From: a virus
Virus record (IMG/VR): IMGVR_UViG_3300032213_001373
Span: 1-64,000 of that record
Length of the DNA stretch: 64,000 nucleotides
Strand: one strand, 5' to 3'
The translations under genes were made by a program, and so were the position numbers. Every line of letters begins with the position of its first letter. Position 1 is the first letter of the stretch. The notes beneath the pieces were generated by a model. That model was not told the DNA's origin, searched no databases, and saw only the letters and a program-made list of their open reading frames with translations. Positions 1-64,000 of the stretch are shown here, piece after piece.

Positions 1-719
1 AGCATGAAGTTACCTGGAGCTGCGTACTTTGTTACTTCGATGAACTCTGGGTTGTCACGAAGCTTGCGGCTCTGGTGTGGGTGAATGAATGCAACATATG
101 TCTCACCTAGGCGAGGGATGTTCTTTGTTGCAAGTGTCTCTACTGCGTCCTTGACAACACCTGTTGTGAGGTCAAATGCGCCAGTTAGAGATGCACGGTT
201 TGTACCAGCGGTACCTGTTCCGTACCAGTCATTTGCAGCTGAAAGACCTGAGCGGTCGTAACCGTAGATAACTGATGATGCTGCCATGAGTGTGTCACGA
301 GCCTGACCATCTAGGTAGAGGGCCATGTTACGTCCAAGAAGACGTGAAGCTGATGCCATAACGTCATCGAATGATGCGTTAAGTAGTAGTTCTGAAACAG
401 CAATTGCGTAGCCATGCTCTGCAACTGTGATTGAGAACTGCTGTGCTGTCAATGCGTTTGTTGACATACGGACACCTTCAACAAGTGAAGATGCAAATCC
501 GAGGTTGTTATAACGCATGAAGTTGATCTGGAGACCAGGTGCAACGCCTAGTTCTGTCTTCTTAACAGCGAACTGTTCGAAGCGTAGGATTGGCATTGAC
601 TGGAAAAGGATTTCCTTTGACCAGATGGTTTGAATTGCTTGTGTAAGCTGGCTGTTAGCGCCAGAATACGCTGTAGGTGCTGCGGCTAAATTGCCGGTAC
701 CTGTTACGGCTGATGCCAT
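1..719 (-). CDS. Major capsid protein, N4-gp56 family (3' part cut by window edge)
   Basis: Builds the icosahedral head shell. Translating from the ATG at 719 gives an N-terminal stretch with WSKEILFQSMPILRFEQFAV, followed by TELGVAPGLQINFMRYNNLG and a segment reading AISVSELLLNASFDD-like, the recognisable order of N4-gp56 family capsid proteins. About 239 residues are visible and the frame is still open at base 1, so the C-terminal part lies outside. It sits directly downstream of the scaffold and portal genes, the normal head-gene order. The family call is from memory of the conserved N-terminal pattern; the fold (HK97-like) is family knowledge, not seen directly. Confidence 0.9.
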   Translation of the reverse strand, partial: MASAVTGTGNLAAAPTAYSGANSQLTQAIQTIWSKEILFQSMPILRFEQFAVKKTELGVAPGLQINFMRYNNLGFASSLVEGVRMSTNALTAQQFSITVAEHGYAIAVSELLLNASFDDVMASASRLLGRNMALYLDGQARDTLMAASSVIYGYDRSGLSAANDWYGTGTAGTNRASLTGAFDLTTGVVKDAVETLATKNIPRLGETYVAFIHPHQSRKLRDNPEFIEVTKYAAPGNFM

Positions 720-762
720 AGTCGGTTTTACTCCTTAGTTAGATTTATGGATAGGTAAGTGT

Positions 763-1545
763 TTACCCGAAGATTCCCTTATTTCGATCATTCGCTGCTT
801 TTCCAAGAAGCTTTGATCGGTATTTTGCGTACTCGGTAACCGACATGGCAGCAATTTGTTCTGCCGTTAACTGATTTTGCTCCATATTAGTGTCCATCGG
901 TCCGGTTGGCGGCGCGGTTACCCGGCTGCCGGTCATTTCTTTACGTGCATTCTGCATAGCAGACTGCGCCGATTCCAAGATTCGGGAGCTGCGCTCACGC
1001 AATCCTGTAATACTACTTTCGATCTCTTCCTTGGTATTACCAGAGATTAGATCTACGAGCTCGGGCATAATATTATCCCGCTCGTCTTCCAAGCGACGAG
1101 TACGATACTCTGTGAGTTCTGCGTACTGGCGCTCGCGTTCTAGAAGAGCGAATGTGCGTTCACGCTCGAGCTTTTCAGACTCAAGCTTTTCTGCCCACTC
1201 TTTTTCTTTTGTTTCAAGAAGTTGGCGGATATCCATCTCTGACTCGGCTTTACGCTTTGCGTCTGCTTCTGCTTCGGCACGTTGACGTTCAACCTCGGCT
1301 AAACGCTCTTCTCGTTCCTTCTTCAGCAAGGATAGCTCTTCTTTTAGAGAATCAATTTGAGGGTAGAGCTTTGATTTTTCTTGCTCTCGTACTCGCTTAA
1401 GATCCTCTTCAGTGTATTGGCTCATTATTACATTTGAGTTTTCTACTGAGGTTACTACATTTGTAGCTGGTGTTGATGTTGGTACGTCAGTCAAGAAAGC
1501 TTCTTGAGCTGCCGGAGTATCAACAATATTTGTTGCGTCTGACAT
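763..1545 (-). CDS. Capsid scaffolding protein
   Basis: Likely internal scaffold that guides capsid assembly and is then removed. The 260-residue protein has a low-complexity Thr/Val/Ser-rich N-terminus, a long charged coiled-coil core (about residues 45-205, rich in Glu, Arg, Lys and Leu), and a short C-terminal helix with YAKYRSKLLG, resembling the capsid-binding tail of known scaffolds. It lies between portal and major capsid protein, where scaffolds are usually encoded. No protease domain is visible in it, so if it is cleaved the protease is encoded elsewhere (see the proteasome-like hydrolase at 14285). Sequence identity among scaffolds is low, so the call rests on position and coiled-coil character. 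Confidence 0.75.
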   Translation of the reverse strand: MSDATNIVDTPAAQEAFLTDVPTSTPATNVVTSVENSNVIMSQYTEEDLKRVREQEKSKLYPQIDSLKEELSLLKKEREERLAEVERQRAEAEADAKRKAESEMDIRQLLETKEKEWAEKLESEKLERERTFALLERERQYAELTEYRTRRLEDERDNIMPELVDLISGNTKEEIESSITGLRERSSRILESAQSAMQNARKEMTGSRVTAPPTGPMDTNMEQNQLTAEQIAAMSVTEYAKYRSKLLGKAANDRNKGIFG

Positions 1546-1657
1546 AGTTGTTCCTTAGGTGTAAGAGGTCGTTGTCCGAATTAATGCCACGATGACCTGC
1601 GGATATTTATGTGGTATTAGGCTGGCAAATTTTTCATCATTTGTCTGCCTAAATCTA

Positions 1658-3364
1658 TTATTCTTCTTTGTCTTGATCTGGGGTACGACGCTGAGGCATT
1701 TTCGTGCCGTAAGCTTCCGTAACCAGATCTACCTGGGTTTGGGCTAGCTCTTGTAATACATCCTTTTCTAGAGGACTAATTACACCTGGCTGACCGAATG
1801 GTCCAGGACCTACTCCGTCTCCTGGCACAGCGCCTGGAGGAGGAGTTCCATCAGGCATCATACCAGTGAGGGAGACGATAGATGCCGCAATCTGATTCTG
1901 TACAAGCTTAAGGGCTCCATCTGCCTTGGCATCGGAGATGAGCTCTGAACGAATCTCTTCAAGCTTCTCGTCTGGGAATTCTTCGCCTAGCTGGCGCAAA
2001 GCACCTTCACGGCTTTCAAGACCCATGTTCATCTTCTGCTGAATCTCGCTAAGGACAATTAGCTTATCCAAAGGTAGTGGAGGTGGGAAGTGAACTGTAG
2101 ATTCAAAAGTAACAGGGTTGTTTAGATCAAGCACAGGCATCTGGAACTTTTTGATAGGTCCATTAACTTCTGGGCGGTACATAAAGCCTTCTGGCTCTTT
2201 AAACGCCAAGGTCATCAAAACAAGCTCATTGATTCTCTGAATACCTTCACCATACTGTGTAATCTTCTGGTGATAGCGGTTCATCAATGGCTGGTACTGA
2301 ATAGACAATGCAACGCCTGAAGTGTTAGAGATTGGCTGTACTTGTCCTAGAGCTGTCTCTGGAACACCAACCATCTCATGCATAGCTGTCTTAATGATCT
2401 TTAGATACTCCATAGCGCCTGCAAGACCTTGTCCGCCGCCTTCTAGGTTAAATACCTGAGCATCCTTTGGAAGACCACCCCAAACCTTCTTAGGTCCCTT
2501 TTCAAGACCAGAAGCTTTAGCACCAGTGATAACTGTTACTGGAGCTGCGTGGTAGTTAATAATGTCCGCAATATCTGTTGCTGTTTCGTTGTAGTTGCGG
2601 TTTAGAACAATAATGTCGTGGCAATCTGAAAGTCCCCATGGAGATCCAGAAACACGTACGTTAGGGATATGTACTACCGGCACTACGCCGATTGGGTTAG
2701 GACGAGAGTCGATAATCTCGTCGTTGATATATTCTTCAATACGATCATCAGTCAAGATTTCAGTATAGGTATATACCTGACGAGTACCTTCGGTAGATGT
2801 ACCCCAGAAACGGTACTTTAACTTAAAGCGGATCAGACGGTTTCTATCGTGTGGGTGGAACTCTGGGAAACAGAAAGATGAGTTCAAAGGAAGAATACGA
2901 ACCTTGCCTGGATGTGCTCGACCGGCTGGATCTACGTAAGCCTCTTCATAGGCTACTTTAACGAAACAGTCTCCGGAAACTCCGCCTTGCTGGCCCATTT
3001 CCCACATAACTGATTGTTTATCGTTATCGGATTCCCAGACTCGCTTTAGTAGGTCTGGAACTACTGCTTCGGTAACTGATGGGCTTCTAAACTGTGCGCC
3101 ACGTCCGAAAGTAAAGTTAATGATGTAATCTGTAAAAGCTCTGTAATAGTTATATACCATCTGTGCTTCGCCAATTTCACGGCGATAAGACCAGTGATGG
3201 CCAAGATACATAGCCCAGTTTAATGAGTAGCGATTTAGACGTGGACCATGGACTTCAAACTCTTCGTCTGCAAGTTCTACAAGACCGAGAGGAGAAATAG
3301 AGATGGTTAAGTCAGATGACGCCGCTCTATAACTGGGAGGCGAGAAATCAATACCACCGGCCAT
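1658..3364 (-). CDS. Portal protein
   Basis: Dodecameric channel at the capsid vertex through which DNA enters and leaves. The 568-residue length, the position between terminase and scaffold, and the sequence pattern all fit. Visible elements are an N-terminal GHHWSYRREIGEAQMVYNYY segment, GWxxSDCHDIIVLNRNYNET-like wing/stem sequence, a QPISNTSGVALSIQYQPLMN motif, and a Pro/Gly-rich C-terminus (about 500-530) before a charged tail. Portal proteins of siphophages and podophages share such polar Asn/Tyr-rich middle segments. The start ATG at 3364 gives an N-terminus MAGGIDFSPPSY without an upstream competitor. No fusion or truncation is visible. Confidence 0.85.
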   Translation of the reverse strand: MAGGIDFSPPSYRAASSDLTISISPLGLVELADEEFEVHGPRLNRYSLNWAMYLGHHWSYRREIGEAQMVYNYYRAFTDYIINFTFGRGAQFRSPSVTEAVVPDLLKRVWESDNDKQSVMWEMGQQGGVSGDCFVKVAYEEAYVDPAGRAHPGKVRILPLNSSFCFPEFHPHDRNRLIRFKLKYRFWGTSTEGTRQVYTYTEILTDDRIEEYINDEIIDSRPNPIGVVPVVHIPNVRVSGSPWGLSDCHDIIVLNRNYNETATDIADIINYHAAPVTVITGAKASGLEKGPKKVWGGLPKDAQVFNLEGGGQGLAGAMEYLKIIKTAMHEMVGVPETALGQVQPISNTSGVALSIQYQPLMNRYHQKITQYGEGIQRINELVLMTLAFKEPEGFMYRPEVNGPIKKFQMPVLDLNNPVTFESTVHFPPPLPLDKLIVLSEIQQKMNMGLESREGALRQLGEEFPDEKLEEIRSELISDAKADGALKLVQNQIAASIVSLTGMMPDGTPPPGAVPGDGVGPGPFGQPGVISPLEKDVLQELAQTQVDLVTEAYGTKMPQRRTPDQDKEE

Positions 3365-3385
3365 TACTTAGCTCTTCCTGACATA

Positions 3386-3661
3386 TTATTTGCCCCCACG
3401 CTTAAAATATTTATTGTCAACATTTGTTGACTTTGCCTTCTTCTTTTCTGCTTCTTTTTTCTTTATAGCTTCTGTTTTTGGATCTGGATTAGTAACGTCT
3501 TTCTTTGATGACACATATTGTCCACCACGTTTTTTATATTCATTACTTGCCCATTTAGCTGCGGCATATCCTAAACCACTTCCACGATGTGAAGGGTATT
3601 TAGCTTTTGCCTGCGACACTACGGAGTTCCAAAGTTTTTGGTCCGCCGCTATGTTTGCCAC
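3386..3661 (-). CDS. Small lysine-rich protein, possibly virion-associated
   Basis: 91 residues. The first half carries W-x2-V-x3-AKAKYPSHRGSG and AKWASNEYKKRGGQY, a pattern I associate with small phage proteins near head genes (DUF5872/DUF6321-like; exact family not verified). The second half is almost all Lys, Glu, Asp and Asn and ends KYFKRGGK. The basic character suggests nucleic-acid contact, for example packaging with DNA, but this is inference. It lies just upstream of the portal gene in the same direction and follows a strong hairpin that separates it from the gene at 3740. Confidence 0.6.
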   Translation of the reverse strand: MANIAADQKLWNSVVSQAKAKYPSHRGSGLGYAAAKWASNEYKKRGGQYVSSKKDVTNPDPKTEAIKKKEAEKKKAKSTNVDNKYFKRGGK

Positions 3662-3681
3662 TTATCCTCCTAAGCTATTAA

Positions 3682-3722
3682 GGCATCCCAGCCCCGGAGA
3701 AGGGATACAGGGCTGGGGTGCC
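3682..3722 (-). terminator. Strong hairpin between two head-region genes
   Basis: Left arm 3682-3694 and right arm 3710-3722 pair over 13 bases with one G-T wobble, around a 15-base loop. On the minus strand it lies after the gene at 3740-4147 and before the gene at 3386-3661. Only a weak T-run follows on the minus strand, so it may be a partial terminator or an RNA-processing/stabilising hairpin. Confidence 0.55.
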
Positions 3723-3739
3723 TCTATAGTCTACTGTAC

Positions 3740-4147
3740 TTAGTCAGCTACCTGTGCAGGATTTACACGCTGGTAGCGTGAGCCTGAGCGAATAACTTCT
3801 TCGATTTCAATCTGAGAGTGATCTCCAAAGCTTCCTTGTGAAAACTCACCAAGATAAATTGGTGCTTCTACCCAAGCAGCAGATCCAACGTGGGCACGAG
3901 CCTTCATTGTCTCTTCTGGATACTTCTCCATGACATTCATGTTGTGGTTTGGACGACCGGCTGGTGTGTCATAGCCTGAGTCAAGTCCTACCTGGAAGTC
4001 ATTTGGTACATCGGTGTCTGTTGCAACGCCTTCTTCAAAACGAAGTGGGCCACGAAGGCCTGGTGTTGCAGGAGACATTTTGCGCTCATAGGTTGCGCCA
4101 ACCTTCTCAGGGAACTGAGGAGTTGGGGCGATATTGCTTACTGCCAT
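3740..4147 (-). CDS. Unknown protein in the head gene cluster
   Basis: 135 residues, not recognised. The N-terminus is Pro/Thr/Gly-rich (MAVSNIAPTPQFPEKVGATY), followed by polar segments with DSGYDTPAGRPNHNMNV and a C-terminal IEIEEVIRSGSRYQRVNPAQ. There is no signal peptide or membrane segment. Lying between terminase and portal, it could be a minor virion or head-decoration component; this is from position only. A good ribosome site (GGAG about 6 bases upstream of the ATG) supports the start. Confidence 0.6.
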   Translation of the reverse strand: MAVSNIAPTPQFPEKVGATYERKMSPATPGLRGPLRFEEGVATDTDVPNDFQVGLDSGYDTPAGRPNHNMNVMEKYPEETMKARAHVGSAAWVEAPIYLGEFSQGSFGDHSQIEIEEVIRSGSRYQRVNPAQVAD

Positions 4148-4227
4148 TATTTTCTCCTATAGGGATTGAGTTTGAGGGTCCTCAGGTAAAAGTATCGACC
4201 TATTTCAAACGTTTAGGTATCTAAACC

Positions 4228-5808
4228 TTAAAAAAATGGTGAAGAGCTAACTTCTACCGATGGCATAACCATATCCTGTGTTAGGGAGCATGCCAAGGCT
4301 AAAGAGTCAACAAAGTCGTCGTGGGCATGGGCTTCATCCGGAGCCTCAACTGTAAAGTTAGGACCCTTGTATTTGACCTCTGCATCCGTCATTTGTTGAA
4401 AAAACTTCTTCCAGATACGTAATCTTCTAGTTTTTGCATGGGCTGGCCATGAAACCATTTGACGCTGGATAAGAGCCTGTAAGTGCTTCCAACGACGTGA
4501 CTGCTCTGATGGGCTAGAAGAGATCGGGATAACCTCAGCTCTGGGCATAAGGATCTTCATACGACCAGCTACGGCGTCTCCTACACCATTGGCGTCTACG
4601 CCGATAGCTAGCACGTCGTAGTTTTCTAAGAAGTTAACAATCTGAAAGTATTGCTCTTCCCAATCGTCCCCTTGAATCTCTAACCAGTTCAAAACTCTAT
4701 GGTCGTAGTAACCAAACTCGTCTGGTCTATCCCAGTCAACCCACACAACAGTCACAACTGTTGAGTCCATTTTTCTAGCTGGGTCGATACCTACAACAAC
4801 CGGAGAACGATGCCACGTCTTTACTAGCTCTTGAGATGTGTCACCCAGCTGCTCCATAACTGTAGAGGTTACGAACATACCTCTTTCAAGCAACCACTTG
4901 CAGTTGTAAGAGAGCTGGAACTCATCGGAGTCCTCCCCAATACGTAGCATCTCTTTCTTAATGAACTTTTCATAGTTATTGTTGAACTTAGCCACGTCTT
5001 TCCAGTCCCATTGGAAATGGTTCTGTTTAGCAGATCGCCCTGTCTGACGTCGTTTATTAAGTTGAATGGCTTTATAGAAATTGTTCTTACTTGTAGTTGG
5101 AGTGCCTGTCTTAACAATCGTAGCGTTGTAGTACGCACCCATAGGAGCAATAGACTTAGATACTACGAAGTCATCCGCTTCTTGGCACTCGTCAATGATA
5201 ATTAGGTGGAACGACTTAGATTCGATCTTAGCTCTTGGGTTAGCTGTCATCATCATAAGAGTAGATCCGGAGTTCTTAAGCTTGATGTTCTTCACAATTC
5301 CAGGCATCTTTGTTGCAATATCGTCGATCTCAGGATCTCCAAGAACTTCAATAGCTCTTTCGCTAGTTAGGCGGGATACGGTACGTCCATAAAGAGTTTC
5401 TACCTGAGACTGGATAGGTGCAAACATACCTACCCAAATACCATCACCAAACTTACCTAAAAGATCTGGGTACATTCTTGCAAGACGTGGAAGAATAACC
5501 ATCAACGTAGCAACGGTATTAGCGATTGTTTCTGACTTACCAGACTGACGTGCAGCAAGGGCTGTTACTTCTTCACCGTCATTTATGATTACCGACTCAA
5601 TAACTCTACGAGCCAAAGGTTCTTGGTATGGGTGGAGCTTATGCCCTACCAACATTTCCATGAACTGCATAATTTTTTCTATCAATGCCTTTACAAACTC
5701 TTTAGAGAGTTCATCCAGCTCTTCGACCTCTTCTTCAGGCAGATCTTCAAGGTCATCAAATGTTGGTACATCGAGTTCCTCAAATTGTTCATCTTCAAAG
5801 TCTTGCAT
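4228..5808 (-). CDS. Terminase large subunit
   Basis: ATP-driven motor and nuclease that cuts and packages phage DNA into the head. The 526-residue protein starts with an acidic stretch (residues 1-35) and then has a Walker A-type motif ARQSGKSE (about 86-93) and Walker B LIIIDE (about 202-207). TGTPTTSKNNFY-like motif III sequence follows, and VGIDPARKMDS (about 340) opens the RNase H-like nuclease domain with further acidic residues such as IGVDANGVGD. The length fits the family. No separate small terminase subunit is recognisable; one of the short genes immediately upstream could fill that role. Confidence 0.93.
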   Translation of the reverse strand: MQDFEDEQFEELDVPTFDDLEDLPEEEVEELDELSKEFVKALIEKIMQFMEMLVGHKLHPYQEPLARRVIESVIINDGEEVTALAARQSGKSETIANTVATLMVILPRLARMYPDLLGKFGDGIWVGMFAPIQSQVETLYGRTVSRLTSERAIEVLGDPEIDDIATKMPGIVKNIKLKNSGSTLMMMTANPRAKIESKSFHLIIIDECQEADDFVVSKSIAPMGAYYNATIVKTGTPTTSKNNFYKAIQLNKRRQTGRSAKQNHFQWDWKDVAKFNNNYEKFIKKEMLRIGEDSDEFQLSYNCKWLLERGMFVTSTVMEQLGDTSQELVKTWHRSPVVVGIDPARKMDSTVVTVVWVDWDRPDEFGYYDHRVLNWLEIQGDDWEEQYFQIVNFLENYDVLAIGVDANGVGDAVAGRMKILMPRAEVIPISSSPSEQSRRWKHLQALIQRQMVSWPAHAKTRRLRIWKKFFQQMTDAEVKYKGPNFTVEAPDEAHAHDDFVDSLALACSLTQDMVMPSVEVSSSPFF

Positions 5809-6043
5809 TAGACTGCCTTCTATTGATTGTTTCTACTATAGTGTAAACGACTTCAGCGTTTAATCTAGCCTCTTCTAAATAGGAAAGGTCTTCTGACTTC
5901 TGCCATGCAGCTAAATTGCGTCCAATAGGGTAAAGAGCTTGCTCTACCCACTGGACTAGTTCCGAAGTCGGAAGCGACTCTACTCGCTTCTCAACCCTAG
6001 TTTTCTGTCGCTCCTGCTTCTGCTTCTTGCCCAAACCGAACAT
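5795..6043 (-). CDS. Unknown small protein upstream of terminase
   Basis: 82 residues from the ATG at 6043. This start is chosen over the ATG at 6091 because a strong AGGAGGT-type ribosome site lies about 11 bases upstream of 6043. The protein opens with a basic stretch (MFGLGKKQKQERQKTRVEKR) followed by a helical segment with LVQWVEQALYPIGRNLAAWQ. It overlaps the start of the terminase gene by 14 bases, so translation is probably coupled. The small size, helical content and position would suit a terminase small subunit or a packaging accessory, but no DNA-binding motif is evident. Confidence 0.6.
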   Translation of the reverse strand: MFGLGKKQKQERQKTRVEKRVESLPTSELVQWVEQALYPIGRNLAAWQKSEDLSYLEEARLNAEVVYTIVETINRRQSNARL

Positions 6044-6302
6044 AATCCCAGTCGACCTCCTCTTTGTCCATAGCCCTGCCACGTATTGCATTTGTTAGGG
6101 CTTGACTTTCACTTAAACTCTCGCCCCACTTACCTACTACTAAAGCTAGTCTAGTAAAAGGTAATCGTATAGCTAATCCTACTCCAAAACGGAAAGGCTC
6201 TCTAATTTCTTGTGTCTCTGCACGTTCCCACAACACTGGCGGTTTTATTGGGTAAACCAACGGATGCCAGTAGAAGTGACCTACGTCACGAGGATTCGCC
6301 AT
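5997..6302 (-). CDS. Unknown small protein
   Basis: 101 residues. The ATG at 6302 sits 8 bases from a GAGGT ribosome site, better than the in-frame ATG at 6308. The sequence contains VGHFYWHPLVYPIKPPVLWE and later GRAMDKEEVDWDYVRFGQEA. It has no transmembrane segment and no known motif. It overlaps both neighbours, so it forms part of a tightly coupled unit with the terminase gene. Function unknown. Confidence 0.55.
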   Translation of the reverse strand: MANPRDVGHFYWHPLVYPIKPPVLWERAETQEIREPFRFGVGLAIRLPFTRLALVVGKWGESLSESQALTNAIRGRAMDKEEVDWDYVRFGQEAEAGATEN

Positions 6303-6564
6303 CGTCATCTACCTCACATACGTGATCTGGCACTTCACGTTCACTTATGATTTCTAAACAGACACGGCATTTAAAATATTTAAGTGGCGCAAAATTATTT
6401 TGCGCTGTTCCACCTATTGCCGTCTCTCCTCCGCCATTATCTGGTTCATAGTCTACAACAACTTCTGGACGCTGAAACAATTCTGGTGGGAAAGGACCTT
6501 TAGCATATGTTGCAGCATCAGGCACAGGATGACCCTGTTTTGTTGCAATACGTTCAATTCTCAT
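6286..6564 (-). CDS. Small zinc-knuckle-like protein, first gene of the packaging block
   Basis: 92 residues. The C-terminal part carries C-x2-C (KCRVCLEI) and a later H-x-C (PDHVC), a possible zinc-binding C2HC knuckle, and then a tail of acidic residues. The N-terminus has PVPDAATYAKGPFPPELFQR. It is the most upstream gene of the leftward packaging block, so the block promoter should lie in 6565-6620. No function can be assigned; small zinc proteins of this kind are frequent in this genome. Confidence 0.55.
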   Translation of the reverse strand: MRIERIATKQGHPVPDAATYAKGPFPPELFQRPEVVVDYEPDNGGGETAIGGTAQNNFAPLKYFKCRVCLEIISEREVPDHVCEVDDDGESS

Positions 6565-6795
6565 TAATCATAGTCCGATTTCTATAACAATTTAATAAAG
6601 ATATATTATATCGGTTTGCGGGTGGCTGACACCCTGTATTTACTGGTATGGTATTGCTATGGCCAGAGCAATCTGGCCATCAGCACCTCCGTAACAAAAG
6701 GGTTGCAGACCGAACTTGGCAGAAAGAGGCCAAGTTGCTTAGTATATGTGACAGATATACGAAGTCAGGACTGGCCTTCTAGCCTAGGAGACCGA
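6565..6795 (+). promoter_or_regulatory. Divergent intergenic region with a four-hairpin leader for the lysozyme-like gene
   Basis: The A+T-rich stretch 6580-6612 separates leftward and rightward genes and could hold promoters for both. Downstream of it the plus strand holds four consecutive short perfect hairpins: 6620-6634 (5 bp), 6659-6680 (8 bp, ATGGCCAG/CTGGCCAT), 6713-6736 (8 bp, AACTTGGC/GCCAAGTT) and 6742-6760 (6 bp). This looks like a structured 5' leader RNA. No match to a riboswitch consensus I know was found. Confidence 0.5.
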
Positions 6796-7332
6796 GTGCA
6801 AAGTTATGAAAGATCGCATGTAGCAATGTTAGTCCTATACGGACTACTACTTATCGGAATACCAAAAGCTCTAGCTGCAGACACACCTGTAGTAGATGGG
6901 TCGACAGTAACGGTTCAAGTAGTAAATCCGTTAGACAAGTACCGCGGAGCCACCGAGCTCACTGATACGGAACTTGTTGACTTACTGTCACTAGTTGGCT
7001 TTGAGGGTAAATCCTTAAAAACAGCTTGGGCCGTAGTTATGCGGGAATCCAGGGGTAACCCAACATCCCGGAATAATACTCCAGCAACTGGGGATAACTC
7101 TTATGGGCTATTCCAGATCAACATGATTGGTGGTCTTGGAGAAGTTCGCAGGGGAAAATTTAATATCGAAAAGAATAGTGATCTATTTGATCCAGTAACC
7201 AATGCTCAGGCAGCCTTCTATATGACGGCTCGTGGGACAAATTGGGGTTCTTGGGGATTAGGTCCTGACGCTTACGATGGTTCTCCAGAAGAACCGAGTG
7301 TTACCAAATGGTTGGATGACTTTCCATCATAA
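6796..7332 (+). CDS. Secreted lysozyme/lytic-transglycosylase-like protein
   Basis: Probably cleaves peptidoglycan glycan strands. From the GTG at 6796, which has AGGAG 5 bases upstream, the 178-residue protein begins with a signal peptide: short N-region, hydrophobic VAMLVLYGLLLIG, and a likely cleavage after KALA. The catalytic-like region holds AWAVVMRESRGNP (putative Glu nucleophile/acid), GDNSYGLFQINM and NWGSWG, the pattern of lysozyme-like/SLT and actinobacterial transglycosylase domains. A longer frame back to 6616 exists but runs through the hairpin-rich leader and lacks a ribosome site. It is the only plus-strand gene in this part and ends at a strong terminator. It could be a second lysis enzyme besides the CHAP protein at 43777 or a cell-wall-entry factor. 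Confidence 0.8.
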   Translation: MQSYERSHVAMLVLYGLLLIGIPKALAADTPVVDGSTVTVQVVNPLDKYRGATELTDTELVDLLSLVGFEGKSLKTAWAVVMRESRGNPTSRNNTPATGDNSYGLFQINMIGGLGEVRRGKFNIEKNSDLFDPVTNAQAAFYMTARGTNWGSWGLGPDAYDGSPEEPSVTKWLDDFPS

Positions 7333-7336
7333 AGAG

Positions 7337-7363
7337 AAAGGCCCGGGAAACCGGGCCTTTTTT
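7337..7363. terminator. Bidirectional rho-independent terminator
   Basis: AAAGGCCCGG (7337-7346), a GAAA loop and CCGGGCCTTT (7351-7360), followed by T residues on both strands. It lies between convergent genes ending at 7332 (plus) and 7362 (minus), so it can stop both transcripts. Confidence 0.9.
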
Positions 7364-7850
7364 ATTTAGGAGGGTCAATTCTATTCAACGACAGTATTGC
7401 TTCTGCATCTGGAGATCCAAACTTATCCTCGTACCCATTCTCTACATAATCGCAAAATGGACATGTAGCATGGCTTAGAGATACATGCTGAAAATCACTT
7501 TTATGTAAAGGTGCACCAAGACGTTTATTAAAAGGTCTTAAAATACCTCTGGTTTCATACATAGACAATGCTTCTGGTTTTGGCCACGGTACAGAAGCAA
7601 GATTTACATGTTCTTCGTGAAAATCTTTAATTTGTTCGTAAGTCCCTGCTTTTTTAAACTTATCTGCAACCTTATCCATATGACCGATGTATCGTTTAGA
7701 AGAATCAGCATAATCCTGTGTATCTTGAGCATCTCGTTCTTCTGCGGACATTTTACGTCTAGCGTTTGACCAATCCTCAAAAGCATCTAAATCAACGTCA
7801 GGAATTTGCAACCCGGTTGCTTCATGAAAATCATTATTATTTCTTCCCAC
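7362..7850 (-). CDS. Unknown protein with a CxxC motif (GTG start)
   Basis: 162 residues. The start is a GTG at 7850 with TAGGAG 8 bases upstream, and it follows immediately on the stop of the small gene at 7851. The protein is mostly helical and charged. A C-terminal CPFCDYVENGY offers one CxxC, preceded by His residues (LSHATC) that could complete a zinc site. It is the last gene of the leftward block before the bidirectional terminator. No family recognised. Confidence 0.6.
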   Translation of the reverse strand: MGRNNNDFHEATGLQIPDVDLDAFEDWSNARRKMSAEERDAQDTQDYADSSKRYIGHMDKVADKFKKAGTYEQIKDFHEEHVNLASVPWPKPEALSMYETRGILRPFNKRLGAPLHKSDFQHVSLSHATCPFCDYVENGYEDKFGSPDAEAILSLNRIDPPK

Positions 7851-7961
7851 TTATTCTTCTCCTAAATGTTTCATCTCACAACTACGAGCTAAATCAGGAA
7901 CAACGTAGATCTTCCCGCAGAATTCGCAGGTCCACCGCTTAATGCGTTCCTTATCGTCCAA
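7851..7961 (-). CDS. Tiny zinc-finger protein (36 aa, TTG start)
   Basis: A short open frame between two coupled genes. It starts with TTG two bases after the stop of the HNH-like gene and ends at TAA directly against the GTG of the next gene. Residues 8-32 read KRWTCEFCGKIYVVPDLARS then CEMKH, a C-x2-C...C-x3-H arrangement typical of a small zinc finger. The Cys/His spacing and tight packing argue for a real gene despite the weak ribosome site. Confidence 0.5.
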   Translation of the reverse strand: MDDKERIKRWTCEFCGKIYVVPDLARSCEMKHLGEE

Positions 7962-7963
7962 AG

Positions 7964-8257
7964 CTACTTCTTACCTGCTCTGCGCTTATTCTCCTTAGCA
8001 GTGTTCTTCCCGTGCTTTAGAGGGCGCAAATTGCTTGCCTTGTCGTTATCGTGGTTATTGTCTTTATGATCCACGTCTGTGCCTTTAGATAACTTGCCGT
8101 GCTTCTTCTCGTACTTAGCTCGGGCAGCGTTTTTAGAGGTAGTGTGCCACTTACCAGACTTATCTTTGTAGTGTTCAACAATGATCTTACGACCACCGTT
8201 TTGCTTAGAGCCTTTGTACTCTTTTCCGCCAGCTACTTCTTTTTTCTTAGTTGCCAT
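7964..8257 (-). CDS. Small HNH-like endonuclease domain protein
   Basis: 97 residues, very basic. The core DVDHKDNNHDNDKASNLRPL followed by KHGKNTAKEN matches the H...N...N pattern and the NLRPL tail of HNH/homing-type nucleases that contain only the ββα-metal core. Phage HNH proteins near head genes often assist terminase cleavage; free-standing ones may instead be selfish homing nucleases. The ATG at 8257 overlaps the previous stop (TAATG). No intron or split gene is evident nearby, which slightly favours a packaging or accessory role. Confidence 0.6.
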   Translation of the reverse strand: MATKKKEVAGGKEYKGSKQNGGRKIIVEHYKDKSGKWHTTSKNAARAKYEKKHGKLSKGTDVDHKDNNHDNDKASNLRPLKHGKNTAKENKRRAGKK

Positions 8258-8394
8258 TACTTCTTAGCTTTCTTAACCGGCTTCTTAACTTTGTCTTTAC
8301 CGGAACCTTCAGGTACGCAGTTAGGTACTTGCTTACCATCTTTGTTCTTCATACCGACCTGTACATAACCCTTCCAGCATGGATTAGTAGCCAT
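8257..8394 (-). CDS. 45-residue basic protein with NPCWKGYVQVG motif
   Basis: A very short gene with clean TAATG overlaps on both sides (starting at 8394, ending at 8257). The protein reads MATNPCWKGYVQVGMKNKDG, then KQVPNCVPEG, then a Lys-rich tail. I recall the combination of a C-W-x-GY core and a PNCVP end from small phage virion-associated proteins, but I cannot verify it. The two Cys could form a disulfide or bind metal. Confidence 0.7.
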   Translation of the reverse strand: MATNPCWKGYVQVGMKNKDGKQVPNCVPEGSGKDKVKKPVKKAKK

Positions 8395-8657
8395 TAGCAA
8401 TCCCACTTTCGTAGAGCTAGTGCCTTACGAGTTGGCTTACCGTTCTTGTCCTTCATAGGACCTGGCATACCACTCATACGGGCGCAGAAAGATTTACGAC
8501 GTGCAGCATCTTTAGGAGACTTCTTAGCCTGTGATGATGAAACTGGCGGCTTTAATGTTCCACCGGTTTCACGCTTGTATGAGGCACGACCTTTAGCGTT
8601 AAGTCCACCTTCAGGGTTCTTACCTTCTTTACGTTGCCATGCTGCTGTTTTAGCCAT
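8394..8657 (-). CDS. Small basic phage protein (DUF6321-like pattern)
   Basis: 87 residues. It opens with AAWQRKEGKNPEGGLNAKGR and ends with SFCARMSGMPGPMKDKNGKP followed by TRKALALRKWDC. This order (AW-x-RKEGKNP-x-GGLN-x-KGR ... F-x-ARM-x-GMPGP ... GKPTR-x-AL-x-LRKW) is a pattern I know from uncharacterised phage proteins; the DUF number is from memory. It is strongly basic and could bind DNA in the head. It overlaps its neighbours by 1 and 8 bases. Confidence 0.7.
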   Translation of the reverse strand: MAKTAAWQRKEGKNPEGGLNAKGRASYKRETGGTLKPPVSSSQAKKSPKDAARRKSFCARMSGMPGPMKDKNGKPTRKALALRKWDC

Positions 8658-8838
8658 TTTTCTTATGCCAATCTCTAGTTGCTTTTACGCCTTGTGCAAT
8701 AGTTTTAGATCCAGCTTTTTTAGTAAGGTTGATCTTGTCATACTTACCTTTTTTACCGGCATGGTCGACAATAATGTCTCCCTTGTTGTTTTTCTTAATT
8801 GTGTGCTTTTGACCTGCGGCCTTTATGGTTTTAGCCAT
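8650..8838 (-). CDS. Small basic protein of unknown function
   Basis: 62 residues with alternating basic and hydrophobic positions (KHTIKKNNKGDIIVDHAGKK) and a C-terminal GVKATRDWHKKNG. It could form a small β-rich nucleic-acid-binding fold, but this is a guess. It overlaps the next gene by 8 bases and the previous by 1, so it is translated as part of a chain of coupled small genes from 9268 down to 7362. Confidence 0.6.
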   Translation of the reverse strand: MAKTIKAAGQKHTIKKNNKGDIIVDHAGKKGKYDKINLTKKAGSKTIAQGVKATRDWHKKNG

Positions 8839-9089
8839 TAGTTAAGGTCCTTTCGATCTTTCCAGGAATCCCGCTCAACTCCGCACTCGTGTGTTAACGC
8901 TTTGTAGTCGATAGCATTCTTTTGCTGTATGCCGCCAATTATAGTCTCGTAATGGTCGCAGTCACGGCAATGAAAGCCAAATATGTTTTTACCCCCAGGT
9001 CCTTCACCTTCTTTGGTAAAGCGCAGCACGTCATGGTCTGTAGGCTGCTGTCTAGGAGGTTGTGGCTTGCGTTTACGTGGACGTCCCAT
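8838..9089 (-). CDS. Small zinc-binding-type protein
   Basis: 83 residues. A Pro/Arg/Gln-rich N-terminus (MGRPRKRKPQPPRQQP) precedes FGFHCRDCDHYET and a later ALTHECGVER, giving C-x2-C plus H-x-C, a possible zinc ribbon. Its ATG at 9089 shares a base with the stop of the gene upstream (TAATG). Function unknown. Confidence 0.6.
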   Translation of the reverse strand: MGRPRKRKPQPPRQQPTDHDVLRFTKEGEGPGGKNIFGFHCRDCDHYETIIGGIQQKNAIDYKALTHECGVERDSWKDRKDLN

Positions 9090-9268
9090 TAGTTACTAGA
9101 CTCCCCGCTTGCGCCCCTTCCAGGGGTCCGTAGAGGCACGCTCTTGTCTATCTTAGGTAGATAAGGTAGGCCTGTTAAGTACTCGGCTGCTTCTCTTGCG
9201 TATAGGCGTAGAGACTTATGAGCCGGAGCACTTTTAGGCTTCTGGTTAAAACTAGCCTTGCGTCCCAT
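9089..9268 (-). CDS. 59-residue basic protein
   Basis: Short gene starting at ATG 9268 and ending in a TAATG overlap at 9089. The protein reads MGRKASFNQKPKSAPAHKSL followed by RLYAREAAEYLTGLPYLPKI and a Gly/Ser-rich end. The N-terminal MGRK/MGRP style is shared with the next gene. It lies a few bases after the 952-residue gene. Function unknown. Confidence 0.6.
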   Translation of the reverse strand: MGRKASFNQKPKSAPAHKSLRLYAREAAEYLTGLPYLPKIDKSVPLRTPGRGASGESSN

Positions 9269-9271
9269 ATG

Positions 9272-12130
9272 TTACTCCGCTAGAGCTGCAGAGTTTGGTG
9301 GGCGCTTTAGTGGACGAGACTTTTTGCCTTTAACTCCACCCTTAGTAGAGTTAACAACAACATTTGTTCCTTTTATCTTTTCTCCAGCTTGAAGTCCGCG
9401 ACGACCTCCGCCACGCTTTGCTAGCTCAACAACACCACTAGATGTAGGTGTTTGAGTTGTAGGGCGAGCTGCAGTAGCTGCTGGAGATCCGACATCAAAG
9501 TTGGCAAGAGGAGGGTTCATTCCACGAATTGTGTTAGCACCGACGTTTTCAACATTTTGTTCAGCATCTGTCAATGTACGAATGTCTCCAAGCATAAACT
9601 GACGTGTCTTTACCACTCCAGGGACTCTAGGGTTAAAGTCAAGCTCGTCTTGAGTGTAGTCTGGTTTCTTAGCTGGAGCTGGTTGTTCTACAGCACCAAT
9701 AGTTGGGCGTCCAGATGCTGCTTCTGCACGTAAACGCAAAGTACGTGAATCAGGAAGCCCAGTATTTAAAGTAGCAGCTTCTGATCCACGAAGAACAGTT
9801 GGCTTAACCGTAACAGCCCTTCCTGGACCCGGTACACGAAGTCTTTCTGTTACTCCTGGAGAAGTCTCGACATCTCTAAACTCTATCGCTTCCCCAATTA
9901 TTTTTTCAGGAGTGTTTTCTGGAGTCATCTTTTCAGTCAATCCAGCTGCAGCACGTGTATCAACTCCGGCAGGTAGAGGACCTTCTAGTGTTCTAGTACT
10001 ATAAACTTCAGGAATAGCACGTTGACGCTCTACGTTACCATAAGCTTCAAAACCAGGAATGATTCCTTGCTTACCACGATATTGTGGTTCAACCCCTGCT
10101 ACACCTTGGAACTGACGTCCTACAGGTGCAGTAGGGCTTCTAAGAGCAGCGCTAGTTATCGGGCTACGGTTGGTTTTCTTTGAATCCTCAACTTCATCAG
10201 CCACTGGCCCTTCAAAAGCTGCCGCAGCATCTTCACGTCGTTGTGGGTCTGGGCTAGCCATGAATACTTCCGCAGATCTTTCGGCAGGAGATGTAAACTG
10301 GTTTCCACGACCTGTTTGAACAACGTGAATGCTTCGACCAGTTCCTGGTACACCAGAACGTGGTGCAAGAGGTACAAGATTACCGTTTGCATCCTTAACG
10401 TGTGGTAGATCATCATAAGTAACGATGTTGTCATCACCGGCTTTAGGAATATCAACGATGTCACGCTTGTACGTAGTTGTTGCTGGAGCACCACCATTTT
10501 GGGTAAATCCAGGCATAGGTACAGCTACTTGTCGTTTTACACCAATACGCTTACCTTCTGCTGCAAGCTGTTCAATTAAACTCTTTGTACGTTCAGCGTG
10601 AGCTGGTCTTGTACCGGCACGTGTTCGTCCTTCACGAATAGCATCTGTAATGTGAGTTACATTTGAAGTAAAACCTTGTGGGTCAGAAAGGTTACTGTCA
10701 GTAAAACCCTCTGGCGGTGGAGTAAATGACCAAGAACCTGCAGCATTTTTGCTGTGACCAAAACGAATAGATACTGGCATGTAGTCTCCAGCACGTTTTG
10801 TAACAGTGTTTGCATAGCGAAGCGCTGGATTGTCTTTAGCCGCACCTGAAATTGCAGGGGTTTCACGAAGAACGGTTGTACCTTCAAACTCATTTTCGCT
10901 CTGAAAGCCACCCCAAGGATGATTAAGTTGCTTAACCATATCTGGGTGCATATCAGACACCTTGTATGTTTTAGGTAAGCCGTTTGCATCTTTTTCAGTT
11001 GGGTGTTGCCAAGTTTCGTTTTGTGCTGCTTCAGTTGCAGTAATGCTTCCGTCTTCACCTCTTACAAGACCCATACGTGGCAACACATCGTTTTTACGAC
11101 GTGAACGTACGTTTCTCATTACAGTTTCATGCAACTCATTTAATTTATCCGTTGCAATAGAAGGGCGACCACCAATATGATTCTGAACTTCTTCAGCTGT
11201 CATACCTGTGTGGTGGATGATACGAGCCATACGCTGGTGTGGGCCGCCTTGTAAGCCGGTTTCTACAGCTTCAGGGGTAATTTCTTTTCCTTGATCCATG
11301 AGCTCTGTTGTCTTAAGACGACGAGCAAGATCCATAACTTCTGGCTTATCTGTGTATGGGCGTTGACCGGCTCCCCAGTCTTCTACCTCACCACCAAATA
11401 CAGCTTCTGCTGCAGAACGACGCTCAACATCCATACCTGCAGATGCAGCGCTTTCTGCACGGGCAGCGGTTCTACGAGCTGCACGAGCTTCTTGTTCGGA
11501 AGTAAGTCCGGCATTTTCACGACCACTACCAGCAATATCTCTAAAATCAACAACACCTGTGCCACGACGTGCTGTACGTCCTGAAGCTCTACGAACTGCT
11601 TCTGCATCAGTTACTTCATCAAAACCTTCTCCAACATTACTTGGAAGGTCTACACGTGTCATACCTGCAACACGTTCTTGTTCTGCAGCTGCACGACGCT
11701 CTTGAATACCCTTAACAACATCAAGAGGTGTACGTGGTTGGAGATTTTCTCCTGATTCAACCAAAGCTTGACGACGTTCGTCTTCACGAATAGCTGCAGC
11801 TTGTAATGCGTCATCTGCAACATCTGCTGCATCTAGTGTTGGGACAGGGCGTTCTCCACGAGCAATAGGACGATCAGCGTAACCAAGCTTTACATCATCA
11901 TCTAGTTTCGGAAGTGAAGTTGGTGGGGTAACAGAAGCGGTAGCTGCAGGAGTAGTGTCTGCTGGTCTATTCTCTTGAATAGCAGCGGCAATAGTATTTG
12001 CTTTTTCTACTTTACTTTGTAAGTCAGCATCAGCCTTTGCTTTATCTGCCTTGCTTGCAGCACGCTTTGAAGCACGTTCTGCTTTACGAGGATCAACAAT
12101 TCCTTTTTTACGGTTCTTATCTTTAGCCAT
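9272..12130 (-). CDS. Very long, low-complexity protein of unknown function (952 aa)
   Basis: The largest gene of this block. The first 60 residues are Lys/Ala-rich and probably helical. Up to about residue 250 the sequence is dominated by Ala, Arg and Glu. A more ordered middle (about 290-560) contains HQRMARIIHHTGMTAEEVQN, VSIRFGHSKNAAGSWSFTPP and PAHAERTKSLIEQLAAEG. The C-terminal third is Pro/Arg/Thr-rich and looks disordered. The composition suggests an internal virion protein or a DNA-associated structural protein rather than an enzyme. No catalytic motif, signal peptide or membrane segment was found. Its place among small basic genes near the head genes is consistent with a packaged protein. 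Confidence 0.75.
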   Translation of the reverse strand: MAKDKNRKKGIVDPRKAERASKRAASKADKAKADADLQSKVEKANTIAAAIQENRPADTTPAATASVTPPTSLPKLDDDVKLGYADRPIARGERPVPTLDAADVADDALQAAAIREDERRQALVESGENLQPRTPLDVVKGIQERRAAAEQERVAGMTRVDLPSNVGEGFDEVTDAEAVRRASGRTARRGTGVVDFRDIAGSGRENAGLTSEQEARAARRTAARAESAASAGMDVERRSAAEAVFGGEVEDWGAGQRPYTDKPEVMDLARRLKTTELMDQGKEITPEAVETGLQGGPHQRMARIIHHTGMTAEEVQNHIGGRPSIATDKLNELHETVMRNVRSRRKNDVLPRMGLVRGEDGSITATEAAQNETWQHPTEKDANGLPKTYKVSDMHPDMVKQLNHPWGGFQSENEFEGTTVLRETPAISGAAKDNPALRYANTVTKRAGDYMPVSIRFGHSKNAAGSWSFTPPPEGFTDSNLSDPQGFTSNVTHITDAIREGRTRAGTRPAHAERTKSLIEQLAAEGKRIGVKRQVAVPMPGFTQNGGAPATTTYKRDIVDIPKAGDDNIVTYDDLPHVKDANGNLVPLAPRSGVPGTGRSIHVVQTGRGNQFTSPAERSAEVFMASPDPQRREDAAAAFEGPVADEVEDSKKTNRSPITSAALRSPTAPVGRQFQGVAGVEPQYRGKQGIIPGFEAYGNVERQRAIPEVYSTRTLEGPLPAGVDTRAAAGLTEKMTPENTPEKIIGEAIEFRDVETSPGVTERLRVPGPGRAVTVKPTVLRGSEAATLNTGLPDSRTLRLRAEAASGRPTIGAVEQPAPAKKPDYTQDELDFNPRVPGVVKTRQFMLGDIRTLTDAEQNVENVGANTIRGMNPPLANFDVGSPAATAARPTTQTPTSSGVVELAKRGGGRRGLQAGEKIKGTNVVVNSTKGGVKGKKSRPLKRPPNSAALAE

Positions 12131-12133
12131 TGA

Positions 12134-12700
12134 TTAACCTCGGTGCCATGGTGGAGTTGCGGAAGGTGGAGTTACTTTAGGTGGTGTAACGTTTGTTTCA
12201 CCATCATTATCATTTTTCTTTGTTGCACCTTCACCAACAGGTGCATTTTGTTCACGAGACTTAATTTCTGCTTTAGTTTGAGCAGCTTGTGCAGCAGAAC
12301 GGGATGACCAAGTCATTGAACCTGGATTTTCTGGCATTCCATAATCAGCCATACCTGGATACACGAAATCTGTAGCCTTAACTTTTCCAGATACAACATC
12401 AGGATGATCTGCGCCATACTGCTTGTACACAGTGTCATGTACGTTTATGGCGTGCTCTAAAGAACCTTGGCTTTTAATTCGATCTTGAATGATGTTTCCG
12501 GCAGCTTTAGCAGCAGCTTCTCCAATTTTACGCTTGCCCATCTCTTCAGTAAGTTTTTCTTGCTGTGCACCAAACATCCGAAGGTTGAGCTCTGCCATAG
12601 GAGCAGCACGTAGCATTCCAAAAATCTTACCGCCCCATCTACCGCGGGATCCTCCGGTAGGTTGGACTATATTGTTGCCCTTAAAATTGTTAATCATCAA
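12134..12700 (-). CDS. Unknown protein, helical with Pro/Thr-rich tail
   Basis: 188 residues; the start could be either of the two adjacent ATGs at 12700 and 12697. The region of about 30-70 is helical (APMAELNLRMFGAQQEKLTE) and the end is a disordered Pro/Thr-rich tail. It precedes the 952-residue gene by three bases, so the two are likely co-translated and may work together in the virion. No family recognised. Confidence 0.6.
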   Translation of the reverse strand: MMINNFKGNNIVQPTGGSRGRWGGKIFGMLRAAPMAELNLRMFGAQQEKLTEEMGKRKIGEAAAKAAGNIIQDRIKSQGSLEHAINVHDTVYKQYGADHPDVVSGKVKATDFVYPGMADYGMPENPGSMTWSSRSAAQAAQTKAEIKSREQNAPVGEGATKKNDNDGETNVTPPKVTPPSATPPWHRG

Positions 12701-12709
12701 GACCCCGAT

Positions 12710-12922
12710 CTAGTTTGTAGTACTAAGAAGTTTAGCAATTCCGCCCTTGTCTGTAAGGGCTTCAGCGTTTTTATTGTAATGATGGAGGCAAAACCATAGA
12801 TTTCCAAAGGGGAGATCTACCTTTACCATCGCCCTGGCAGAGCAAGAATCACATTGTTCCCTCTGCCCCGATTCCACCAACAGCTCCGACATTTCCTCCG
12901 GTGCTAGTACTTGCTTGTCCAT
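12710..12922 (-). CDS. DUF7455-like zinc protein
   Basis: The C-terminal part reads EQCDSCSARAMVKVDLPFGN then LWFCLHHYNKNAEAL, matching the CD-x-C-x-A-A ... L-x-FC-x-HH layout of small actinobacterial DUF7455 proteins, probably a zinc-binding domain. The frame is open back to 13063, but that part overlaps the glycine-rich gene. The ATG at 12922 gives 70 residues, close to the family's usual size. The ATG at 12892 has GGAGG only two bases upstream and is the alternative. Function of the family is unknown. Confidence 0.6.
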   Translation of the reverse strand: MDKQVLAPEEMSELLVESGQREQCDSCSARAMVKVDLPFGNLWFCLHHYNKNAEALTDKGGIAKLLSTTN

Positions 12923-13103
12923 CGGTTTCCCCATTTCCATAGCCTTGTCGATCGTAGCCCCCATAGCCGCCGAATCCGATTCCATAGTATAACGAATACC
13001 ATGGCACCCCATAAATTTGCTGGCCGCCGCCAAGACGTCCCACGGTGTTCGTGTTATGTCCATGCATTGTCAACCCTTGTCGGTTCTTCTTGGTTTTGGC
13101 CAT
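12849..13103 (-). CDS. Glycine/tyrosine-rich small protein
   Basis: 84 residues: a basic start (MAKTKKNRQGL) and then a Gly/Tyr-rich core (VPWYSLYYGIGFGGYGGYDR) and a Gly/Ser/Thr tail. The N-terminus resembles those of other small genes here. Its downstream end overlaps the DUF7455-like gene in another frame. Either the overlap is real or one start is misjudged. The Tyr/Gly repeats suggest a flexible or adhesive element. Confidence 0.45.
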   Translation of the reverse strand: MAKTKKNRQGLTMHGHNTNTVGRLGGGQQIYGVPWYSLYYGIGFGGYGGYDRQGYGNGETDGQASTSTGGNVGAVGGIGAEGTM

Positions 13104-13127
13104 AGGGCAATACTCTCATGAAATGCC

Positions 13128-13156
13128 AAAGGCCGGGGTGTTTAATCCCGGCCTTT
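13128..13156. terminator. Perfect 10-bp hairpin, terminator-like
   Basis: AAAGGCCGGG (13128-13137) pairs perfectly with CCCGGCCTTT (13147-13156). It separates the virion-protein gene at 13181 from the genes further left. No long T-run follows on the minus strand, but the stem is as strong as that at 7337. Confidence 0.65.
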
Positions 13157-13180
13157 GCGCTATTAAGTTGTAAGGCTGAT

Positions 13181-14224
13181 TTATGAAGCTGCAGCCCAAG
13201 GTGTGATTGTGATTGTTGCTGTTGATGCCACTGAAGCTGCACCAGCTGCTGTTGACTGTGCCTTGATTGTTCCAGCAACTGCCACAACTGAACCTGTAAT
13301 GCTTGTAAGAGCCAATACTGTGGTTGCTGTGGTTGTAACTGTGAATGTGTTGTCTGTGAGCTTGGTGATGGTGTATGTGCCGTTAACAGAAGCGTCAACA
13401 CCAGAAATTGTGACCTTGTTACCGGTAACAAATCCGTGTGATGAATCTGTAATGGTTGTAACGCCTGAGCCTGCTGTACGTGAAGCTGCTGTTACAACGC
13501 CTGCAGCGTTTGTAGCCGCTGTAGCTGTAGTAATGTTAGCTGCTTCGTAACCAGCATCCTTGAGTGTGTCAAGAGCTACTGCTGTTGTCTCGCCGAGTAC
13601 GTTAGGTACTACGATGTAAGGAATTCCAGCGCCATCAGCTGCTGAACGAGCTGTTGTCTTTTCTACCTTGCCGTACCACTGTCCGGTAATTTCACCAGCG
13701 CTAGCTGCGTTAGTTACTGTGAACTTAAGTGGGTTTGCTGTAGCAACAGTTGCTGCTGAAAGATTGTAAGCAGAAGCTGTTAGGCCTGTGATGTTTACAA
13801 CGTCGCCAGCTGAAAGTTTATTCTGTGATGTGTATGTAACAGTTGTTCCGTTACCTGAAGCTGCTGTAACCATGTAGTTACCTGCTGCTTCTACATATGA
13901 AGGAAAGTTAGCCCACTCAGCTTCAATATCTGAGTGATTTCCAAGTGATGCGTTTAGGCGAGCACTTGCGATAGTAGACTTAGTTGTCCACTGTCCGTTC
14001 TGTGCAGCACCGTATGTTGTTGTAGCTGTTGGAGTTCCATCAGCACGCTCATCATTTGGTTGTGCAGGAAGATTTCCCCAGACGAAGTCTGTCTGTAGGT
14101 TTCCTGCTGAGTCGGTAAGGTTACCGTTGTTATTTGTTGTTGCGGCAGTATTTCCAATTGTGATGGATTCTGCTCCTGTACCGCTTGGCGACCCAACGGC
14201 CGCGGGTAGGTTGTAGCTTGACAT
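13181..14224 (-). CDS. Virion protein with PASTA-like and Ig-like segments
   Basis: 347 residues, very Thr/Ala/Ser/Val-rich. About residues 130-180 (NKLSAGDVVNITGLTASAYN) and 255-300 (HGFVTGNKVTISGVDASVNG then TYTITKLTDNTFTV) are copies of a β-sandwich unit common in phage decoration and tail proteins. Between them, IPYIVVPNVLGETTAVALDT followed by LKDAGYEAANI has the P-N-V-x-G...A...L...G pattern of a PASTA domain, known elsewhere for binding peptidoglycan or β-lactams. The mix suggests a surface-exposed, cell-wall-contacting decoration or fibre protein. It is flanked on its downstream side by a strong hairpin. The high Ala/Thr content sets it apart from its neighbours. Confidence 0.7.
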   Translation of the reverse strand: MSSYNLPAAVGSPSGTGAESITIGNTAATTNNNGNLTDSAGNLQTDFVWGNLPAQPNDERADGTPTATTTYGAAQNGQWTTKSTIASARLNASLGNHSDIEAEWANFPSYVEAAGNYMVTAASGNGTTVTYTSQNKLSAGDVVNITGLTASAYNLSAATVATANPLKFTVTNAASAGEITGQWYGKVEKTTARSAADGAGIPYIVVPNVLGETTAVALDTLKDAGYEAANITTATAATNAAGVVTAASRTAGSGVTTITDSSHGFVTGNKVTISGVDASVNGTYTITKLTDNTFTVTTTATTVLALTSITGSVVAVAGTIKAQSTAAGAASVASTATITITPWAAAS

Positions 14225-14284
14225 TAAATTTTCCTCACTTGATCAATGTGATTGTTCGGTCGAACTCGCCTATGATGACAGAAA

Positions 14285-14851
14285 TCAGGCCTCTTGTATG
14301 TATGTATAGATCTTTCCACCTGAATAGATGTCATGCTTGCAAGCGATCTCAATTGCCTTGCGGAGAATCTTTTCGGCGGCCTCGGGTGTATCTACTTTGG
14401 CGTAGTTAAGGGCTTCGAGAGCTCCTAGTGCTACATCACCCCCACTACCTGCGTAGTAGATGTTGCGGGCTTCTCGGTCCCAAGAGTAGTCATTAAAGAT
14501 CGGGTAGATAGTTCCTCTAACAGAAACGATAAGGTTAGAGTCTTGCCATGCTGCATCGCCATCATCTTTAGCATCATAGCCGGCATCTTGAAAAGCTTTA
14601 CGCATTGATGGGATAAAGCGTTTAGTCATAAATATATCTAAATCTTCAGTTGCACGAGGTTTTGGAGGTTTCCAACCAAATTGCGTAATGTTTCCACCAC
14701 GGGAAGCGCCAGAGACTGCAATTAGTACTCCGTTATTATTAATGACCTTAGATGTTGCAAGTTCCATATAACGGCCATCTTCATCGGATGCACGAGAGTC
14801 GCAACCAATTACAGACCAACCATCTCCTTGAATTGCAACAAGCGTCGTCAT
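14285..14851 (-). CDS. Proteasome-β/HslV-like Ntn hydrolase
   Basis: 188 residues with the layout of a self-compartmentalising threonine protease. After Met1 comes TTLVAIQGDG, with Thr2 as the likely nucleophile. GCDSRAS provides the Asp at position 18, SKVINNNGVLIAVSG gives the Lys at 35, and YYAGSGGDVALGALEAL carries the SGGD-type loop. The pattern matches 20S β/HslV subunits, except that the Thr-Lys spacing is one longer if Thr2 is used (exact if Thr3 is used). No propeptide precedes the Thr, as in HslV. Inference: it may act as the capsid maturation protease or process scaffold, since no classical prohead protease is visible. Alternatively it could interfere with the host proteasome. It lies upstream of the PASTA/Ig-like gene, in the same direction. 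Confidence 0.8.
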   Translation of the reverse strand: MTTLVAIQGDGWSVIGCDSRASDEDGRYMELATSKVINNNGVLIAVSGASRGGNITQFGWKPPKPRATEDLDIFMTKRFIPSMRKAFQDAGYDAKDDGDAAWQDSNLIVSVRGTIYPIFNDYSWDREARNIYYAGSGGDVALGALEALNYAKVDTPEAAEKILRKAIEIACKHDIYSGGKIYTYIQEA

Positions 14852-14909
14852 TTAAAACCCTTCAGAATTTCGGAGGCCCGGTTTGGTGTAATACACCTAG
14901 GGTATCAGA

Positions 14910-15326
14910 TTATCGACCTTCTGATTGACCCATACGCATCTGGTCGACGGGCTTTCTTGGTAGAGCTCCTGCACCTTCTCCAGTGATATCTGTCCAAGCT
15001 TGATCATCTATACCTGAATACTTCAAGAATTTACCTGTGGAGTCTGAGTATTTCAAATTCTCCCATACTTCCTCTGGGATAGGGTCATTGTACATAACCC
15101 AGGTCTTATCACGGAAAACTACTACTAAGGTCTCTGTGTCCTTGTTATAGCCCAATACGAGGGCTCTAGGGAAGCTGCTATCGGTCGTAGGGGCTTCTAC
15201 AGTCTCATACCCTGGTCCGAATGGAGAGTAACCAGATGCATCATTGAGCACGTTCTGACTACGCAGCCTGTCCATTGAGGCTCTGATTTCCCGTGACAGT
15301 CCACTTGTGTAATATCGTTTTCCCAT
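14910..15326 (-). CDS. KTSC-domain protein
   Basis: 138 residues. From about residue 55 the segment ALVLGYNKDTETLVVVFRDK then VMYNDPIPEEVWENLKYS and STGKFLKYSGI follows the KTSC domain outline (hydrophobic β-strand with a Y/F-G pattern, then V/I-P-x2-V/I-W/Y-x2-L-x4-S-x-G-K). KTSC domains occur in phage and bacterial proteins of unknown function, sometimes fused to nucleic-acid or lysyl-tRNA-related domains. The N-terminus is basic (MGKRYYTSGLSREIRASMDR). It is the first gene of the leftward block, beside the long non-coding region 15327-15784. Confidence 0.65.
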   Translation of the reverse strand: MGKRYYTSGLSREIRASMDRLRSQNVLNDASGYSPFGPGYETVEAPTTDSSFPRALVLGYNKDTETLVVVFRDKTWVMYNDPIPEEVWENLKYSDSTGKFLKYSGIDDQAWTDITGEGAGALPRKPVDQMRMGQSEGR

Positions 15327-15347
15327 GCTTTGTATTCTACACCCCCC

Positions 15348-15360
15348 GGCTACTGCCTAG
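15348..15360 (+). repeat. 13-base direct repeat, copy 1 (GGCTACTGCCTAG)
   Basis: Identical to 15507-15519; a partial third copy (GGCTACTGC) is at 16561. Located in the divergent regulatory region, so it may be a protein-binding site. Confidence 0.7.
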
Positions 15361-15399
15361 AACTGTCAAAGCCTTGGAGTTATTTAGCTACTCTCATTT

Positions 15400-15426
15400 T
15401 AGATATCTAGCTCCCCGACTTTTTTC
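15400..15426 (+). repeat. Palindrome plus CCCCGACTTTTTT element, copy 1
   Basis: A short palindrome (TAGATATCTA) is followed by CTCCCCGACTTTTTTC. The same build occurs at 15430 and 16826. It could be a regulatory site or a weak terminator. Confidence 0.6.
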
Positions 15427-15429
15427 TTT

Positions 15430-15455
15430 ATGATCATAGTTCCCCCGACTTTTTG
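15430..15455 (+). repeat. Palindrome plus CCCCGACTTTTT element, copy 2
   Basis: ATGATCAT palindrome followed by AGTTCCCCCGACTTTTTG, only 4 bases after copy 1. Confidence 0.6.
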
Positions 15456-15506
15456 CCCCACAGCTTGTCAAGTATGATCTTTCTCACATTTTGGTCATCA
15501 CCTTTT

Positions 15507-15519
15507 GGCTACTGCCTAG
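15507..15519 (+). repeat. 13-base direct repeat, copy 2
   Basis: GGCTACTGCCTAG, identical to 15348-15360. Confidence 0.7.
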
Positions 15520-15784
15520 CTTTCTGGATCGTAGCAGTCACTCTCAGCTGCTGGAGACTGGGGACAGGGGCGACTTAAGGGTGGGGGGTGGCAAACCGAT
15601 TTACAAGGGGTATGGAACTCAAGCGAGCCAAGTGGGGCAACGACAGGATTACTCTGTCTATGCCCGTGATAGGTAACCTTCCTGCGTAGGGTGGGCAGGG
15701 TGCGACCGCAAGTTAGCCCTGCCTACCTACTAGCCCTTGTAAGTCCATAGACCTTCTATGGCGTGGGGTGAAGAAAGGTAACAA

Positions 15785-16330
15785 ATGTCCAATGCGACAT
15801 TGTCTCTTATAGAGACAGCCCGCCTGCTCGTATCAGGCGATAAGGAAGCATCACTAGAGACTATTGCTCTAGCGTATCAAGCAGGTTCTACCCCGCTTGA
15901 ACTATTCACAACCGACAAGCCAACCGCTACTATGCGTGGCAAGGCTTGGGGTGCTTACATTGTCTATAAGTATCCAGACATCAAAGTCTCCCACATTGTG
16001 AAGCACCAAGCCGCTATCGGCAAGAAGTCCGAACTATTGGACTTCACACTCTCATCTGATGCTATGTCTGCTGCGCTCACCGACCTTACCGACTTGGTAA
16101 AGCAAGAGCGTAAAGAAGCAGAGGCTCAAGCCATCATCTCAGGTCAAGCCCTGACTGATGACCTTGATGCTCTAATCACCTTGCTAACCAAGGTGAACGA
16201 CAACCCAATCTATCCGACTATCCAGAACACCTTGCAGTTTAAGGTTGCTTTGGACAAGATGACCGCATTGCGGGGGTCATTTGGTCATACTTCGGTAGAA
16301 GTCAAGCAGGAAGAGCCTTCACTAGTCTAA
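15785..16330 (+). CDS. Unknown protein, first gene of the rightward block
   Basis: 181 residues, mostly helical. It includes SLIETARLLVSGDKEASLET, KAWGAYIVYKYPDIKVSHIV and a charged helix LVKQERKEAEAQAIISGQ. There is no signal peptide or catalytic motif. The ATG has an AAAGG ribosome site 8 bases upstream. Being first after the divergent regulatory region and followed by its own terminator (16348), it is probably a separately expressed early protein, perhaps one that acts on the host. No family recognised. Confidence 0.75.
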   Translation: MSNATLSLIETARLLVSGDKEASLETIALAYQAGSTPLELFTTDKPTATMRGKAWGAYIVYKYPDIKVSHIVKHQAAIGKKSELLDFTLSSDAMSAALTDLTDLVKQERKEAEAQAIISGQALTDDLDALITLLTKVNDNPIYPTIQNTLQFKVALDKMTALRGSFGHTSVEVKQEEPSLV

Positions 16331-16347
16331 TCACTAGATGGAAGTAA

Positions 16348-16377
16348 GCAGGGGGTGGGCTATGTCCTGCCCCCTGC
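16348..16377 (+). terminator. Terminator-like hairpin after the first rightward gene
   Basis: GCAGGGGG (16348-16355) pairs with CCCCCTGC (16370-16377). The stem continues inward through GGGC/GTCC after one mismatch. CTCTTTCT follows, a modest T-rich tail. Confidence 0.65.
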
Positions 16378-16412
16378 CTCTTTCTATGCTCATACACTAT
16401 GTATGGTCATAG

Positions 16413-16464
16413 ATGGAGAGTTCCGACCAATCGGACGACAACTATCTGTAACGATAGACTCCAT
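16413..16464 (+). ncRNA. Compact three-way-junction RNA fold
   Basis: Closing stem ATGGAG (16413-16418) with CTCCAT (16459-16464) encloses two perfect 5-bp hairpins: TCCGA/TCGGA (16422-16426, 16431-16435) and CTATC/GATAG (16442-16446, 16453-16457). No frame with a ribosome site crosses it. It lies in the 336-base gap 16331-16666, which also contains two strong stems, and it may be a small RNA or part of a leader. Confidence 0.4.
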
Positions 16465-16508
16465 ACGCATAGGTTACAACTATCACTAACACTTGTGTCT
16501 TCTGTCTA

Positions 16509-16554
16509 GAAGAGCCCTCAGCCGACCCCTTTTATTGTCGGTTGGGGGCTCTTC
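16509..16554 (+). terminator. 18-bp near-perfect stem
   Basis: 16509-16526 pairs with 16537-16554 over 18 continuous pairs with two G-T wobbles around a T-rich 10-base loop. It is the strongest stem in the region. No T-run follows, so it may be a processing or stability element rather than a terminator. Confidence 0.55.
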
Positions 16555-16666
16555 ACATCAGGCTACTGCTATTTAGCGCCCAAGACAGACCATCAGTAAC
16601 ACCAGGTCTGAGCAGGGCTGCTCTATCTATTATCAGGTAATTGGCTTAGTCCAGCCAGCAGAGGCT

Positions 16667-16792
16667 ATGTCTTGTAGTTATGAGATGCCTTACTGCAAAG
16701 AGGACTTCTATCAGGTAGTTGTAGATGGAAGACATAGAACTAGGCAGTATGTTGAGGCTCGCAAGGTATTCATTTACCTAAGTAGCGTGTAG
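16667..16792 (+). CDS. Possible 41-residue protein
   Basis: Short frame MSCSYEMPYCKEDFYQVVVD followed by a basic, β-like stretch ending IYLSSV. An AGAGG lies just 2 bases before the ATG, closer than ideal. Two Cys residues in the first ten positions. It fits the small-gene style of this block, but the evidence is thin. Confidence 0.4.
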   Translation: MSCSYEMPYCKEDFYQVVVDGRHRTRQYVEARKVFIYLSSV

Positions 16793-16825
16793 GCATACTA
16801 TCTACTCTCTGTGTCTTCTCTCTAT

Positions 16826-16859
16826 GACTATTAGATAGTCAGTTCCCCGCCTTTTTTTC
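16826..16859 (+). repeat. Palindrome plus CCCCGCCTTTTTTT element, copy 3
   Basis: GACTAT-TA-GATAGTC hairpin followed by AGTTCCCCGCCTTTTTTT, the same construction as the copies at 15400 and 15430, placed before the 55-residue gene at 16972. Confidence 0.6.
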
Positions 16860-16971
16860 GCGTAGATGGTGATGGATACACAGGACTATGTCGTACTGGC
16901 CCGTCGGTCTATGAGGTCTTTTCCCTGTGTATCTCTCACTCTCTATGTTGAGAGTAGTTTAGGAGCAGTAA

Positions 16972-17139
16972 ATGTTTGATGAAGATGAGTGCTGCACTCC
17001 CCTACAAGAAGCAGCCACAGTTATAGCCAAGCATCTGAGTGAGTTCTATAACGACCGCTCTCATAAAGATGAGATACCTACTTGCATAGTGTGTATGTCT
17101 TTCTTTATGGGAACACAGAACGCAGATAGTTTGGCGTAA
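16972..17139 (+). CDS. 55-residue protein of unknown function
   Basis: Good start: AGGAG 7 bases before the ATG at 16972. The protein begins MFDEDECCTPLQEAATVIAK, continues with a helical stretch and has CIVCMSFFMG near the end. The paired Cys (CC and C-x2-C) could bind metal. It is separated from the next gene by more than 400 bases of structured DNA. Confidence 0.65.
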   Translation: MFDEDECCTPLQEAATVIAKHLSEFYNDRSHKDEIPTCIVCMSFFMGTQNADSLA

Positions 17140-17482
17140 TACACCAAATCTTCCCCGCGAAGTCTTGAGATGGACAGAGGGCACACTGAATAGGCTTTTG
17201 ATTATCACCGAGAACGAGGAATCTATGTGGGTGTAACTATTATCATAGAGGGGGCGTGAAGAAGCGAAGTAGTACGGACTTGGGTGCTGAGGTATCCAGG
17301 GGGCGATAGTTACCTGCCCAAGTAGGAGTGGTGTATGTAGTAAGAGACGCGACCGAGACTGCATACGGAGTGAAGCAACGCAAAAGAACTATGGCTGTGA
17401 GTCTCACGATAATACCTTTAGTAATTCAGTGTGCCGTCTGTTCATCTTAAGATGATTAGTTTTTCTGACGGGATAGGGGAAA
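17140..17482 (+). other. Non-coding stretch with foldable elements
   Basis: 343 bases without a convincing gene; only very short frames of 17-19 codons. A nested stem is visible: ACTTGGG (17278-17284) with CCCAAGT (17317-17323), enclosing AGGTA/TACCT (17290-17294, 17311-17315). CTATG/CATAG arms lie upstream around 17224-17248. It runs up to the terminator at 17483, so the transcript of the 55-residue gene would carry it as a long 3' tail, or it may be an independent small RNA. Confidence 0.4.
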
Positions 17483-17529
17483 GCCCCTCGCCAATAGTCC
17501 CTCGCTATTGGTGAGGGGCACTTTTTTTG
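17483..17529 (+). terminator. Rho-independent terminator
   Basis: GCCCCTCGCCAATAG (17483-17497) pairs with CTATTGGTGAGGGGC (17505-17519), with one G-T wobble, and is followed by ACTTTTTTTG. A textbook structure upstream of the gene at 17556. Confidence 0.9.
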
Positions 17530-17555
17530 TCCCATTTTTATCGAAAGGAACAATT

Positions 17556-17807
17556 ATGGTCACAGTTATTCGTTGTGGCACCGTCCTCCAAGGTGATGGC
17601 GGTGCTTCTACTGGTGCTGAGGTCTTGCAGTTCAAGCCCTCAATCAATGACGAGAATTGCACGATTATCTTGTGCAAAGCACCAAACAGTCCCCACCACC
17701 CCTTTGTTGTATGGACATACAACGAAATCACAGGCAAGTGCGGAACGGGAGATTACTTTGAGACAGTCACCGAGGCTGCTCAACGCTTTGACGAAAGGAA
17801 ATGGTAA
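17556..17807 (+). CDS. Unknown small protein
   Basis: 83 residues from ATG 17556, which has AAAGGAA 6 bases upstream; a longer frame from 17508 would start inside the terminator and is not used. The sequence MVTVIRCGTVLQGDGGASTG, later TIILCKAPNSPHHPFVVWTY and TGDYFETVTEAAQRFDER, looks like a compact α/β fold. No family recognised. Its stop overlaps the next start (TAATG). Confidence 0.7.
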   Translation: MVTVIRCGTVLQGDGGASTGAEVLQFKPSINDENCTIILCKAPNSPHHPFVVWTYNEITGKCGTGDYFETVTEAAQRFDERKW

Positions 17808-18019
17808 TGAACTCGTTACACATAAAGATCGACATAGCCAACACCATTGGAGAGAAACAATGGGTTGAACTACACAACAAACTAGAGGCAGAGATTCACC
17901 GCTTCTTGTTTTCATTAGTAACACAGAACAAAGTAATACCCACCCGAAAGGAAATCAATGCCATCGAACAAGTACATAGTCAGGGATTACAGTCACAAAC
18001 CGAAATGTGCCACAACTGA
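17807..18019 (+). CDS. Unknown small protein
   Basis: 70 residues. The ATG at 17807 overlaps the previous stop and has AAAGGA 8 bases upstream, making it preferable to the in-frame ATG at 17801. The protein is amphipathic-helical (IANTIGEKQWVELHNKLEAE) and ends QSQTEMCHN. Its last 62 bases overlap the next gene in another frame. Confidence 0.55.
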   Translation: MNSLHIKIDIANTIGEKQWVELHNKLEAEIHRFLFSLVTQNKVIPTRKEINAIEQVHSQGLQSQTEMCHN

Positions 18020-18263
18020 GTGCATCAAGTATGTGTACAAAAACTATGCCTATTGTTATGCGTGTAATTACATACAAGAGGGTATGGAATTATCTCCCGA
18101 AGAACAGCAAGAACTAACTGAGTCTTTAAATAGAATCAGTTGTAACAGTGATAAGTACATTGATTACTTAATGAGACAAGCCCCCGGTGTCTCAGAAAAG
18201 CCTGAGGTTAGGCTAGAGAAAGCCATCAATTACAACAGCCCGTTGATTGATGAAGAAGAATAA
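17958..18263 (+). CDS. Cysteine-rich unknown protein
   Basis: 101 residues. The AAAGGAA site 4 bases before the ATG supports the start in spite of the 62-base overlap with the previous gene. KCATTECIKYVYKNYAYCYA then C (C-x5-C...C-x2-C) suggests a small zinc site in the first half. The second half is acidic and helical and ends in DEEE. Confidence 0.6.
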   Translation: MPSNKYIVRDYSHKPKCATTECIKYVYKNYAYCYACNYIQEGMELSPEEQQELTESLNRISCNSDKYIDYLMRQAPGVSEKPEVRLEKAINYNSPLIDEEE

Positions 18264-18447
18264 TTCCTCGAGAAGGGGATACACAGTAACGACCAAGGTA
18301 ATCCCACAATGGATAACAGCCGGCCCTCTGCGCTCTAAGCGCAACGGCTTAGGTGTAGACGCTTTCTACTTAAATGTTACTCACGCCTATGGGTGGGAAA
18401 GTGCTGTGGTTGGTCTGACGAGACCTGAGGTAAAACACGACCCGTAA
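18250..18447 (+). CDS. Possible small basic protein
   Basis: 65 residues beginning MKKNNSSRRGYTVTTKVIPQ, with GVDAFYLNVTHAYGWESAVV further on. It overlaps the previous gene by 14 bases and lacks a clear ribosome site, so it would depend on coupled translation. The tail (VGLTRPEVKHDP) looks less protein-like. Uncertain. Confidence 0.4.
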   Translation: MKKNNSSRRGYTVTTKVIPQWITAGPLRSKRNGLGVDAFYLNVTHAYGWESAVVGLTRPEVKHDP

Positions 18448-18524
18448 GCATCGGGACATACCTGCTTCCTCACCTGAGCAAGTGAAGGCTAAACTGCTCA
18501 CCTATTCAAGATTGGAGGTTTGAA

Positions 18525-18647
18525 ATGGCTACAGTCAGTGACATCGTAAAAGTTACTATCAAAGAATTAAATTTCAGCAAGGTTGAACCAGTAACTGCTG
18601 CAGATTGGCAGATTGTTAATAACTATCTGTTAGAACGCTGCAAGTAA
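18525..18647 (+). CDS. 40-residue protein
   Basis: ATG at 18525 with GGAGG 7 bases upstream. MATVSDIVKVTIKELNFSKV followed by a helical end NNYLLERCK. The strong ribosome site makes this short gene credible. No function can be assigned. Confidence 0.65.
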   Translation: MATVSDIVKVTIKELNFSKVEPVTAADWQIVNNYLLERCK

Positions 18648-18957
18648 TACTCCCGACTAAGAGTTGTTAGTTCGCCTGTGTAGATTTCATCGTCTATACA
18701 GGCACGTGGGCAGAGACATAATGAGTGGCCAAGAGCCGAGAAGGATCATTAGTATGAAGTGCCTTATCTGTTGTAGGTTAGTCGGGTATCCCGTGGGGAA
18801 ACTACTCCCGACTTAGCAACCACTCAAAACACTAGAGACTAAATGCGTTTGCTGTTGACAGCGTTGCCTCGGGGTAACCCACGCAACGCCGAGGCTAGAG
18901 TCAGGATACCGTTGACAGTGGCGTCTCTGCCCACACCCTACAAGAGAAAGAAAACAA
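18648..18957 (+). promoter_or_regulatory. Structured intergenic RNA with alternative pairings
   Basis: 310 bases with no sure gene; a 31-codon frame at 18721 and a 63-codon frame at 18843 have no good ribosome sites. TTAGTCGGG (18778-18786) can pair with CCCGACTAA (18652-18660, 9 bp), enclosing the hairpin at 18674. Its 3' part (18780-18786) can instead pair with CCCGACT (18807-18813, 7 bp). The two pairings exclude each other, as in a two-state RNA switch ahead of the genes at 18958 and 19088. Function is inference. Confidence 0.45.
18674..18703 (+). ncRNA. Repeated hairpin, copy A
   Basis: An 11-bp stem (18674-18684 with 18693-18703) and 8-base loop. It aligns base by base with 19401-19430 (copy B), and the differences in the stem are compensatory. 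ACG follows in both copies. Confidence 0.55.
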
Positions 18958-19110
18958 ATGGCTGGAGTAAAAGTATCAAAAGAGACAGCTATGACCATAG
19001 AGGAACTCAAGAAGCAATTGTTTCTTGCTATTGAAGTCCTCAATGGTTTTACAGAAAACGAAGCAGAAAAGAACTGGGAGTGTGAAAATGGCAAATGCAA
19101 ATGCCAGTAA
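18958..19110 (+). CDS. 50-residue protein with cysteine tail
   Basis: MAGVKVSKETAMTIEELKKQ, then LFLAIEVLNGFTENEAEKNW and a C-terminal CENGKCKCQ. The ATG at 18958 has only a weak AGAGAAAG upstream. The helical body with a C-x4-C-x-C tail looks like a real small protein. It overlaps the next gene by 23 bases. Confidence 0.55.
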   Translation: MAGVKVSKETAMTIEELKKQLFLAIEVLNGFTENEAEKNWECENGKCKCQ

Positions 19111-19348
19111 GTTATCTCACGTCTACAACCCGTGGGGACCAACCATCATCGACCACGGCGATGGGATGATTGAACAAGTCATTGATGATAAGACAATGTG
19201 GCACCCATATTGTGATCCGGAGAACCCACTCACCAACGCTGAGTATCAAGCAGTGTGGGATGAGGATGCTCTCTTATGTTTCCAATGTAAACGCTTCTTG
19301 GATTCAGAAGAAAATATGGTAAAAGAACTTACACGTGAGCGGGAGTAA
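19088..19348 (+). CDS. Unknown protein with possible zinc site
   Basis: 86 residues from ATG 19088, which has GGGAG 8 bases upstream; the longer frame from 19025 would be buried in the previous gene. It includes VYNPWGPTIIDHGDGMIEQV, TMWHPYCDPEN and LLCFQCKRF. One His, the YC and C-x2-C could form a zinc ribbon. Function unknown. Confidence 0.65.
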   Translation: MANANASKLSHVYNPWGPTIIDHGDGMIEQVIDDKTMWHPYCDPENPLTNAEYQAVWDEDALLCFQCKRFLDSEENMVKELTRERE

Positions 19349-19400
19349 CTAGGTTACGAAAACTCACCTCGTAGGCTGCTAGCCGTCAGACAATACGGCA

Positions 19401-19430
19401 GCCGGTGTGGATGTCATAGTCCACGCCGGC
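19401..19430 (+). ncRNA. Repeated hairpin, copy B
   Basis: An 11-bp stem (19401-19411 with 19420-19430) and 8-base loop, 48 bases upstream of the gene at 19478. It is the same element as 18674-18703. Stem position 4/27 is T-A in copy A and G-C here, position 9/22 is A-T there and G-C here, and two further pairs differ by wobble-compatible changes. Confidence 0.55.
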
Positions 19431-19477
19431 ACGCAGGTCGCCAACACAAACATCGCGGCGCCGGCAGAAGGGACAAT

Positions 19478-19762
19478 ATGCTAAAACGCAAACTAGTGAG
19501 CAAAATAGAGCGCATGATGGTAGAGCAAGAGCTCGAAATTCATGACCTCGACTCACAACATAGTAGGGCGTATCACACGGGCATCATCGATGGCCTAGGT
19601 ATGGCTCTCTTTGCGCTATCCCCAAAACGTGCTCGTCGTAATCCAATCAGTATCGTATGGTTTGATGAAGATTATGATGAACCACGTCAACTAGAACAAC
19701 ATCGTGAGACTGTATTTGATGCGGTCAATGAATCGTTGTTTTCAACAGCGGAGGCAAAGTAA
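19478..19762 (+). CDS. Unknown helical protein
   Basis: 94 residues. The N-terminal half is a long charged helix (KLVSKIERMMVEQELEIHDL), followed by HTGIIDGLGMALFALSPKRA, then an acidic segment. AAGGGA stands 7 bases before the ATG. It is immediately followed by the next gene without a gap, so the two are probably co-translated. Confidence 0.65.
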   Translation: MLKRKLVSKIERMMVEQELEIHDLDSQHSRAYHTGIIDGLGMALFALSPKRARRNPISIVWFDEDYDEPRQLEQHRETVFDAVNESLFSTAEAK

Positions 19763-20464
19763 ATGCAACACCGTTATGTAAAAGACTATGCAACAGCAGT
19801 TGCATGGCTCAAAGGTGGTCGTAAAAAACACGATCGCCCCCTCTATTCCCGAGGACTTCGTCTTCAATATAGAACAGGGAATAGAATCGCAGTCGTAGAC
19901 AGGTGGTCAGGTACAGACATTTTGTATTACCACCCTGATGACACTATGACTATACAAGCCCCAACAGTTACGACTGCTTGGGGTAGCCAATACAGCCTAC
20001 TTAGATCTCAATCAGTTCGACTAGTTCTGTCTGAGTATGCTGGGTTTCAAAACCTCTATGTAAAAAATGGTAGGGCTCACATACTGGAGTATGGACACAA
20101 CAACACTCCCCCCAAGATTCAAAAGTGTCGTTCGTGTAGTGGGTTAGGTAAACAAAAGGCTTGGTGCACACCAGTTACCTGTTGGAATGACCCGTGCAAG
20201 TATCCTGACAGACCAGTGCTCAACGCTAACAAGTACCGTAATTGGCACGAACATTCGTGCGAGCACGGTAACCACAAGATGCATAAAATCTATACTGAAA
20301 ATGATTGCTATCGCTGTGGAGGCGCTGGCAAAGCCGATTACGGCTCAAAGCCTATTGCAATGATGTGGGACGGTTCTCCGTTGCGTATCAAGCACGGGCA
20401 AATTATAAACAATCAACCAACTGAACTAGAGAAAGCGATAGCAGCCTATGTCAAGACAGGTTAA
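19763..20464 (+). CDS. Protein with DnaJ-type zinc-finger repeats
   Basis: 233 residues. The N-terminal part (LYSRGLRLQYRTGNRIAVVD ... VTTAWGSQYSLLRSQSVRLV) looks like a β-rich domain that might bind nucleic acid or protein. From about residue 122, CRSCSGLG and later CYRCGGAGKADYG match the C-x2-C-x-G-x-G units of the DnaJ Cys-rich domain, with extra Cys/His between them. There is no J domain, so this is not a DnaJ. Such zinc fingers in phage proteins usually mediate protein or RNA contact. It overlaps the next gene by 17 bases. Confidence 0.65.
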   Translation: MQHRYVKDYATAVAWLKGGRKKHDRPLYSRGLRLQYRTGNRIAVVDRWSGTDILYYHPDDTMTIQAPTVTTAWGSQYSLLRSQSVRLVLSEYAGFQNLYVKNGRAHILEYGHNNTPPKIQKCRSCSGLGKQKAWCTPVTCWNDPCKYPDRPVLNANKYRNWHEHSCEHGNHKMHKIYTENDCYRCGGAGKADYGSKPIAMMWDGSPLRIKHGQIINNQPTELEKAIAAYVKTG

Positions 20465-20939
20465 TTACACAGGTGAGTTTGTACAAACCATCTATGTTTC
20501 AAACCACGACCCAGAGTTATCTGCGATGGCAATTCTTTCTGATAAGCAAATACCAGAAAGTTTTGTCCAGTTGTCAGAGAAAAGCAAGTCATACAAAGAG
20601 TGTGTACTAGCACACCTTCTATTAAAAGTAACTAATCACGATGAGTTATTAGATACTATGTGTTCTTTCATGCGTTCTGCTCCTGAGGGTGGAACAACTG
20701 CTAAAGTTATGACTGAATACGCCGCATCAATTGCGTTTGCGCTTGAGCACAAGGACCTAGCAATTGACATCATCACACGAAACCAACCATCTGAGGTTGG
20801 CCCACACATCTGGTCCTTAGTTAGTGCAATCAAGAAAGGTATGCCAGGAGTTATGTATCAGTCATTGCTGACATCTAACTTACATCTAGCATCTACCGAG
20901 TGGGATCAAAGCAGAGCTGTAGTGATTAACTCACTATAA
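20448..20939 (+). CDS. Unknown α-helical protein
   Basis: 163 residues. It contains ECVLAHLLLKVTNHDELLDT, TAKVMTEYAASIAFALEHKD and GPHIWSLVSAIKKGMPG, an arrangement of helices that resembles the C-terminal helical part of DUF4192 proteins such as the one at 25655; this is only an impression. The gene ends right before the large structured RNA region 20945-21411. Confidence 0.6.
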   Translation: MSRQVNYTGEFVQTIYVSNHDPELSAMAILSDKQIPESFVQLSEKSKSYKECVLAHLLLKVTNHDELLDTMCSFMRSAPEGGTTAKVMTEYAASIAFALEHKDLAIDIITRNQPSEVGPHIWSLVSAIKKGMPGVMYQSLLTSNLHLASTEWDQSRAVVINSL

Positions 20940-20944
20940 CAAAC

Positions 20945-21119
20945 GCCCCAGTCACATCACGTCTGCACTGGTATGAATCCAAACTATAAGTAGACAACAT
21001 CGCTCACCTTTAAGGGAGTATGTCTGTTTACTTTCCCGGGTGATTACCCCTTCGTTGATGGGTGTGACTGGGGCATCAAGTTTCTTGTACGGTGAGAAAC
21101 ATCACCCTAAATACTTGAT
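20945..21119 (+). ncRNA. Large closed RNA fold in a 504-base gap
   Basis: 20945-20958 pairs with 21061-21074 over 14 bases with one wobble, closing a domain of about 130 bases. Directly after it, ATCAAGT (21075-21081) pairs with ACTTGAT (21113-21119), enclosing GGTGA/TCACC (21091-21095, 21102-21106). There is no open frame of useful length. It could be a stable small RNA, a riboswitch-like leader of the ATPase gene at 21444, or both. The part between 21120 and 21278 shows no clear gene or strong stem. Confidence 0.5.
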
Positions 21120-21278
21120 CCGACCCAAGCCGGAACGCAAAACAGTAGCCCGTTGAGCAGATGCCCGAACGTGACTTAGTTAGTCCGCCTGAGCGCTGCC
21201 GCGAGTAGTTACTTGAGCAAGCCCGTAGTCGCTAAGGTTCCAGCCTCTTTAGGCTTCGTGTGTAAACCATACAAGATG

Positions 21279-21314
21279 CCCCCGGGGTATGCCTTATAGG
21301 TATAACCCCGGGGG
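21279..21314 (+). terminator. Perfect 10-bp GC-rich hairpin
   Basis: CCCCCGGGGT (21279-21288) pairs with ACCCCGGGGG (21305-21314), followed by A/T-rich ATTTATAAATT. It could end the transcript that carries the RNA fold 20945-21119. Confidence 0.6.
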
Positions 21315-21339
21315 ATTTATAAATTACGAGGGCAATAGA

Positions 21340-21411
21340 TTTCCCAACAAATCGTTGGGAAACTATCGGCGTGTCCCATTGACTAGCCGATAGTGCTATC
21401 ACTACGATAGC
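21340..21411 (+). promoter_or_regulatory. Three back-to-back perfect hairpins before the MoxR-type ATPase gene
   Basis: TTTCCCAAC/GTTGGGAAA (21340-21348, 21354-21362), ACTATCGGC/GCCGATAGT (21362-21370, 21386-21394) and GCTATC/GATAGC (21395-21400, 21406-21411). They follow one another with no spacer and end 32 bases before the ATG at 21444, which is preceded by GGGGTAGGAA. They probably form a structured 5' leader or protein-binding array controlling the ATPase/VWA operon. Confidence 0.55.
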
Positions 21412-21443
21412 AAACGAATCCACATACCGAGAAGGGGTAGGAA

Positions 21444-22871
21444 ATGGATATCGCTATATTCACAGAGTCGTACGAACCAATTATGGGTGCTAAGCGCCGT
21501 CAGGTTCTAATCACACCACACGGTGACAACGTACGAATCTATTCACGCAACACTGACGGGACCAAAGGTCCACACAATAAGTGGGACGAAATTGATCTCG
21601 ACAGTCTCGTGGGACAGATCGGTGCAGGTGAGTGTCTTACACGCACACCAGTCGGCGTATATGTTACGTCAGCAGATGAGCGTGCTATGACAGACAAGGG
21701 TTACTCTCCTGTCCTTGGTACCAAAGCGTGCCAGGCTCACACCAAAGCAACCGTATCAACAGACCCAGTGCTTGACATCATCTATGAAATCTATAGCCGA
21801 GTCGAACAGCGTGACGCCACGCTTGAAGACTACGTTATCGATGGACGTCGTCAGCCAGGTTCTGTAGTGCCGGTTGTAACTGCTCCAACACAAACAATCG
21901 CACAGCCAGCACCACAACTTAACCAGGCTGCATTGGATAAGTTTGAAATCCAACTACCAGCAGCTCCGGTGTATGCAGCGCTAGCGTCAGTGCCACGTAA
22001 AGAACTTGCTGAAAAGTATGTTCATCGTCAGATTTGGAGTCGTGATGACTTCGAGATCTTTGACTATGCTCGTAGTAACAGCATTAACGTTCTTATCTAT
22101 GGCCCTACCGGTCCCGGCAAGACAACCTCTGTCGAAGCCTGGGCTGCTGAGCGTCAGCTCAAGTTAGCAACCGTATCTGGTAACGCAACTATGGAACCTA
22201 GCCAAATGTTTGGCAAGATGACAATGGTTGACGGCTCCTGGGTATGGATTGATGGTCCTGTAACTGATGTAGTTCGTAATGGCGGGGTTCTTCTCCTTGA
22301 CGAAGTTAACTTCATCAACCCTAAGATCTACACAGTTCTGTATTCATTGATGGACGGTCGTCGTAGCATCACGCTCCTCGATCATCTTGGCGAGACTATT
22401 CAGGCTCACAAAGACCTGACTGTATACGCAACTATGAATCCAGACTACATCGGTACAACACCACTCAACTTTGCGTTCCGCAACCGTTTCGACATCCAAA
22501 TCCCTTGGGACTACGATGACAAGGTTGAGAACAAGTTGGTTGATTCCAAGTCATTGTTGGCATTGGCTCGTCAGCTTCGCGTTGAAGCTGCTAAGGGTCA
22601 GTATGAGACACCAATCTCAACCAACATGCTCATGGAGTTCCATCAGTTCGTTGATGCATTGGGCTATGAGTTCGCAGTTGAGAACTTCATCGCTCACTTC
22701 TCTGCTGATGAGGCTGCATCTGTGCGCCTTGTCTTCCAGACATTCGAACACAACATCAAGTCTGACTTTGGTATCGAGATTCCAATTGTTGTAGAACAAC
22801 AACCAGAATCTAAATCACCAGACGAGAAACTTGCAGAGTGGGCGGGTCAATTCGCTCCTGTTAATGTCTAA
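21444..22871 (+). CDS. MoxR/NorQ-type AAA+ ATPase
   Basis: 475 residues. Residues 1-190 form a poorly recognisable N-terminal domain with a Pro/Gln-rich linker (about 150-180). The AAA+ module has Walker A GPTGPGKTT at about 220-228, Walker B VLLLDEVNF at about 282-290, a sensor-like YATMNPDYIGTTPLNFAFRN and RFDIQIPW, as in MoxR/CbbQ/NorQ proteins. These ATPases remodel partner complexes and are normally encoded beside a VWA-domain protein, exactly as here, 11 bases upstream of the gene at 22883. Inference: the pair forms a chaperone-like machine acting on a phage or host target. It is preceded by an unusual row of hairpins. Confidence 0.88.
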   Translation: MDIAIFTESYEPIMGAKRRQVLITPHGDNVRIYSRNTDGTKGPHNKWDEIDLDSLVGQIGAGECLTRTPVGVYVTSADERAMTDKGYSPVLGTKACQAHTKATVSTDPVLDIIYEIYSRVEQRDATLEDYVIDGRRQPGSVVPVVTAPTQTIAQPAPQLNQAALDKFEIQLPAAPVYAALASVPRKELAEKYVHRQIWSRDDFEIFDYARSNSINVLIYGPTGPGKTTSVEAWAAERQLKLATVSGNATMEPSQMFGKMTMVDGSWVWIDGPVTDVVRNGGVLLLDEVNFINPKIYTVLYSLMDGRRSITLLDHLGETIQAHKDLTVYATMNPDYIGTTPLNFAFRNRFDIQIPWDYDDKVENKLVDSKSLLALARQLRVEAAKGQYETPISTNMLMEFHQFVDALGYEFAVENFIAHFSADEAASVRLVFQTFEHNIKSDFGIEIPIVVEQQPESKSPDEKLAEWAGQFAPVNV

Positions 22872-22882
22872 GAAAGGACATC

Positions 22883-24820
22883 ATGTTCCAAGACGAGTTC
22901 AATGATGGCTTTTATGGTGCCGCCAGAGAAGAAGAGGAACAAGAGCGTGCCTTGCGACTTAACACACTATGTCGTGTGTATGAGCAAGCCGATCGAGTTC
23001 TGTCTGGCGACCCTGTAACAGTCAATGTCGTGACGTCTGGTCCAGCTCCGGCTTGGTCAGACGGTGCGTCAATCACATTCAATGCAGAACATATCACTGA
23101 TATGGATCTGGAAACATTGACACAAGTAACTGGTCTTAATTACCACGAGCTTTGTCATCACCTGTATACACCCCGCAAGGGAACAGAGATGATGAAGTGG
23201 GTAATGGAGAACAACTACATTGAGAGTATGAATATACTCGAGGACCAACGCATCGAGACTTTGTTTACCGCAAGGTTTCCATCTGTTATCCCATTCCTTA
23301 CAGCAACCTGTGCTAGGTGGCTGGCAGAGAGTGAAGATGAAGTTGCAGGCAATTACATTGCCATTCGTGGTCGCAGGTATCTGCCTGTAGAGATTAGAGA
23401 AGCATTCAGAGATGCTTTTGCTTTCCCTAATCTAATTCCAGTTATCGCAAGAGTTGTTGATGAGTATCGCTTGCTTACGTTCCCCAAGGACTACAAACGA
23501 GCACAAGAACTAATCAAAGAACTCAATGACCTAGTGCTCAAGCCAACAGGCATACTCGATGATATGCATAGAAATCCTAACTCACCTCACGGTGGTCCAA
23601 ATGGATGCGGTCATCGTGCCCCTGTGGCTAAAGGCAGACCAGAACCTGGTAAGGCTCAGGAGAAAGACTCTCAACGTGCTCGAGGTATGGGCACACCAGA
23701 AAGTCCATACACTCCTAGCAAACCAAAACAAACACCAGAACCAGGTGCGGGAACTATTGATCCTAAAGACATTGTAGATAGCAAACACAATAACAATGGG
23801 CAAGGCAGTAGTCCTGTACGCACTATGACACAACAGCAAGCATTGGATGTGCGTGACTCTCGTGTAGATTCACACACCCCACAGCCTGCTGGTTCTGGAC
23901 ACAATCCAAGCGTAGGTGGCGTTCCTAAAGATGTAATCAAAGGAATGTTATCCGACGCTATTGACGATGTACTTGCACGTAAAGATGTACAGCAAGACAT
24001 CAAGACTAAGCAACGTGTAATCGTTGGTGGTGATGGTAAGCACGACGATGCTACAAAGCGTGGCAAGTTTGACTTAACCGCAGCACCAGCAGAAGCAATC
24101 GTTGCTTATCGTCGTTTCGCACGAGAGCTACAACGCTTGCGTGATGACTCTGAACCTCATTGGGTCAAAGAAACTCCTACTGGTAAATTCAATGTCAATC
24201 GAGTTATGAAAGGCTGTGAACCTGACGAAGCATTCGACCGTTGGGATGAAGGCGATGATGGCTGTGACATTGAGGCTGTAATCCTTGTCGATCGTTCAGG
24301 CTCTATGTCTAGCGGTCGCAATGACCAAAAAGCATCGGTGGCCTGTTGGACTATCAAGCGTGCTCTTGAGCACATTGAGGCTCCAGTGACTGTCTATGCA
24401 TTTGATGACCAGAACGAGGTTGCTTACACTCGAGACGAAAAAGCCAATCGCACACAATACAAGTTCATCTACGGCAACGGTGGTACTCATCCGTATCCAG
24501 CGTTGATTGCAGCTGAACAGTTACTCATGGCCTCACGTAAAAAGAACAAGATGTTGTTCTTAATTACTGACGGTGAGTTTAACTCCGAAAAGAACGACCA
24601 GTTGATTACCCGCATCGCATCCCGCGGTGTTCTAACAGCCATGACGCTTATCATGAGTGACAAGGGTTACAATCAACTCATCACTGACTACAACAGAACG
24701 CCAGACGAGTTCCGTCATGGTGCCGAGATCTTTGGCCGTGTTAATAGCGCTGAGGATCTTCTTCCATTCGCTAAATCTATTGTTACTGGGGCAATCAAAA
24801 AGCGCTCCCGTATGCGGTAG
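22883..24820 (+). CDS. HExxH metallopeptidase-like plus VWA-domain protein
   Basis: 645 residues, partner of the AAA+ ATPase. Near the N-terminus, HELCHH (His88-Glu89...His92) is an HExxH zinc-protease motif, followed at 114-125 by ESMNILEDQRIE, which can supply a third ligand, as in VWA-linked putative metallopeptidases. Residues 240-370 are Pro/Gly/Lys-rich and probably flexible. A VWA domain begins about 465 with the MIDAS motif DRSGSMS (470-476), a conserved Thr in GNGGTHPYPAL and a later LITDGEF. VWA proteins next to MoxR ATPases act as substrate adaptors. Having a protease-like centre in the same chain suggests ATP-dependent targeted proteolysis. The substrate is unknown. Confidence 0.82.
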   Translation: MFQDEFNDGFYGAAREEEEQERALRLNTLCRVYEQADRVLSGDPVTVNVVTSGPAPAWSDGASITFNAEHITDMDLETLTQVTGLNYHELCHHLYTPRKGTEMMKWVMENNYIESMNILEDQRIETLFTARFPSVIPFLTATCARWLAESEDEVAGNYIAIRGRRYLPVEIREAFRDAFAFPNLIPVIARVVDEYRLLTFPKDYKRAQELIKELNDLVLKPTGILDDMHRNPNSPHGGPNGCGHRAPVAKGRPEPGKAQEKDSQRARGMGTPESPYTPSKPKQTPEPGAGTIDPKDIVDSKHNNNGQGSSPVRTMTQQQALDVRDSRVDSHTPQPAGSGHNPSVGGVPKDVIKGMLSDAIDDVLARKDVQQDIKTKQRVIVGGDGKHDDATKRGKFDLTAAPAEAIVAYRRFARELQRLRDDSEPHWVKETPTGKFNVNRVMKGCEPDEAFDRWDEGDDGCDIEAVILVDRSGSMSSGRNDQKASVACWTIKRALEHIEAPVTVYAFDDQNEVAYTRDEKANRTQYKFIYGNGGTHPYPALIAAEQLLMASRKKNKMLFLITDGEFNSEKNDQLITRIASRGVLTAMTLIMSDKGYNQLITDYNRTPDEFRHGAEIFGRVNSAEDLLPFAKSIVTGAIKKRSRMR

Positions 24821-24847
24821 CCCAACACAAACAAAAGGAGGTCAACC

Positions 24848-25045
24848 ATGTACGTAGTATTTGACGGTGTCACTGAGACACTAATTGGACCATTCAATGA
24901 CTATGAAGATGCACAGATGTTCATTCTGCACGCTTCTGACTTAATCATCGATGGCAATGTGTCAGAACTAACCATCGAGCCTATCTCTGAACCACAGGAA
25001 TGGGCGTTAGATAACTCATTGGAACCACAATATGTACAGCAATAA
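24848..25045 (+). CDS. Small acidic protein downstream of the VWA gene
   Basis: 65 residues with a strong AAAGGAGG ribosome site. MYVVFDGVTETLIGPFNDYE then DAQMFILHASDLIIDGNVSE, a compact α/β sequence with an acidic surface. Its end overlaps the next gene by 14 bases. It may be an accessory of the ATPase/VWA operon, from position only. Confidence 0.65.
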   Translation: MYVVFDGVTETLIGPFNDYEDAQMFILHASDLIIDGNVSELTIEPISEPQEWALDNSLEPQYVQQ

Positions 25046-25214
25046 ACGTGAGCTGTATACCGACGTTAATCAACTTAAACTTCAAGAAGATGAGCGTTAT
25101 GAAGAATACAAAAGAGCAGTAGTCCGCTTGTTCATCAAGAAAGGGCAAGCGGATTTACTTCCTATGTTAGGACTAAGTGAAGACGATGGTCAACACCTTC
25201 CTGCCGTTTCCTGA
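25032..25214 (+). CDS. Small charged protein
   Basis: 60 residues, mainly helical (QLKLQEDERYEEYKRAVVRL, then FIKKGQADLLPMLGLSEDD). It overlaps both neighbours. The tail coded within the next gene's start may be out of true coding sense, but there is no earlier stop. Function unknown. Confidence 0.5.
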   Translation: MYSNKRELYTDVNQLKLQEDERYEEYKRAVVRLFIKKGQADLLPMLGLSEDDGQHLPAVS

Positions 25215-25671
25215 CTACCGCAAGGTAGCCAGAACACTAGATACAAAACGCTTAGGTAAGCAACGAGTAGAAGGTTTACAGATACTCAAAGCTAACTTAG
25301 GTATGACCAAAGGATGGGTAAACCATCCTGCCGCAGTCATGTGGAGAGGACATGAAGGCTTATTGTCTATCTATATTCTCTCTATGTGTAATCGATGGGT
25401 GTCACTAGGATACAAAGACTCTGTAGCTGATCAAGTTATTGAGTTAATGGATCACATACCCGCCGATTCTTATACCAATCCGTGGTGGATGGGTAATGAA
25501 GAGTTCCATACAAGTCATCAGTCCAATCTTCAACGCAAGATGCCTATGCATTATTGCTTTGATGTAGATGATGACATACCATACAAATGGCCAATGCCAG
25601 ATGGAACCTTAAGGGTAACAGTTAAAAAAGAACCTAAAAAGAAAAGGAGCAAAAATGCCAGCAATAAGTAA
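25186..25671 (+). CDS. Pyrimidine-dimer-glycosylase-like protein (MSMEG_6728 family)
   Basis: 161 residues. The opening MVNTFLPFPDYRKVARTLDT then KRLGKQRVEGLQIL, followed by GWVNHPAAVMWRGHE, and WWMGNEEFHTSHQSNLQRKM matches the MSMEG_6728 family, related to T4 endonuclease V-type pyrimidine dimer DNA glycosylases (Pyr_excise). It would repair or cut UV-damaged DNA. The conserved family start favours ATG 25186; a GTG at 25177 has better ribosome-site spacing. A Lys/Arg-rich tail follows the domain. It fits a phage of sunlit habitats, which is inference. Confidence 0.78.
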   Translation: MVNTFLPFPDYRKVARTLDTKRLGKQRVEGLQILKANLGMTKGWVNHPAAVMWRGHEGLLSIYILSMCNRWVSLGYKDSVADQVIELMDHIPADSYTNPWWMGNEEFHTSHQSNLQRKMPMHYCFDVDDDIPYKWPMPDGTLRVTVKKEPKKKRSKNASNK

Positions 25672-26626
25672 CACAGAAGAGTTAGTAACTTCTGTGCCTT
25701 TCTTAGTTGGGTATGAACCAAAAGAATCTATTGTTGTCATCGCGTTTAAAGATGACAAAGTAGAATCTGCAATGCGTGTGGATTATCCTGAAGAAAGTAA
25801 TTTTGATGGATACATGCGTATTGCAAAGATGATTATGGCACAGGGAGTTCAAGATGTTGCCATAGTTAGTTACCTACCAGACCATATAGAAAACCCTGAG
25901 TCTGTTGTAGATCTACAGATTACGTTTAGCCATTATAAAATCAACGTTGTAGATTCTATAGTTGTATTCACCGGTAGATATGTGTCGCTGTTTGAAGAAG
26001 GTAGTCCTCCTAATGGATACCCAATGCCTGACATCAAAGAATCTAAACTTGCGCTTGAGACAGTATTGGAGGGCACACCTTTGCCGTTCAATAGTCTTGA
26101 CTCTCTAAGAGCATCTTTAACTATCTATGATGAGATTCCAGAACTATTACAACATATCTCAAATGTCGCTGTAGTAGAGGATGACGAAGGTCGTAGGCTT
26201 GGAGCCAAAACCTTTGACAAACTATTATCAGAGTTCTCTAAGGGTGGTAAATCTTTAGACTACAAAGAGGTAGCGGTATTACTCGTGTCTCTCAAAGATG
26301 TAACAGTTCGTGATTATCTATTAGGAAGCATTACCGAAGAAAATATAGATGACATCGAAAGTCTTTGGCGTTGGCTATTGTTAGTAGCGCCTGAAGGATA
26401 CAGAGCATCTATTGCATGCTTGAATGCGGCACTTGCGTATGAACGAGGTGGCGGTGCTCAAGCCCATGTCTTCCTTGACATTGCCTTCAAAGAGGACAAT
26501 GATTACTCACTAGCAGTACTCTTGAAGAGAGCTCTCAGCGCAGGCTGGCCTCCTGAGAGTTTTGCCACAATGCGTAAAGAGTTGCATCCAAAAGTGTATG
26601 CAGCTTTATTTGAATCAACAAAGTAA
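25655..26626 (+). CDS. DUF4192-family protein
   Basis: 323 residues. The N-terminus ELVTSVPFLVGYEPKESIVV then IAFKDDKVESAMRVDYPEE is the recognisable DUF4192 start (two hydrophobic strands around a G-x-x-P-x-x-S). The C-terminal part (SIACLNAALAYERGGGAQAH, then a LAVLLKRALSAGWPPESF segment) is the helical half of the same family. DUF4192 occurs in actinobacteria and their phages; its function is unknown. An AAGGAG ribosome site lies inside the end of the previous gene. Good support for an actinobacterial host. Confidence 0.85.
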   Translation: MPAISNTEELVTSVPFLVGYEPKESIVVIAFKDDKVESAMRVDYPEESNFDGYMRIAKMIMAQGVQDVAIVSYLPDHIENPESVVDLQITFSHYKINVVDSIVVFTGRYVSLFEEGSPPNGYPMPDIKESKLALETVLEGTPLPFNSLDSLRASLTIYDEIPELLQHISNVAVVEDDEGRRLGAKTFDKLLSEFSKGGKSLDYKEVAVLLVSLKDVTVRDYLLGSITEENIDDIESLWRWLLLVAPEGYRASIACLNAALAYERGGGAQAHVFLDIAFKEDNDYSLAVLLKRALSAGWPPESFATMRKELHPKVYAALFESTK

Positions 26627-26641
26627 AGAGAAGGAATACAA

Positions 26642-27289
26642 ATGCCAAATTGGTGTACTAACACACTCGTGATCCAAGGTGATCCCGAAGAAATGGAACA
26701 ACTAGTTCGTATAGTGGAAGGGGACTCACACCCTTTTTCACTTAATAGTGTAATCAAGATGCCACAGGAACTCAAAGATCAAAGCTCACCTGTACGTGAT
26801 GAGGTTGTAGGTAAATCAAACCTAGAAAAGTATGGTGCTAAAGATTGGTACGACTGGGCAATAACTAACTGGGATACTAAATGGGATGTAGATGCTCGGA
26901 TTGTTTCCGATATAACAAGCCCAATGCTTCCGGGATTACGAACGATAACATACGAGTTTGACTCAGCATGGAATCCACCGCTTAAGGTGTACGACGTGTT
27001 AGCTGCTCGCTTCCCCAACACAAACATCTACACCTGCTGGGACGAACCTGGCTGTGACTTTAGTGGCTACCGTATGTATCGAAACGGTGAGCTTGTAAAA
27101 CAAGTAGATGAAGAGCCGTCATACTCTAATAGACAACTCAACTACAACCCAACTGAAGAAATCTTCGATTACTTTCCTAGTGAAGGAGAGGTAGAGAAGC
27201 TACGCAAACAAGCAGAGGAAAGGAGAATGGCTGATCTCAATGTAAAAACAGCATTACTCAACATGCAAAACCTAATCAACAACTTATAG
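26642..27289 (+). CDS. YubB/DUF1281-like protein with ferredoxin-like fold
   Basis: 215 residues beginning MPNWCTNTLVIQGDPEEMEQ, the signature start of the YubB/DUF1281 family. A WYDWAITNWDTKWD-type motif and TYEFDSAWNPPLKVYDVLAA follow, and then CWDEPGCDFSGYRMY. Proteins of this group are widespread in plasmids and phages and have no established function. The last third (about 150-215) is charged and helical and extends beyond the core domain. Confidence 0.8.
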   Translation: MPNWCTNTLVIQGDPEEMEQLVRIVEGDSHPFSLNSVIKMPQELKDQSSPVRDEVVGKSNLEKYGAKDWYDWAITNWDTKWDVDARIVSDITSPMLPGLRTITYEFDSAWNPPLKVYDVLAARFPNTNIYTCWDEPGCDFSGYRMYRNGELVKQVDEEPSYSNRQLNYNPTEEIFDYFPSEGEVEKLRKQAEERRMADLNVKTALLNMQNLINNL

Positions 27290-27299
27290 AGAGGGAAGT

Positions 27300-27551
27300 A
27301 TGGACAACATGCATTACCGTCTCACCCTTCAGTTTGATATATCCATTGCAAAGTGGCGTATTGATGACCCCAGGGTTGCGGAGAACGCGGAGTGGTCTTT
27401 ATCTGTGTATGACCGTAACAAAGGTGAATGGGTAAATATCAGGGACTTGAACAGACCAGGAGAGTTTGCTCATATATCTCGCATCTCGCTTATGAATGAT
27501 GAGACCCCCGGTCGCACTCCGGAGGACCCCACCGACGATGTGAGCTCGTAG
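27300..27551 (+). CDS. Unknown small protein
   Basis: 83 residues. MDNMHYRLTLQFDISIAKWR then a WSLSVYDRNKGEWVNIRDL β-rich stretch and an acidic, Pro/Thr-rich tail. GAGAGGGAAGT stands right before the ATG. It may be a small β-sheet protein; no family recognised. Confidence 0.65.
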   Translation: MDNMHYRLTLQFDISIAKWRIDDPRVAENAEWSLSVYDRNKGEWVNIRDLNRPGEFAHISRISLMNDETPGRTPEDPTDDVSS

Positions 27552-27625
27552 TCTAAGGAGCTTACATCTATAGTATAGGCGAACAAACTATGATCAAAAA
27601 CTGAACGATAAGATAGGAGGAGACT

Positions 27626-27868
27626 ATGCAGATGGCATCAGTCAAAGTAAGAGATAAACATATAAAAAAGCTAGTATCAGCATTAGAGTCTGCTGGGCTA
27701 GAAGTATCTGTAACCAAGGGTAAGCAGCACATACGTGTGCGTAATCCCGAGACCGGCAAGGTGGTATTCTTTGGGGGCAATTCCCTCGGGGATTGGAGAG
27801 CGGCTAAAAATATTATCCGTGACCTCAAGATTGTCGGGTTTGATTCAACCGGTATAAAGTTAGGATAA
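27626..27868 (+). CDS. HicA-like small protein
   Basis: 80 residues with a perfect AGGAGG site 5 bases upstream. HIKKLVSALESAGLEVSVTK then GKQHIRVRNPETGKVVFFGG and DWRAAKNIIRDLK follow the HicA/double-stranded-RNA-binding-like fold: helix, G-x-x-x-x..., K-x-x-H-x-x-V/L strand, then an N/R-rich helix. In HicA toxins this His is catalytic. No HicB antitoxin is evident next to it, so it may be an RNA-binding relative rather than a toxin. Confidence 0.65.
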   Translation: MQMASVKVRDKHIKKLVSALESAGLEVSVTKGKQHIRVRNPETGKVVFFGGNSLGDWRAAKNIIRDLKIVGFDSTGIKLG

Positions 27869-27877
27869 ACTAAGCAC

Positions 27878-28159
27878 ATGGCTAAAAAAATCAATAAAAC
27901 TATTAAAGTAGCTTTGCGTAAGAACATCAATAAAGGTGGCGCATGGCTATGCGAAGTAATCGTCAATAATGAAGCAGGCGATACTGAAGTTGCAAATATT
28001 ACAGCGTGGGCAAATGCCTCTGCTGCAAAGCGTCACATCAAGGCGACCGTTATTGAACTTACCCCTCGTAAGAGCATCAAGCTGACACCGGGTAACTTTG
28101 ATGATAAAGAGAAGCCAACATTCTTTAGTGGCGCTATGACCTATAAGGTAGATGCATAA
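27878..28159 (+). CDS. Unknown small basic protein
   Basis: 93 residues. MAKKINKTIKVALRKNINKG then a WLCEVIVNNEAGDTEVANIT β-strand region and AWANASAAKRHIKATVIEL. It could be a compact DNA- or RNA-contacting α/β protein. It ends in a TAATG overlap with the next small gene. Confidence 0.65.
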   Translation: MAKKINKTIKVALRKNINKGGAWLCEVIVNNEAGDTEVANITAWANASAAKRHIKATVIELTPRKSIKLTPGNFDDKEKPTFFSGAMTYKVDA

Positions 28160-28287
28160 TGGACTATGAAACTGTACTTCCTATCATTAGCAGACCAGAA
28201 AAAACTGTTAATGATGTTATGAAAGAAATCCAAGAAAGTAATGAACCCTGTGGCTGTGGACATTGCAGCTGTGGAGGCAATGTTTAG
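28159..28287 (+). CDS. 42-residue protein with a Cys-rich tail
   Basis: Starts in the TAATG overlap at 28159. MDYETVLPIISRPEKTVNDV is followed by a helical stretch and the end CGCGHCSCGGNV. The C-x-C-x2-C-x-C cluster could hold zinc or an iron-sulfur centre. It is the last gene of the rightward block, in front of the terminator at 28313. Confidence 0.65.
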   Translation: MDYETVLPIISRPEKTVNDVMKEIQESNEPCGCGHCSCGGNV

Positions 28288-28312
28288 ACCGCATAGTGCT
28301 ATACAAGCAAAT

Positions 28313-28343
28313 GGCCCCCGTTCCTCAATTTGAGGCGGGGGCC
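28313..28343. terminator. Terminator between convergent blocks D and E
   Basis: GGCCCCCG (28313-28320) pairs with CGGGGGCC (28336-28343), with an inner CCTCA/TGAGG stem. It lies between the plus-strand gene ending at 28287 and the minus-strand gene ending at 28365. Confidence 0.8.
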
Positions 28344-28364
28344 AAATGTTTGTGTTGGGCGATT

Positions 28365-28496
28365 TTAGGCCTCGTTTTCGAAGTCCTCTAGCAATAAATC
28401 TTCCAACTCATCAATATCTTCCTCATCGAAATCCAAGTCTTCGAATTCTTCATCGTCGAACTCTTCATCGAATAGGTCTGGATCGAGGTCTTCCAT
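28365..28496 (-). CDS. Extremely acidic microprotein (43 aa)
   Basis: 26 of 43 residues are Asp or Glu and none is Lys, Arg or His (MEDLDPDLFDEEFDDEEFED, then more of the same). AGGAG stands 5 bases upstream of the ATG at 28496, so the gene is convincing despite its size. The regular spacing of Leu/Phe/Ile among acids suggests an amphipathic helix. Such proteins often mimic DNA or bind basic partners (inhibitors of restriction enzymes, nucleoid proteins or polymerase), which is inference. It lies downstream of the ribonucleotide reductase gene and ends near the terminator. Confidence 0.75.
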   Translation of the reverse strand: MEDLDPDLFDEEFDDEEFEDLDFDEEDIDELEDLLLEDFENEA

Positions 28497-28534
28497 GGTA
28501 TCTCCTGTACTAGTAGTGATTAAATGCTACACCA

Positions 28535-30568
28535 TTAACTATTATCTTTGATCAACTTAACCTCGCAGGCATCGGTAGTGCAGTAAGACTCACCGATCGC
28601 ATCCGCCGCCATTCCGGCATACACCCCACTGAAATCAATAGGGAATAAGGTCATAGTTGCCTGCTCATACTCTTCTTCTGTAATCTGAGTGTACGGCATC
28701 TGTGGATATACAGTGTTACCTGATGGTAAGAATGAGACTGTCTTCAGCTGGCCGTCGTACATGTGTAGGACCGTACCAATGTGCTTAGCCTCTGTCTCTG
28801 GATCAAAGCTTATAGTTACTGAAACAGAGTTGTCTGACCAATACCGCTGTGCTGTAGCTGCGAGCGCCATCTTCTCGTAGATAGTTACATCCTTTTCAGA
28901 ACGCACCGCTCCGGACTTTACCGGGAAGAACACGACTGACGTTGTGTCTGGAGATTCACTCGCAGGCTCAACTCGGTACATTGCCATCTTAAATAGAGGA
29001 AGCATAGGGTCACTATTAGCAAAGCGAATTGCTCTAAGGAAATACTTACCTCCAACAGGCCAATGCACTCCAGGTGATTCACCGGCTAGAATTGAAACAG
29101 TTCCAGAAGGCTTGACGGTCGTCATCTTGATAGATTCACGAATACCCAACCACTCTGAGTATGATTGATCATAGTTCTTGATAACTTCGTATCCCGCATC
29201 CATCCAAGCTCTGAGCTCCGGTAGTCCCTTGTTGTCAGCAAAGTTGGCAACTCCGCTAATAGATGTTCCAATACGACGGTTACGCTGCATGATGGCGTTT
29301 GTCTCCTCCCAGTGTGTTGGGAGTAGTGTCACAGTCTTGGCATAGAGATATGCAAACTTCAGAGTTCTCTTAAAATCATCCAGGCTGTCGTGACGATTAA
29401 GGTAAGTCTCAACCAAAGTACAGCACTCAAAGGATTCCAAAGACTGCTCGGCACAAGGGTTATATCCCTGCGCTCTCCAATCCTTATTGTTAATTGGGTC
29501 AGCCAAACGTCCGTACTTACGAGTAACGTCCATCCAAATCACGCCTGGCTCACCGTTGCGAGCAATACCATCAATGATGGGAGATAGGTCTTGCCCTACC
29601 TCTACAGATACGGAGTTGTTTGACATCCAAGCCCAACCCGGATTCTTTGGATCGTATGAGTTGCGGTCTGGGAACGCCTCGGCATTCTTTAAGTTCAGAA
29701 AGTCTGCGTCATCAATACGGCCAATTAGAAGCTCTGCACTGCGGCGAACGTTGCCACTAACAACGCACACACCAATGAGATTACCAATATCAGCGATATC
29801 CCTGCGATTAAGTTTTTCATTTACACGCCCCTTAAATATACGACGAATGTGGTTATGGAGTTTTTCTAGTGGTTCGTGTCCTGCTGCGGTTCCACCAAAC
29901 GTTTTGATAGGAGTGCCTGCTGGACGGATTTCTTTGTAATCAAATACTGGAGCCTTGCAATCTGGCTTGAGGAAGGAATTGATGAGGAGCGTGACTGACT
30001 CGACCCAACCTTCGCGGGTATCTGGGATGACAATCGGGTCGGTATCTGGTTGTGGCTCATAGATAGTGAAGTCCTTGTCTGCGCCCTTGTCGTCGAAACC
30101 AACACCTACACCGAGCATAGATGCTTCCATTAGAAAAGCAAAAGGCTTGGCTGGGTTAATCTTGGTCATAGATTCTGTAGATACGAAAGCACAGTTCTGA
30201 AGTGCTGCTGAGTTCCTATCAACATTAACAATAGGAGTTCCCATTACCCATAGACCTCGTCCTGGTGGAGTCCACTTCAGATTCCAAAGTCGATCATAGG
30301 CTTCCTTGGCAGAAGACTGTGCCTTGGCATCGTTCCACGGAAGGCGGTTAGTCTTGGCATGGTCTTTCTGTAAAGAGTACATACCGTTGATGACTCGCTC
30401 ACAAACCTCTGTCCAAGTCTCCTTGGTTCCGTCAGCCTTGAGTCGGGAGTAAGTACGAAGGAAGGTAATCTCCCCTACCGAATTACCGGCAGCGTCCTTA
30501 TATCCCCAAGGGACTGGCTTGTCCTTATATGAGTTAACGAAGTCTTCTGTTAGTTTAAATGAAAACAA
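28535..30568 (-). CDS. Class II (adenosylcobalamin-dependent) ribonucleoside-triphosphate reductase
   Basis: Makes deoxynucleotides for phage DNA synthesis using a B12-derived radical, with no need for oxygen. 677 residues, the usual monomeric RTPR length. It starts with TTG at 30568 (AAGGG 8 bases upstream). The catalytic loop N370-P-C372-A-E374 (NPCAEQSLESFECC) holds the thiyl Cys and the Asn/Glu pair. An early Cys in LQNCAFVSTES and one in GVCVVSGNVRRSAE form the redox pair, and C663/C668 near the end (CTTDAC) act as the shuttle. The host or environment must supply cobalamin. The nearby thioredoxin (37595) could be its reductant. Confidence 0.9.
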   Translation of the reverse strand: MFSFKLTEDFVNSYKDKPVPWGYKDAAGNSVGEITFLRTYSRLKADGTKETWTEVCERVINGMYSLQKDHAKTNRLPWNDAKAQSSAKEAYDRLWNLKWTPPGRGLWVMGTPIVNVDRNSAALQNCAFVSTESMTKINPAKPFAFLMEASMLGVGVGFDDKGADKDFTIYEPQPDTDPIVIPDTREGWVESVTLLINSFLKPDCKAPVFDYKEIRPAGTPIKTFGGTAAGHEPLEKLHNHIRRIFKGRVNEKLNRRDIADIGNLIGVCVVSGNVRRSAELLIGRIDDADFLNLKNAEAFPDRNSYDPKNPGWAWMSNNSVSVEVGQDLSPIIDGIARNGEPGVIWMDVTRKYGRLADPINNKDWRAQGYNPCAEQSLESFECCTLVETYLNRHDSLDDFKRTLKFAYLYAKTVTLLPTHWEETNAIMQRNRRIGTSISGVANFADNKGLPELRAWMDAGYEVIKNYDQSYSEWLGIRESIKMTTVKPSGTVSILAGESPGVHWPVGGKYFLRAIRFANSDPMLPLFKMAMYRVEPASESPDTTSVVFFPVKSGAVRSEKDVTIYEKMALAATAQRYWSDNSVSVTISFDPETEAKHIGTVLHMYDGQLKTVSFLPSGNTVYPQMPYTQITEEEYEQATMTLFPIDFSGVYAGMAADAIGESYCTTDACEVKLIKDNS

Positions 30569-30580
30569 AGCCGTGCCCTT

Positions 30581-32080
30581 CTAGTCTAGGTTGTCTGAGA
30601 TTATTCTACTCGTCTCTTCCTCATTCAAACCACCGTTTGGTAGTTCCTTGAGGGTGTTAGCTCGGTCACCAAAAAGGGCCGACATAACTCCGCCAGATGT
30701 CTGGCGCTCTACGGTCATTCTAACGAATTCTCTGTTGTCTTCCAACTCTTTGAGTTGTTTTACAATCTTAAAGAGTCGGTCAATCTCTTGTCCGGTGTTG
30801 GGATCTGGATAACCGCCGTTGAGTTCTTCTGCAAAACGAGCGAAGGCAACTCTAGCACCTTGCATCTCGATTATGGCATTGAGCAACCCCTTAAGTTGGT
30901 CTTTAGTCTTGACCTCTACTGGAAGGTTAAATGCACAAGTGTTATCAGGTTTAAAAGCAGGGCAATTTGCAGCAACGAAACATGTATTACATTGGCGCAA
31001 AGAAGAGTGGTTAGTTCCAAGTACAGAAACGTCTCTTATCAGGTCTTTACCGGACTCATCTTTATCAATAACAGTCTTCGTAGTTACTGAAAATACGGGT
31101 AAATTCATAGTTTCTGATGGGTCTCGTGTAACTATTCTGTTAGTTGAAACATCGGATTCTTTCCGCACTTCTAGGGTGCTGTTATCAGGATCCACACCCA
31201 GTGTTTCCGCAGAACCGGGACCATTACTATCGTCACTGTTATCAGATAACAGTCTCAAGTGAGGGGGCTTTTTCTTATCCAAGGATTCCTCCAGCTGCAG
31301 GTAGCTCCAAATAGCGAGGCGAGTTACCTCGTTACTATCATCATTAATAATCTTGTCGAAGTCTAGTCCAGCCCGCTCTATGATTGCCTTATAACGGGGA
31401 CGAGCCTGGTCTTTTTGCTTCTTCTGGTACCGCACTAGTTTAGTGCCATCCCAGACTATAGTTTCACCACGCATCATAGGAGAGAGCCACGACAAGGTGC
31501 TAGCAGTCTCCAGGGGAACCTGACGTAGGTTGTCTGGCTTGGCGCAACCAAGACCGTGAAAGGCAGTCCCAAACTGGCTCTGTAGAGCCCGTGTGCGCCC
31601 CGCTAAGGTCGTATCGGACTCTATGGCATCTCCGAGTAAGGCTACGTTTGCCCAGTTCTCAGCCAACGCAAAAAGGGCTGTATGCCCCATCTCCGGCTTC
31701 CATACTGGCCAGTATTTATCCTGTAGTTCAAACCCCAAAGTCTTGCGTTGTTCCGCAATCCATTCAGATCCTAGGACTTGTGAGTCAAACTCAATCACCC
31801 CAGCTATATGATCATAGTTATTGGCTATGAAGTCCTCAAAGGATGCGGCGTAGTCTTCCAGCTCACGGGTGCTCAAGCCAGCTGCATCAGCGTGCCGGCC
31901 GCCGCCATCGATATAAACCTTAACATCATCAGGGTACTTCTCTGATAATAGATAGTTCTTGGTTTTGGGAAGGCCGCGTTTAGCTAGGCCCCAGTAGCTG
32001 AGACCTATGTGCTTTACGTTATTATCTAAAAGGAGAAGGCGATGAGAGGGGACCTCGCCCCCCATAAATACCAGGTTCAT
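30581..32080 (-). CDS. Unknown enzyme-like protein with C-terminal Cys cluster
   Basis: 499 residues. The N-terminal 300 residues look like an α/β barrel: MNLVFMGGEVPSHRLLLLDN then VKHIGLSYWGLAKRGLPK, VKVYIDGGGRH, and DHIAGVIEFDSQVLGSEW, reminiscent of tRNA-guanine-transglycosylase-like (DpdA-type) phage proteins, but I am not certain. The later part has CNTCFVAANCPAFKPDNTCA, a four-Cys site for zinc or iron-sulfur. No queuosine/7-deazaguanine synthesis genes are in the window. A 4-base overlap with the upstream HAD-like gene suggests a shared pathway. Confidence 0.6.
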   Translation of the reverse strand: MNLVFMGGEVPSHRLLLLDNNVKHIGLSYWGLAKRGLPKTKNYLLSEKYPDDVKVYIDGGGRHADAAGLSTRELEDYAASFEDFIANNYDHIAGVIEFDSQVLGSEWIAEQRKTLGFELQDKYWPVWKPEMGHTALFALAENWANVALLGDAIESDTTLAGRTRALQSQFGTAFHGLGCAKPDNLRQVPLETASTLSWLSPMMRGETIVWDGTKLVRYQKKQKDQARPRYKAIIERAGLDFDKIINDDSNEVTRLAIWSYLQLEESLDKKKPPHLRLLSDNSDDSNGPGSAETLGVDPDNSTLEVRKESDVSTNRIVTRDPSETMNLPVFSVTTKTVIDKDESGKDLIRDVSVLGTNHSSLRQCNTCFVAANCPAFKPDNTCAFNLPVEVKTKDQLKGLLNAIIEMQGARVAFARFAEELNGGYPDPNTGQEIDRLFKIVKQLKELEDNREFVRMTVERQTSGGVMSALFGDRANTLKELPNGGLNEEETSRIISDNLD

Positions 32081-32541
32081 TCAAATCTCTTAACATTGCT
32101 GCCGAGTTCTGCCTCAAGCATGGCTAAGCGTTGGCGCTCCACCTCTTCTCGCAGCTCTTCCCATGGCTTTATCTGGCGGCTGGTACGTATAAATCTAGGG
32201 GATGCAAACATCAATGTAGGTACATTGTTAGCCAACGCCATGGCACAACGGTCAGCGTCTGGATCAACGAACAGCTCGACTCGACCTTTAGATTTAGCTA
32301 CAGCTAGCTGGCGGGCACGCAAGTCTTGGCCCTCGAAGAAGTATCTATCATCATAGATATCTCCGTAGCCAACAATTAGGTTGGACCTCAACCAGTGATC
32401 TGTGTGCTCTATTGACATATCCGAGGCGATTATGACCCTGTAATGTTCAGCCAATATGCGGTAAAGCATTATGCCTTCTGGTATTGGATCGCCTGTTTCT
32501 GTTTTTAGTACACCTTCTAATGCAACGAATGCTGTTTTCAT
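32077..32541 (-). CDS. HAD-superfamily-like protein lacking the catalytic Asp pair
   Basis: 154 residues. The start MKTAFVALEGVLKTETGD aligns with the HAD motif I strand, but the D-x-D is replaced by Ala7-Leu-Glu9. VIIASDMSIEHTDHWL resembles motif II, and VELFVDPDADRCAMALANNV then PTLMFASPRF matches the HAD motif IV region of small phage HAD proteins. Losing the nucleophile suggests a non-enzymatic or altered role. The ATG directly follows the previous stop, so the genes are co-translated. Confidence 0.6.
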   Translation of the reverse strand: MKTAFVALEGVLKTETGDPIPEGIMLYRILAEHYRVIIASDMSIEHTDHWLRSNLIVGYGDIYDDRYFFEGQDLRARQLAVAKSKGRVELFVDPDADRCAMALANNVPTLMFASPRFIRTSRQIKPWEELREEVERQRLAMLEAELGSNVKRFE

Positions 32542-33471
32542 TTATCCTCTAAGCGATCTCCGAATTAATGTACTAGTGTCTGGTAGCTCTACGCCGTATG
32601 TCTGAAGCTGGCTTGCAGATTCAGCCGCGTCTTTCTGATCTTTAATAGTTTTTAAAGCTTGAATAACTCCGGTCTTCTTACCGGCTTGCCAACGATAGTT
32701 GTTATAGTCAGAATATCCTGCACCAATACGACTAAACGCAATCTTACGTCCGTGATGGATGTCTTCATAGAAAGCACTAGCCTGTTCTGCAGCATGTTTG
32801 ATCTTTGATTCAGCATTAACACGGTGAGCAGGGTTTGTAGCCGCCCGAGCTTCTTGTAAAGCTGAGGAATATCTACCAACTAGTTCCGAACCCATTTCAT
32901 AATCTCTGTTTGCTTTTTGTTCCCAAATAGAGTTCTTAGGAGGGTGCGGCGTTTTATCAGGTCGAACCGTCCAATCATCTAAAGTAAGATCATAGGCAGC
33001 GTAAGGATTAATATCTCGTATGTCTGATTGTTCATTGACATAGAATGTAAGTTCATAGCCGTTCCAGTTAGCAGTCTTTGGCATTAATTGCTCATGAAAA
33101 CCCTCATTGATTGTCTTTGCAATCTCAGCATCGGAATACCCGACATAGCTCTGATTAGATTCACGAAACTTTACATAGTTTATTCCTACCAAGCAATCTA
33201 AATCGCCAGGCTGACGTGAAGCTTCCCACTGGTATGAAACACCAGAGCCTGCTAACCAGGCCCTGGTCCAAGTATGAGCATTAGAGAACTTACTATCTAA
33301 ATAGTTAAATAACAAAGTAAGGATAGGTTCTCTAATGGATACCTTCAGGCGCTCTTCAGGATCAAAGAGTTTTTGGTCTAGGTCCATAGATGGCGCACTG
33401 AAATAGGATGTGGATGCCGGTGAAATCGCAGGGATATCCCCGCTCTTGGCTACAGCATCTACAAAGTTCAT
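32542..33471 (-). CDS. Nucleotidyltransferase-fold protein
   Basis: 309 residues. AWLAGSGVSYQWEASRQPGD then LDCLVGINYV fits the GS...D-x-D core of the polymerase-β-like nucleotidyltransferase fold (Gly-Ser loop followed by a strand with Asp-Leu-Asp). ELTFYVNEQSDIRDINPYAA offers a possible third acidic residue. The rest is helical. It may transfer a nucleotide to RNA, protein or a small molecule; the substrate cannot be told. It sits in line with the HAD-like and barrel-like genes. Confidence 0.65.
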   Translation of the reverse strand: MNFVDAVAKSGDIPAISPASTSYFSAPSMDLDQKLFDPEERLKVSIREPILTLLFNYLDSKFSNAHTWTRAWLAGSGVSYQWEASRQPGDLDCLVGINYVKFRESNQSYVGYSDAEIAKTINEGFHEQLMPKTANWNGYELTFYVNEQSDIRDINPYAAYDLTLDDWTVRPDKTPHPPKNSIWEQKANRDYEMGSELVGRYSSALQEARAATNPAHRVNAESKIKHAAEQASAFYEDIHHGRKIAFSRIGAGYSDYNNYRWQAGKKTGVIQALKTIKDQKDAAESASQLQTYGVELPDTSTLIRRSLRG

Positions 33472-33510
33472 AGCCCTATTCTTTCACTTGTTTTGTCGGT
33501 ACGTCAGGGT

Positions 33511-33768
33511 TTACTTAGATTCTTCAGCTCTGTCAGCAGCCTGCATACGGAGCACGGTGTACTCAGCTGCTGCTTGGGCTTGAAGATCCATAAGAATCTC
33601 TGAACATAGACGACGAACCTCTACAAGAGTGGCCTCACGCTCTACCGGCACGGAAAACACCTTGGTGTTACGTTCTACGAACATATTACCGTCGGCATCT
33701 ACCAATACAGCGAAACCTGTTTTTGGCTTTGGTTTTTCTTCTGTTACTGTGTCTTTTTCTTTTGACAT
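33511..33768 (-). CDS. Unknown small protein
   Basis: 85 residues: Lys/Thr/Glu-rich start, then TGFAVLVDADGNMFVERNTK β-hairpin-like sequence, and a helical C-terminal half (EATLVEVRRLCSEILMDLQA). A GGAGCAAC site precedes the ATG. No family recognised. Confidence 0.6.
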   Translation of the reverse strand: MSKEKDTVTEEKPKPKTGFAVLVDADGNMFVERNTKVFSVPVEREATLVEVRRLCSEILMDLQAQAAAEYTVLRMQAADRAEESK

Positions 33769-33777
33769 GTGTTGCTC

Positions 33778-34359
33778 CTATTCGTATAGTTTTGCAGCTT
33801 GACGCTGCTTTGTTACATAATGTGTTTTTACTGGACAAAAATCGCAAAGATATACGTTTGTGCTAGCTGATTTAGCGGCCGACTCCAAACCAACTTCTTT
33901 ACGCAAATCATCAGTTCCCTTAGGAATTAAACGTTTGTTCTTTGCACGCCAATCTCCGCAGTCTTCCTTAGGACGTAAATGCTCAGAATAACATTTCATA
34001 GCGTCTTCAAAGAAAGTTGCTTTGGTTATGTAATAGTCTGGGTCGATATCTGCAAGTCCGCCACCGACACGGTTGCGAAGGTTCTCAATAACTTGCTTAC
34101 GCACCTCTGGACGTTCATACGTTTTTGCGCCAATCTTTGCAAGAAACCCTGTGTGCGGAATTCCAGCAGATTCGTGCTTCTCTACAAGAATCTGAAGGAG
34201 AGTGTCATCATCTGGGTTACCTTCGAAGTCTGGTAACTCTTCAATTGTTTTACAATTATAACAATAGAGAAGACGGATCTTAGGACCCTCGTCTTTAATC
34301 TCTGTGTATGTACCTTGATCGGCAGGAGTGTTTCCCTGTCCAAGGATTGGTATCGACAT
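33778..34359 (-). CDS. Zinc-binding protein of unknown function
   Basis: 193 residues with two separated Cys pairs: IRLLYCYNCKTIEELPDF near residue 33 and VYLCDFCPVKTHYV near 171; they could form one zinc site or two. CYSEHLRPKEDCGDW between them adds more Cys/His. I see no DNA-binding helix. It is the gene next to the J-domain protein and may be a structural or assembly factor. Confidence 0.6.
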   Translation of the reverse strand: MSIPILGQGNTPADQGTYTEIKDEGPKIRLLYCYNCKTIEELPDFEGNPDDDTLLQILVEKHESAGIPHTGFLAKIGAKTYERPEVRKQVIENLRNRVGGGLADIDPDYYITKATFFEDAMKCYSEHLRPKEDCGDWRAKNKRLIPKGTDDLRKEVGLESAAKSASTNVYLCDFCPVKTHYVTKQRQAAKLYE

Positions 34360-34368
34360 GTGTGCTCC

Positions 34369-35748
34369 TTATTTACGTTTTGTAGACCTCGCCGTAGGTA
34401 TGCCAGGCTGCATTAGATTAGATATCCTAGCAGACTCGGCAGCATCGTCGAACGCGGCCCTACGCTTAGGTAGAGGGCCGATATCTCCAATCTGGTCAGC
34501 CATATATTGAAACACATTAAGGGGATCTGAAGAACCTGCACCTAGTCGAGAAGTGCGTAGAGCATTGTGAGCAACAGTGAGCTTGGTCATAGCCTCTACG
34601 CTTCCTCCCTCTACGTCCGGGTGTGCTGTCTTTGCCAGTGTTCTGAAAGAATCATGAATTTCATCCCAAGAAGCGCCAGGCTTGACACCCAAAGTATCAT
34701 AATGTTCTTTGAGAGATGGGGAGCCCGCTGTATCCACTTCAAACTTTTTAACATCATCTTGGGTCATAGTTTCGGCACGATCACGAACTACATCTTCTGC
34801 AGCTTGTTTAAATCTGCTCTTAGTTTGAACAGGTTCTGGGATAACACTTGCCGAGCCGGTAATTCTCTTGTGATGTTGGATAGCAGGAACTAATAAACTT
34901 TTAGCTTCTGTCTCAGATAGACCTAGTTCTTTGGACTTAGTTAAATAAACAGCCTTGTTTGGCTCTGAACCACCAATGCCCATAGCATGCACCAACGCCT
35001 GATGTGCTAGGTGAACTCTTGTTTTACCGCCGCTCTGTCTAGCCTGTTGCACTACAGCTTCAATATTGTTTTCTGGGGTAGCGCCTTCGGTAAGACCGCT
35101 AACATCCCACCAGTTTTCTCCTTCAGTCTGTGGTTTAGGTGCTCTACCTGGACCATGAAGGGTTTTCTTACGTGCAGACCAATTCTCTGCACCAAGATCA
35201 TGTGCTAACTTTTCATCTCTAAACTCAGCCATCTTTTTTTGCTTGGCTTTATGAATTCTATAGTCTAGTGGGTGTCCTTCAGCTATTGGGTAATGAGTAT
35301 AGTTTTCTCCACCACCAAAGGTTTCATAAGGAGCGGTCTGCTCTTGTGTAGGATTTAATCTACCCTCACGAAGATACTTTTCTAAGTGGTGTCCGCATAC
35401 AGGTTTGTGAGTATGTTCACCTGGAAGTTTAATAAATGATGTTGCGTTTCCTCTGTGACGGGTGCCTGGAGCTTCACAAGCTAAAGGTCGACTGCTGCTA
35501 GGATTATTCTTAAACAGTGTCTCAATGTAGTTAAAACCCTCATGAGTTAAATCTCCGGTGTACGGATCTTCTTGAGTAGATTCTTGAAAAAGAACTCTAG
35601 GTTTACCATTCTCGTGGGTACGAGAAGAAAAACCTTCAACTTCAGATAAGCCAGATTCTCGTGCTTCTCTTGAATCTGGGAGTTGTTGCTGAGAAACCTC
35701 ATCAAACTGGTTTTCTGGGGGCGTTACAGGCGATATGTCCTTAGCCAT
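34369..35748 (-). CDS. J-domain (DnaJ-like) protein with long N-terminal region
   Basis: 459 residues. A J domain lies at about 345-400: LKEHYDTLGVKPGASWDEIH, then FRTLAKTAHPDVEGG with the HPD tripeptide at 376-378, which stimulates Hsp70 ATPase. The N-terminal 340 residues are hydrophilic and include a His/Cys-containing part (ACEAPGTRHRGNATSFIKLP, then HTHKPVCGHHLEKYLREG) that may bind metal. The J domain in the C-terminal half makes the protein a recruiter of host DnaK to a phage target, probably during virion assembly. No phage Hsp70 is seen. Confidence 0.78.
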   Translation of the reverse strand: MAKDISPVTPPENQFDEVSQQQLPDSREARESGLSEVEGFSSRTHENGKPRVLFQESTQEDPYTGDLTHEGFNYIETLFKNNPSSSRPLACEAPGTRHRGNATSFIKLPGEHTHKPVCGHHLEKYLREGRLNPTQEQTAPYETFGGGENYTHYPIAEGHPLDYRIHKAKQKKMAEFRDEKLAHDLGAENWSARKKTLHGPGRAPKPQTEGENWWDVSGLTEGATPENNIEAVVQQARQSGGKTRVHLAHQALVHAMGIGGSEPNKAVYLTKSKELGLSETEAKSLLVPAIQHHKRITGSASVIPEPVQTKSRFKQAAEDVVRDRAETMTQDDVKKFEVDTAGSPSLKEHYDTLGVKPGASWDEIHDSFRTLAKTAHPDVEGGSVEAMTKLTVAHNALRTSRLGAGSSDPLNVFQYMADQIGDIGPLPKRRAAFDDAAESARISNLMQPGIPTARSTKRK

Positions 35749-35754
35749 AAGGAC

Positions 35755-35982
35755 CTACTTTTTTCTAGAGTCGCGGGTTAACTTAGAAGCATTCTCTCTA
35801 AGAGCAGCGTTATCACGGATACCCATAACTCCGGTAGTATCGCTGTCATCTACTGCATAATCTGGGTGGTCTTTAGGTAGCGCAGCACGGCGTTCAATAT
35901 CTGCAGTAATTTCTGCTGCTAAATCTCTCTTAGGTGCTGCAAATGACGGGCGATTACGATCACGGCGTGGAACATTATTCAT
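35755..35982 (-). CDS. Small charged protein
   Basis: 75 residues (MNNVPRRDRNRPSFAAPKRD, then ADIERRAALPKDHPDYAVDD). Hydrophilic and probably disordered. The ATG overlaps the end of the next upstream gene by 8 bases. Part of a run of small coupled genes from 35755 to 39987 that may encode minor virion proteins. Confidence 0.55.
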   Translation of the reverse strand: MNNVPRRDRNRPSFAAPKRDLAAEITADIERRAALPKDHPDYAVDDSDTTGVMGIRDNAALRENASKLTRDSRKK

Positions 35983-36358
35983 CTCGTTCTCCCATCATTC
36001 TTTTAGCATCTCGTTCTTCTTTAAACTTACCCATAGAAATAACCTTAGCATCTGGCGCTCCATCGGAGATACCATCGTGCAAATGTCCTGTTCTATCTTT
36101 TTCCATCAAAGAATCCAAATGTTCTTGAAATCTTGCTGCCCTCTCTGGGGGCATAGTCTCTACAAAGGGATCATCTTCGTATTCGTTGTCGCTCTGCTTG
36201 TAAGTTACTTGCTCTGGACCAAATACATGATCCATAATACTATTTTTGAACACACGTAAACGGCGCATACCCATTCCAGGTAACTGCGCTACGTTATCGT
36301 CAGGCTTTAATCCCCTATGTGCAGGATGATTTGGGCCTGGTGTGCCCATATCGTCCAT
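35975..36358 (-). CDS. Unknown protein
   Basis: 127 residues: GPNHPAHRGLKPDDNVAQLP at the start, a helical segment MRRLRVFKNSIMDHVFGPEQ, then RAARFQEHLDSLMEKDRTGH. Rich in His, Asp and Arg. No motif recognised. Confidence 0.55.
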   Translation of the reverse strand: MDDMGTPGPNHPAHRGLKPDDNVAQLPGMGMRRLRVFKNSIMDHVFGPEQVTYKQSDNEYEDDPFVETMPPERAARFQEHLDSLMEKDRTGHLHDGISDGAPDAKVISMGKFKEERDAKRMMGERDE

Positions 36359-36360
36359 AA

Positions 36361-36639
36361 TTAGTAATTAGCACCCATCTGATTATTGTAAGTGTCAGCT
36401 ACGTTTCCTGACATCTTTGGTGCAGTATCGCCAGACTTACCCAATGGATTTACCTTTGATGGTGCCTCTTGATCAATAAAGTCATAGTTCCAGTAAGGGT
36501 TGAGTGCGGAACGGTTAGCCTTCATGATGTCTTCGCCAGTTCCTGGAGCAACAGTAGTATTAGGACGCACCTTGCGGTACTTACCATCAGTTGCACCATC
36601 AACTAGGCTTGCGTTCAATGAACGTGATTCGTTTTTCAT
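36361..36639 (-). CDS. Unknown small protein
   Basis: 92 residues, hydrophilic, with RSALNPYWNYDFIDQEAPSK and a Gly/Asn-rich end (VADTYNNQMGANY). Neither signal peptide nor catalytic motif. Similar in style to the small virion-region genes around it. Confidence 0.5.
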   Translation of the reverse strand: MKNESRSLNASLVDGATDGKYRKVRPNTTVAPGTGEDIMKANRSALNPYWNYDFIDQEAPSKVNPLGKSGDTAPKMSGNVADTYNNQMGANY

Positions 36640-36654
36640 TATTTATTTCCTTTG

Positions 36655-36837
36655 TTAATAACGACTTGGATTACTGTCGATTATATTGATAGTTTTTCCA
36701 TCTCTATCTTCTTCAGTAATATGTCCCCGGAAAATGTCTGGGTTTTTAATTGAAGCCTTACCAAACGCATCCATAGTAGACTCATGGGTACGGATAGATT
36801 TAGCTACACGTCTTGCATCTCTAGCTCTGTCAAACAT
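36655..36837 (-). CDS. 60-residue basic protein
   Basis: MFDRARDARRVAKSIRTHES then KASIKNPDIFRGHITEEDRD. A basic N-terminal helix. It starts one base after the stop of the gene at 36839. Unknown function. Confidence 0.5.
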   Translation of the reverse strand: MFDRARDARRVAKSIRTHESTMDAFGKASIKNPDIFRGHITEEDRDGKTINIIDSNPSRY

Positions 36838-36838
36838 T

Positions 36839-37114
36839 TTAATCGTCGCCTGTCATAAGTCGATATTTGTGCGGATCATATTCAGCTGCGCGTTGTGGAG
36901 TTGTATTATTTGAAGAATCTACGGATGCAGGTCCTACAGGTCTAAATGGTTTCTTACGATCCATCAATTCTTGATTGCTGGGAGAACCTTTTGTATCTGT
37001 TGGGGTACCCCACTCAACCGTTCTTTGTGGCGCCGTCCACTCAGAAGGGCTCCACTCTCCGGCACGTGAAGCTTTTACAGCTTTACGGGCACGGACATAA
37101 TTTAATAGTCCCAT
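36839..37114 (-). CDS. Unknown small basic protein
   Basis: 91 residues: MGLLNYVRARKAVKASRAGE, then SEWTAPQRTVEWGTPTDTKG, and a polar end. Its ATG at 37114 shares a base with the previous stop (TAATG). Confidence 0.55.
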   Translation of the reverse strand: MGLLNYVRARKAVKASRAGEWSPSEWTAPQRTVEWGTPTDTKGSPSNQELMDRKKPFRPVGPASVDSSNNTTPQRAAEYDPHKYRLMTGDD

Positions 37115-37254
37115 TATTTCTTCTTCGCTTTCTTCTTTTCCTTTTCCTTCTCCACGTCAGCCTTGGTCTTTACCTTTAGGGGTACGACTTTAGCCTTCTT
37201 CAAAGGATGGTCTACGGGTACAGTATCCTGCTTTTTTTTCAGTTTGTCAGCCAT
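37114..37254 (-). CDS. 46-residue lysine-rich protein
   Basis: Very short gene, not far from half Lys (MADKLKKKQDTVPVDHPLKK, ending in a Lys/Glu run). It ends in a TAATG overlap and starts inside the end of the gene at 37247. Its histone-tail-like composition suggests nucleic-acid binding. Confidence 0.55.
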   Translation of the reverse strand: MADKLKKKQDTVPVDHPLKKAKVVPLKVKTKADVEKEKEKKKAKKK

Positions 37255-37438
37255 TGCGTTGCTTTCTTATCCTAGGACGAATTACCTTCTTAGTTCTTGC
37301 TTTGAATTTGGGACTGTTCTTGCGTCGTTGAATAGCCTCTGGGGTGCCGGGATTCAAAGAACTAGCCTGCTGGCTGGTCCAACGTCCTGAGGGTTTCTTT
37401 TCCCAGCTAGAACCTACGGACATATGTTTAATCGCCAC
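37247..37438 (-). CDS. 63-residue basic protein
   Basis: MAIKHMSVGSSWEKKPSGRW then PGTPEAIQRRKNSPKFKART and KKVIRPRIRKQRNG. Strongly basic; probably DNA-binding or packaged with DNA. It overlaps its neighbours on both sides. Confidence 0.55.
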   Translation of the reverse strand: MAIKHMSVGSSWEKKPSGRWTSQQASSLNPGTPEAIQRRKNSPKFKARTKKVIRPRIRKQRNG

Positions 37439-37598
37439 TCATTGCCCCCTTTACGTGAGCTCCATGCTTAAGATTGCGACAGGTGGGGCACATAGTCCCA
37501 CCGGTATACATAGCCTCAACTGGGGTCATAAATAGGCCACACTTAGGGCACATCACGCTACCGTCATAGATAGTTTCAGTTGAGACTTCTTCGATCAT
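37428..37598 (-). CDS. 56-residue zinc-ribbon protein
   Basis: MIEEVSTETIYDGSVMCPKC, then GLFMTPVEAMYTGGTMCPTC: two C-P-x-C knuckles 17 residues apart, a typical zinc ribbon. A basic, His-containing tail follows. It overlaps the thioredoxin gene end by 4 bases and the next gene by 11. May bind nucleic acid or a protein partner. Confidence 0.7.
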   Translation of the reverse strand: MIEEVSTETIYDGSVMCPKCGLFMTPVEAMYTGGTMCPTCRNLKHGAHVKGAMSGD

Positions 37599-37846
37599 TT
37601 GAACATAGCCTCCAGCTGATCTACCTGGTGAAGGCCGGAGATTCGTTCTCCCGGCTTTTCATCATTAAAGACAATAAAGGTTGGGAACCCATCAATTTGG
37701 TTGTGCTCAACCGCATCTTTGTTCTCTGATTCCAAAATCTTTACGACGTTAACGTTAGGATTTTTAGAAATAAATTCTTCTAGAATGGGACCCTGCTGCT
37801 TGCAGTAGGTGCACCAATCTGCGTAAAAATACCAAATCTCTTTCAT
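37595..37846 (-). CDS. Thioredoxin
   Basis: 83 residues, a minimal thioredoxin fold. WYFYADWCTYCKQQGPILEE carries the redox pair W-C-T-Y-C, and GFPTFIVFNDEKPG holds the conserved cis-Pro. TYC instead of GPC between the Cys shifts the redox potential toward glutaredoxin-like behaviour. The start at 37846 lies in a TAATG overlap. Probable reductant of the class II ribonucleotide reductase at 28535, or a redox helper for virion proteins. Confidence 0.8.
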   Translation of the reverse strand: MKEIWYFYADWCTYCKQQGPILEEFISKNPNVNVVKILESENKDAVEHNQIDGFPTFIVFNDEKPGERISGLHQVDQLEAMFK

Positions 37847-38193
37847 TACCACACCGATTCACTAATATTGCGGGCAGTTCCAGAATAGGAACCATTGGAC
37901 TGAGTATAGTCGGTTCTTTCTGGTTGGAATTCCGCGTTGACGTTCATAACGTCTGTGATAGTCAACTGACGAGTACGGTAGCCAAAACGAGGTCTGAAAA
38001 GTTGAACCTGCGGTAGTGGTGGGCGAACTATGTCCTGCACCATACTGGCCGGTAGGGTAACTGAGCGTACAGCTCTAGTAATTAAAGCTTCTTGTTCGTT
38101 CTCGAACGGCCCCATGTAGTCGTACCGGATCTGCGGACCGTTATCAACGATCTCTCTAGGCTTACTATGATCATAGACTCCATCTTGCATCAT
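37846..38193 (-). CDS. Unknown protein
   Basis: 115 residues: NGPQIRYDYMGPFENEQEAL, RAVRSVTLPASMVQDIVRPP, then RFGYRTRQLTITDVMNVNAE. Predominantly β and polar. It is in tandem with the helix-turn-helix gene upstream. No family recognised. Confidence 0.55.
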   Translation of the reverse strand: MMQDGVYDHSKPREIVDNGPQIRYDYMGPFENEQEALITRAVRSVTLPASMVQDIVRPPLPQVQLFRPRFGYRTRQLTITDVMNVNAEFQPERTDYTQSNGSYSGTARNISESVW

Positions 38194-38903
38194 AGGCCGG
38201 TACGCTTCCAGAAGTCTTCGTCAGTGTGTCCAATAGGACGTCCTGAACCAGAACGAAGTGCATCCATAATATTAGATGTGTGCATTCCAACTTCAAAATG
38301 TTGGTCACGAGTTAAGTCTGGTGGAGTTAGATCTTCAGTAACTCTTCGACCAGATTTAAAGTGAATTAAACGATCTTTGAGAGTTGGATGATGGGGGTCA
38401 TTTCCGAGTGTTCTGATTTCTTCCCCGGCTCTTTTACGAAGCGTTATTTCTCCACGCATTTTTTCTAAGTTTGCTGATGCAGTTGGTCCAGCAAGATGTC
38501 CTTGATCATTTAAGAAATCAACAACTTCACTGTGTTTAAACCATGTGCGTGTACCACGTTGAAGTGAATCTACGTCCATTGGGTCTGTACCCTCTGTTCT
38601 GCGACCCATACCCTTTTGTTCTACATAGTGTGGAATTTCTCGTGTGTGAGTCCAACGTTTTACAGAATCTGGGTGTACGCCATATAACGAAGAAATCTCA
38701 TGCATCTGTAGATATGGCAAACCTTCCTCATCAACTGGGGTTGGCTTAGCTGTTGATTGGCGTACATAGTTAGTACCCATCAATTCGCTATATCTAGACT
38801 CATTAAGAGGTTTAGCAGAGGTTAATCCGGCCACTGGTTCGAACTTTTCGACCTTGGGGGTATTTTCTGATTTGGCTTTTGGTAGGTTCTTTTTCTTAGC
38901 CAT
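38190..38903 (-). CDS. MerR/excisionase-like helix-turn-helix protein
   Basis: 237 residues. After a Lys-rich start, residues of about 60-130 hold LPYLQMHEISSLYGVHPDSV then KRWTHTREIPHYV and TRTWFKHSEVVDFLNDQGHL, the arrangement of a MerR/excisionase-type winged HTH (helix-turn-helix, a 'wing' with W/H residues, then a second helix). The C-terminal half is hydrophilic and unlike a sensor domain. It may regulate phage genes or bind DNA in the virion; the position among virion-type small genes is odd for a regulator. Confidence 0.6.
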   Translation of the reverse strand: MAKKKNLPKAKSENTPKVEKFEPVAGLTSAKPLNESRYSELMGTNYVRQSTAKPTPVDEEGLPYLQMHEISSLYGVHPDSVKRWTHTREIPHYVEQKGMGRRTEGTDPMDVDSLQRGTRTWFKHSEVVDFLNDQGHLAGPTASANLEKMRGEITLRKRAGEEIRTLGNDPHHPTLKDRLIHFKSGRRVTEDLTPPDLTRDQHFEVGMHTSNIMDALRSGSGRPIGHTDEDFWKRTGL

Positions 38904-39446
38904 TTAGTTCCACCGTGGTCTCAAGTGTGTGAAGTTGTGAGCAACTCTAGGGTTAAATTCAATAGGCACAGTAGCAGAGATGTTTGCCTTACCATCATTA
39001 ACTAGGTGAGGTGGTGGGGCAAGCGTTGCTTTAGGAGCATTGCGCTTTACATTCATAATTAAGCTACCACCATTGTCTGCTGGGGTAACTCTAGCCTTCA
39101 AGCGACGATCAGGCTGCAAACCTTCCGGCCACATATACTGACCTGGATCAATGCGCTCGCCTTTGTGTACACCACGTTGGTAGCCGCGTTGGTTTTGTCT
39201 AGCCTTTAAAGAATCAAGAACAGAGTCTGAGACTGCATATGGTTTACCTTTATCGTCACGACGTGAACGAATGGTTCCTAAGTAACCGTCTGGATATTCT
39301 GCTGAAGGAGTTCTGCCAACACCAAGACGTAAGAAATCCATGGAACTGCGTGGAACGATAGGCGTACCTCCACCACCTGTGGTGGTGTATGCGCCAACGT
39401 ATCCACTAGCACCTAGATACTGCCAGTTCTGGTGTGAGGATGGCAT
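38904..39446 (-). CDS. Unknown protein, possibly virion-associated
   Basis: 180 residues starting MPSSHQNWQYLGASGYVGAY followed by Gly-rich sequence, then SMDFLRLGVGRTPSAEYPDG and MWPEGLQPDRRLKARVTPAD. The abundance of Gly, Pro, Arg and Asn with few hydrophobic clusters points to a structural or flexible protein. It overlaps the upstream gene's end by one base. Confidence 0.55.
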   Translation of the reverse strand: MPSSHQNWQYLGASGYVGAYTTTGGGGTPIVPRSSMDFLRLGVGRTPSAEYPDGYLGTIRSRRDDKGKPYAVSDSVLDSLKARQNQRGYQRGVHKGERIDPGQYMWPEGLQPDRRLKARVTPADNGGSLIMNVKRNAPKATLAPPPHLVNDGKANISATVPIEFNPRVAHNFTHLRPRWN

Positions 39447-39718
39447 TACTTCTCCTCGTCTACGACAACTTCTTCTTTAACTTCTTCTACAGGAGCTTCT
39501 TCAACTGCTGCTGCTTTTTTCTTTACTTGCTTTTTAACCTCTGGTTGAGGAGCAGGCTCTTCGATAGGGGCTTTGAATACTTCGACTTCAAAAACTTTGG
39601 TTCCAAGATCCCGTGAAAGTTTGATGAACCACGGTAAGTGAGCAGCACAATATAACTGAGAACGAGCTTTATCTTTAAGCTCATACTTTGCCAACTCTCC
39701 ACAGTTATCGCAGGTCAT
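39446..39718 (-). CDS. Zinc-binding protein with charged tail
   Basis: 90 residues. MTCDNCGELAKYELKDKARS then QLYCAAHLPWF gives C-x2-C ... C-x2-H, a small zinc finger reminiscent of the DUF7455-like protein at 12710. The second half is almost only Glu, Lys, Val, Ala and Pro, probably disordered. It overlaps the holin-like gene's end. Confidence 0.65.
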   Translation of the reverse strand: MTCDNCGELAKYELKDKARSQLYCAAHLPWFIKLSRDLGTKVFEVEVFKAPIEEPAPQPEVKKQVKKKAAAVEEAPVEEVKEEVVVDEEK

Positions 39719-39987
39719 GGTTTCTTCTTTGCAGCTTTCTTAACTTTCTTGTTTGACTCTTCAACAATAGCAGCTAATTGCTTTTCAATCTCAGGAAGAA
39801 CAGCCTTCACAATACCGAATGCTGGATCTTTTGGATTTACTGCACGAGCAGCTACTGGAAGAACGGCTGCTAATCCTGCAGCAACAAGTCCTGTAATATC
39901 ATGGTTGCCGGTCATCCATACTGCGGTAGCAGCTGCCACAAAAGAGCGGCCATAGGAGGCGAGCATTGCCTTTAGTTTTGCGTCCAT
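39715..39987 (-). CDS. Holin-like membrane protein
   Basis: 90 residues. LKAMLASYGRSFVAAATAVW then a short polar spacer and ITGLVAAGLAAVLPVAARAV form one or two membrane spans, followed by NPKDPAFG and a charged, Lys-rich end. This layout (SYGRS-x-x-A-A ... A-x-x-P-x-x-x-R-x-x-N-P-x-D-P-A-F-G) matches small holin-like proteins of actinophages. Holins pore the membrane to time lysis. Its distance from the CHAP endolysin gene (43777) and opposite strand are noteworthy. Confidence 0.72.
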   Translation of the reverse strand: MDAKLKAMLASYGRSFVAAATAVWMTGNHDITGLVAAGLAAVLPVAARAVNPKDPAFGIVKAVLPEIEKQLAAIVEESNKKVKKAAKKKP

Positions 39988-40050
39988 TTTATTTCCTTTC
40001 TAGGTGGTCCTAGGATATCTATGGTGCCCTAAAAAGGGTGTAACGTCAGG

Positions 40051-40299
40051 TTAATCCTTGTTTTCTTTGATGTGCTGGTCCAAACGGCCCTTCATTTCGG
40101 ACACTTCGCTGCGGATTTCGCCCAAGATCGGGAGGATCTCTAGACGAATCTTATCGGCTAAGCTGTTGCCACCATTGGGCTTCAATTCACTTAAGTATTC
40201 TTTGATTAGGTACTCGTTAAACTTTCTAAGCGCTACAAACAACGATGTTGAAATCGCAATAATTCCGGAGATAACTCCAACCCAATCAAGCAGTGACAT
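40051..40299 (-). CDS. Small membrane protein with coiled coil
   Basis: 82 residues from the ATG at 40299 (GGGAG 5 bases upstream; an in-frame ATG at 40344 has no such site). An N-terminal span MSLLDWVGVISGIIAISTSL anchors a cytoplasmic helix IRLEILPILGEIRSEVSEMK. The design resembles small phage holin/spanin-like accessory proteins (DUF2746-like). It is the first gene of the leftward block. Confidence 0.65.
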   Translation of the reverse strand: MSLLDWVGVISGIIAISTSLFVALRKFNEYLIKEYLSELKPNGGNSLADKIRLEILPILGEIRSEVSEMKGRLDQHIKENKD

Positions 40300-40395
40300 A
40301 TTGTCTCCCAAGGTGTATTTAATTGTATGCAAACTATGATGCATGAAACACAGTGTGTCATGTTAAACTCTGTACATAGTTAGAAGGAGATAATC
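40300..40395. promoter_or_regulatory. Divergent promoter region
   Basis: 96 bases between the start of the leftward block and the PA14 gene. They are A/T-rich with no gene; both promoters should lie here. A perfect AAGGAG (40384-40389) belongs to the PA14 gene. Confidence 0.5.
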
Positions 40396-43212
40396 ATAAA
40401 CCCACTGCGTATATTCGCAGCACTATCTGTATTACTAAATAGGATTAATTTCGTAATTGGAGCGGGTTTTATATACCTGCTGTTAACACTTTCCCCAGCT
40501 CAGGCTGATGAACCTAGTCCCTCCACAGGGTCTGAGACCTCAACTGTTCTAGTTGGTACTCCAACTCAAGAACCCGCGCCTGCAACTTCGGGCCCTCAAA
40601 CTTCCAGTACGACAAATTCTGCTGAGGTAACTCAGACATCAACGAGTCAACCTTCTTCGACGCCCACAAACGGTTCTTCTCAGCCCAGCGATCCAAGTCC
40701 AGCTGCTGCGCCCGAATCTTCGACTCAGCACACTTCAACTGAACCGACAACTTCAACACCTTCCCCTTCTCCGGCTGATACCACTGGATCAACGACACCA
40801 AGTAGCCAAGAACAAACGCCACCAACAACAGTAGAGACTCCAACTGTAACCTCCGTTCAGACAAAAATAGAGAACGCAACTGTAACATTAAATACGGCTG
40901 TAGCTACAGCTTCTCCTGAACAAATTTCTGCGGCTACAGAACCTGTTGCTGCGGCTCAAACAGCTATTGCAGCCGCTGATTCAGCCACCGCGGTTGCTGT
41001 AACAGCCCAAGCAGCGGTAGATTCTCAGACAGCCGTGGTAGCAACTGCTACTACAAATGTAGCAACCGCCCAAGCAGATTTAACAACGGCTACTACTAAT
41101 CTAACAACAGCTCAAGCTGATTTAACAACAGCTCAAACCACCCTTACTAACGCCCCTGTAGTTGAGACAACCGCCCCAGGACTTGTTGTAAAAGTCTACA
41201 ACGTTCAAGGTCAAAACCAAGCTCCAGTACTGCCACAAGGGGCAACACCTATCCATACAGCAGTTGACACTAACGGCATCAATGAAAACTGGGGAAGCGG
41301 TAACGTAGCTGGCTCTAATCGTTCAGAGGATGTAATTGTTACCTATGAAGGACAAGTTACTGCACCAGAGGGCGTAAACACCATTCGGTTCTTAACACTT
41401 TCAGATGATGGCGCCAGGATATTTATTGATAACGTATTAGTTGTAAACCAGTGGGTAGACCAAGGACCTACCTGGAGCCTTCCAAGTCAGTGGATTGATT
41501 TCACTAACGACAGAACTAAGGATATTGCCGTTTGGTATTATGAAAATGGTGGCGGTGCAACCCTTCATCTAGGTTGGCAACACAGCGGTATTCATACAGG
41601 TGTGGGTGCTCAGTATCTATCACATACAACAACTACTCAAGACCCTACGTTAGTAACGGCGGTCACTACCGCACAATCTACTGTTACAGATAAAACGGAA
41701 GTGAAGCAAGTAGCAGAGACAACGCTTGCAACAGCTCAGACCACACTAACAACAGAAACTGGGACATTAACAACCCTCCAATCAACAGCTAGTACAGCAC
41801 TTGCAACAGCTAACGCTCTAGCAGATACAGCTACAGCTACGGTTGCCACTGCCGTTACAGTTCTTCAAACTCCGATTCCTCAGCCGACTCCAACACCTGA
41901 GCCAACTCCCGCACCGCAGCCAGAGCCAACACCAACCCCACAACCAGAGCCGACACCAACCCCAACACCACAACCCGAACCTTCACCTGAACCTACCCCC
42001 GTTCCTGTCGATCCAACACCCACACCAGTAGCGCCACAACCAGTGGAACCAACACCAACGCCAACTCCAACACCTGAACCTCCTACAGTTCCGTCAGTGG
42101 ACCCTGTCCCCACAAATCCTGACCCGGTTCCAACACCTCAACCTGAGCCTCAACCTCAACCAACCTCTCCTGAGCCCGAAACGACACCAGAGGTAGACAC
42201 TCCAGAGCCTCAACCAGAGCCTTCTCCAGAGGAAACACAAAATCCGGAAGAGCCTGAGTCTCCTGAAGAGAACATTCCTTCAGACACTGAAGACGGTTCA
42301 GACAGTCCTGAAGATCTTCCCGAAGACGATACTGATCCCACCACAGAGTCACCTACTGAGCCCTCCACAGAAGAGCCAGAGACACCCACAGAACCATCAA
42401 CAGGTACGGAAGAGCCCGAAGAACAACCCGTAGAGCCTGAGGTGCCGTCTGAGGAAGTCGATACACCTGAGGAACCAGAAACACAACCAGAGATACCAGA
42501 GCAAGAGCAAGAAAATCCGTCCACAGAACCATTAGAACCTCCTATTGAAGAAACAACTCCAGAGCCTACCACACCTGAAGAGGAGGTAGCGTCTGCTGTA
42601 GAGGACGTCCTATCTGACGGCAAGCTAACTGCTGCTGATGCTGAAGAAGTTATGGACGCTCTAAACGCAGATGGAAAAGTCACTGCTGAGGAAGTCACTG
42701 CCCTAGTTGATGCCCTAAAGGAAGACGGCAAGCTTAGTGCTGCTGAGAAGGAACTTGTTGCTACTGCTCTTATTGAGTCTGTAGCCCCAGGTGAAACCCT
42801 CACAAAAGAACAGATTCAAGATGCCGGAATTGCTTATCAAGACCTGCCACCAGAGACTCCTGTTGAGGTTAGACAGGATGAAAACGGTAATGAAGTTATA
42901 ATTACAGCAGACGTTGCCGCAGCCCTTGTGCTACTTGAGAACCCTGCGGAATTAATCGGTGAATTATTCAATGACCCAGGTCAAGCCCTCCAAGCACTCG
43001 GAAGTATCGGTGCGGACATGAGCCCAGAAGAACGTGAAGAAGCAACAGAAATGGTAGTTGCTGCCGTTGTGGCTGCAGGCGCTGCTATAAATGCAGTTGG
43101 TGCAGCAACAGGAAGCACTGGTGGAAGCACTGGTGGTTCTGGTGGCGGAGGCAGTTCTGGTGGCGGAGGTCCATCAGGAGATTCTAAAGGCGTTAGGAGA
43201 CGTAAACCTTGA
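40396..43212 (+). CDS. Secreted PA14-domain protein with Pro/Glu-rich linker (ATA start)
   Basis: 938 residues when read from ATA 40396. No ATG, GTG or TTG occurs in frame between the TAG at 40381 and GTG 41035. AAGGAG lies 6 bases before the ATA, and residues 1-36 form a full signal peptide (hydrophobic LLTLSPAQA end, then DEPS). A Thr/Ser-rich stretch (to about 215) and Ala/Thr repeats are followed by a PA14 domain at about 250-410 (VKVYNVQG..., [36 protein letters not shown]), a sugar-binding module. Next comes a long PTP/PEP linker (about 490-730), helical repeats with [10 protein letters not shown], and a Gly/Ser-rich end with a basic tail. Probably a surface adhesin or wall-binding factor. 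It opens the lysis-side operon. Confidence 0.8.
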
Positions 43213-43379
43213 AGATTATTAGAGACATGATCGACCAACTATGGACATTGTTAGGCATGTTTATCGCCTGGGTTGTCCTCGATGGATCTGCAAAGACTGT
43301 AGTTGGTTATGCCATTGTTGGAACAATATTTGCATGGGCCGTTACCTATCCACTTCGTAACCCAAAGGATGAGGAATGA
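43209..43379 (+). CDS. Small membrane protein (TTG start)
   Basis: 56 residues from TTG 43209, which overlaps the previous stop and has TAGGAG 9 bases upstream; ATG 43227 is the alternative (50 residues). Two membrane spans: [16 protein letters not shown] and [18 protein letters not shown], then LRNPKDEE. The size and topology fit a holin or antiholin, in line with the endolysin two genes downstream. It ends overlapping the next ATG. Confidence 0.65.
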
Positions 43380-43777
43380 AATCAATAGGAAACATTATTT
43401 TAAGAATCGTAGCTACTTTTGCAGCTAGCGGTTTGTCAGTAATTGGTGCTGGAGCTATTGCAGGAGTTGACACAATCACTGCAGTAACTGTAGCTGGTCT
43501 TACAGCTGTTGCAGCAGTAGTTGAAAAACTTGCCCGCGGCTTTATGAATGACGGTAAATTAGATCTAGAAGAGATCAACGCTGCATTTGCTGCGGTAGAT
43601 ACTAAAGCCAAGAGTGAACACGATCTCAAGGTAGAAGCTAAGCAAAATGGAACAGACATCACCATCAGTGCAGCAGGTGCAGTAACTTATGCAGCAGTTG
43701 CAGCTGGAAAGCCTGAGGGAGAAGTTCCTGCAGAGCAGCCAGTTGATGAGGACTGGGCAAAAGAGGAGAACAACTAA
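43376..43777 (+). CDS. Holin-like membrane protein
   Basis: 133 residues. An N-terminal hydrophobic region (IILRIVATFAASGLSVIGAG, then TITAVTVAGLTAVAAVVEKL) can form two membrane spans. A hydrophilic C-terminus with DGKLDLEEINAAFAAVDTKA and an acidic end follows. Together with its place one base before the CHAP endolysin gene, this points to a holin or a membrane partner of the lysin. Ala/Val-rich composition is normal for holins. Confidence 0.65.
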   Translation: MKSIGNIILRIVATFAASGLSVIGAGAIAGVDTITAVTVAGLTAVAAVVEKLARGFMNDGKLDLEEINAAFAAVDTKAKSEHDLKVEAKQNGTDITISAAGAVTYAAVAAGKPEGEVPAEQPVDEDWAKEENN

Positions 43778-44346
43778 TGGCAGATCATGGCACAGCAGCT
43801 AAGCTTATTGAAGTTGCTACAGCAGAACTAGGAACCATTGAAGGTCCTAAGGATAATGAGACAAAGTACGGCGCTTATACCAAGGCCAACTTCCAGCCAT
43901 GGTGTGGTTCATTTGTTAACTGGTGCGCTAACGAGGCTGGTGTAAAGGTACCTAATACTGTATACACCCCTGGTGGAGCAGCAGCATTTAAGAAGGCTAG
44001 TTCATGGATTGATGGAGACATCGCAGATCCAGAACCAGGAGATATTGCGTATTTTGATTTCCCATCAGACGGCGTCGATAGAATTTCTCACGTAGGAATT
44101 GTTATCAAGGACAACGGAGATGGAACTGTTTGGTGCATTGAGGGTAATACATCCCCTGATGAAAAGGGCAGCCAGCGCAATGGTGGTCAAGTTTCTAAGA
44201 AGCTTCGTGCTTTTAAGAAGAACCCAAAGAAAGTACAGATTTCTATCGTGGGATTTGGACGCCCTAAGTTTAAGGGTGCTCCTAAGGCTACTGCTCCGGC
44301 AGAATCGACCCCGGGGGTTTGTTCCTGCTGCGGTCGTCAGCTCTAA
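43777..44346 (+). CDS. CHAP-domain endolysin
   Basis: Peptidoglycan amidase or endopeptidase. 189 residues. The CHAP core holds PWCGSFVNWCANEAGVKVPN with the catalytic Cys, GDIAYFDFPSDGVDRISHVG with the catalytic His in SHVGIV, and CIEGNTS. The C-terminal part is a Lys/Pro-rich linker ending in CSCCGRQL, a Cys cluster that may bind metal. The family's usual length is about 150 for the domain alone, so a separate wall-binding domain is missing. No signal peptide, hence it needs a holin. It overlaps the holin-like gene by one base. Confidence 0.85.
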   Translation: MADHGTAAKLIEVATAELGTIEGPKDNETKYGAYTKANFQPWCGSFVNWCANEAGVKVPNTVYTPGGAAAFKKASSWIDGDIADPEPGDIAYFDFPSDGVDRISHVGIVIKDNGDGTVWCIEGNTSPDEKGSQRNGGQVSKKLRAFKKNPKKVQISIVGFGRPKFKGAPKATAPAESTPGVCSCCGRQL

Positions 44347-44438
44347 TGTATTACTTAACTCACGTAACTTTTCAAGGAGTATTTTTAGTTACACTAATAC
44401 TCACTGTAGTACTTGGGGATTGGTGGGCAAACAGATAA
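44346..44438 (+). CDS. 30-residue membrane peptide
   Basis: Starts in a TAATG overlap with the endolysin stop. MYYLTHVTFQGVFLVTLILT then VVLGDWWANR: a single membrane span with a Trp-rich end. It could be an antiholin-like or inner-spanin-like micropeptide in the lysis operon. It ends directly before the terminator. Confidence 0.5.
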   Translation: MYYLTHVTFQGVFLVTLILTVVLGDWWANR

Positions 44439-44440
44439 TA

Positions 44441-44472
44441 AAAAACCCCCGGTTAATAGCCGGGGGTTTTTT
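44441..44472. terminator. Bidirectional terminator
   Basis: AACCCCCGG (44444-44452) and CCGGGGGTT (44460-44468) pair around TTAATAG, flanked by A-run and T-run. It lies between convergent genes ending at 44438 (plus) and 44474 (minus). Confidence 0.92.
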
Positions 44473-44473
44473 G

Positions 44474-45637
44474 TTATCCTCCAAGAACAACAAGTTCCCT
44501 TCGAGGATCGATACCTTCACCAACAACTAAGGAAACGATTCCCGGTTGGCTTTCAAGACCAGACTTATCACGGAACCAAGCTGAACCATTATCCATTGCT
44601 GGATTCTGAATAAACAATCTAGGTCCAACACTCTGTGCATGGTAGTGGTGGTAGTGACCTACGTTAAGGATGTCAGCCTGAGCAACGGAGCAACGTCCCA
44701 TGGCTTGACCTCCCCACCACTTAATTAGATCACGGGCTTGATGACCGTGAGCCATACCATAAAGAGTCCCACTTAGATTAACAGCAAGCGTGCTGTCATC
44801 TGCGGCTGGATACCTAAACTCAACGCGATCACGTAAGAAGTCATTCTCTTTACATATATCTTCTACCTGTGCAACTACATCGATTTGCCAGGAATCTTCT
44901 GGTCGTCCTACTAAGAAACGTTGTACCTCATCGTGGTTACCTGGAACAACAGGTACAATGATATTTCCAAACGGTGCTAATGCTTTGATCTGAGCCAACA
45001 ACATACGACGACCAACACGTACCTGCTCTGATACGCCAATGTCATGGCGACCCATTACCTTACCCTTTTGACTCGTCATACCTTCAATGCAATCACCTAG
45101 TTGAGGTAAAGCAATCTGAGCAATAGGGTATTTCTTAGCTAAATATTTATGGTGATCTACAGCTGCGTCGAATGAACGAAGTACACGATCAATAATGGCA
45201 GGAGTGTCATCCTTACCGTACTGAGTATCTCCCATGCTGTACACAGCAGTTAGATCTCCCGATACTTCAAGAACCTTTCCAGGCTTCCACTTTGTAATAC
45301 CATCAAGTAGCTGCTCAAGATCATAATCCTTTGCGTTCTCTGGCTTTACTGGCACTACGTTTACACGAAACGACTCAAGCCAATCACCATTAAATGTTTG
45401 CCAACGTGAACGACGATGTGAAACAACAGCCCACTCTTCTGGATTTAGGTTTGCTTCACGCAGGATGTCTTCTGCACCAGGAGTGTTTCCATCTGGTCGT
45501 GGAGTAGACACAACAAATCCACCGTCAGTTCCAATTTCAGAACGTGGACGCCATGCATCTGGAATGCTTTTATTTACCTTATCTGAACCTTGGTTACTTG
45601 TTTGAATTATTGAATCATAGTCATCTGCTAAGGACAT
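44474..45637 (-). CDS. Calcineurin-like metallophosphoesterase
   Basis: 387 residues from ATG 45637, with GGAG 7 bases upstream; ATG 45643 is too close to that site. The metal ligands are visible in order: SMGDTQYGKDDT, LPQLGDCIEG, PVVPGNHDE (Asn-His), GMAHGHQARD and NVGHYHHYHA. These are the five blocks of two-metal phosphoesterases. The N-terminal 120 residues lack a known motif. It may be a nuclease (SbcD/Mre11-like) or phosphatase acting in phage DNA metabolism. The location at the end of the replication block favours a nuclease. Confidence 0.82.
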   Translation of the reverse strand: MSLADDYDSIIQTSNQGSDKVNKSIPDAWRPRSEIGTDGGFVVSTPRPDGNTPGAEDILREANLNPEEWAVVSHRRSRWQTFNGDWLESFRVNVVPVKPENAKDYDLEQLLDGITKWKPGKVLEVSGDLTAVYSMGDTQYGKDDTPAIIDRVLRSFDAAVDHHKYLAKKYPIAQIALPQLGDCIEGMTSQKGKVMGRHDIGVSEQVRVGRRMLLAQIKALAPFGNIIVPVVPGNHDEVQRFLVGRPEDSWQIDVVAQVEDICKENDFLRDRVEFRYPAADDSTLAVNLSGTLYGMAHGHQARDLIKWWGGQAMGRCSVAQADILNVGHYHHYHAQSVGPRLFIQNPAMDNGSAWFRDKSGLESQPGIVSLVVGEGIDPRRELVVLGG

Positions 45638-45861
45638 CCACATTCTCCGTTTCGGTGAGTTAATAAGGATGTCAAACCGAATGACGCCCCAGCTTTTTGG
45701 TATAACTTAAAGAGACTTCTAGTTGAGAAGTCTACGTCATTTAAGGAAGTATCAAATGCAGTTCTATCTGTTTCAGAAAGGGTTGCAGCCCATTGGCCAA
45801 CAACACAATGGCCACTTAACTTTGTATGCTCTTTAGCTTCGGCATATAAATTATCTAACAT
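45628..45861 (-). CDS. Small actinophage-type protein with HR-x2-CxC end
   Basis: 77 residues. Motif order: GHCVVGQWAATLSETDRTAF then STRSLFKLYQKAGASFGLTS and LLTHRNGECGCP. I remember small actinobacteriophage proteins with C-x-V-x-x-W near the start, a helical middle, and a closing L-x-x-H-R-x-x-x-C-x-C. This could be a helix-turn-helix-like DNA-binding protein with a metal site. GGAG is 5 bases before the ATG. Function is unproven. Confidence 0.65.
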   Translation of the reverse strand: MLDNLYAEAKEHTKLSGHCVVGQWAATLSETDRTAFDTSLNDVDFSTRSLFKLYQKAGASFGLTSLLTHRNGECGCP

Positions 45862-45892
45862 ATTTGCTCCGTATGTCTTAGTCCGATGTATA

Positions 45893-45916
45893 AGCCGGGC
45901 CCGTTAAGGCCCGGCT
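45893..45916 (-). terminator. Terminator-like perfect hairpin
   Basis: AGCCGGGCC (45893-45901) and GGCCCGGCT (45908-45916), extended by GTATA/TATAC arms with one bulge. It separates the genes at 45931 and 45628 on the minus strand. The T-run after it is short. Confidence 0.65.
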
Positions 45917-45930
45917 CTTATACTACACTA

Positions 45931-46284
45931 TTAGTAAGAAGCAGATGCTCCACCATCAAAATTTGGACGACTGCGATAAACAGCTGTCTTGACGATGTTT
46001 CCATTAGCCTGTGTAAAACCTGCTGATGGATCTGTCTGCTTTGTATAACGAGCTGTCAATGGACGGTAAGCTGCGCCATTACGTTCTGCCTGTGATGGCA
46101 TTGCGTTCTCACGATTTACCTTTGTGCCAGCTCCTGTTGGGTCGCCCGCCTTTGCGTTGCCTTTCTTTGGCATAAGTTTGCCAGCCTTTACACCTGCGGT
46201 AGAGAACTTAATTCCGTCCTTACCCATAGGTGTGCGGCCTTGCTTAGCCATTCCAGCCAACGCTTCAGATGTTACGTCTGCCAT
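45931..46284 (-). CDS. Unknown basic protein
   Basis: 117 residues, Lys/Gly/Ala-rich and low in hydrophobics: DGIKFSTAGVKAGKLMPKKG, then ERNGAAYRPLTARYTKQTDP and a Gly/Ser-rich end. It seems disordered and could bind nucleic acid. It is followed by a strong hairpin, so it may be the end of a transcript. Confidence 0.55.
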   Translation of the reverse strand: MADVTSEALAGMAKQGRTPMGKDGIKFSTAGVKAGKLMPKKGNAKAGDPTGAGTKVNRENAMPSQAERNGAAYRPLTARYTKQTDPSAGFTQANGNIVKTAVYRSRPNFDGGASASY

Positions 46285-46325
46285 GTTAGTCCTAACTTTA
46301 AGAGATCTCTTAAACTAAGAATACC

Positions 46326-46607
46326 TTAGTTCACTTCTACAGTAAAGACTATTGCTGAAATTTGTCCGTCCCGAGAGTCCACGGTAGTGAAACCTGGACG
46401 GCAAGTTAGGTCTAATCCTCTAGGGGCTACGTAGCCTCTAGCTATAGCAATTGCTTTTACTGCCTGGTTTACTGCTGATGCACCTACCGCTCTAATCTTC
46501 ACCTGTGGTGCTTCATAGAGTGCGTGGGCAATAGCGGAACCAACCGACTGGGCATTCGATCCGGCGCTTACACGCAGGAACTTCTCATCTAGTTCTTTAT
46601 CTATCAC
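46326..46607 (-). CDS. SpoVS-family protein
   Basis: 93 residues from GTG 46607 (AGGAC 8 bases upstream). LRVSAGSNAQSVGSAIAHAL, KIRAVGASAVNQAVKAIAIA, RGYVAPRGLDLTCRPGFTTV and IVFTVEV follow the SpoVS family from end to end. SpoVS is a dimeric Alba-like fold protein first known from Bacillus sporulation and thought to bind nucleic acid. A phage copy could act as a nucleoid or RNA regulator. The start is set by the family N-terminus (two residues before the conserved K/L-R-V-S). Confidence 0.9.
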   Translation of the reverse strand: MIDKELDEKFLRVSAGSNAQSVGSAIAHALYEAPQVKIRAVGASAVNQAVKAIAIARGYVAPRGLDLTCRPGFTTVDSRDGQISAIVFTVEVN

Positions 46608-46665
46608 GTTTTGTAGTCCTTCAGTTGTCGAGTTGTTCGCCCCCTGATGGAAAACGGTACGTGAT

Positions 46666-47016
46666 TTAAGAGGATCCGTCAGCGTATCCAGCCTCTTTTA
46701 ATAGGTTTACAAAGTCTTCTAGACGTAGCATGACCGGCCATTCCCCGATATTAGCCTCTCCTTGGCCATTAAGACGTAGGACAGCTACAGGCAAATCTTT
46801 ACCGTTATGACGTTCCTTGAGCTGTTTTATAGCTGCACTGGGGTTGAAGTCTCTACGAGCCTTTACTTCCCAATCAATGCCTATAGTTCCAGTAACGTCT
46901 GTGCCAGACCTACCCGCCCCAGCTGACTCTGCATAGATCCAGCCGTGCTTAACTAAGAACTCAGCCAAAATCTTTTGAGATTTGTAGCCACGATGCTTCC
47001 TACTTTGAGATGGCAT
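46666..47016 (-). CDS. Holliday-junction-resolvase-like PD-(D/E)XK nuclease
   Basis: 116 residues. RKHRGYKSQKILAEFLVKHG, then AESAGAGRSGTDVTGTIGID followed by WEVKARRDFNP: the G-x-D ... D/E-x-K signature of PD-(D/E)XK enzymes in the arrangement seen in actinophage resolvase-like proteins. It would trim branches in recombining or packaging DNA. The dNMP kinase gene lies immediately upstream and overlaps it by 17 bases. Confidence 0.78.
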   Translation of the reverse strand: MPSQSRKHRGYKSQKILAEFLVKHGWIYAESAGAGRSGTDVTGTIGIDWEVKARRDFNPSAAIKQLKERHNGKDLPVAVLRLNGQGEANIGEWPVMLRLEDFVNLLKEAGYADGSS

Positions 47017-47632
47017 TACTCATCCTAGTCTGAATCAAAAGAGTTAGATCTTCAATTGTCCCGTTGTTAACAAAGATTTGATCAACCTTGTAATCATCTA
47101 GTTCGTGCTCTGAAACATGAGAGTTAACTGCTTCTACACCTAAACGCTTTATACGCCAGATCTGACCGCCTAACGAATGGACGGTCTCAGCTTCATTCTT
47201 AAATCGAACGTCTGTAATAACTAACTTATGATTACCGCCTACTACTGGATGTTCGGCAAGGTATGGCTTCAGAGCTTGGTTCACCCAAAAATCTTCACCA
47301 AACATATTACGTGCAGCTACACCGACATCCTGCAAAATGCGACGAACCTGTGGTTCTTGCTTAGCGTTATCCCAACCAACAAGGTTTACAAGATCTTTAA
47401 GATAACCTGTAGGGCTGCATGCAACCATTGGGTTAACTTCATAGATAAAGTTTCTAATGGTGTCGGCAAAAGCAACACGACGATAGCCATATCGCTCTAC
47501 TAAAATAGATGCGACTGTGTCCTTGCCAGACTGAGCGTAACCGGTAAGCCCGATAATTTTATACTCTGAATGAATGCCCAGCTCTTCATCAGTAAACATA
47601 GACATCTGTTCCCAGGTCATGGTGTCAACCAC
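47000..47632 (-). CDS. Deoxynucleoside monophosphate kinase
   Basis: Phosphorylates dNMPs for DNA synthesis. 210 residues (start GTG 47632; ATG 47620 possible). P-loop IGLTGYAQSGKDTVASILVE, RRVAFADTIRNFIYEVNPMV, DVGVAARNMFGEDFWVNQAL, and LVITDVRFKNEAETVHSLGG fit the T4 gp1-type dNMP kinases, including the ADxIR and D-V-R-F-x-N-E steps. The overlap with the resolvase gene shows joint expression with the recombination genes. Confidence 0.85.
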   Translation of the reverse strand: MVDTMTWEQMSMFTDEELGIHSEYKIIGLTGYAQSGKDTVASILVERYGYRRVAFADTIRNFIYEVNPMVACSPTGYLKDLVNLVGWDNAKQEPQVRRILQDVGVAARNMFGEDFWVNQALKPYLAEHPVVGGNHKLVITDVRFKNEAETVHSLGGQIWRIKRLGVEAVNSHVSEHELDDYKVDQIFVNNGTIEDLTLLIQTRMSNAISK

Positions 47633-48114
47633 ACACTTCTACCTGCAGCCTTGTTAATGTTAACTCGACGTGTGATCTCACGGTTGATAAGAGAGATGTC
47701 TTTAGATAGGCGTTCGGAAATAATCTGAATCAAACCATGGTAATTAGACAGCTCTTGAAATGAGTCTGCCTTACTACGATAGTCAGGATCTACTTCAATC
47801 TCAGCGTCCATCATGGCCACTGCTACTCCGGTGGTCTTTAGGGATAATTTTTTTCTAGCCCGAACTAAAGCAACCTGCTTGTCGGCCTCTGCTTTGTCTA
47901 CCTCTGCACACCAAAGCTGTAGGTTAATAAACTCTAAGTAAGCTACATACTTTGTGTACAGATCCATAACCTGCTCTTCTGACATACCTGTGATGTCAGC
48001 TGGTAGGGATGGAGCATCATAACCATAGTACTGGTTAACATCCATACCCTGCTGTTGAAGAGCACTAATAGTTTTACTACTAGCCTCAGCAACTTTCAAC
48101 TCAATAGGACTCAT
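47617..48114 (-). CDS. Unknown coiled-coil protein
   Basis: 165 residues from ATG 48114, with GGAGG 7 bases upstream; a GTG at 48120 would overlap the preceding stop. Long helices: VMDLYTKYVAYLEFINLQLW, KAEADKQVALVRARKKLSLK, ELSNYHGLIQIISERLSKDI. This kind of helical protein is frequent in actinophage replication blocks. No function known. Confidence 0.65.
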   Translation of the reverse strand: MSPIELKVAEASSKTISALQQQGMDVNQYYGYDAPSLPADITGMSEEQVMDLYTKYVAYLEFINLQLWCAEVDKAEADKQVALVRARKKLSLKTTGVAVAMMDAEIEVDPDYRSKADSFQELSNYHGLIQIISERLSKDISLINREITRRVNINKAAGRSVWLTP

Positions 48115-48116
48115 AC

Positions 48117-48284
48117 TCACGCCTCCACGTTCTCTTTAGCCCAGTCAATCCATTCAAAAATTAAATCGTCAACCTTAATAGTGTCAGCAAATCCGTTTTC
48201 CTGTAGATGCTCAAGAAAATCGTCGTCTCCTACTAAAACTGGAAGGTCAAGCCCTACCTCTAAGAATCCTGGATACTTGGTCAT
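48117..48284 (-). CDS. 55-residue acidic protein
   Basis: ATG 48284 and TGA at 48117; the stop overlaps the next gene's alternate GTG. MTKYPGFLEVGLDLPVLVGD then FLEHLQENGFADTIKVDDLI and an acidic helical end. It fits between the FmdB-like gene and the coiled-coil gene with coupled ends. No family recognised. Confidence 0.65.
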   Translation of the reverse strand: MTKYPGFLEVGLDLPVLVGDDDFLEHLQENGFADTIKVDDLIFEWIDWAKENVEA

Positions 48285-48451
48285 TGTCCGCCCCATCCCC
48301 CACCTTTAAGGTGGATACCAAAGTTTGAAAACTGTCTGAAGGCTTCTCCTCCACACTCACACATTACAGCAGGTGCAGGTCCATCAGCAATAGGGAAAAA
48401 GCTTTCGCTTGTCTCTTGACACACCGAACACTTGTACTCATAGTTAGGCAT
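48281..48451 (-). CDS. FmdB-type zinc-ribbon protein
   Basis: 56 residues from ATG 48451 (GAGGAG 6 bases upstream); the longer frame from 48532 lies inside the preceding gene. MPNYEYKCSVCQETSESFFP, then CECGGEAFRQFSNFGIHLKG match the FmdB family: M-P-x-Y-E-Y-x-C-x-x-C ... C-x-C-G-G. FmdB proteins are putative regulatory zinc ribbons, common in actinophages. Overlaps neighbours by 4 and 8 bases. Confidence 0.85.
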   Translation of the reverse strand: MPNYEYKCSVCQETSESFFPIADGPAPAVMCECGGEAFRQFSNFGIHLKGGGWGGQ

Positions 48452-49313
48452 TATCTTCTCCTCTGTATGGCTCACACCGCTTACATCCAGCCACTGAATC
48501 AATACTACACATAGGTGGGCGGTTGTTGTCAACTGCCCAGACTACATCTAAAGCCTTGTCAAAAATGTCAGCTACAAACTCTGGGTTGTACTGTACAACA
48601 AACTCTTTATAATCTTGGTTAGCTTTAAGCTCATAGATAAATACAATCTCTTTTGGAGCTGACTCAAGCAAACCTTCCTCAACCATTAGGTGAGCTAGGT
48701 GAAGGTACATCTGACCTTGCAACTGGTGAGCTCGGAAAGGTTGCTTAACATTACGCCAAGCTTTTTCTAGATCCCCATCAGCCTGCGCCAAGATTGCAGG
48801 TGCTTCAAAACGAAGTGTTCCTGTACCTATAGATTTAATTTCAATAAGGCAGTCATCGCCTAGGCCTTTGATCCAACCATCAGCGTGTCCGCTAATCCTA
48901 TGCTTGGCACTACGTAAAGGTACTTCTGCATAGTCAACACTTGGGTGGATATCTTTAGACACACCCCAGCTTGTTCCAGTCTTATCCCTCCACATACCGT
49001 AGAGAATTCCCATGTCTCTAAACCATCCCTGCCATTTAGCGTGGATAGCGTGACCCTCTGCAAAGATAGATACCTGTCGCAGAGTTAACTTCTCTCGAGT
49101 TTCTACATAGTTACCACGAAGGGCATGGTAAGAAGCCAGAGCACACCACTCGGGCTTAATAAGATCAGATGGATGCAGCACATCCTGGCTACGCTCATCA
49201 AAAGGTTGGGACAACGTGTAACGCTCAAGAGAGCCCATCAATCTAGACTCCCGCTTAGAAGCATTAAGAAACGCTTTAAGTTCCTTGCTAGCTACTGTCT
49301 TTGGCTTTCCCAT
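48444..49313 (-). CDS. PD-(D/E)XK exonuclease (RecB/Cas4-like)
   Basis: 289 residues. HRISGHADGWIKGLGDDCLI then EIKSIGTG holds the D...E-x-K core. HQLQGQMYLHLAHLMVEEGL is the Q-x-x-x-Y motif of RecB-type nucleases, and a possible metal-binding GCKRCEPY closes the protein. In phages these enzymes resect DNA ends for recombination together with RecA-like proteins, consistent with the RecA at 49940. Fe-S coordination as in Cas4 cannot be judged: only two Cys are near the end. Confidence 0.82.
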   Translation of the reverse strand: MGKPKTVASKELKAFLNASKRESRLMGSLERYTLSQPFDERSQDVLHPSDLIKPEWCALASYHALRGNYVETREKLTLRQVSIFAEGHAIHAKWQGWFRDMGILYGMWRDKTGTSWGVSKDIHPSVDYAEVPLRSAKHRISGHADGWIKGLGDDCLIEIKSIGTGTLRFEAPAILAQADGDLEKAWRNVKQPFRAHQLQGQMYLHLAHLMVEEGLLESAPKEIVFIYELKANQDYKEFVVQYNPEFVADIFDKALDVVWAVDNNRPPMCSIDSVAGCKRCEPYRGEDNA

Positions 49314-49632
49314 ACTTACCCTCCGAGTTTATCCATTCGTCCAAGGTCAATCCTTTGGCCTTGTATCTGCGCTGTGCTGCATTTCTTTCTCGATGGGACA
49401 TACCACCAAATATTCCATGCAGCTCGTCATTCATGATAGCTTCTTTCAAACACTCTTTGCGTACAGGGCAGGGAGGTCGACCGTCCTTGCCCCAACAAAT
49501 AGCTTTTGCTTGATCTGCTATCGGCTTATATAAAGTTTTGTCTCTTGGCGGGAAAAATATTTCCGTATCTTCCCCTCGGCACTTTGCCTTATAACGCCAA
49601 GCCCAAGACGCTTCGTCCTGGTAATCGTCCAT
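49288..49632 (-). CDS. WhiB-family transcriptional regulator (copy 1)
   Basis: Actinobacterial Fe-S regulator. 114 residues. Four Cys: KCRGEDTEIFFPPRD, then AKAICWGKDGRPPCPVRKEC. HGIFGGMSHRERNAAQRRYK is the glycine turn and basic helix. The turn is GIFGG rather than the usual G[VI]WGG. Spacing between the second and third Cys is 8 rather than 2 residues, which is longer than in WhiB copy 2. Phage WhiB proteins are known to steer host sigma factor A transcription. It overlaps the nuclease gene by 26 bases. Confidence 0.85.
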   Translation of the reverse strand: MDDYQDEASWAWRYKAKCRGEDTEIFFPPRDKTLYKPIADQAKAICWGKDGRPPCPVRKECLKEAIMNDELHGIFGGMSHRERNAAQRRYKAKGLTLDEWINSEGKYGKAKDSS

Positions 49633-49953
49633 TCATTCACCTCTAATTGAGTTACGAAGTTCAAAAAAATCTTCCTCCAAAAGAACTACATAATTCTCAC
49701 CGTCAAGATGAAGCCCTAGCACCGGTGTCCGGCTATCTAGTATTGCTTCGGTTGTGATCTTCTTCAAGACTTCTGACTTGATAGTAACTGACTTCTTGCC
49801 AGTCCACTTATGCTCAATCAAAAGCTCGTCGTTTCTCACGTCGCCCTTGCGAGACCAGAAAGCTCCAGAAGCAGCAGTGCGTTTGCCGTTGATCTTCTTT
49901 TCTAATCGCTTCTCATGCTTAAGCGATTCTTTCTGACCTTCACTCTTCATCAA
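49633..49953 (-). CDS. PD-(D/E)XK-like recombination nuclease
   Basis: 106 residues, basic. KRTAASGAFWSRKGDVRNDE then LLIEHKWTGKKSVTIKSEVL shows a G-D-V...(L/I)-I-E-x-K pattern, as in Hjc-type resolvases and VRR-type nucleases. TPVLGLHLDGENYVVLLEED is a late strand. It overlaps the end of the RecA gene by 14 bases, so the two act together in recombination. Confidence 0.72.
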   Translation of the reverse strand: MMKSEGQKESLKHEKRLEKKINGKRTAASGAFWSRKGDVRNDELLIEHKWTGKKSVTIKSEVLKKITTEAILDSRTPVLGLHLDGENYVVLLEEDFFELRNSIRGE

Positions 49954-50989
49954 GAACCAGTACAGGTTGAGCTTTGATAGTGCTCATCACTGCCTTGCTG
50001 ATCTCCTCACGGAGGTCGACTTCTTCTCGAAGAGAGTCAATAAGGGCTGGTGCGCCTTGCCACTTACGATCACCATAATACATCCATCCGCCACGTCTAT
50101 CGACGATGCCGTTCAAAATGCTTAGGGCAACGATTTCCTTGCCAGTATCGTATTGACCTGCATCAATTGGGCCACCATCTGCAAAGTAAAAGTCCATATA
50201 AGCAGTCTGCTGAGGTGGGAAGGTCTTGTTCTTTACTGTGCGAACACGGATAGTCTGTCCCACACGGCGCTTCTCCTGACCAGTACCTACCTCTAGCCAG
50301 TCATCACGCTTTACCTCGCAACGAATTGCGTAGGCATAATCCTTACCCAAACCACCTGGAGTAGTACGAGGATCTCCGTGAATAACGCCGATCTTCATAC
50401 GATACTGATTGATCATAATTCCAAGGACTGGTCGTTCCGATTCGATGAGGTCTCGCTTGGTAGCTGACGCCACTTTTCTAAAGAACTTATTGGTAATAAG
50501 TGCGCCACGACCCACAGTAAATTCTTCCATATGCTTTTCATCTTCTGCGCTAGGAACCAAGGCAGGAAGGGAATCAATAACAACCATGTCCACAGCTTTG
50601 CTCTCCATAAATTGAATGACCGAATCAAATGCATCCTCCATGCTATTAGTCTCTACAAGAAGAACTCTGCTGGTATCTACCCCGCAAAATTCTGCGTACT
50701 TAGAATCAAAATCTTCTGCAGCAATCCATACTGCTGTAAACTCTGGGTTAATCTTTTGATTAGCTGCAATAGTCTTTAGAGCAATTGCAGTCTTACCATG
50801 AGACGCTTCACCCATAAGCTCTACCCAACGGTTCATAGGCCAACCTCCACCAAGAACCACATCAAGTGTTAAAGACCCTGTTGTAATGCGTTGTGGAATA
50901 TGTGTATCTCCGGCGAGCACAACAGTATTAGCACCAAGCTTCTTATTAATTCCTGCTGCAATCTTTAATGCCTCTGCGTTTAATGCCAT
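49940..50989 (-). CDS. RecA-like recombinase
   Basis: Strand-exchange ATPase. 349 residues with the Walker A GEASHGKT, VWIAAEDFDSKYAEFCGVD containing the catalytic Glu, Walker B DMVVIDSLPALV, and the L2-type region PGGLGKDYAYAIRCEVKRDD, as in RecA. Compared with cellular RecA, the N-terminal linker and the C-terminal part are shorter, typical of phage RecA. Flanked by resolvase-like and nuclease genes, it forms the recombination core. Confidence 0.9.
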   Translation of the reverse strand: MALNAEALKIAAGINKKLGANTVVLAGDTHIPQRITTGSLTLDVVLGGGWPMNRWVELMGEASHGKTAIALKTIAANQKINPEFTAVWIAAEDFDSKYAEFCGVDTSRVLLVETNSMEDAFDSVIQFMESKAVDMVVIDSLPALVPSAEDEKHMEEFTVGRGALITNKFFRKVASATKRDLIESERPVLGIMINQYRMKIGVIHGDPRTTPGGLGKDYAYAIRCEVKRDDWLEVGTGQEKRRVGQTIRVRTVKNKTFPPQQTAYMDFYFADGGPIDAGQYDTGKEIVALSILNGIVDRRGGWMYYGDRKWQGAPALIDSLREEVDLREEISKAVMSTIKAQPVLVLDEE

Positions 50990-50994
50990 TGTAA

Positions 50995-51381
50995 TTAACC
51001 TAACCTATCTACGATTACATTTGGATTGAATCCTCCGCCTTGTGACGGCTGACGTGCTGCAATCGGTGCCCCACCTTGTCCGGTACCACCGACACCTGTT
51101 CCAGCTTGAACAATTGGATAACCGCAATCATAACAACGTTTGCGCTGCGTACCAACTGGAGCCATGTAATTGCCAGACATACATCCTGGACAACGTTCCT
51201 GGTCTCTAGCACTTTGAGCACGTGTAACTAACTGATCTTGGTTTGGATCATAAGATACTTGTACGTTAGGTGCTTGCTGTGGCGGTCGGTATACGTTTCC
51301 TTGAGGCGGTGTAGTAGGGGGAGTATTTGGAAGAGGTCCATTTGCTCCAAGTTTGTTAGCCCACCAATTACTGTTACTCAT
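50995..51381 (-). CDS. Pro/Gln-rich protein with zinc ribbon
   Basis: 128 residues from ATG 51381 (GGAGG 6 bases upstream); ATG 51408 is less likely. A Pro-rich N-terminal half (NGPLPNTPPTTPPQGNVYRP) leads to CPGCMSGNYMAPVGTQRKRC then YDCGYPIV, a C-x2-C ... C-x2-C zinc ribbon. The C-terminus is Gly/Gln-rich. A single-stranded-DNA or protein contact is plausible. It sits between RecA and the pol-side genes. Confidence 0.65.
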   Translation of the reverse strand: MSNSNWWANKLGANGPLPNTPPTTPPQGNVYRPPQQAPNVQVSYDPNQDQLVTRAQSARDQERCPGCMSGNYMAPVGTQRKRCYDCGYPIVQAGTGVGGTGQGGAPIAARQPSQGGGFNPNVIVDRLG

Positions 51382-51793
51382 CGTAATCCTCCACGACATT
51401 AGATTCAATTAACCCTAAACTAAATAATGTAGAAACGCAAGATACAGATGATGCAAGAGAGACAAGTCTGAACAATTCCAGCAGCTGCTCTACTTTTTCA
51501 TCTGGGAGGTCATTAAAGTCCTCGTCATCAATGATGTATGCAGCTGAGGCAATACGTGCAGAGATGTCAGCATGTGCATCGATAAACGGTAGGAGAGCAG
51601 CCATACGAGTCAGGCGATCCTGACTTGCACGCTCTTCCATCTCAGAAACTTCTTCTGATACCGGTGGCAAACCCATGTGTGCTGCAATCTCTTCTGCTGG
51701 CATCATCATTGAATCATAAATGACCTGACGAATAAGGACAGGAAGAGGTACCTGTTGTACCAAGACTTTCTTTTTACGTCTGAACAAATTCAC
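51374..51793 (-). CDS. Unknown helical protein downstream of the polymerase
   Basis: 139 residues from GTG 51793, which overlaps the polymerase stop (GTGA) and has GGGGAG 7 bases upstream; the ATG at 51808 has no such site. MNLFRRKKKVLVQQVPLPVL then helical segments with EMEERASQDRLTRMAALLPF. No catalytic motif. Perhaps a polymerase accessory, by position only. Confidence 0.6.
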   Translation of the reverse strand: MNLFRRKKKVLVQQVPLPVLIRQVIYDSMMMPAEEIAAHMGLPPVSEEVSEMEERASQDRLTRMAALLPFIDAHADISARIASAAYIIDDEDFNDLPDEKVEQLLELFRLVSLASSVSCVSTLFSLGLIESNVVEDYDE

Positions 51794-53766
51794 TTTGCTT
51801 CTCCCCATCGTTGTACCACCTTTACATCTGCAATCATTGGAATGGATAAGGCTTTGATGCCTTCCATAGCCTGACGAATTGCTTCGGCTGTATCCTCAGC
51901 AAGATGATCAGGAGTTACTGTCACCAGTTCATCGTGTACCGTAAGAATCAAACTTGATTCGTTAGGGATCATCTTATGTGCCCTAATCATAGCAAGTTTA
52001 ATGAGGTCTGCTGCCGACCCTTGGATAACGGTATTGAATGCCTGACGTTCTGCCCTGGAACGCTTCCAGACCTCACTAGAACGAAGCTCCGGTAGGTAAC
52101 GTCGCCTGTTCATGTAGGTAGAGGCATACGGTATAGGGGCATGCCGACGGCTCTCTGCAATCACCTGCTTCTTATAGCGGGCAACGGCAGGAAACTTATG
52201 TAAGAAGTCGTCTAGAAGAGTTCTTGCCTCAGCAACAGTAACGCCAATAGAGTCTGCAATTTTATCTGGACCAACGCCGTACATCATTGCCAATACCAAA
52301 GTCTTGGCTGCGCTACGGTCTACACCTACCGTGTTTCCAATGGTTGTATAGATATCTTCTCCGGCCAGATAAGAGCTACAGAGGATACGATCATTGCTAA
52401 AGGATGCCAAAACTCTAGGCTCAATCTGAGAGTAGTCAGCTACAACTAACTTGTAACCTTCCGGAGCGGTGAACAGGTTTCGGATCGCTTTACCGTTAGG
52501 TGTGCGTGGGTTAGGAACATTCTGAAGGTTTGGATTACGACTAGAAAAACGCCCTGTCTCAGCGCCGTACTGTACAAAGTCAGTATGAATACGACCATTC
52601 AATAGTAAGCTTTTCTTAGCCACAATCTTTGATTTACCTGCAAGAGTTCTAGTGATGTCACCACCAAGATATGGGATCACATATGTAGTAAGCAGCTTAT
52701 TAAGATCTGAATAAGCAATCAAACCATCTACTAAAGCATCTTTACCAGCAAATGCTTGAAGAGCTGGTTCTGATACTGAGTAGTCTGAGACAGAAGAGAG
52801 TTGACCCTCCTCAGCCCTCTTCTGCCCAGCTGGGGTAAGGACCTTAGGCCGAAGCCCACGTCCCCCATCCTTCTTCAATGAGAATAATAATTTCTGCTTC
52901 TCTGGAACACTATTAATATTAAAAGCTTTTCCTGCAATCCGATAGATACTTGCCTTGGTAGTTTCCAGCTGCAGTTCTAGATCTGCTTTGAGGATCTCCA
53001 AGCGCTTAGTATCAATGTCAGCGCCACGTAGTTCCATAGAACAAATGACACTTAACACATCCATCTCAAGGTTAAAGATGCCACGCAACCCATCCTTATC
53101 AAGCTTGTCTGATAAGTGAAGCCAAAGCTTCCAAGTCCATTCAGCATCTAGGGCTGCGTAGGTAGCAACCTCTTCGAAAGAATACTTCTCTACTTCTTTA
53201 CCCACACCTTTGACCATGTGATACCCGAACTCACGTTGCAAGCAATCATCTAGACCAAGGTTGTTCCGGTCCTGTGTATTAATAATAAATGCAGCATTAA
53301 GGGTACAGGCGTATGGTTGAGCAGGGAGTCCACCCAAATACTTTGAAACGCTCTGTAGATCAAACTTAAGGTTGTGCCCAGCCTTTACCTTAGAACTGTT
53401 AAGTAAAGGCTTAAGAGCCTTAAATACTTCCGCCGGCGTTAGCTGTTCTGGCGCAGGGCCAAAGATTCGTGTGGACTTACGTTCGTCTTTACTGTAGTCG
53501 GTGGGGCGTAGTTCTAAGCCTTTTTCTAGACGAGCGTGAGCTGATGGTAGCAATGGGTACTCTGTGCGAAGGTACTCTCCATTGGGATGTCCCATAGGGA
53601 TAACGTCTACACGATCATATGTAGACATAGAGATCCAAGTAACAATGTTCTGTCGTGGATCTCCGCGATGGTCTCCAACTGTTTCTACGTCAAACGCAAA
53701 AGCATCTACTTTATCGTAGGCAGCAACAAGTTCTTCAAGTTGTTTGGTGGTCGTAACAATATTCAT
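51790..53766 (-). CDS. Family A DNA polymerase (Pol I-like)
   Basis: Main replicative polymerase. 658 residues from ATG 53766 (AGGAG 5 bases upstream); the frame back to 53835 is rejected. A 3'-5' exonuclease domain carries AFDVETVG, GHNLKFDLQSVSKYL and YAALDAEWTWKL. The polymerase domain has motif A (VVADYSQIEPRVLASFSNDR), motif B (RSAAKTLVLAMMYGVGPDKI) and motif C (ILTVHDELVTV). There is no 5'-3' exonuclease. It is preceded by an unusual hairpin (53788). Residue after the motif A/B positions is Tyr/Met as in many phage polymerases; effect on inhibitor tolerance cannot be judged. Confidence 0.93.
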   Translation of the reverse strand: MNIVTTTKQLEELVAAYDKVDAFAFDVETVGDHRGDPRQNIVTWISMSTYDRVDVIPMGHPNGEYLRTEYPLLPSAHARLEKGLELRPTDYSKDERKSTRIFGPAPEQLTPAEVFKALKPLLNSSKVKAGHNLKFDLQSVSKYLGGLPAQPYACTLNAAFIINTQDRNNLGLDDCLQREFGYHMVKGVGKEVEKYSFEEVATYAALDAEWTWKLWLHLSDKLDKDGLRGIFNLEMDVLSVICSMELRGADIDTKRLEILKADLELQLETTKASIYRIAGKAFNINSVPEKQKLLFSLKKDGGRGLRPKVLTPAGQKRAEEGQLSSVSDYSVSEPALQAFAGKDALVDGLIAYSDLNKLLTTYVIPYLGGDITRTLAGKSKIVAKKSLLLNGRIHTDFVQYGAETGRFSSRNPNLQNVPNPRTPNGKAIRNLFTAPEGYKLVVADYSQIEPRVLASFSNDRILCSSYLAGEDIYTTIGNTVGVDRSAAKTLVLAMMYGVGPDKIADSIGVTVAEARTLLDDFLHKFPAVARYKKQVIAESRRHAPIPYASTYMNRRRYLPELRSSEVWKRSRAERQAFNTVIQGSAADLIKLAMIRAHKMIPNESSLILTVHDELVTVTPDHLAEDTAEAIRQAMEGIKALSIPMIADVKVVQRWGEAK

Positions 53767-53787
53767 TATGCTCCTGATGATTAGGGA

Positions 53788-53833
53788 GCTGGGGGCCTGT
53801 AAGAGAAAGGAGGTAAAAGACCAGGCCCCCAGC
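53788..53833 (-). promoter_or_regulatory. 12-bp perfect hairpin whose loop matches the 16S anti-Shine-Dalgarno tail
   Basis: 53788-53799 pairs perfectly with 53822-53833. On the minus-strand transcript the 22-base loop contains ACCTCCTTTCT (53804-53814), identical to the 3' end of bacterial 16S rRNA. It lies between the stop of the ssDNA-binding-like gene and the AGGAG of the polymerase gene, so it may be a terminator/attenuator or an RNA element that pairs with ribosome sites. Confidence 0.6.
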
Positions 53834-53845
53834 AACTATAGTGGG

Positions 53846-54553
53846 TTAGAGCTGTCCAGCGATTTCACGAGCAATCTCTTCAAGTTCAGCCTTTGTCGGA
53901 ATGTGAAGTGCTTCCGGTCCAAGTGGCTTCATTGGTTTGATTAACTCGGCTGCTGCTACAGGATCAATTTCCCAGTCATCAGCAAGATCGCGCTCTTTAA
54001 CAGGAGCTATAGAGTACGCGGTCTTTGTACCAGTACCGGACTTGCTAACAGCCCAGTAAATATCTGGACGATCAAGTGGTCCAGTCTTCTTATCAGTGTG
54101 GAGCTTTTCAAGCTGACCACATAGACGAACGCCTACAACCATAAGTTCGATCTTTGGTTCTTCGGCAGAAAGATTAACTACAGAGAATGCAAACTTTTGA
54201 TCTGGCTTGCTTCCTACTGCAATTAGTGGATCGCCCTCACCAATACTAATAAATGAGCGCTTGCCCTGACGGTTAACCCAGTGCTGCATAAAGGTCATTG
54301 GTTCGCCAGAGATGAATTTGATTAGCTGAACGTCCTCAGTAAACTTGAAGTCGTTTGCATACTTTTCATTGGACTTAGCAACTGCTTTCTTAGCTGCTGC
54401 CCAACCTGATTGGATTGTAGAAGAACGATCTGATGTATCGTTTTCGTTTTCTTCTACGAACATTTCCTCAAGCTCTGCTTGAGATGGACTGTGCATTGTG
54501 TCAACATATGAGTCAACATTTGGTGCGTCTTCTTTATCAATACGAATACCCAT
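53846..54553 (-). CDS. Single-stranded-DNA-binding-like protein
   Basis: 235 residues from ATG 54553 (AAAGGAG 8 bases upstream). An acidic, flexible N-terminus precedes a β-rich region: DVQLIKFISGEPMTFMQHWV, FAFSVVNLSAEEPKIELMVV, then GVRLCGQLEKLHTD. TGPLDRPDIYWAVSKSGTGT and YSIAPVKERDLADDWEI complete it. I know similar proteins from actinophage replication blocks annotated as ssDNA-binding. Here the position directly upstream of the polymerase agrees. The ATG at 54589 with several Met-Ala repeats is not used. Confidence 0.7.
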   Translation of the reverse strand: MGIRIDKEDAPNVDSYVDTMHSPSQAELEEMFVEENENDTSDRSSTIQSGWAAAKKAVAKSNEKYANDFKFTEDVQLIKFISGEPMTFMQHWVNRQGKRSFISIGEGDPLIAVGSKPDQKFAFSVVNLSAEEPKIELMVVGVRLCGQLEKLHTDKKTGPLDRPDIYWAVSKSGTGTKTAYSIAPVKERDLADDWEIDPVAAAELIKPMKPLGPEALHIPTKAELEEIAREIAGQL

Positions 54554-54596
54554 TTGGGGTACTCCTTTCATAGCCATAGCCATAGTCATAGTAGAG

Positions 54597-55070
54597 TCAA
54601 GAAACGGATGTTTCTTGTGAGTGAATCTTATCCCATTTTCCCATCAATTCAATTGATAGATCCGGGTATCGATTCCAATCAATCCGTGGGGCTTCAAGAA
54701 GCCCACGAGATTGAAAGCTTTCGATAGTTGCTTCGACGATTGCTCTGCTGTACATCCGCCATCCGGGCTTCTTTACACCATTTACAACCATTGACTTCAA
54801 GCGATAGGGTGCACGTGGTATATAACCTTTTCGTTCCCAAAGCCTCAAAGTAACTAACGGTCTGCCTAATGCAAGAGCTAACGCACCTGCACTAAACAAT
54901 TCTAACTCCTTACCTGTTGGTAAGGTTTTTACCTGTGGATCGGAATCCCAGGAACCTACTGTAGCAGCTTTTTTAACCTTCGCTTTAGGGTCGGGTTCTC
55001 TGCGCTTACGTTTAGAGCCTGGATAAAAATCATCTAGGCTACTAAATAACTTATCTACTTCATCGTTCAT
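54597..55070 (-). CDS. MerR-like DNA-binding protein
   Basis: 157 residues. After a charged start, ELFSAGALALALGRPLVTLR then LWERKGYIPRAPYRLKSM shows a MerR-type helix-turn-helix with the W-E-R-x-G-x-I-P wing. A Trp/Tyr-rich tail (WRMYSRAIVEATIESFQSRG) follows. No effector-binding domain. It overlaps the upstream gene by 4 bases. It may regulate the replication block or act as a DNA-binding subunit. Confidence 0.72.
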   Translation of the reverse strand: MNDEVDKLFSSLDDFYPGSKRKRREPDPKAKVKKAATVGSWDSDPQVKTLPTGKELELFSAGALALALGRPLVTLRLWERKGYIPRAPYRLKSMVVNGVKKPGWRMYSRAIVEATIESFQSRGLLEAPRIDWNRYPDLSIELMGKWDKIHSQETSVS

Positions 55071-55507
55071 GATTTACTTGGAACAAACGCCCATGTAATC
55101 TTCTTAGGGAACATAGTATCCACATCTTCTTCAGAGAGCAAACCCTCATAAAGGCAAGCCATAACTGCGTCCTCATCCAGTACCGGCATAGTTCTAAAGC
55201 AACGGCTTTCCAATCCTTTTTCCTTTAGGATTCGCTCTGCCTCATCTAGATCCAAGCTTTGTGAAACACGACGCTCACGCTTTAAAGATACATACCCACC
55301 AACCTCTTCAGGAAGTTGGTACCACTTGTGGCCCTTATCATCTTCTTCACCATCTGAATCTACAAGATCTGATAGGTAAGACTTTACTTGGGTAAGTTCT
55401 TTTGTTGCATCATCAATTTTATTTTTTAAGAATACAAAGTTACGTACTTTACCTAGTACGCCATCGTCAGCAGATACTGATCTAGATGGTTTTTCAATCT
55501 TTGCCAT
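55067..55507 (-). CDS. Conserved-looking replication-block protein of unknown function
   Basis: 146 residues. VLGKVRNFVFLKNKIDDATK, then a coiled region, DDKGHKWYQLPEEVGGYVSL and ERRVSQSLDLDEAERILKEK and the end MFPKKITWAFVPSK. Similar proteins appear near polymerase genes in actinophages; role unknown. It may bind DNA through its N-terminal basic helix. Confidence 0.65.
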   Translation of the reverse strand: MAKIEKPSRSVSADDGVLGKVRNFVFLKNKIDDATKELTQVKSYLSDLVDSDGEEDDKGHKWYQLPEEVGGYVSLKRERRVSQSLDLDEAERILKEKGLESRCFRTMPVLDEDAVMACLYEGLLSEEDVDTMFPKKITWAFVPSKS

Positions 55508-55566
55508 AACGCCCTCTTTCTCTTTGTTGGTGAGCAGTTTAGGGACATACTCAGGTCACTGTCAAA

Positions 55567-56067
55567 TTAATTAATCTCGATTACCTTTGGTTTCTTTTCC
55601 TCAGGAAGCTCCTGACGAAGAAGAATACGAAGCATACCATCCTTCATATCGGCGCTGTCAACCACGACGTACTCAGCTAGAGCAAAGTCTTGCTTGAAGT
55701 CTCGGGAAGCAATGCCTTTATGAACATAGTTATCCACAGATGGTAGGGCTGAGCCTTCTACTGTCAAAGTTAGTTCCTTGACAGAGATCTTGATGTCTTC
55801 TTTTGAGAATCCGGCAACAGCAATTTCCAGGACGTAGTTGTCCTTGGACTTGTAGATGTTGTAAGGCGGGTAGGAAGTCATCTTTGCCTCAGAAGCAATT
55901 GACTTTAGGGTTTCAAACAAAGGATCAAACCCGATAGCCCAACGCTCAAACTGTGGGAAGAGTGAATTGATTGTAACTGGCCCAGGGGATGTAGCGGCTG
56001 GCTTTTTGTGCCAATCGTAGTCTGGGTACTTTTTGTTGCCTTCATGAGGCATGGGAATTAGAGCCAT
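55567..56067 (-). CDS. Hsp20 small heat-shock protein
   Basis: 166 residues. After a 60-residue N-terminal arm, YPPYNIYKSKDNYVLEIAVA then GFSKEDIKISVKELTLTVEG forms the α-crystallin domain, with YVHKGIASRDFKQDFALAEY and a final LRILLRQELPEEKKPKVIEI (the I-x-I-like anchor is IEIN). These ATP-independent chaperones hold unfolding proteins and form oligomers. T4-like marine phages carry homologues. The AAGGAG site 6 bases upstream of the ATG is strong. Confidence 0.88.
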   Translation of the reverse strand: MALIPMPHEGNKKYPDYDWHKKPAATSPGPVTINSLFPQFERWAIGFDPLFETLKSIASEAKMTSYPPYNIYKSKDNYVLEIAVAGFSKEDIKISVKELTLTVEGSALPSVDNYVHKGIASRDFKQDFALAEYVVVDSADMKDGMLRILLRQELPEEKKPKVIEIN

Positions 56068-56147
56068 AATTATCTCCTTAGACGATAACTAGTAATGGAC
56101 CCCCCGTTGTGGGCAGGTCTCGGTGTATAACAACTATACCAGGGAAT

Positions 56148-56291
56148 TTATTCCCCGATATATTTTTTCAATGCCTCAATGATTACCTCTGTGACGGTAC
56201 GCTCTTCGATGGCAGCCTTATCCTTTACGGCATTCCAGAGGTCGTTAGAGACTCGGATGGTCCGTGTAGGCGTCTTCGGTGCATTGGGCAT
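56148..56291 (-). CDS. 47-residue ribbon-helix-helix protein
   Basis: MPNAPKTPTRTIRVSNDLWN then AVKDKAAIEERTVTEVIIEA and LKKYIGE: a basic β-strand T-R-T-I-R-V followed by two helices, the classical RHH fold of small DNA-binding regulators such as Arc or ParG. The ribosome site is poor. Located between the helicase and Hsp20 genes; it could repress the surrounding genes. Confidence 0.75.
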   Translation of the reverse strand: MPNAPKTPTRTIRVSNDLWNAVKDKAAIEERTVTEVIIEALKKYIGE

Positions 56292-56300
56292 ACATATATT

Positions 56301-57863
56301 TTAAACCGTAATGTTCTGTAAGAAAGCACGAAGTGACCCCGCAGTTAAGGCTACCCCACCCTCAGAATTAATACCTTCACCGTCCAATACAGCCCCAGCT
56401 ACAGCCAGTTTCTGAGCCAGCATAGCGTGCTGTCGCTCCTCGATAGACCCCTCCATAAGGAAGTCTTGGACGACTATGGTTTTCCATGTACTAGACGCAC
56501 GACGAATACGACCGTTGCGCTGTACAGCCAAGCCAGCATTCCACGGCAAGTCGTAATTAATGAGTAGGTTAGCCTGAGGAAGATCCACCCCATACCCACC
56601 AGCATCAGAACTAACGAGGATACGAGTACCAGGCTGAGTCTGAAACTTAAGTTTAGAATCTTCTTTAGCTTTTGCATTCATCTCTCCTGTGTAGGGTGCG
56701 CTACCCCAATCCATAATTAAAGCATCACGAATAATATCAACCATGTGTACATAGCTGGTAAAGATAACAAGTTTGTTCTTGTCATCTGAATTTAAAAAGT
56801 TATCAACATATTCTTTAAGAGCGGAAAGTTTAGGATGCTTAGTAACACTGTCTAAACGTCCAGAATCTTTTAGGCCACTGACATATCCGGAAGACTCTGA
56901 GGATACTTGCAGCAATTCAGGGTGATCGCAAAGCATTCTAAGTGCAGTTAGTTTAGACATGATACGACCTCGTAAAGCATCCGCACCTTCAAAGCTATCT
57001 GCGTGACCGTAATGCGTAAAGATGTCAAAAGACGCACCGTAGGAATCCGTAGCTTCATCTAGATCGTTGAGGATTTCATTAGCAATACTCTTGTATAGTT
57101 TTTTAGATGCTGAATCAAAAGGAACAAGAATAGGCTCAGCAAAAATTGTTTCTGGCAAGTAAGGTGCAACATCTTCGTCGGTCTGACGTTTGCGTACACA
57201 CGCCTCCATCAATGTCTTGTTAAGTATAGGAAGGTTACGGTAACGCTCTACACCACCAAAGCGGTTGCGAACAATAAAGGTTTGATCGAATAGATCAAAG
57301 CGCCCTAGCAATGAAGGGTCTACAAACTGCATAATTGAATATAGTTCTTCCGGCTTTCCGTTCTCTACGGGTGTGCCGGTTAGAGCAAACTTGTAATCGC
57401 TCTTAAGTTTCTTTACATACTTTGATCGTTTTGATCTAAAGCTTTTGATTGCGGTTGCTTCGTCGCAGACAATGAATCCCGTAGGGAGCTGTCGTACGTA
57501 CTCCCAGTCGTTAACAACTTGCTCGTAGTTAATAATGACATAATCAACCAACGAATGGCCCCAGTCGAGTGCTTCGATGTACTGGGCTTCCCTTTGTTTT
57601 GGCGTTCCATCAATAACCAGAGGTGTTGAAGTTCCATCAGTAAATTTCCTAATCTGTTCTGCCCATTGGTATTTAAGGCTAGAAAGACAGATGATAATAC
57701 CTGGCTCCCGGATTGAACCGTTGTCCATCAACTGTTCGAGCGCAGCTATAGTCAGGACTGTCTTTCCAAGCCCCAAATCATAGGCCACTAACATCTTGCC
57801 GCGATCGCACATTGCGTCTACGGCTTCTGGTTGGTAAGGCAATAAGGTACCTGTGAAGGTCAT
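56301..57863 (-). CDS. SNF2-type DEAD/DEAH helicase
   Basis: 520 residues. Walker A MLVAYDLGLGKTVLTIAALE, motif II FIVCDEATAIK (D-E-A-T), ALTGTPVENGKPEELYSIMQ (motif III and IV region), ILVSSDAGGYGVDLPQANLL and INYDLPWNAGLAVQRNGRIR (motif V and VI with Q-R-x-G-R-x-x-R). Such phage helicases remodel DNA-bound proteins or forks. The start ATG 57863 overlaps the stop of the membrane-protein gene. Confidence 0.9.
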   Translation of the reverse strand: MTFTGTLLPYQPEAVDAMCDRGKMLVAYDLGLGKTVLTIAALEQLMDNGSIREPGIIICLSSLKYQWAEQIRKFTDGTSTPLVIDGTPKQREAQYIEALDWGHSLVDYVIINYEQVVNDWEYVRQLPTGFIVCDEATAIKSFRSKRSKYVKKLKSDYKFALTGTPVENGKPEELYSIMQFVDPSLLGRFDLFDQTFIVRNRFGGVERYRNLPILNKTLMEACVRKRQTDEDVAPYLPETIFAEPILVPFDSASKKLYKSIANEILNDLDEATDSYGASFDIFTHYGHADSFEGADALRGRIMSKLTALRMLCDHPELLQVSSESSGYVSGLKDSGRLDSVTKHPKLSALKEYVDNFLNSDDKNKLVIFTSYVHMVDIIRDALIMDWGSAPYTGEMNAKAKEDSKLKFQTQPGTRILVSSDAGGYGVDLPQANLLINYDLPWNAGLAVQRNGRIRRASSTWKTIVVQDFLMEGSIEERQHAMLAQKLAVAGAVLDGEGINSEGGVALTAGSLRAFLQNITV

Positions 57864-58078
57864 ACGAGTTCGTCTCTCCTCCAGTGGATAAAAGACTTCA
57901 CGTAAACAATTGCGTAAGCAATAGCAGAAAAGATAAACCCATATTGCTTAGTAGTGACGGCATATACGATCCAAATTACTTCGTTAACTAGTAGGACTAT
58001 CCATCCCCAAATAGTTTTCTTTCCCACGAAGTAGATTCCGCAAACACCAATGGCAGCTAAAACCCAAGACCAGTACAT
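57860..58078 (-). CDS. Small membrane protein
   Basis: 72 residues with three membrane spans: MYWSWVLAAIGVCGIYFVGK, KTIWGWIVLLVNEVIWIVYA and YGFIFSAIAYAIVYVKSFIH, separated by short polar turns. Trp/Tyr-rich like actinophage membrane proteins that resemble half-size PnuC-type transporters. Function unknown; it lies between primase and helicase genes with a 4-base overlap. Confidence 0.7.
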   Translation of the reverse strand: MYWSWVLAAIGVCGIYFVGKKTIWGWIVLLVNEVIWIVYAVTTKQYGFIFSAIAYAIVYVKSFIHWRRDELV

Positions 58079-58086
58079 ACCTGCCC

Positions 58087-59064
58087 CTAACTGTAGATTG
58101 CAGACTCTCCGAATACGCAGTGCCTAGCATTTTCAATTCCATATACTACCTGATCCCGAGTCATGTCACCGATGTCTTTGGCGCCACTATCTCCGTAGGC
58201 AAAGAACCAGCACTCCATACCAAGCTTCTTAATCTTAGCAAACATTTCTTTAGAGGCTTTCTCCCCAGCCGGATCGATCTTGGGGTTATCAAATGCCAGT
58301 ATTAACTTGTCAGCTTGACGCATTAGTTCAACCTGTTCAGAGCTTACAGAAGCTCCAAAGGTAGAGACTCCATCTGGACCTACTTTTAAAGATCTTAAAT
58401 AGACCGCATCTAAAGGAGATTCTACTACAATCATAGTTCCTCCTAACCACACGTCCAATCCAAATAAAGTCTTAGACTTCTGAACACCGGCTGGACGGTT
58501 TCTAAAGAGTCGATTGCTCTGACCCTTCTCCTGCCAGCCCATAAGCTTGCCACTATCAGCGTGACGTATAGGTGTGATCCAAGCCTCTTGTCGCTTATCC
58601 CAACGCACACCATAGTCATAGCAAGCGTTCTCAGTTAGCTTACGAGCCTGAACAGCCCACTCCGGAGGAGAGTCAAAGATTGCAAGACGGGCTTCGCTCA
58701 TCTCAACTGGTCTAGGAATAGATACGTAGCTGTTACGCATCTCCTCCATCTGCTTTACAAGAAGGTCAAGGTCTACCTCAACGTTAGCTCGCAACCAATC
58801 CTTGGCTGCCTCTAGATCAAGGCGTCCCCACTCTGTCTTAAGCTCAAGCACTTCCGCGACAAGAGTTATAAGAGTTCCCTTGTATCCACAGGAGAAGCAA
58901 TGGTGGACACCAGTCTCAGAGTTGATTGACCAGGATGGATTGTGATCTTCCTTGCCGGTTCTCTCTAAGTGCATAGGGCACCAACCAGTCAGCTCACTGT
59001 TCCGCTGAGTGGTATCGATACCAAGACGTAGCAGAGCTTGCTGTACGTCACCTTCTCTATACAT
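58087..59064 (-). CDS. DNA primase (zinc-finger plus Toprim)
   Basis: 325 residues from ATG 59064, set by the TAATG overlap with the small zinc gene; the ATG at 59112 is not used. WCPMHLERTG ... HHCFSCGYKGTLI is a CHC2-type zinc-finger (C-x2-H ... C-x2-C) that binds template DNA. TMIVVESPLDAVYLRSLKVG holds the Toprim Glu, and KLILAFDNPKIDPAGEKASK gives the D-N-P variant of its DxD. The enzyme is shorter than DnaG and lacks a C-terminal helicase. It works with the DnaB helicase at 59478. Confidence 0.88.
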   Translation of the reverse strand: MYREGDVQQALLRLGIDTTQRNSELTGWCPMHLERTGKEDHNPSWSINSETGVHHCFSCGYKGTLITLVAEVLELKTEWGRLDLEAAKDWLRANVEVDLDLLVKQMEEMRNSYVSIPRPVEMSEARLAIFDSPPEWAVQARKLTENACYDYGVRWDKRQEAWITPIRHADSGKLMGWQEKGQSNRLFRNRPAGVQKSKTLFGLDVWLGGTMIVVESPLDAVYLRSLKVGPDGVSTFGASVSSEQVELMRQADKLILAFDNPKIDPAGEKASKEMFAKIKKLGMECWFFAYGDSGAKDIGDMTRDQVVYGIENARHCVFGESAIYS

Positions 59065-59234
59065 TAGTCCACCGGTGTTGGTGCGGTTGCAAGCGCACCG
59101 CATAACGCACATTCCATATCAAGCATGTAAAGAGAGATCTCTCCCTCTTCAAACATAACCTGTACCTTCCACAGCAGAGAGCCGCAGATACATACATGCA
59201 ATGGTGCTTCTTTATCTCTAAGATCTAAACTCAT
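59064..59234 (-). CDS. 56-residue zinc-ribbon protein
   Basis: MSLDLRDKEAPLHVCICGSL then FEEGEISLYMLDMECALCGA: C-x-C and C-x2-C pairs, giving a small zinc ribbon. It starts in an ATGA overlap with the WhiB gene and ends in TAATG with the primase gene. Likely a small accessory of the primase or a protein adaptor. Confidence 0.7.
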   Translation of the reverse strand: MSLDLRDKEAPLHVCICGSLLWKVQVMFEEGEISLYMLDMECALCGALATAPTPVD

Positions 59235-59509
59235 GCCCTTACCCTCTTCCTACGACGCATTAGGCGCCGCTCATGAGGAGTTGTTGCTCCCCAAATACCA
59301 TCCAGCTCAGGATGCTTAAGTGCATACTCAAGACACCCTAGTGTTAACGGACAGCTCTTACAAATAGCCTTTGCTGTATACATATCTGCATACTCTTCAG
59401 GTGTCGAGTCTGTAAGGTCGTCCTTCTCCCTTGTAAAGAAGAGTTCAGGATCTACCTGTGCACAGAGCTGACTGCCATCAAACAATTGGTGTTCCGAATA
59501 GAGATCCAT
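59231..59509 (-). CDS. WhiB-family transcriptional regulator (copy 2)
   Basis: 92 residues from ATG 59509; ATG 59551 lies deeper in the helicase gene and is less likely. Four Cys: QLCAQVDPELFF, then AICKSCPLTLGC, with the classic C-x2-C-x5-C spacing. DGIWGATTPHERRLMRRRKR is the G-I-W-G turn and basic tail. More canonical than copy 1. Probably a Fe-S-containing partner of host sigma factor that shifts transcription. Confidence 0.88.
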   Translation of the reverse strand: MDLYSEHQLFDGSQLCAQVDPELFFTREKDDLTDSTPEEYADMYTAKAICKSCPLTLGCLEYALKHPELDGIWGATTPHERRLMRRRKRVRA

Positions 59510-60719
59510 ACTCTTCAAACTTTCCTTCCTCCCAGTCCCACAACAGGTCACTTGAAGCCGGTCCGCAGTTACGGCTGGCTACGATCTTAAGCTCACGAGA
59601 TGTATCGTCTTCTTCATCCTGCTTTTGCAAACCAAGGATTACATCTGAGTCCTGATAGAACGATGATGAATATCCAATTGCGTCCGCGGAAACTTGACGC
59701 TTCTTCATCTTCCAGAGAAGCACCTGTGTGGAGACGACGATAGGAATCTCTTTAGCCATAGCAAGATGCTTAAGGCCACGAGTTATATTGGTGAGTGCTT
59801 GAGGAGAGTTGGACTCTCCACTGACCTCATCAAGCATAAGATAAACACCGTCAACAAAAACAATGTTAGGACGAAGCTTGTCGATCTTTGCTGAGAGTCC
59901 TGTAACTGTCATTGCTGATACTGAATCTGTTAGATAGAAGTTGTGCATGGTCTCCATCTTTGTTAGTGCTGCTTTGTAGCGAGCTTCTTCATCTGGATTA
60001 AGAGAACCACGGATAAGTCGAGAGTGTGCAATCTTGGCACGCATTGCATCGTGACGATGTTGCTGTTCAATGTTAGTCATCTCAAAAGATTGGAACATTG
60101 GAACAAACCCATCTTCGTGAATGTTAACTGCAACCTGCATTGCAAGCACAGACTTACCGGTCTTAGGTGGTGCAATGATTGTTACAAGTTGTCCCGGCTG
60201 AAGACCTGCAGTTGCTTGGTCGATAGTTCTAAAGCCGGTTGCCATTCCAAGCAAACCATTAGGACGAGTCTTAACACTTAGATACTCATCAAAACGATTC
60301 ATTGGATCTTTAGTTAGATCGATATCAGATGACTCTGCTACACCCTCATCTGCAATACGGGCAACGCCACGACTCATCGCAGCTAAAGCAGAGTTGTGAT
60401 CTCCCTGTGAGATTGCCTCTGCTGCACTCTGTACTACGTCAATAGTGTGCTGGCGTTTGCGGTACTCAACTAACTGATCTACAAGATACTCAAGAGAATC
60501 TTCTACTGCCAAGAGGTTGTAGGTAGGAAAGTTATCTTTGACTGTGACAGCTGTAGGAACTTCGCTGTACTTAGTCCAGTGCTGTCTAAGGAACTGCCAG
60601 ACCTGTCGATTCTCATCAACAAAGAACCAACCGTCCTGAACCCCGGCCTCTAGCAGAGGAGCGATATCACGGGTGCGGATAGCACGAGACAGTAACCTGA
60701 TCTCATTATCTGCTGCCAT
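59478..60719 (-). CDS. Replicative DNA helicase, DnaB-like
   Basis: 413 residues. The N-terminal helical domain (EIRLLSRAIRTRDIAPLLEA) is followed by a RecA-like core: TGFRTIDQATAGLQPGQLVT, Walker A APPKTGKSVLAMQVA, FQSFEM, LRPNIVFVDGVYLML, and VVSTQVLLWKMKKRQ. DnaB unwinds the fork in the 5'-3' direction and recruits primase. It is loaded by the ATPase at 61425. It overlaps WhiB copy 2 by 32 bases. Confidence 0.9.
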   Translation of the reverse strand: MAADNEIRLLSRAIRTRDIAPLLEAGVQDGWFFVDENRQVWQFLRQHWTKYSEVPTAVTVKDNFPTYNLLAVEDSLEYLVDQLVEYRKRQHTIDVVQSAAEAISQGDHNSALAAMSRGVARIADEGVAESSDIDLTKDPMNRFDEYLSVKTRPNGLLGMATGFRTIDQATAGLQPGQLVTIIAPPKTGKSVLAMQVAVNIHEDGFVPMFQSFEMTNIEQQHRHDAMRAKIAHSRLIRGSLNPDEEARYKAALTKMETMHNFYLTDSVSAMTVTGLSAKIDKLRPNIVFVDGVYLMLDEVSGESNSPQALTNITRGLKHLAMAKEIPIVVSTQVLLWKMKKRQVSADAIGYSSSFYQDSDVILGLQKQDEEDDTSRELKIVASRNCGPASSDLLWDWEEGKFEEYGSLFGTPIV

Positions 60720-61126
60720 TAGACCTTCCCCTCAATGTTAATGTACTTGCTTCCATAGCGTAACCCACGTTCTGGAATATCCACAACTCCGTACAACTCT
60801 GGTCTGTAGGGAAGTTCAGCAACCAGGTCTGCGACTACGTTATATGCAATGTAATAGTTAAACGGATTAGTGCCAAGATTATCTAGATCCTCTTGTACAC
60901 GATCCATTTCTTTTTGAGTATAGCCAAACCCAACTAACTCTAAACGGTACTCATACTTTTCAGCAAAGCGCCAGAACAGAGAAAGGGATTGTCGATTGTA
61001 AGTTACCTCTTCACCGAAGACAGGGATCCCTAGAACCTTTTTAAAGGTAGGGCTGCGATCGATGATGCAGTCAATAGCAACTGCAATTCTTGGAGGAACT
61101 TCATTTGAAATATCGCCCCCCTTCAT
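60719..61126 (-). CDS. Unknown α/β protein of the replication block
   Basis: 135 residues. RIAVAIDCIIDRSPTFKKVL, then FAEKYEYRLELVGFGYTQKE and LPYRPELYGVVDIPERGLRY. The pattern of alternating strands and helices with early Asp residues is vaguely HAD- or RNase H-like, but not enough for a call. It shares one base with the DnaB stop-start boundary, so it is co-translated. Confidence 0.6.
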   Translation of the reverse strand: MKGGDISNEVPPRIAVAIDCIIDRSPTFKKVLGIPVFGEEVTYNRQSLSLFWRFAEKYEYRLELVGFGYTQKEMDRVQEDLDNLGTNPFNYYIAYNVVADLVAELPYRPELYGVVDIPERGLRYGSKYINIEGKV

Positions 61127-61128
61127 AA

Positions 61129-61413
61129 TTAGACTACCTCAATTTTTCCGTAGTCAATTAATAGTTTGCGAAACAACTTGGGATCCTTACTAGCGATGAT
61201 GGTGTCTAGTTTGGACGCACGATTAGAAACCTCGGTTGGATACACTCCACCGTTCTCTTCCATACGTGACTTAACAAAGCGGGTGTGCTTGCAGTTACCT
61301 CTGGAATCAAACCCAGGGCAAGAACAACGAAGTCGTTCTGTAGAGAGATTGATTTCAACCTCGTGCACGCCAGTATCTGATAAAAAGATCTGGGTAACTT
61401 GCCAGTAATTCAT
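61129..61413 (-). CDS. SWIM zinc-finger protein
   Basis: 94 residues from ATG 61413 (AGGA 5 bases upstream). VEINLSTERLRCSCPGFDSR then GNCKHTRFVKSRMEE: C-x-C ... C-x-H, the SWIM finger, a small domain for DNA or protein contact. A helical region with a last IDYGKIEVV follows. SWIM proteins are linked to recombination and DNA repair in other systems. Confidence 0.82.
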   Translation of the reverse strand: MNYWQVTQIFLSDTGVHEVEINLSTERLRCSCPGFDSRGNCKHTRFVKSRMEENGGVYPTEVSNRASKLDTIIASKDPKLFRKLLIDYGKIEVV

Positions 61414-61424
61414 CTTCGTCCTAA

Positions 61425-62102
61425 TCATCGTCGTCGATCTCCTCCGGTAGCAATTATGTCAAGAGGAACAAAAGCTTCATGCCCAAAGCTCCCCATAGAT
61501 TCTCCATACATTGAATCCCACTTGTCTAAAGAATAGTTGGTTGTAACGATAGTTGGCAACCCAGCATTAAATCTTGCACGTAGTAAAGCATCAAAAGTGT
61601 TTTCAGCCCACCCGCTTGCAGTTCTGTACTCCTTACCTAGGTCATCAAGAACTAGAAGTCGCACGTTGTTATCACGACCTGCTTCTCCATAAAGACCATT
61701 GATAAGAACTTCAAGTGTGTCATCAAACTCTGACCATTGTTGCTTCTGTAAACGAAGAAGCTTTGGGTAGTCAAGAAAAACTACTGGACGCTTTGCAGCA
61801 GAGCCTGTAGTCCCCCAACCAATAGGAGCCATAGTACGAATCAATGTCTGAGCAGTTACCGACGCAAGAGTTGTCTTGCCATGACCTGGTTCTCCCTGCA
61901 ACAAAAGACCTAGCCCACACTTCTTATCTCCGGCAGCGGTAATGACTCGTCCTTCTTCGACAAGTTTGATCCACTTATAAATCTCATCAACGACTGGGTT
62001 TTGATCCAGGTCAGAGAATTCCCACCCAACACTTTTTGTTGGGAAGCCAGCAGCATTGATCTGTGCCCTAACACTTCCAGGTAAATCTGATAGTGAATAC
62101 AT
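61425..62102 (-). CDS. DnaC/DnaI-like helicase loader ATPase
   Basis: 225 residues. Walker A GLGLLLQGEPGHGKTTLASV, Walker B VRLLVLDDLGKEYRTASGWA, sensor I TIVTTNYSLDKWDSM. Single AAA+ domain with short N-terminus, as in DnaC and IstB. It would load DnaB at the origin. Immediately downstream of the initiator-like gene (overlap of one base), forming an initiation pair. Confidence 0.88.
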   Translation of the reverse strand: MYSLSDLPGSVRAQINAAGFPTKSVGWEFSDLDQNPVVDEIYKWIKLVEEGRVITAAGDKKCGLGLLLQGEPGHGKTTLASVTAQTLIRTMAPIGWGTTGSAAKRPVVFLDYPKLLRLQKQQWSEFDDTLEVLINGLYGEAGRDNNVRLLVLDDLGKEYRTASGWAENTFDALLRARFNAGLPTIVTTNYSLDKWDSMYGESMGSFGHEAFVPLDIIATGGDRRR

Positions 62103-63055
62103 TAGCCCTCCAATAGCTTAAGCATTTTCTCTTGATGCTTCTTCAAAGCATCGTCATCACCTTCTGGTTTTTCATCGCGGTGAACCAATCCGTGAATGGT
62201 CGGATAGTATGCCACAAATCTGCGCCACAAGGGTTCACCGATTCCAGGGTCACGTAGCAACCGTGGATCAGCAAAGAACATTCTAATCGCCTTTAACATT
62301 CCAAGTCGAGTTGCACCTTCGCCAAACATCTTGTGCATCCAAGAACGGAAGTGATCGCGGTTCATCTGACCTGGTGTTCCTGGTGCAGCATCACGCATCA
62401 AGTCATAGAACTCAGCAATGATGTCGTTGCTATCCCACAACTCTTCAGGACGTTCGTTACGACGCATGTGCTTTGGCACCGCTTCGAACTTAGTCTTCTT
62501 GTACTTCTCGTTCAAACGTTTCTGACGATCCTCGATCTTTCCGACGGCGCCTGGTGATGCGTCAGCTTCCTCGCTGATGCGGAGGCGGCGGGGTTTGGGA
62601 TCTTCTTGCTCTTCTTCAAAAGGCCAACTCATTTCAACTTTCCCTTCGGACGTAGTCCCTAAAGATAAAGTACGTAGTACTTTATCTTTCTTTAAGCTAA
62701 GCGACTTAGTACTAGTATTAGTATTAGCTACTGCACTACTGTCAGTGTATAGACTGCCTGAAAACCCGTCGTCGGTCAAACCGTCGTCGGTGATTCTAAC
62801 GAATGGCATATTCAAATCGTTATTAGTAAATTTCCAATACGTTCGGAACTGACCTTTAACGCGATGCTTTTCCATTGTGATGTAACCAGCAAGCTTTAAC
62901 TCATTCATTGCAGAACGAATTGCGTCACGTCCTTCGCTAACATCTGGACGATCCGCTGCTTCCTCCGCAGAAATAACTCTGCCGATTTCTAAATAGAAAT
63001 AAAAAAATCCGACAGCACGTTTTGATAGCCTCGGATCTGTTGCGGGTGATTTCAT
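62102..63055 (-). CDS. Replication initiator/organiser (winged-helix, DnaD-like)
   Basis: 317 residues. Residues 1-75 form a winged-helix DNA-binding domain: KRAVGFFYFYLEIGRVISAE, then AIRSAMNELKLAGYITMEKH. A flexible middle follows with DDGLTDDGFSG and Ser/Thr-rich sequence. The C-terminal helical domain carries PGQMNRDHFRSWMHKMFGEG, a possible DnaD-like/loader-contact segment. In phages this type binds the origin, often lying inside its own gene, and hands over to the loader. The gene contains a long perfect inverted repeat (62661-62689). Confidence 0.7.
   Translation of the reverse strand: MKSPATDPRLSKRAVGFFYFYLEIGRVISAEEAADRPDVSEGRDAIRSAMNELKLAGYITMEKHRVKGQFRTYWKFTNNDLNMPFVRITDDGLTDDGFSGSLYTDSSAVANTNTSTKSLSLKKDKVLRTLSLGTTSEGKVEMSWPFEEEQEDPKPRRLRISEEADASPGAVGKIEDRQKRLNEKYKKTKFEAVPKHMRRNERPEELWDSNDIIAEFYDLMRDAAPGTPGQMNRDHFRSWMHKMFGEGATRLGMLKAIRMFFADPRLLRDPGIGEPLWRRFVAYYPTIHGLVHRDEKPEGDDDALKKHQEKMLKLLEG
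62661..62689. repeat. 13-bp perfect inverted repeat inside the initiator gene
   Basis: AAAGATAAAGTAC (62661-62673), GTA spacer, GTACTTTATCTTT (62677-62689). A/T-rich TTAGTACTAGTATTAGTATT sequence and two ccgtcgtcggt repeats follow within 110 bases. Candidate origin or autoregulatory operator. Confidence 0.6.
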
Positions 63056-63078
63056 AGTCCCTCCTTCAGGAGGAGACT

Positions 63079-63342
63079 CTAGCGGGGTAAAACTCGATCA
63101 GGCAAATTGGTCTTGGCTGGGGCGGAAAGCTGCTCCACCAGGATAGACAAAACTAGGCCGCCAAAGGTCGCTGCAAGGCCGTAGACGGGCAAATAGGAGA
63201 GTTTAGTATCCAGGGTTAGGCAGAACCCTAAAGCGGCTACAAGGCCCAGCAAACCCCGCCATTTACCAAGCTGGATTATTAAACCTTCTACAGCCGTAAG
63301 AATGCAGGCAGTAGCCATAGATGCTATGAGTACTGTGGTCAT
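63079..63342 (-). CDS. Membrane protein, holin-like
   Basis: 87 residues with an N-terminal span MTTVLIASMATACILTAVEG, a short charged loop, then WRGLLGLVAALGFCLTLDTK and LPVYGLAATFGGLVLSILVE spans. The tail is hydrophilic. Three-span small proteins of this design are common as holins or superinfection-exclusion factors. It precedes the replication initiator gene on the same strand. Confidence 0.6.
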   Translation of the reverse strand: MTTVLIASMATACILTAVEGLIIQLGKWRGLLGLVAALGFCLTLDTKLSYLPVYGLAATFGGLVLSILVEQLSAPAKTNLPDRVLPR

Positions 63343-63350
63343 GTTGCCCC

Positions 63351-64000
63351 CTATTGCCTGAAGACTACCCGATCTAGGTAGAATACTCTACCAGATCCTA
63401 GAGCATCAGGAGTCGCCTCAACATATAGTTGAGCGGTCTTTGCTCCAGAAATTTCTGACTTAGGAGCGTAGGTTGCAAAGTATGCCCAACGATCCGTGTG
63501 AACGATTCTAGCAGAATAACTTTTTTGAATAATTAAAACATCAGCATCATCATAGAATCTTGCTCTGATTGTGTATTGACCGTAAGCATCCTCATTCTCA
63601 GGCTTTATAGCTGCAGAGATATAGTAACCGGCTAAGAAATCAATCGGAAGTTTATCGGTGTGAACACCAAAGGTTGATGCAGCTGTTGACGTAATGTGAC
63701 CAAAAGCAGCACCATGAGTTGTGTACTCGTCAAACAAAGATCCTCGAGTTACTTCTCTCTCAATTATAGATGAGTCAGCAATCCAACCATCAGTACTTTG
63801 TTCAAAAGATGGGGACAACAAAATTGATGGGGTAAGTTCTGGATATGGAGGTGTGGCAAAGCCAGGCATAATTTCCCAGCTAGATCCGTAGGGCATAACT
63901 AAAGGAAGTGTCTCTGCTAGACGAGCAAGCTTATTTAGATAGTTAGTCCAACGATAGCTTCTTCCTGAAGTTGTAGCAGGAAATTCCCAAGCACAATCCA
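63351..64000 (-). CDS. Tail- or fibre-like protein (5' part outside window)
   Basis: The frame is open to the window edge; residues before the Met at 63896 (GRSYRWTNYLNKLARLAETL) read as normal protein, so that Met is internal. The visible 216 residues are a β-rich module: SILLSPSFEQSTDGWIADSS, FGHITSTAASTFGVHTDKLP and YYISAAIKPENEDAYGQYTI, then VEATPDALGSGRVFYLDRVV. This is the jelly-roll pattern of carbohydrate-binding-like domains (CBM4/9-type) common in tail and fibre proteins. It likely marks the end of the tail gene cluster outside the window. Confidence 0.7.
   Translation of the reverse strand, partial: DCAWEFPATTSGRSYRWTNYLNKLARLAETLPLVMPYGSSWEIMPGFATPPYPELTPSILLSPSFEQSTDGWIADSSIIEREVTRGSLFDEYTTHGAAFGHITSTAASTFGVHTDKLPIDFLAGYYISAAIKPENEDAYGQYTIRARFYDDADVLIIQKSYSARIVHTDRWAYFATYAPKSEISGAKTAQLYVEATPDALGSGRVFYLDRVVFRQ

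Follow-up and report, generated by a model that had tools for sequence, protein, structure and literature searches.

Two tRNA-like minihelices in 5' leaders of a phage transcript, one adjoining a structured RNA, as probable cut sites for tRNA-processing enzymes

The window analysed here comprises 64,000 nucleotides of a viral sequence (IMG/VR record IMGVR_UViG_3300032213_001373, positions 1 to 64,000) and is part of a 102,327-bp (102-kb) phage record. It contains two short hairpins with their flanking structures and open reading frames (ORFs), arranged as follows.

18649 to 18673, plus strand: H-type pseudoknot abutting hairpin 1, assigned by score and ortholog topology; stem 1 is ACTC (18649-18652) with GAGT (18661-18664), the loop pairing GACTAA (18655-18660) with TTAGTT (18667-18672).
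18674 to 18703, plus strand: hairpin 1, GCCTGTGTAGATTTCATCGTCTATACAGGC-ACG; a 12-bp minihelix resembling a tRNA acceptor (7) and T-arm (5), with the 6-nt loop TTCATC.
18704 to 18706, plus strand: tail A-C-G of hairpin 1, the A at the tRNA discriminator position; putative tRNase Z cut after 18704.
18706 to 18934, plus strand: C core, a structured RNA of about 230 nt, defined by covariation and covariance-model search; P1, 12 bp (18706-18717/18923-18934), P2 (18722-18728/18820-18826), P3 (18780-18786/18807-18813) and a covarying pseudoknot (18861-18865/18885-18889 with 18866-18871/18890-18895).
18958 to 19110, plus strand: 50-aa ORF beginning 23 nt past the C core, conserved in relatives with 51-70% identity.
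19343 to 19400, plus strand: leader upstream of hairpin 2 with the motif GGGAG..GAAAACTC..CCTCGTA, recognised by eye.
19401 to 19430, plus strand: hairpin 2, GCCGGTGTGGATGTCATAGTCCACGCCGGC-ACG; a 12-bp acceptor/T-arm-like minihelix with the loop GTCATA.
19431 to 19433, plus strand: tail A-C-G of hairpin 2.
19433 to 19465, plus strand: leader stem behind hairpin 2, GC.GG.CGCC (19433-19442) with GGCGCCGGC (19457-19465).
19478 to 19762, plus strand: 94-aa ORF headed by hairpin 2; its homologs in several relatives are headed by the hairpin with or without a C core.

The two hairpins were found exactly at the positions given in an earlier note on this DNA. Both folded as perfect 12-bp stems with a 6-nt loop, T12.G19 being a wobble. 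The compensatory exchanges reported for pair 4/27 (T-A versus G-C) and pair 9/22 (A-T versus G-C) were confirmed, together with the wobble-type differences at pairs 6/25 and 7/24. The loop motif TCAT, described as kept, was indeed common to both copies, but across the relatives only its T-C was invariant. The pair were the sole such sequences, and the sole gap-free minihelices of this type, in the whole record. As a control, 982 kb of unrelated phage loci contained two twelve-bp hairpins with an ACG tail, neither of them with a [TG]TC loop. A search with a degenerate DNA pattern of the hairpin alone was discarded; it returned 120 stretches, nearly all of them stemless chance matches.

The relatives of the window phage, all of them metagenome contigs, were reached via the ATPase gene at 21444, giving 26 loci of one phage group (numbered with the prefix L below). 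The gap-free hairpin alignment comprised 13 orthologs from 12 contigs, with 11 distinct sequences. In this alignment 99.2% of 132 cells were standard pairs and both-side changes occurred in 8 of the 12 pairs; none of 500 shuffles matched its paired fraction or its covariation score, and when registers were slid along it the paired share fell to 20-49%. Invariant across the orthologs were only G1, T6, the loop T-C, C30 and the tail A-C-G. The earlier note had proposed, from the two window copies, that the folded RNA is under selection. Two copies alone are weak evidence; the 11 distinct paired orthologs settled the point, and neither outcome that had been named as speaking against the proposal, a lack of copies in relatives or changes that break pairs, occurred.

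Both window hairpins are dyad-symmetric and intergenic, as would also be expected if the repeats were DNA palindromes (operator sites) or transcription terminators and not RNA elements. However, the conserved U.G wobbles at pairs 6/25 and 12/19 are possible on the sense RNA strand only, and folding of the reverse complement is about 6 kcal/mol less favourable. Both points speak against a DNA palindrome, as does the conservation of loop and tail on one strand only. Against a terminator, no T-run follows the hairpins (tails ACGTGGG and ACGCAGG) and they were absent from the terminator-scan list. We consider this explanation highly improbable.

Column for column, hairpin 1 aligned with the T-arm plus the 3' acceptor strand that tRNA-like structures have in the distant relatives L148, L142 and L145; the 5' acceptor strands of these structures were located as well. 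The tRNA-like structures, and an example of a minihelix from a second locus, are given below.

L148, position 8745: GCCAACG-41 nt-ATAGG-TTCGATT-CCTAT-TGTTGGC-ACG
L143, position 4537: GTGCATA-49 nt-GAGGG-TTCAATT-CCCTC-TATGCAC-ACG
L141, L142 and L145: GCCTGTG-67 nt-GAGGG-TGCAAAT-CCCTT-CACAGGC-GCG
Second-locus minihelix: GTGCCTA-GTAGG-TTCAACT-CCTGC-TAGGCAC-ACG

ARAGORN called a tRNA for none of the tRNA-like structures in these five relatives. At the second locus L134, L135, L138 and L139 carried gap-free, 100% paired 7+5 bp minihelices with canonical 7-nt T-loops (TTCAACT, TGCAACT), and the tail was likewise ACG. This tail was the commonest among the 12-bp hairpins of relatives (19/305) and was also present in the real tRNA-Met genes of L141, L142 and L145, which lie directly 5' of a conserved noncoding element, B. 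Full or near-full scans of 7 genomes showed gap-free minihelices to be confined to these loci. Because of the alignment with tRNA-like structures, the gap-free second-locus forms and the common ACG tail, we read the window hairpins as 7+5 bp acceptor/T-arm minihelices, and their mimicry of a tRNA arm is well supported at the sequence level. The window hairpins and their orthologs have a 6-nt loop keeping [TG]TC, whereas the fuller tRNA-like members have the canonical 7-nt T-loop; the window loops retain T-C but fall short of the complete T-loop consensus, and ACG takes the place of CCA as the 3' tail. ARAGORN found no complete tRNA cloverleaf with an anticodon arm in the window or the remainder of the record, and Rfam gave no tRNA match in the window. 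A tmRNA (tRNA-like domain plus tag reading frame) was rejected, ARAGORN and Rfam both being negative, and so was a loop-loop contact UCAU/AUGA, as the loop AU varies among relatives. The relatives keep apparent intermediates between tRNA-like structures and minihelices, and, subject to the root of the tree, the direction of change was likely from the fuller structure to the minihelix.

As a separate observation, the pyrimidine-rich 'anticodon' loop of the tRNA-like structure in L148 (8745-8820) contains TTCTCCTTT, a perfect complement of AAAGGAGAA, which serves the WhiB-like gene 3' of the C core as ribosome-binding site (L148 8993-9015). A shorter match of the same kind was seen in L143.

The C core showed both-side changes in 13 pairs, holds strongly conserved unpaired stretches and varies in size from about 170 to 245 nt across loci. 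A covariance model of the C core without the hairpin found 15 loci at E <= 6e-11, among them L141, L145, L143 and L148, which were outside the model and were yet found with E-values of 5e-22 to 6e-11. Directly 5' of each of the 15 C cores stands either a minihelix (10 loci) or a tRNA-like element (5 loci). The interpretation in the earlier note did not extend to the tRNA mimicry, to the adjoining C core or to the upstream pseudoknot. A C-core pattern scan gave 13 matches, all within the same phage group, with one added contig, L156. Of the pattern matches in a separate collection of genome contigs, the model scored L163 and L164 no better than chance and did not match L165 or L166. The C core was not found in the phage collection (by sequence) or in four cultured phages (by model). 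Rfam release 15 gave no credible match at gathering or relaxed thresholds, and its covariance models for GOLLD and ROOL did not match. The C core is an RNA family backed by covariation that Rfam release 15 does not contain. GOLLD and ROOL are likewise structured phage RNAs with unassigned function, often near tRNA genes, and GOLLD env-38 lies downstream of a Met-tRNA (PMC12286853); the C core differs from them in its size, in lacking an Rfam match and in adjoining tRNA mimics.

Two other assignments of the C core were rejected. A group I intron was suggested by GAGACTAAATG.. AGAGTC, but the candidate P7 pairing breaks in L144 and Rfam gave no match; a small ORF within the C core is contradicted by large insertions and deletions there among relatives. 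The hairpin inside P3 (18789-18799) has the loop AUG in relatives and GUG in the window, always a start-codon triplet. In L141 (8741-8990) and L145 (8735-8984) conservation of the C core is limited to its 5' half, unrelated sequence standing in place of the pseudoknot half, and P1 still pairs.

Structure was also found on the flanks of the minihelices. For the pseudoknot of hairpin 1 a score of at least 9 was reached in 0.8% of shuffles. In 11 of 13 orthologs the stretch directly preceding the minihelix can form an H-type pseudoknot. It occurs in three versions that are unrelated in sequence: ACTC/GAGT with GACTAA/TTAGTT; ACCG/CGGT with GACTAG/CTAGTC; and ACCGCA/TGCGGT with CCATCA/TGATGG or CCATCT/AGATGG, the last two differing by a compensatory change. 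The ortholog scores were reached by 0-1.4% of shuffles, figures that do not multiply freely since the orthologs are related. By the criteria used hairpin 2 has no pseudoknot. On the 3' side, each minihelix is followed, behind the tail A-C, by a stem. Among 8 short leaders, 7 have a stem that begins one base past the putative cut and closes about 12-15 nt before the start codon, a layout shown by 4-8% of dinucleotide shuffles. The leader stem of hairpin 2 leaves the ribosome-binding site free.

All elements found are situated in 5' leaders, about 40-50 nt before an ORF or, where a C core is present, up to about 270 nt before it. This position, together with the near-contiguity of pseudoknot, minihelix and P1, which could stack, and the conserved unpaired stretches of the C core, would also suit a tRNA-like hairpin that stays uncut and forms one structural domain of a leader acting in cis (pseudoknot, minihelix and C core or stem), binding a protein, a tRNA-handling enzyme or a ligand and controlling translation of the next ORF. 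Yet the minihelix is constant while the downstream ORF changes (the 18958 ORF, the 19478 ORF, a WhiB-like gene, a 174-aa ORF), and real tRNA-Met genes hold a similar place before element B. We regard such a leader as unlikely. A minihelix serving as a tRNA decoy or a protected 3' end, cut at its 3' side only, so that it stays attached to the upstream RNA and perhaps receives a CCA, could stabilise that RNA or titrate tRNA-binding factors. Several tRNA enzymes are known to act on minihelices (PMC11221534), an A-C tail is in keeping with the 3' end of a tRNA, and the pseudoknot upstream would be stacked on the minihelix. The strict association with downstream stems and ORFs, however, suggests a role for the 3' product as well, and the fuller tRNA-like members have no such 5' pseudoknot; this second alternative seems to us quite improbable.

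Hairpin 2 represents the element without a C core, a short leader being followed by the 19478 ORF, for which no PHROGs match and no Pfam match above cut-off was obtained. The same layout, likewise without a C core, was found in L125, L126 and L133. The sequence CCAACACAAACA behind hairpin 2 corresponds to the sequence behind the C core in relatives, and its leader motif is common to hairpin leaders in L129, L133, L136 and L144. Hairpin 2 therefore most likely sits at the ancestral C locus, which would have lost its core, and the hairpin at 18674 would be an extra copy. In an ATPase tree, midpoint-rooted and with long branches, the window was placed beside L125-L127, which have the hairpin only. 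The 50-aa ORF, downstream of the C core in the window, lies upstream of it in relatives, a local rearrangement.

The way in which phages define their transcript ends has seldom been established. The hairpins probably mark cut sites of the cell's tRNA-processing enzymes in a long phage transcript. RNA-level conservation, minihelix geometry, positional kinship with tRNA-like structures and the flanking stem and pseudoknot can be read from the sequences themselves. The 12-bp (7+5) acceptor/T-arm-like helix is what is expected of a t-element, and so is a place at the end of a structured RNA or mRNA, here given by the position relative to the C core and the ORFs. We favour, with somewhat better than even confidence, phage t-elements, that is tRNA mimics read by RNase P and/or tRNase Z that set transcript ends. 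Host RNase P would cut at the 5' edge of the minihelix (18673/18674 and 19400/19401) and/or tRNase Z at the 3' edge, behind the A (18704 and 19431), and a long polycistronic transcript would be divided. The 3' product would begin C-[stem], the stem being P1 of the C core for hairpin 1 and the small leader stem for hairpin 2, with the ribosome-binding site left accessible. At hairpin 1 the 5' product would have the pseudoknot as its end. Both new ends would be structured and difficult for exonucleases to attack. If true, this lineage has the host's tRNA-maturation enzymes do its cutting and marks the sites with a tRNA mimic about as short as is possible, a strategy known from plant mitochondria and haloarchaea.

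Cleavage, the enzymes and the stabilisation of the products are inferred. By analogy with the minimal RNase P substrate and the Haloferax t-element, the phage elements would divide the transcript and leave structured ends; this analogy, like the anatomy, is strong. Bacterial RNase P efficiently cuts a 12-bp acceptor/T helix as a minimal substrate (PMC11221534), and a Haloferax t-element lies before 5S rRNA, where the tRNase Z cut makes the 5S 5' end (PMC4326828). Haloarchaeal (Haloferax volcanii, before 5S rRNA) and plant mitochondrial mRNA t-elements are likewise tRNA-like and stand immediately in front of a structured RNA or within an mRNA leader; RNase P and tRNase Z read them or are proposed to do so (PMC4326828, PMC4368725). 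In contrast to these, the present elements belong to a phage, are reduced to a minihelix, abut a pseudoknot and leave a stem on the 3' product, with cleavage predicted. The model RNase P minihelix substrates MD1 and pATSer have the same continuous 12-bp acceptor/T helix (PMC11221534), but are laboratory constructs (the 3' end of MD1 is GCCA), whereas the phage hairpins are natural, with ACG and a 6-nt loop. C4 antisense RNA and M3 RNA are non-tRNA phage transcripts processed by the host tRNA enzyme RNase P (PMC11143913) and are comparable by the proposed type of processing; here a repeated cassette in 5' leaders is concerned. On a wider view, to which we give even chances, the lineage would have turned tRNA genes into punctuation, in a series from tRNA-Met over tRNA-like structures without a normal body to bare 12-bp minihelices, set in a cassette pseudoknot-minihelix-A-C-stem that host enzymes cut with both ends protected, release of the C core being one use.

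The host of the window phage is likely an actinobacterium, because the neighbouring CobT-like gene points to phages of Gordonia and Brevibacterium as the nearest cultured ones (about 30% identity) and WhiB-like genes occur behind the element: a Pfam match identified such a gene 3' of it in L129 and L148, and L141, L143 and L145 have similar predicted N-termini there. The element was absent from the searched region of four cultured Gordonia and Brevibacterium phages, the nearest found, and a distant blastn search of the phage collection gave no credible relative. It is missing at the corresponding position in L131, L132, L137, L140 and L147, and is therefore not essential to the family.

Further conserved stretches were noted nearby. 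Element B (window 18259-18518) is noncoding, with up to 90% identity over 100 nt in relatives, and 17136-17450, outside assigned genes, is 82-90% conserved in several of them. The intergenic region before the ATPase gene (20939-21444) folds far better than shuffles (z = -8.5), has a closing arm of 12 nt, GCCCCAGTCACA/TGTGACTGGGGC, and is in parts about 70-75% conserved in relatives; it is possibly another structured RNA.
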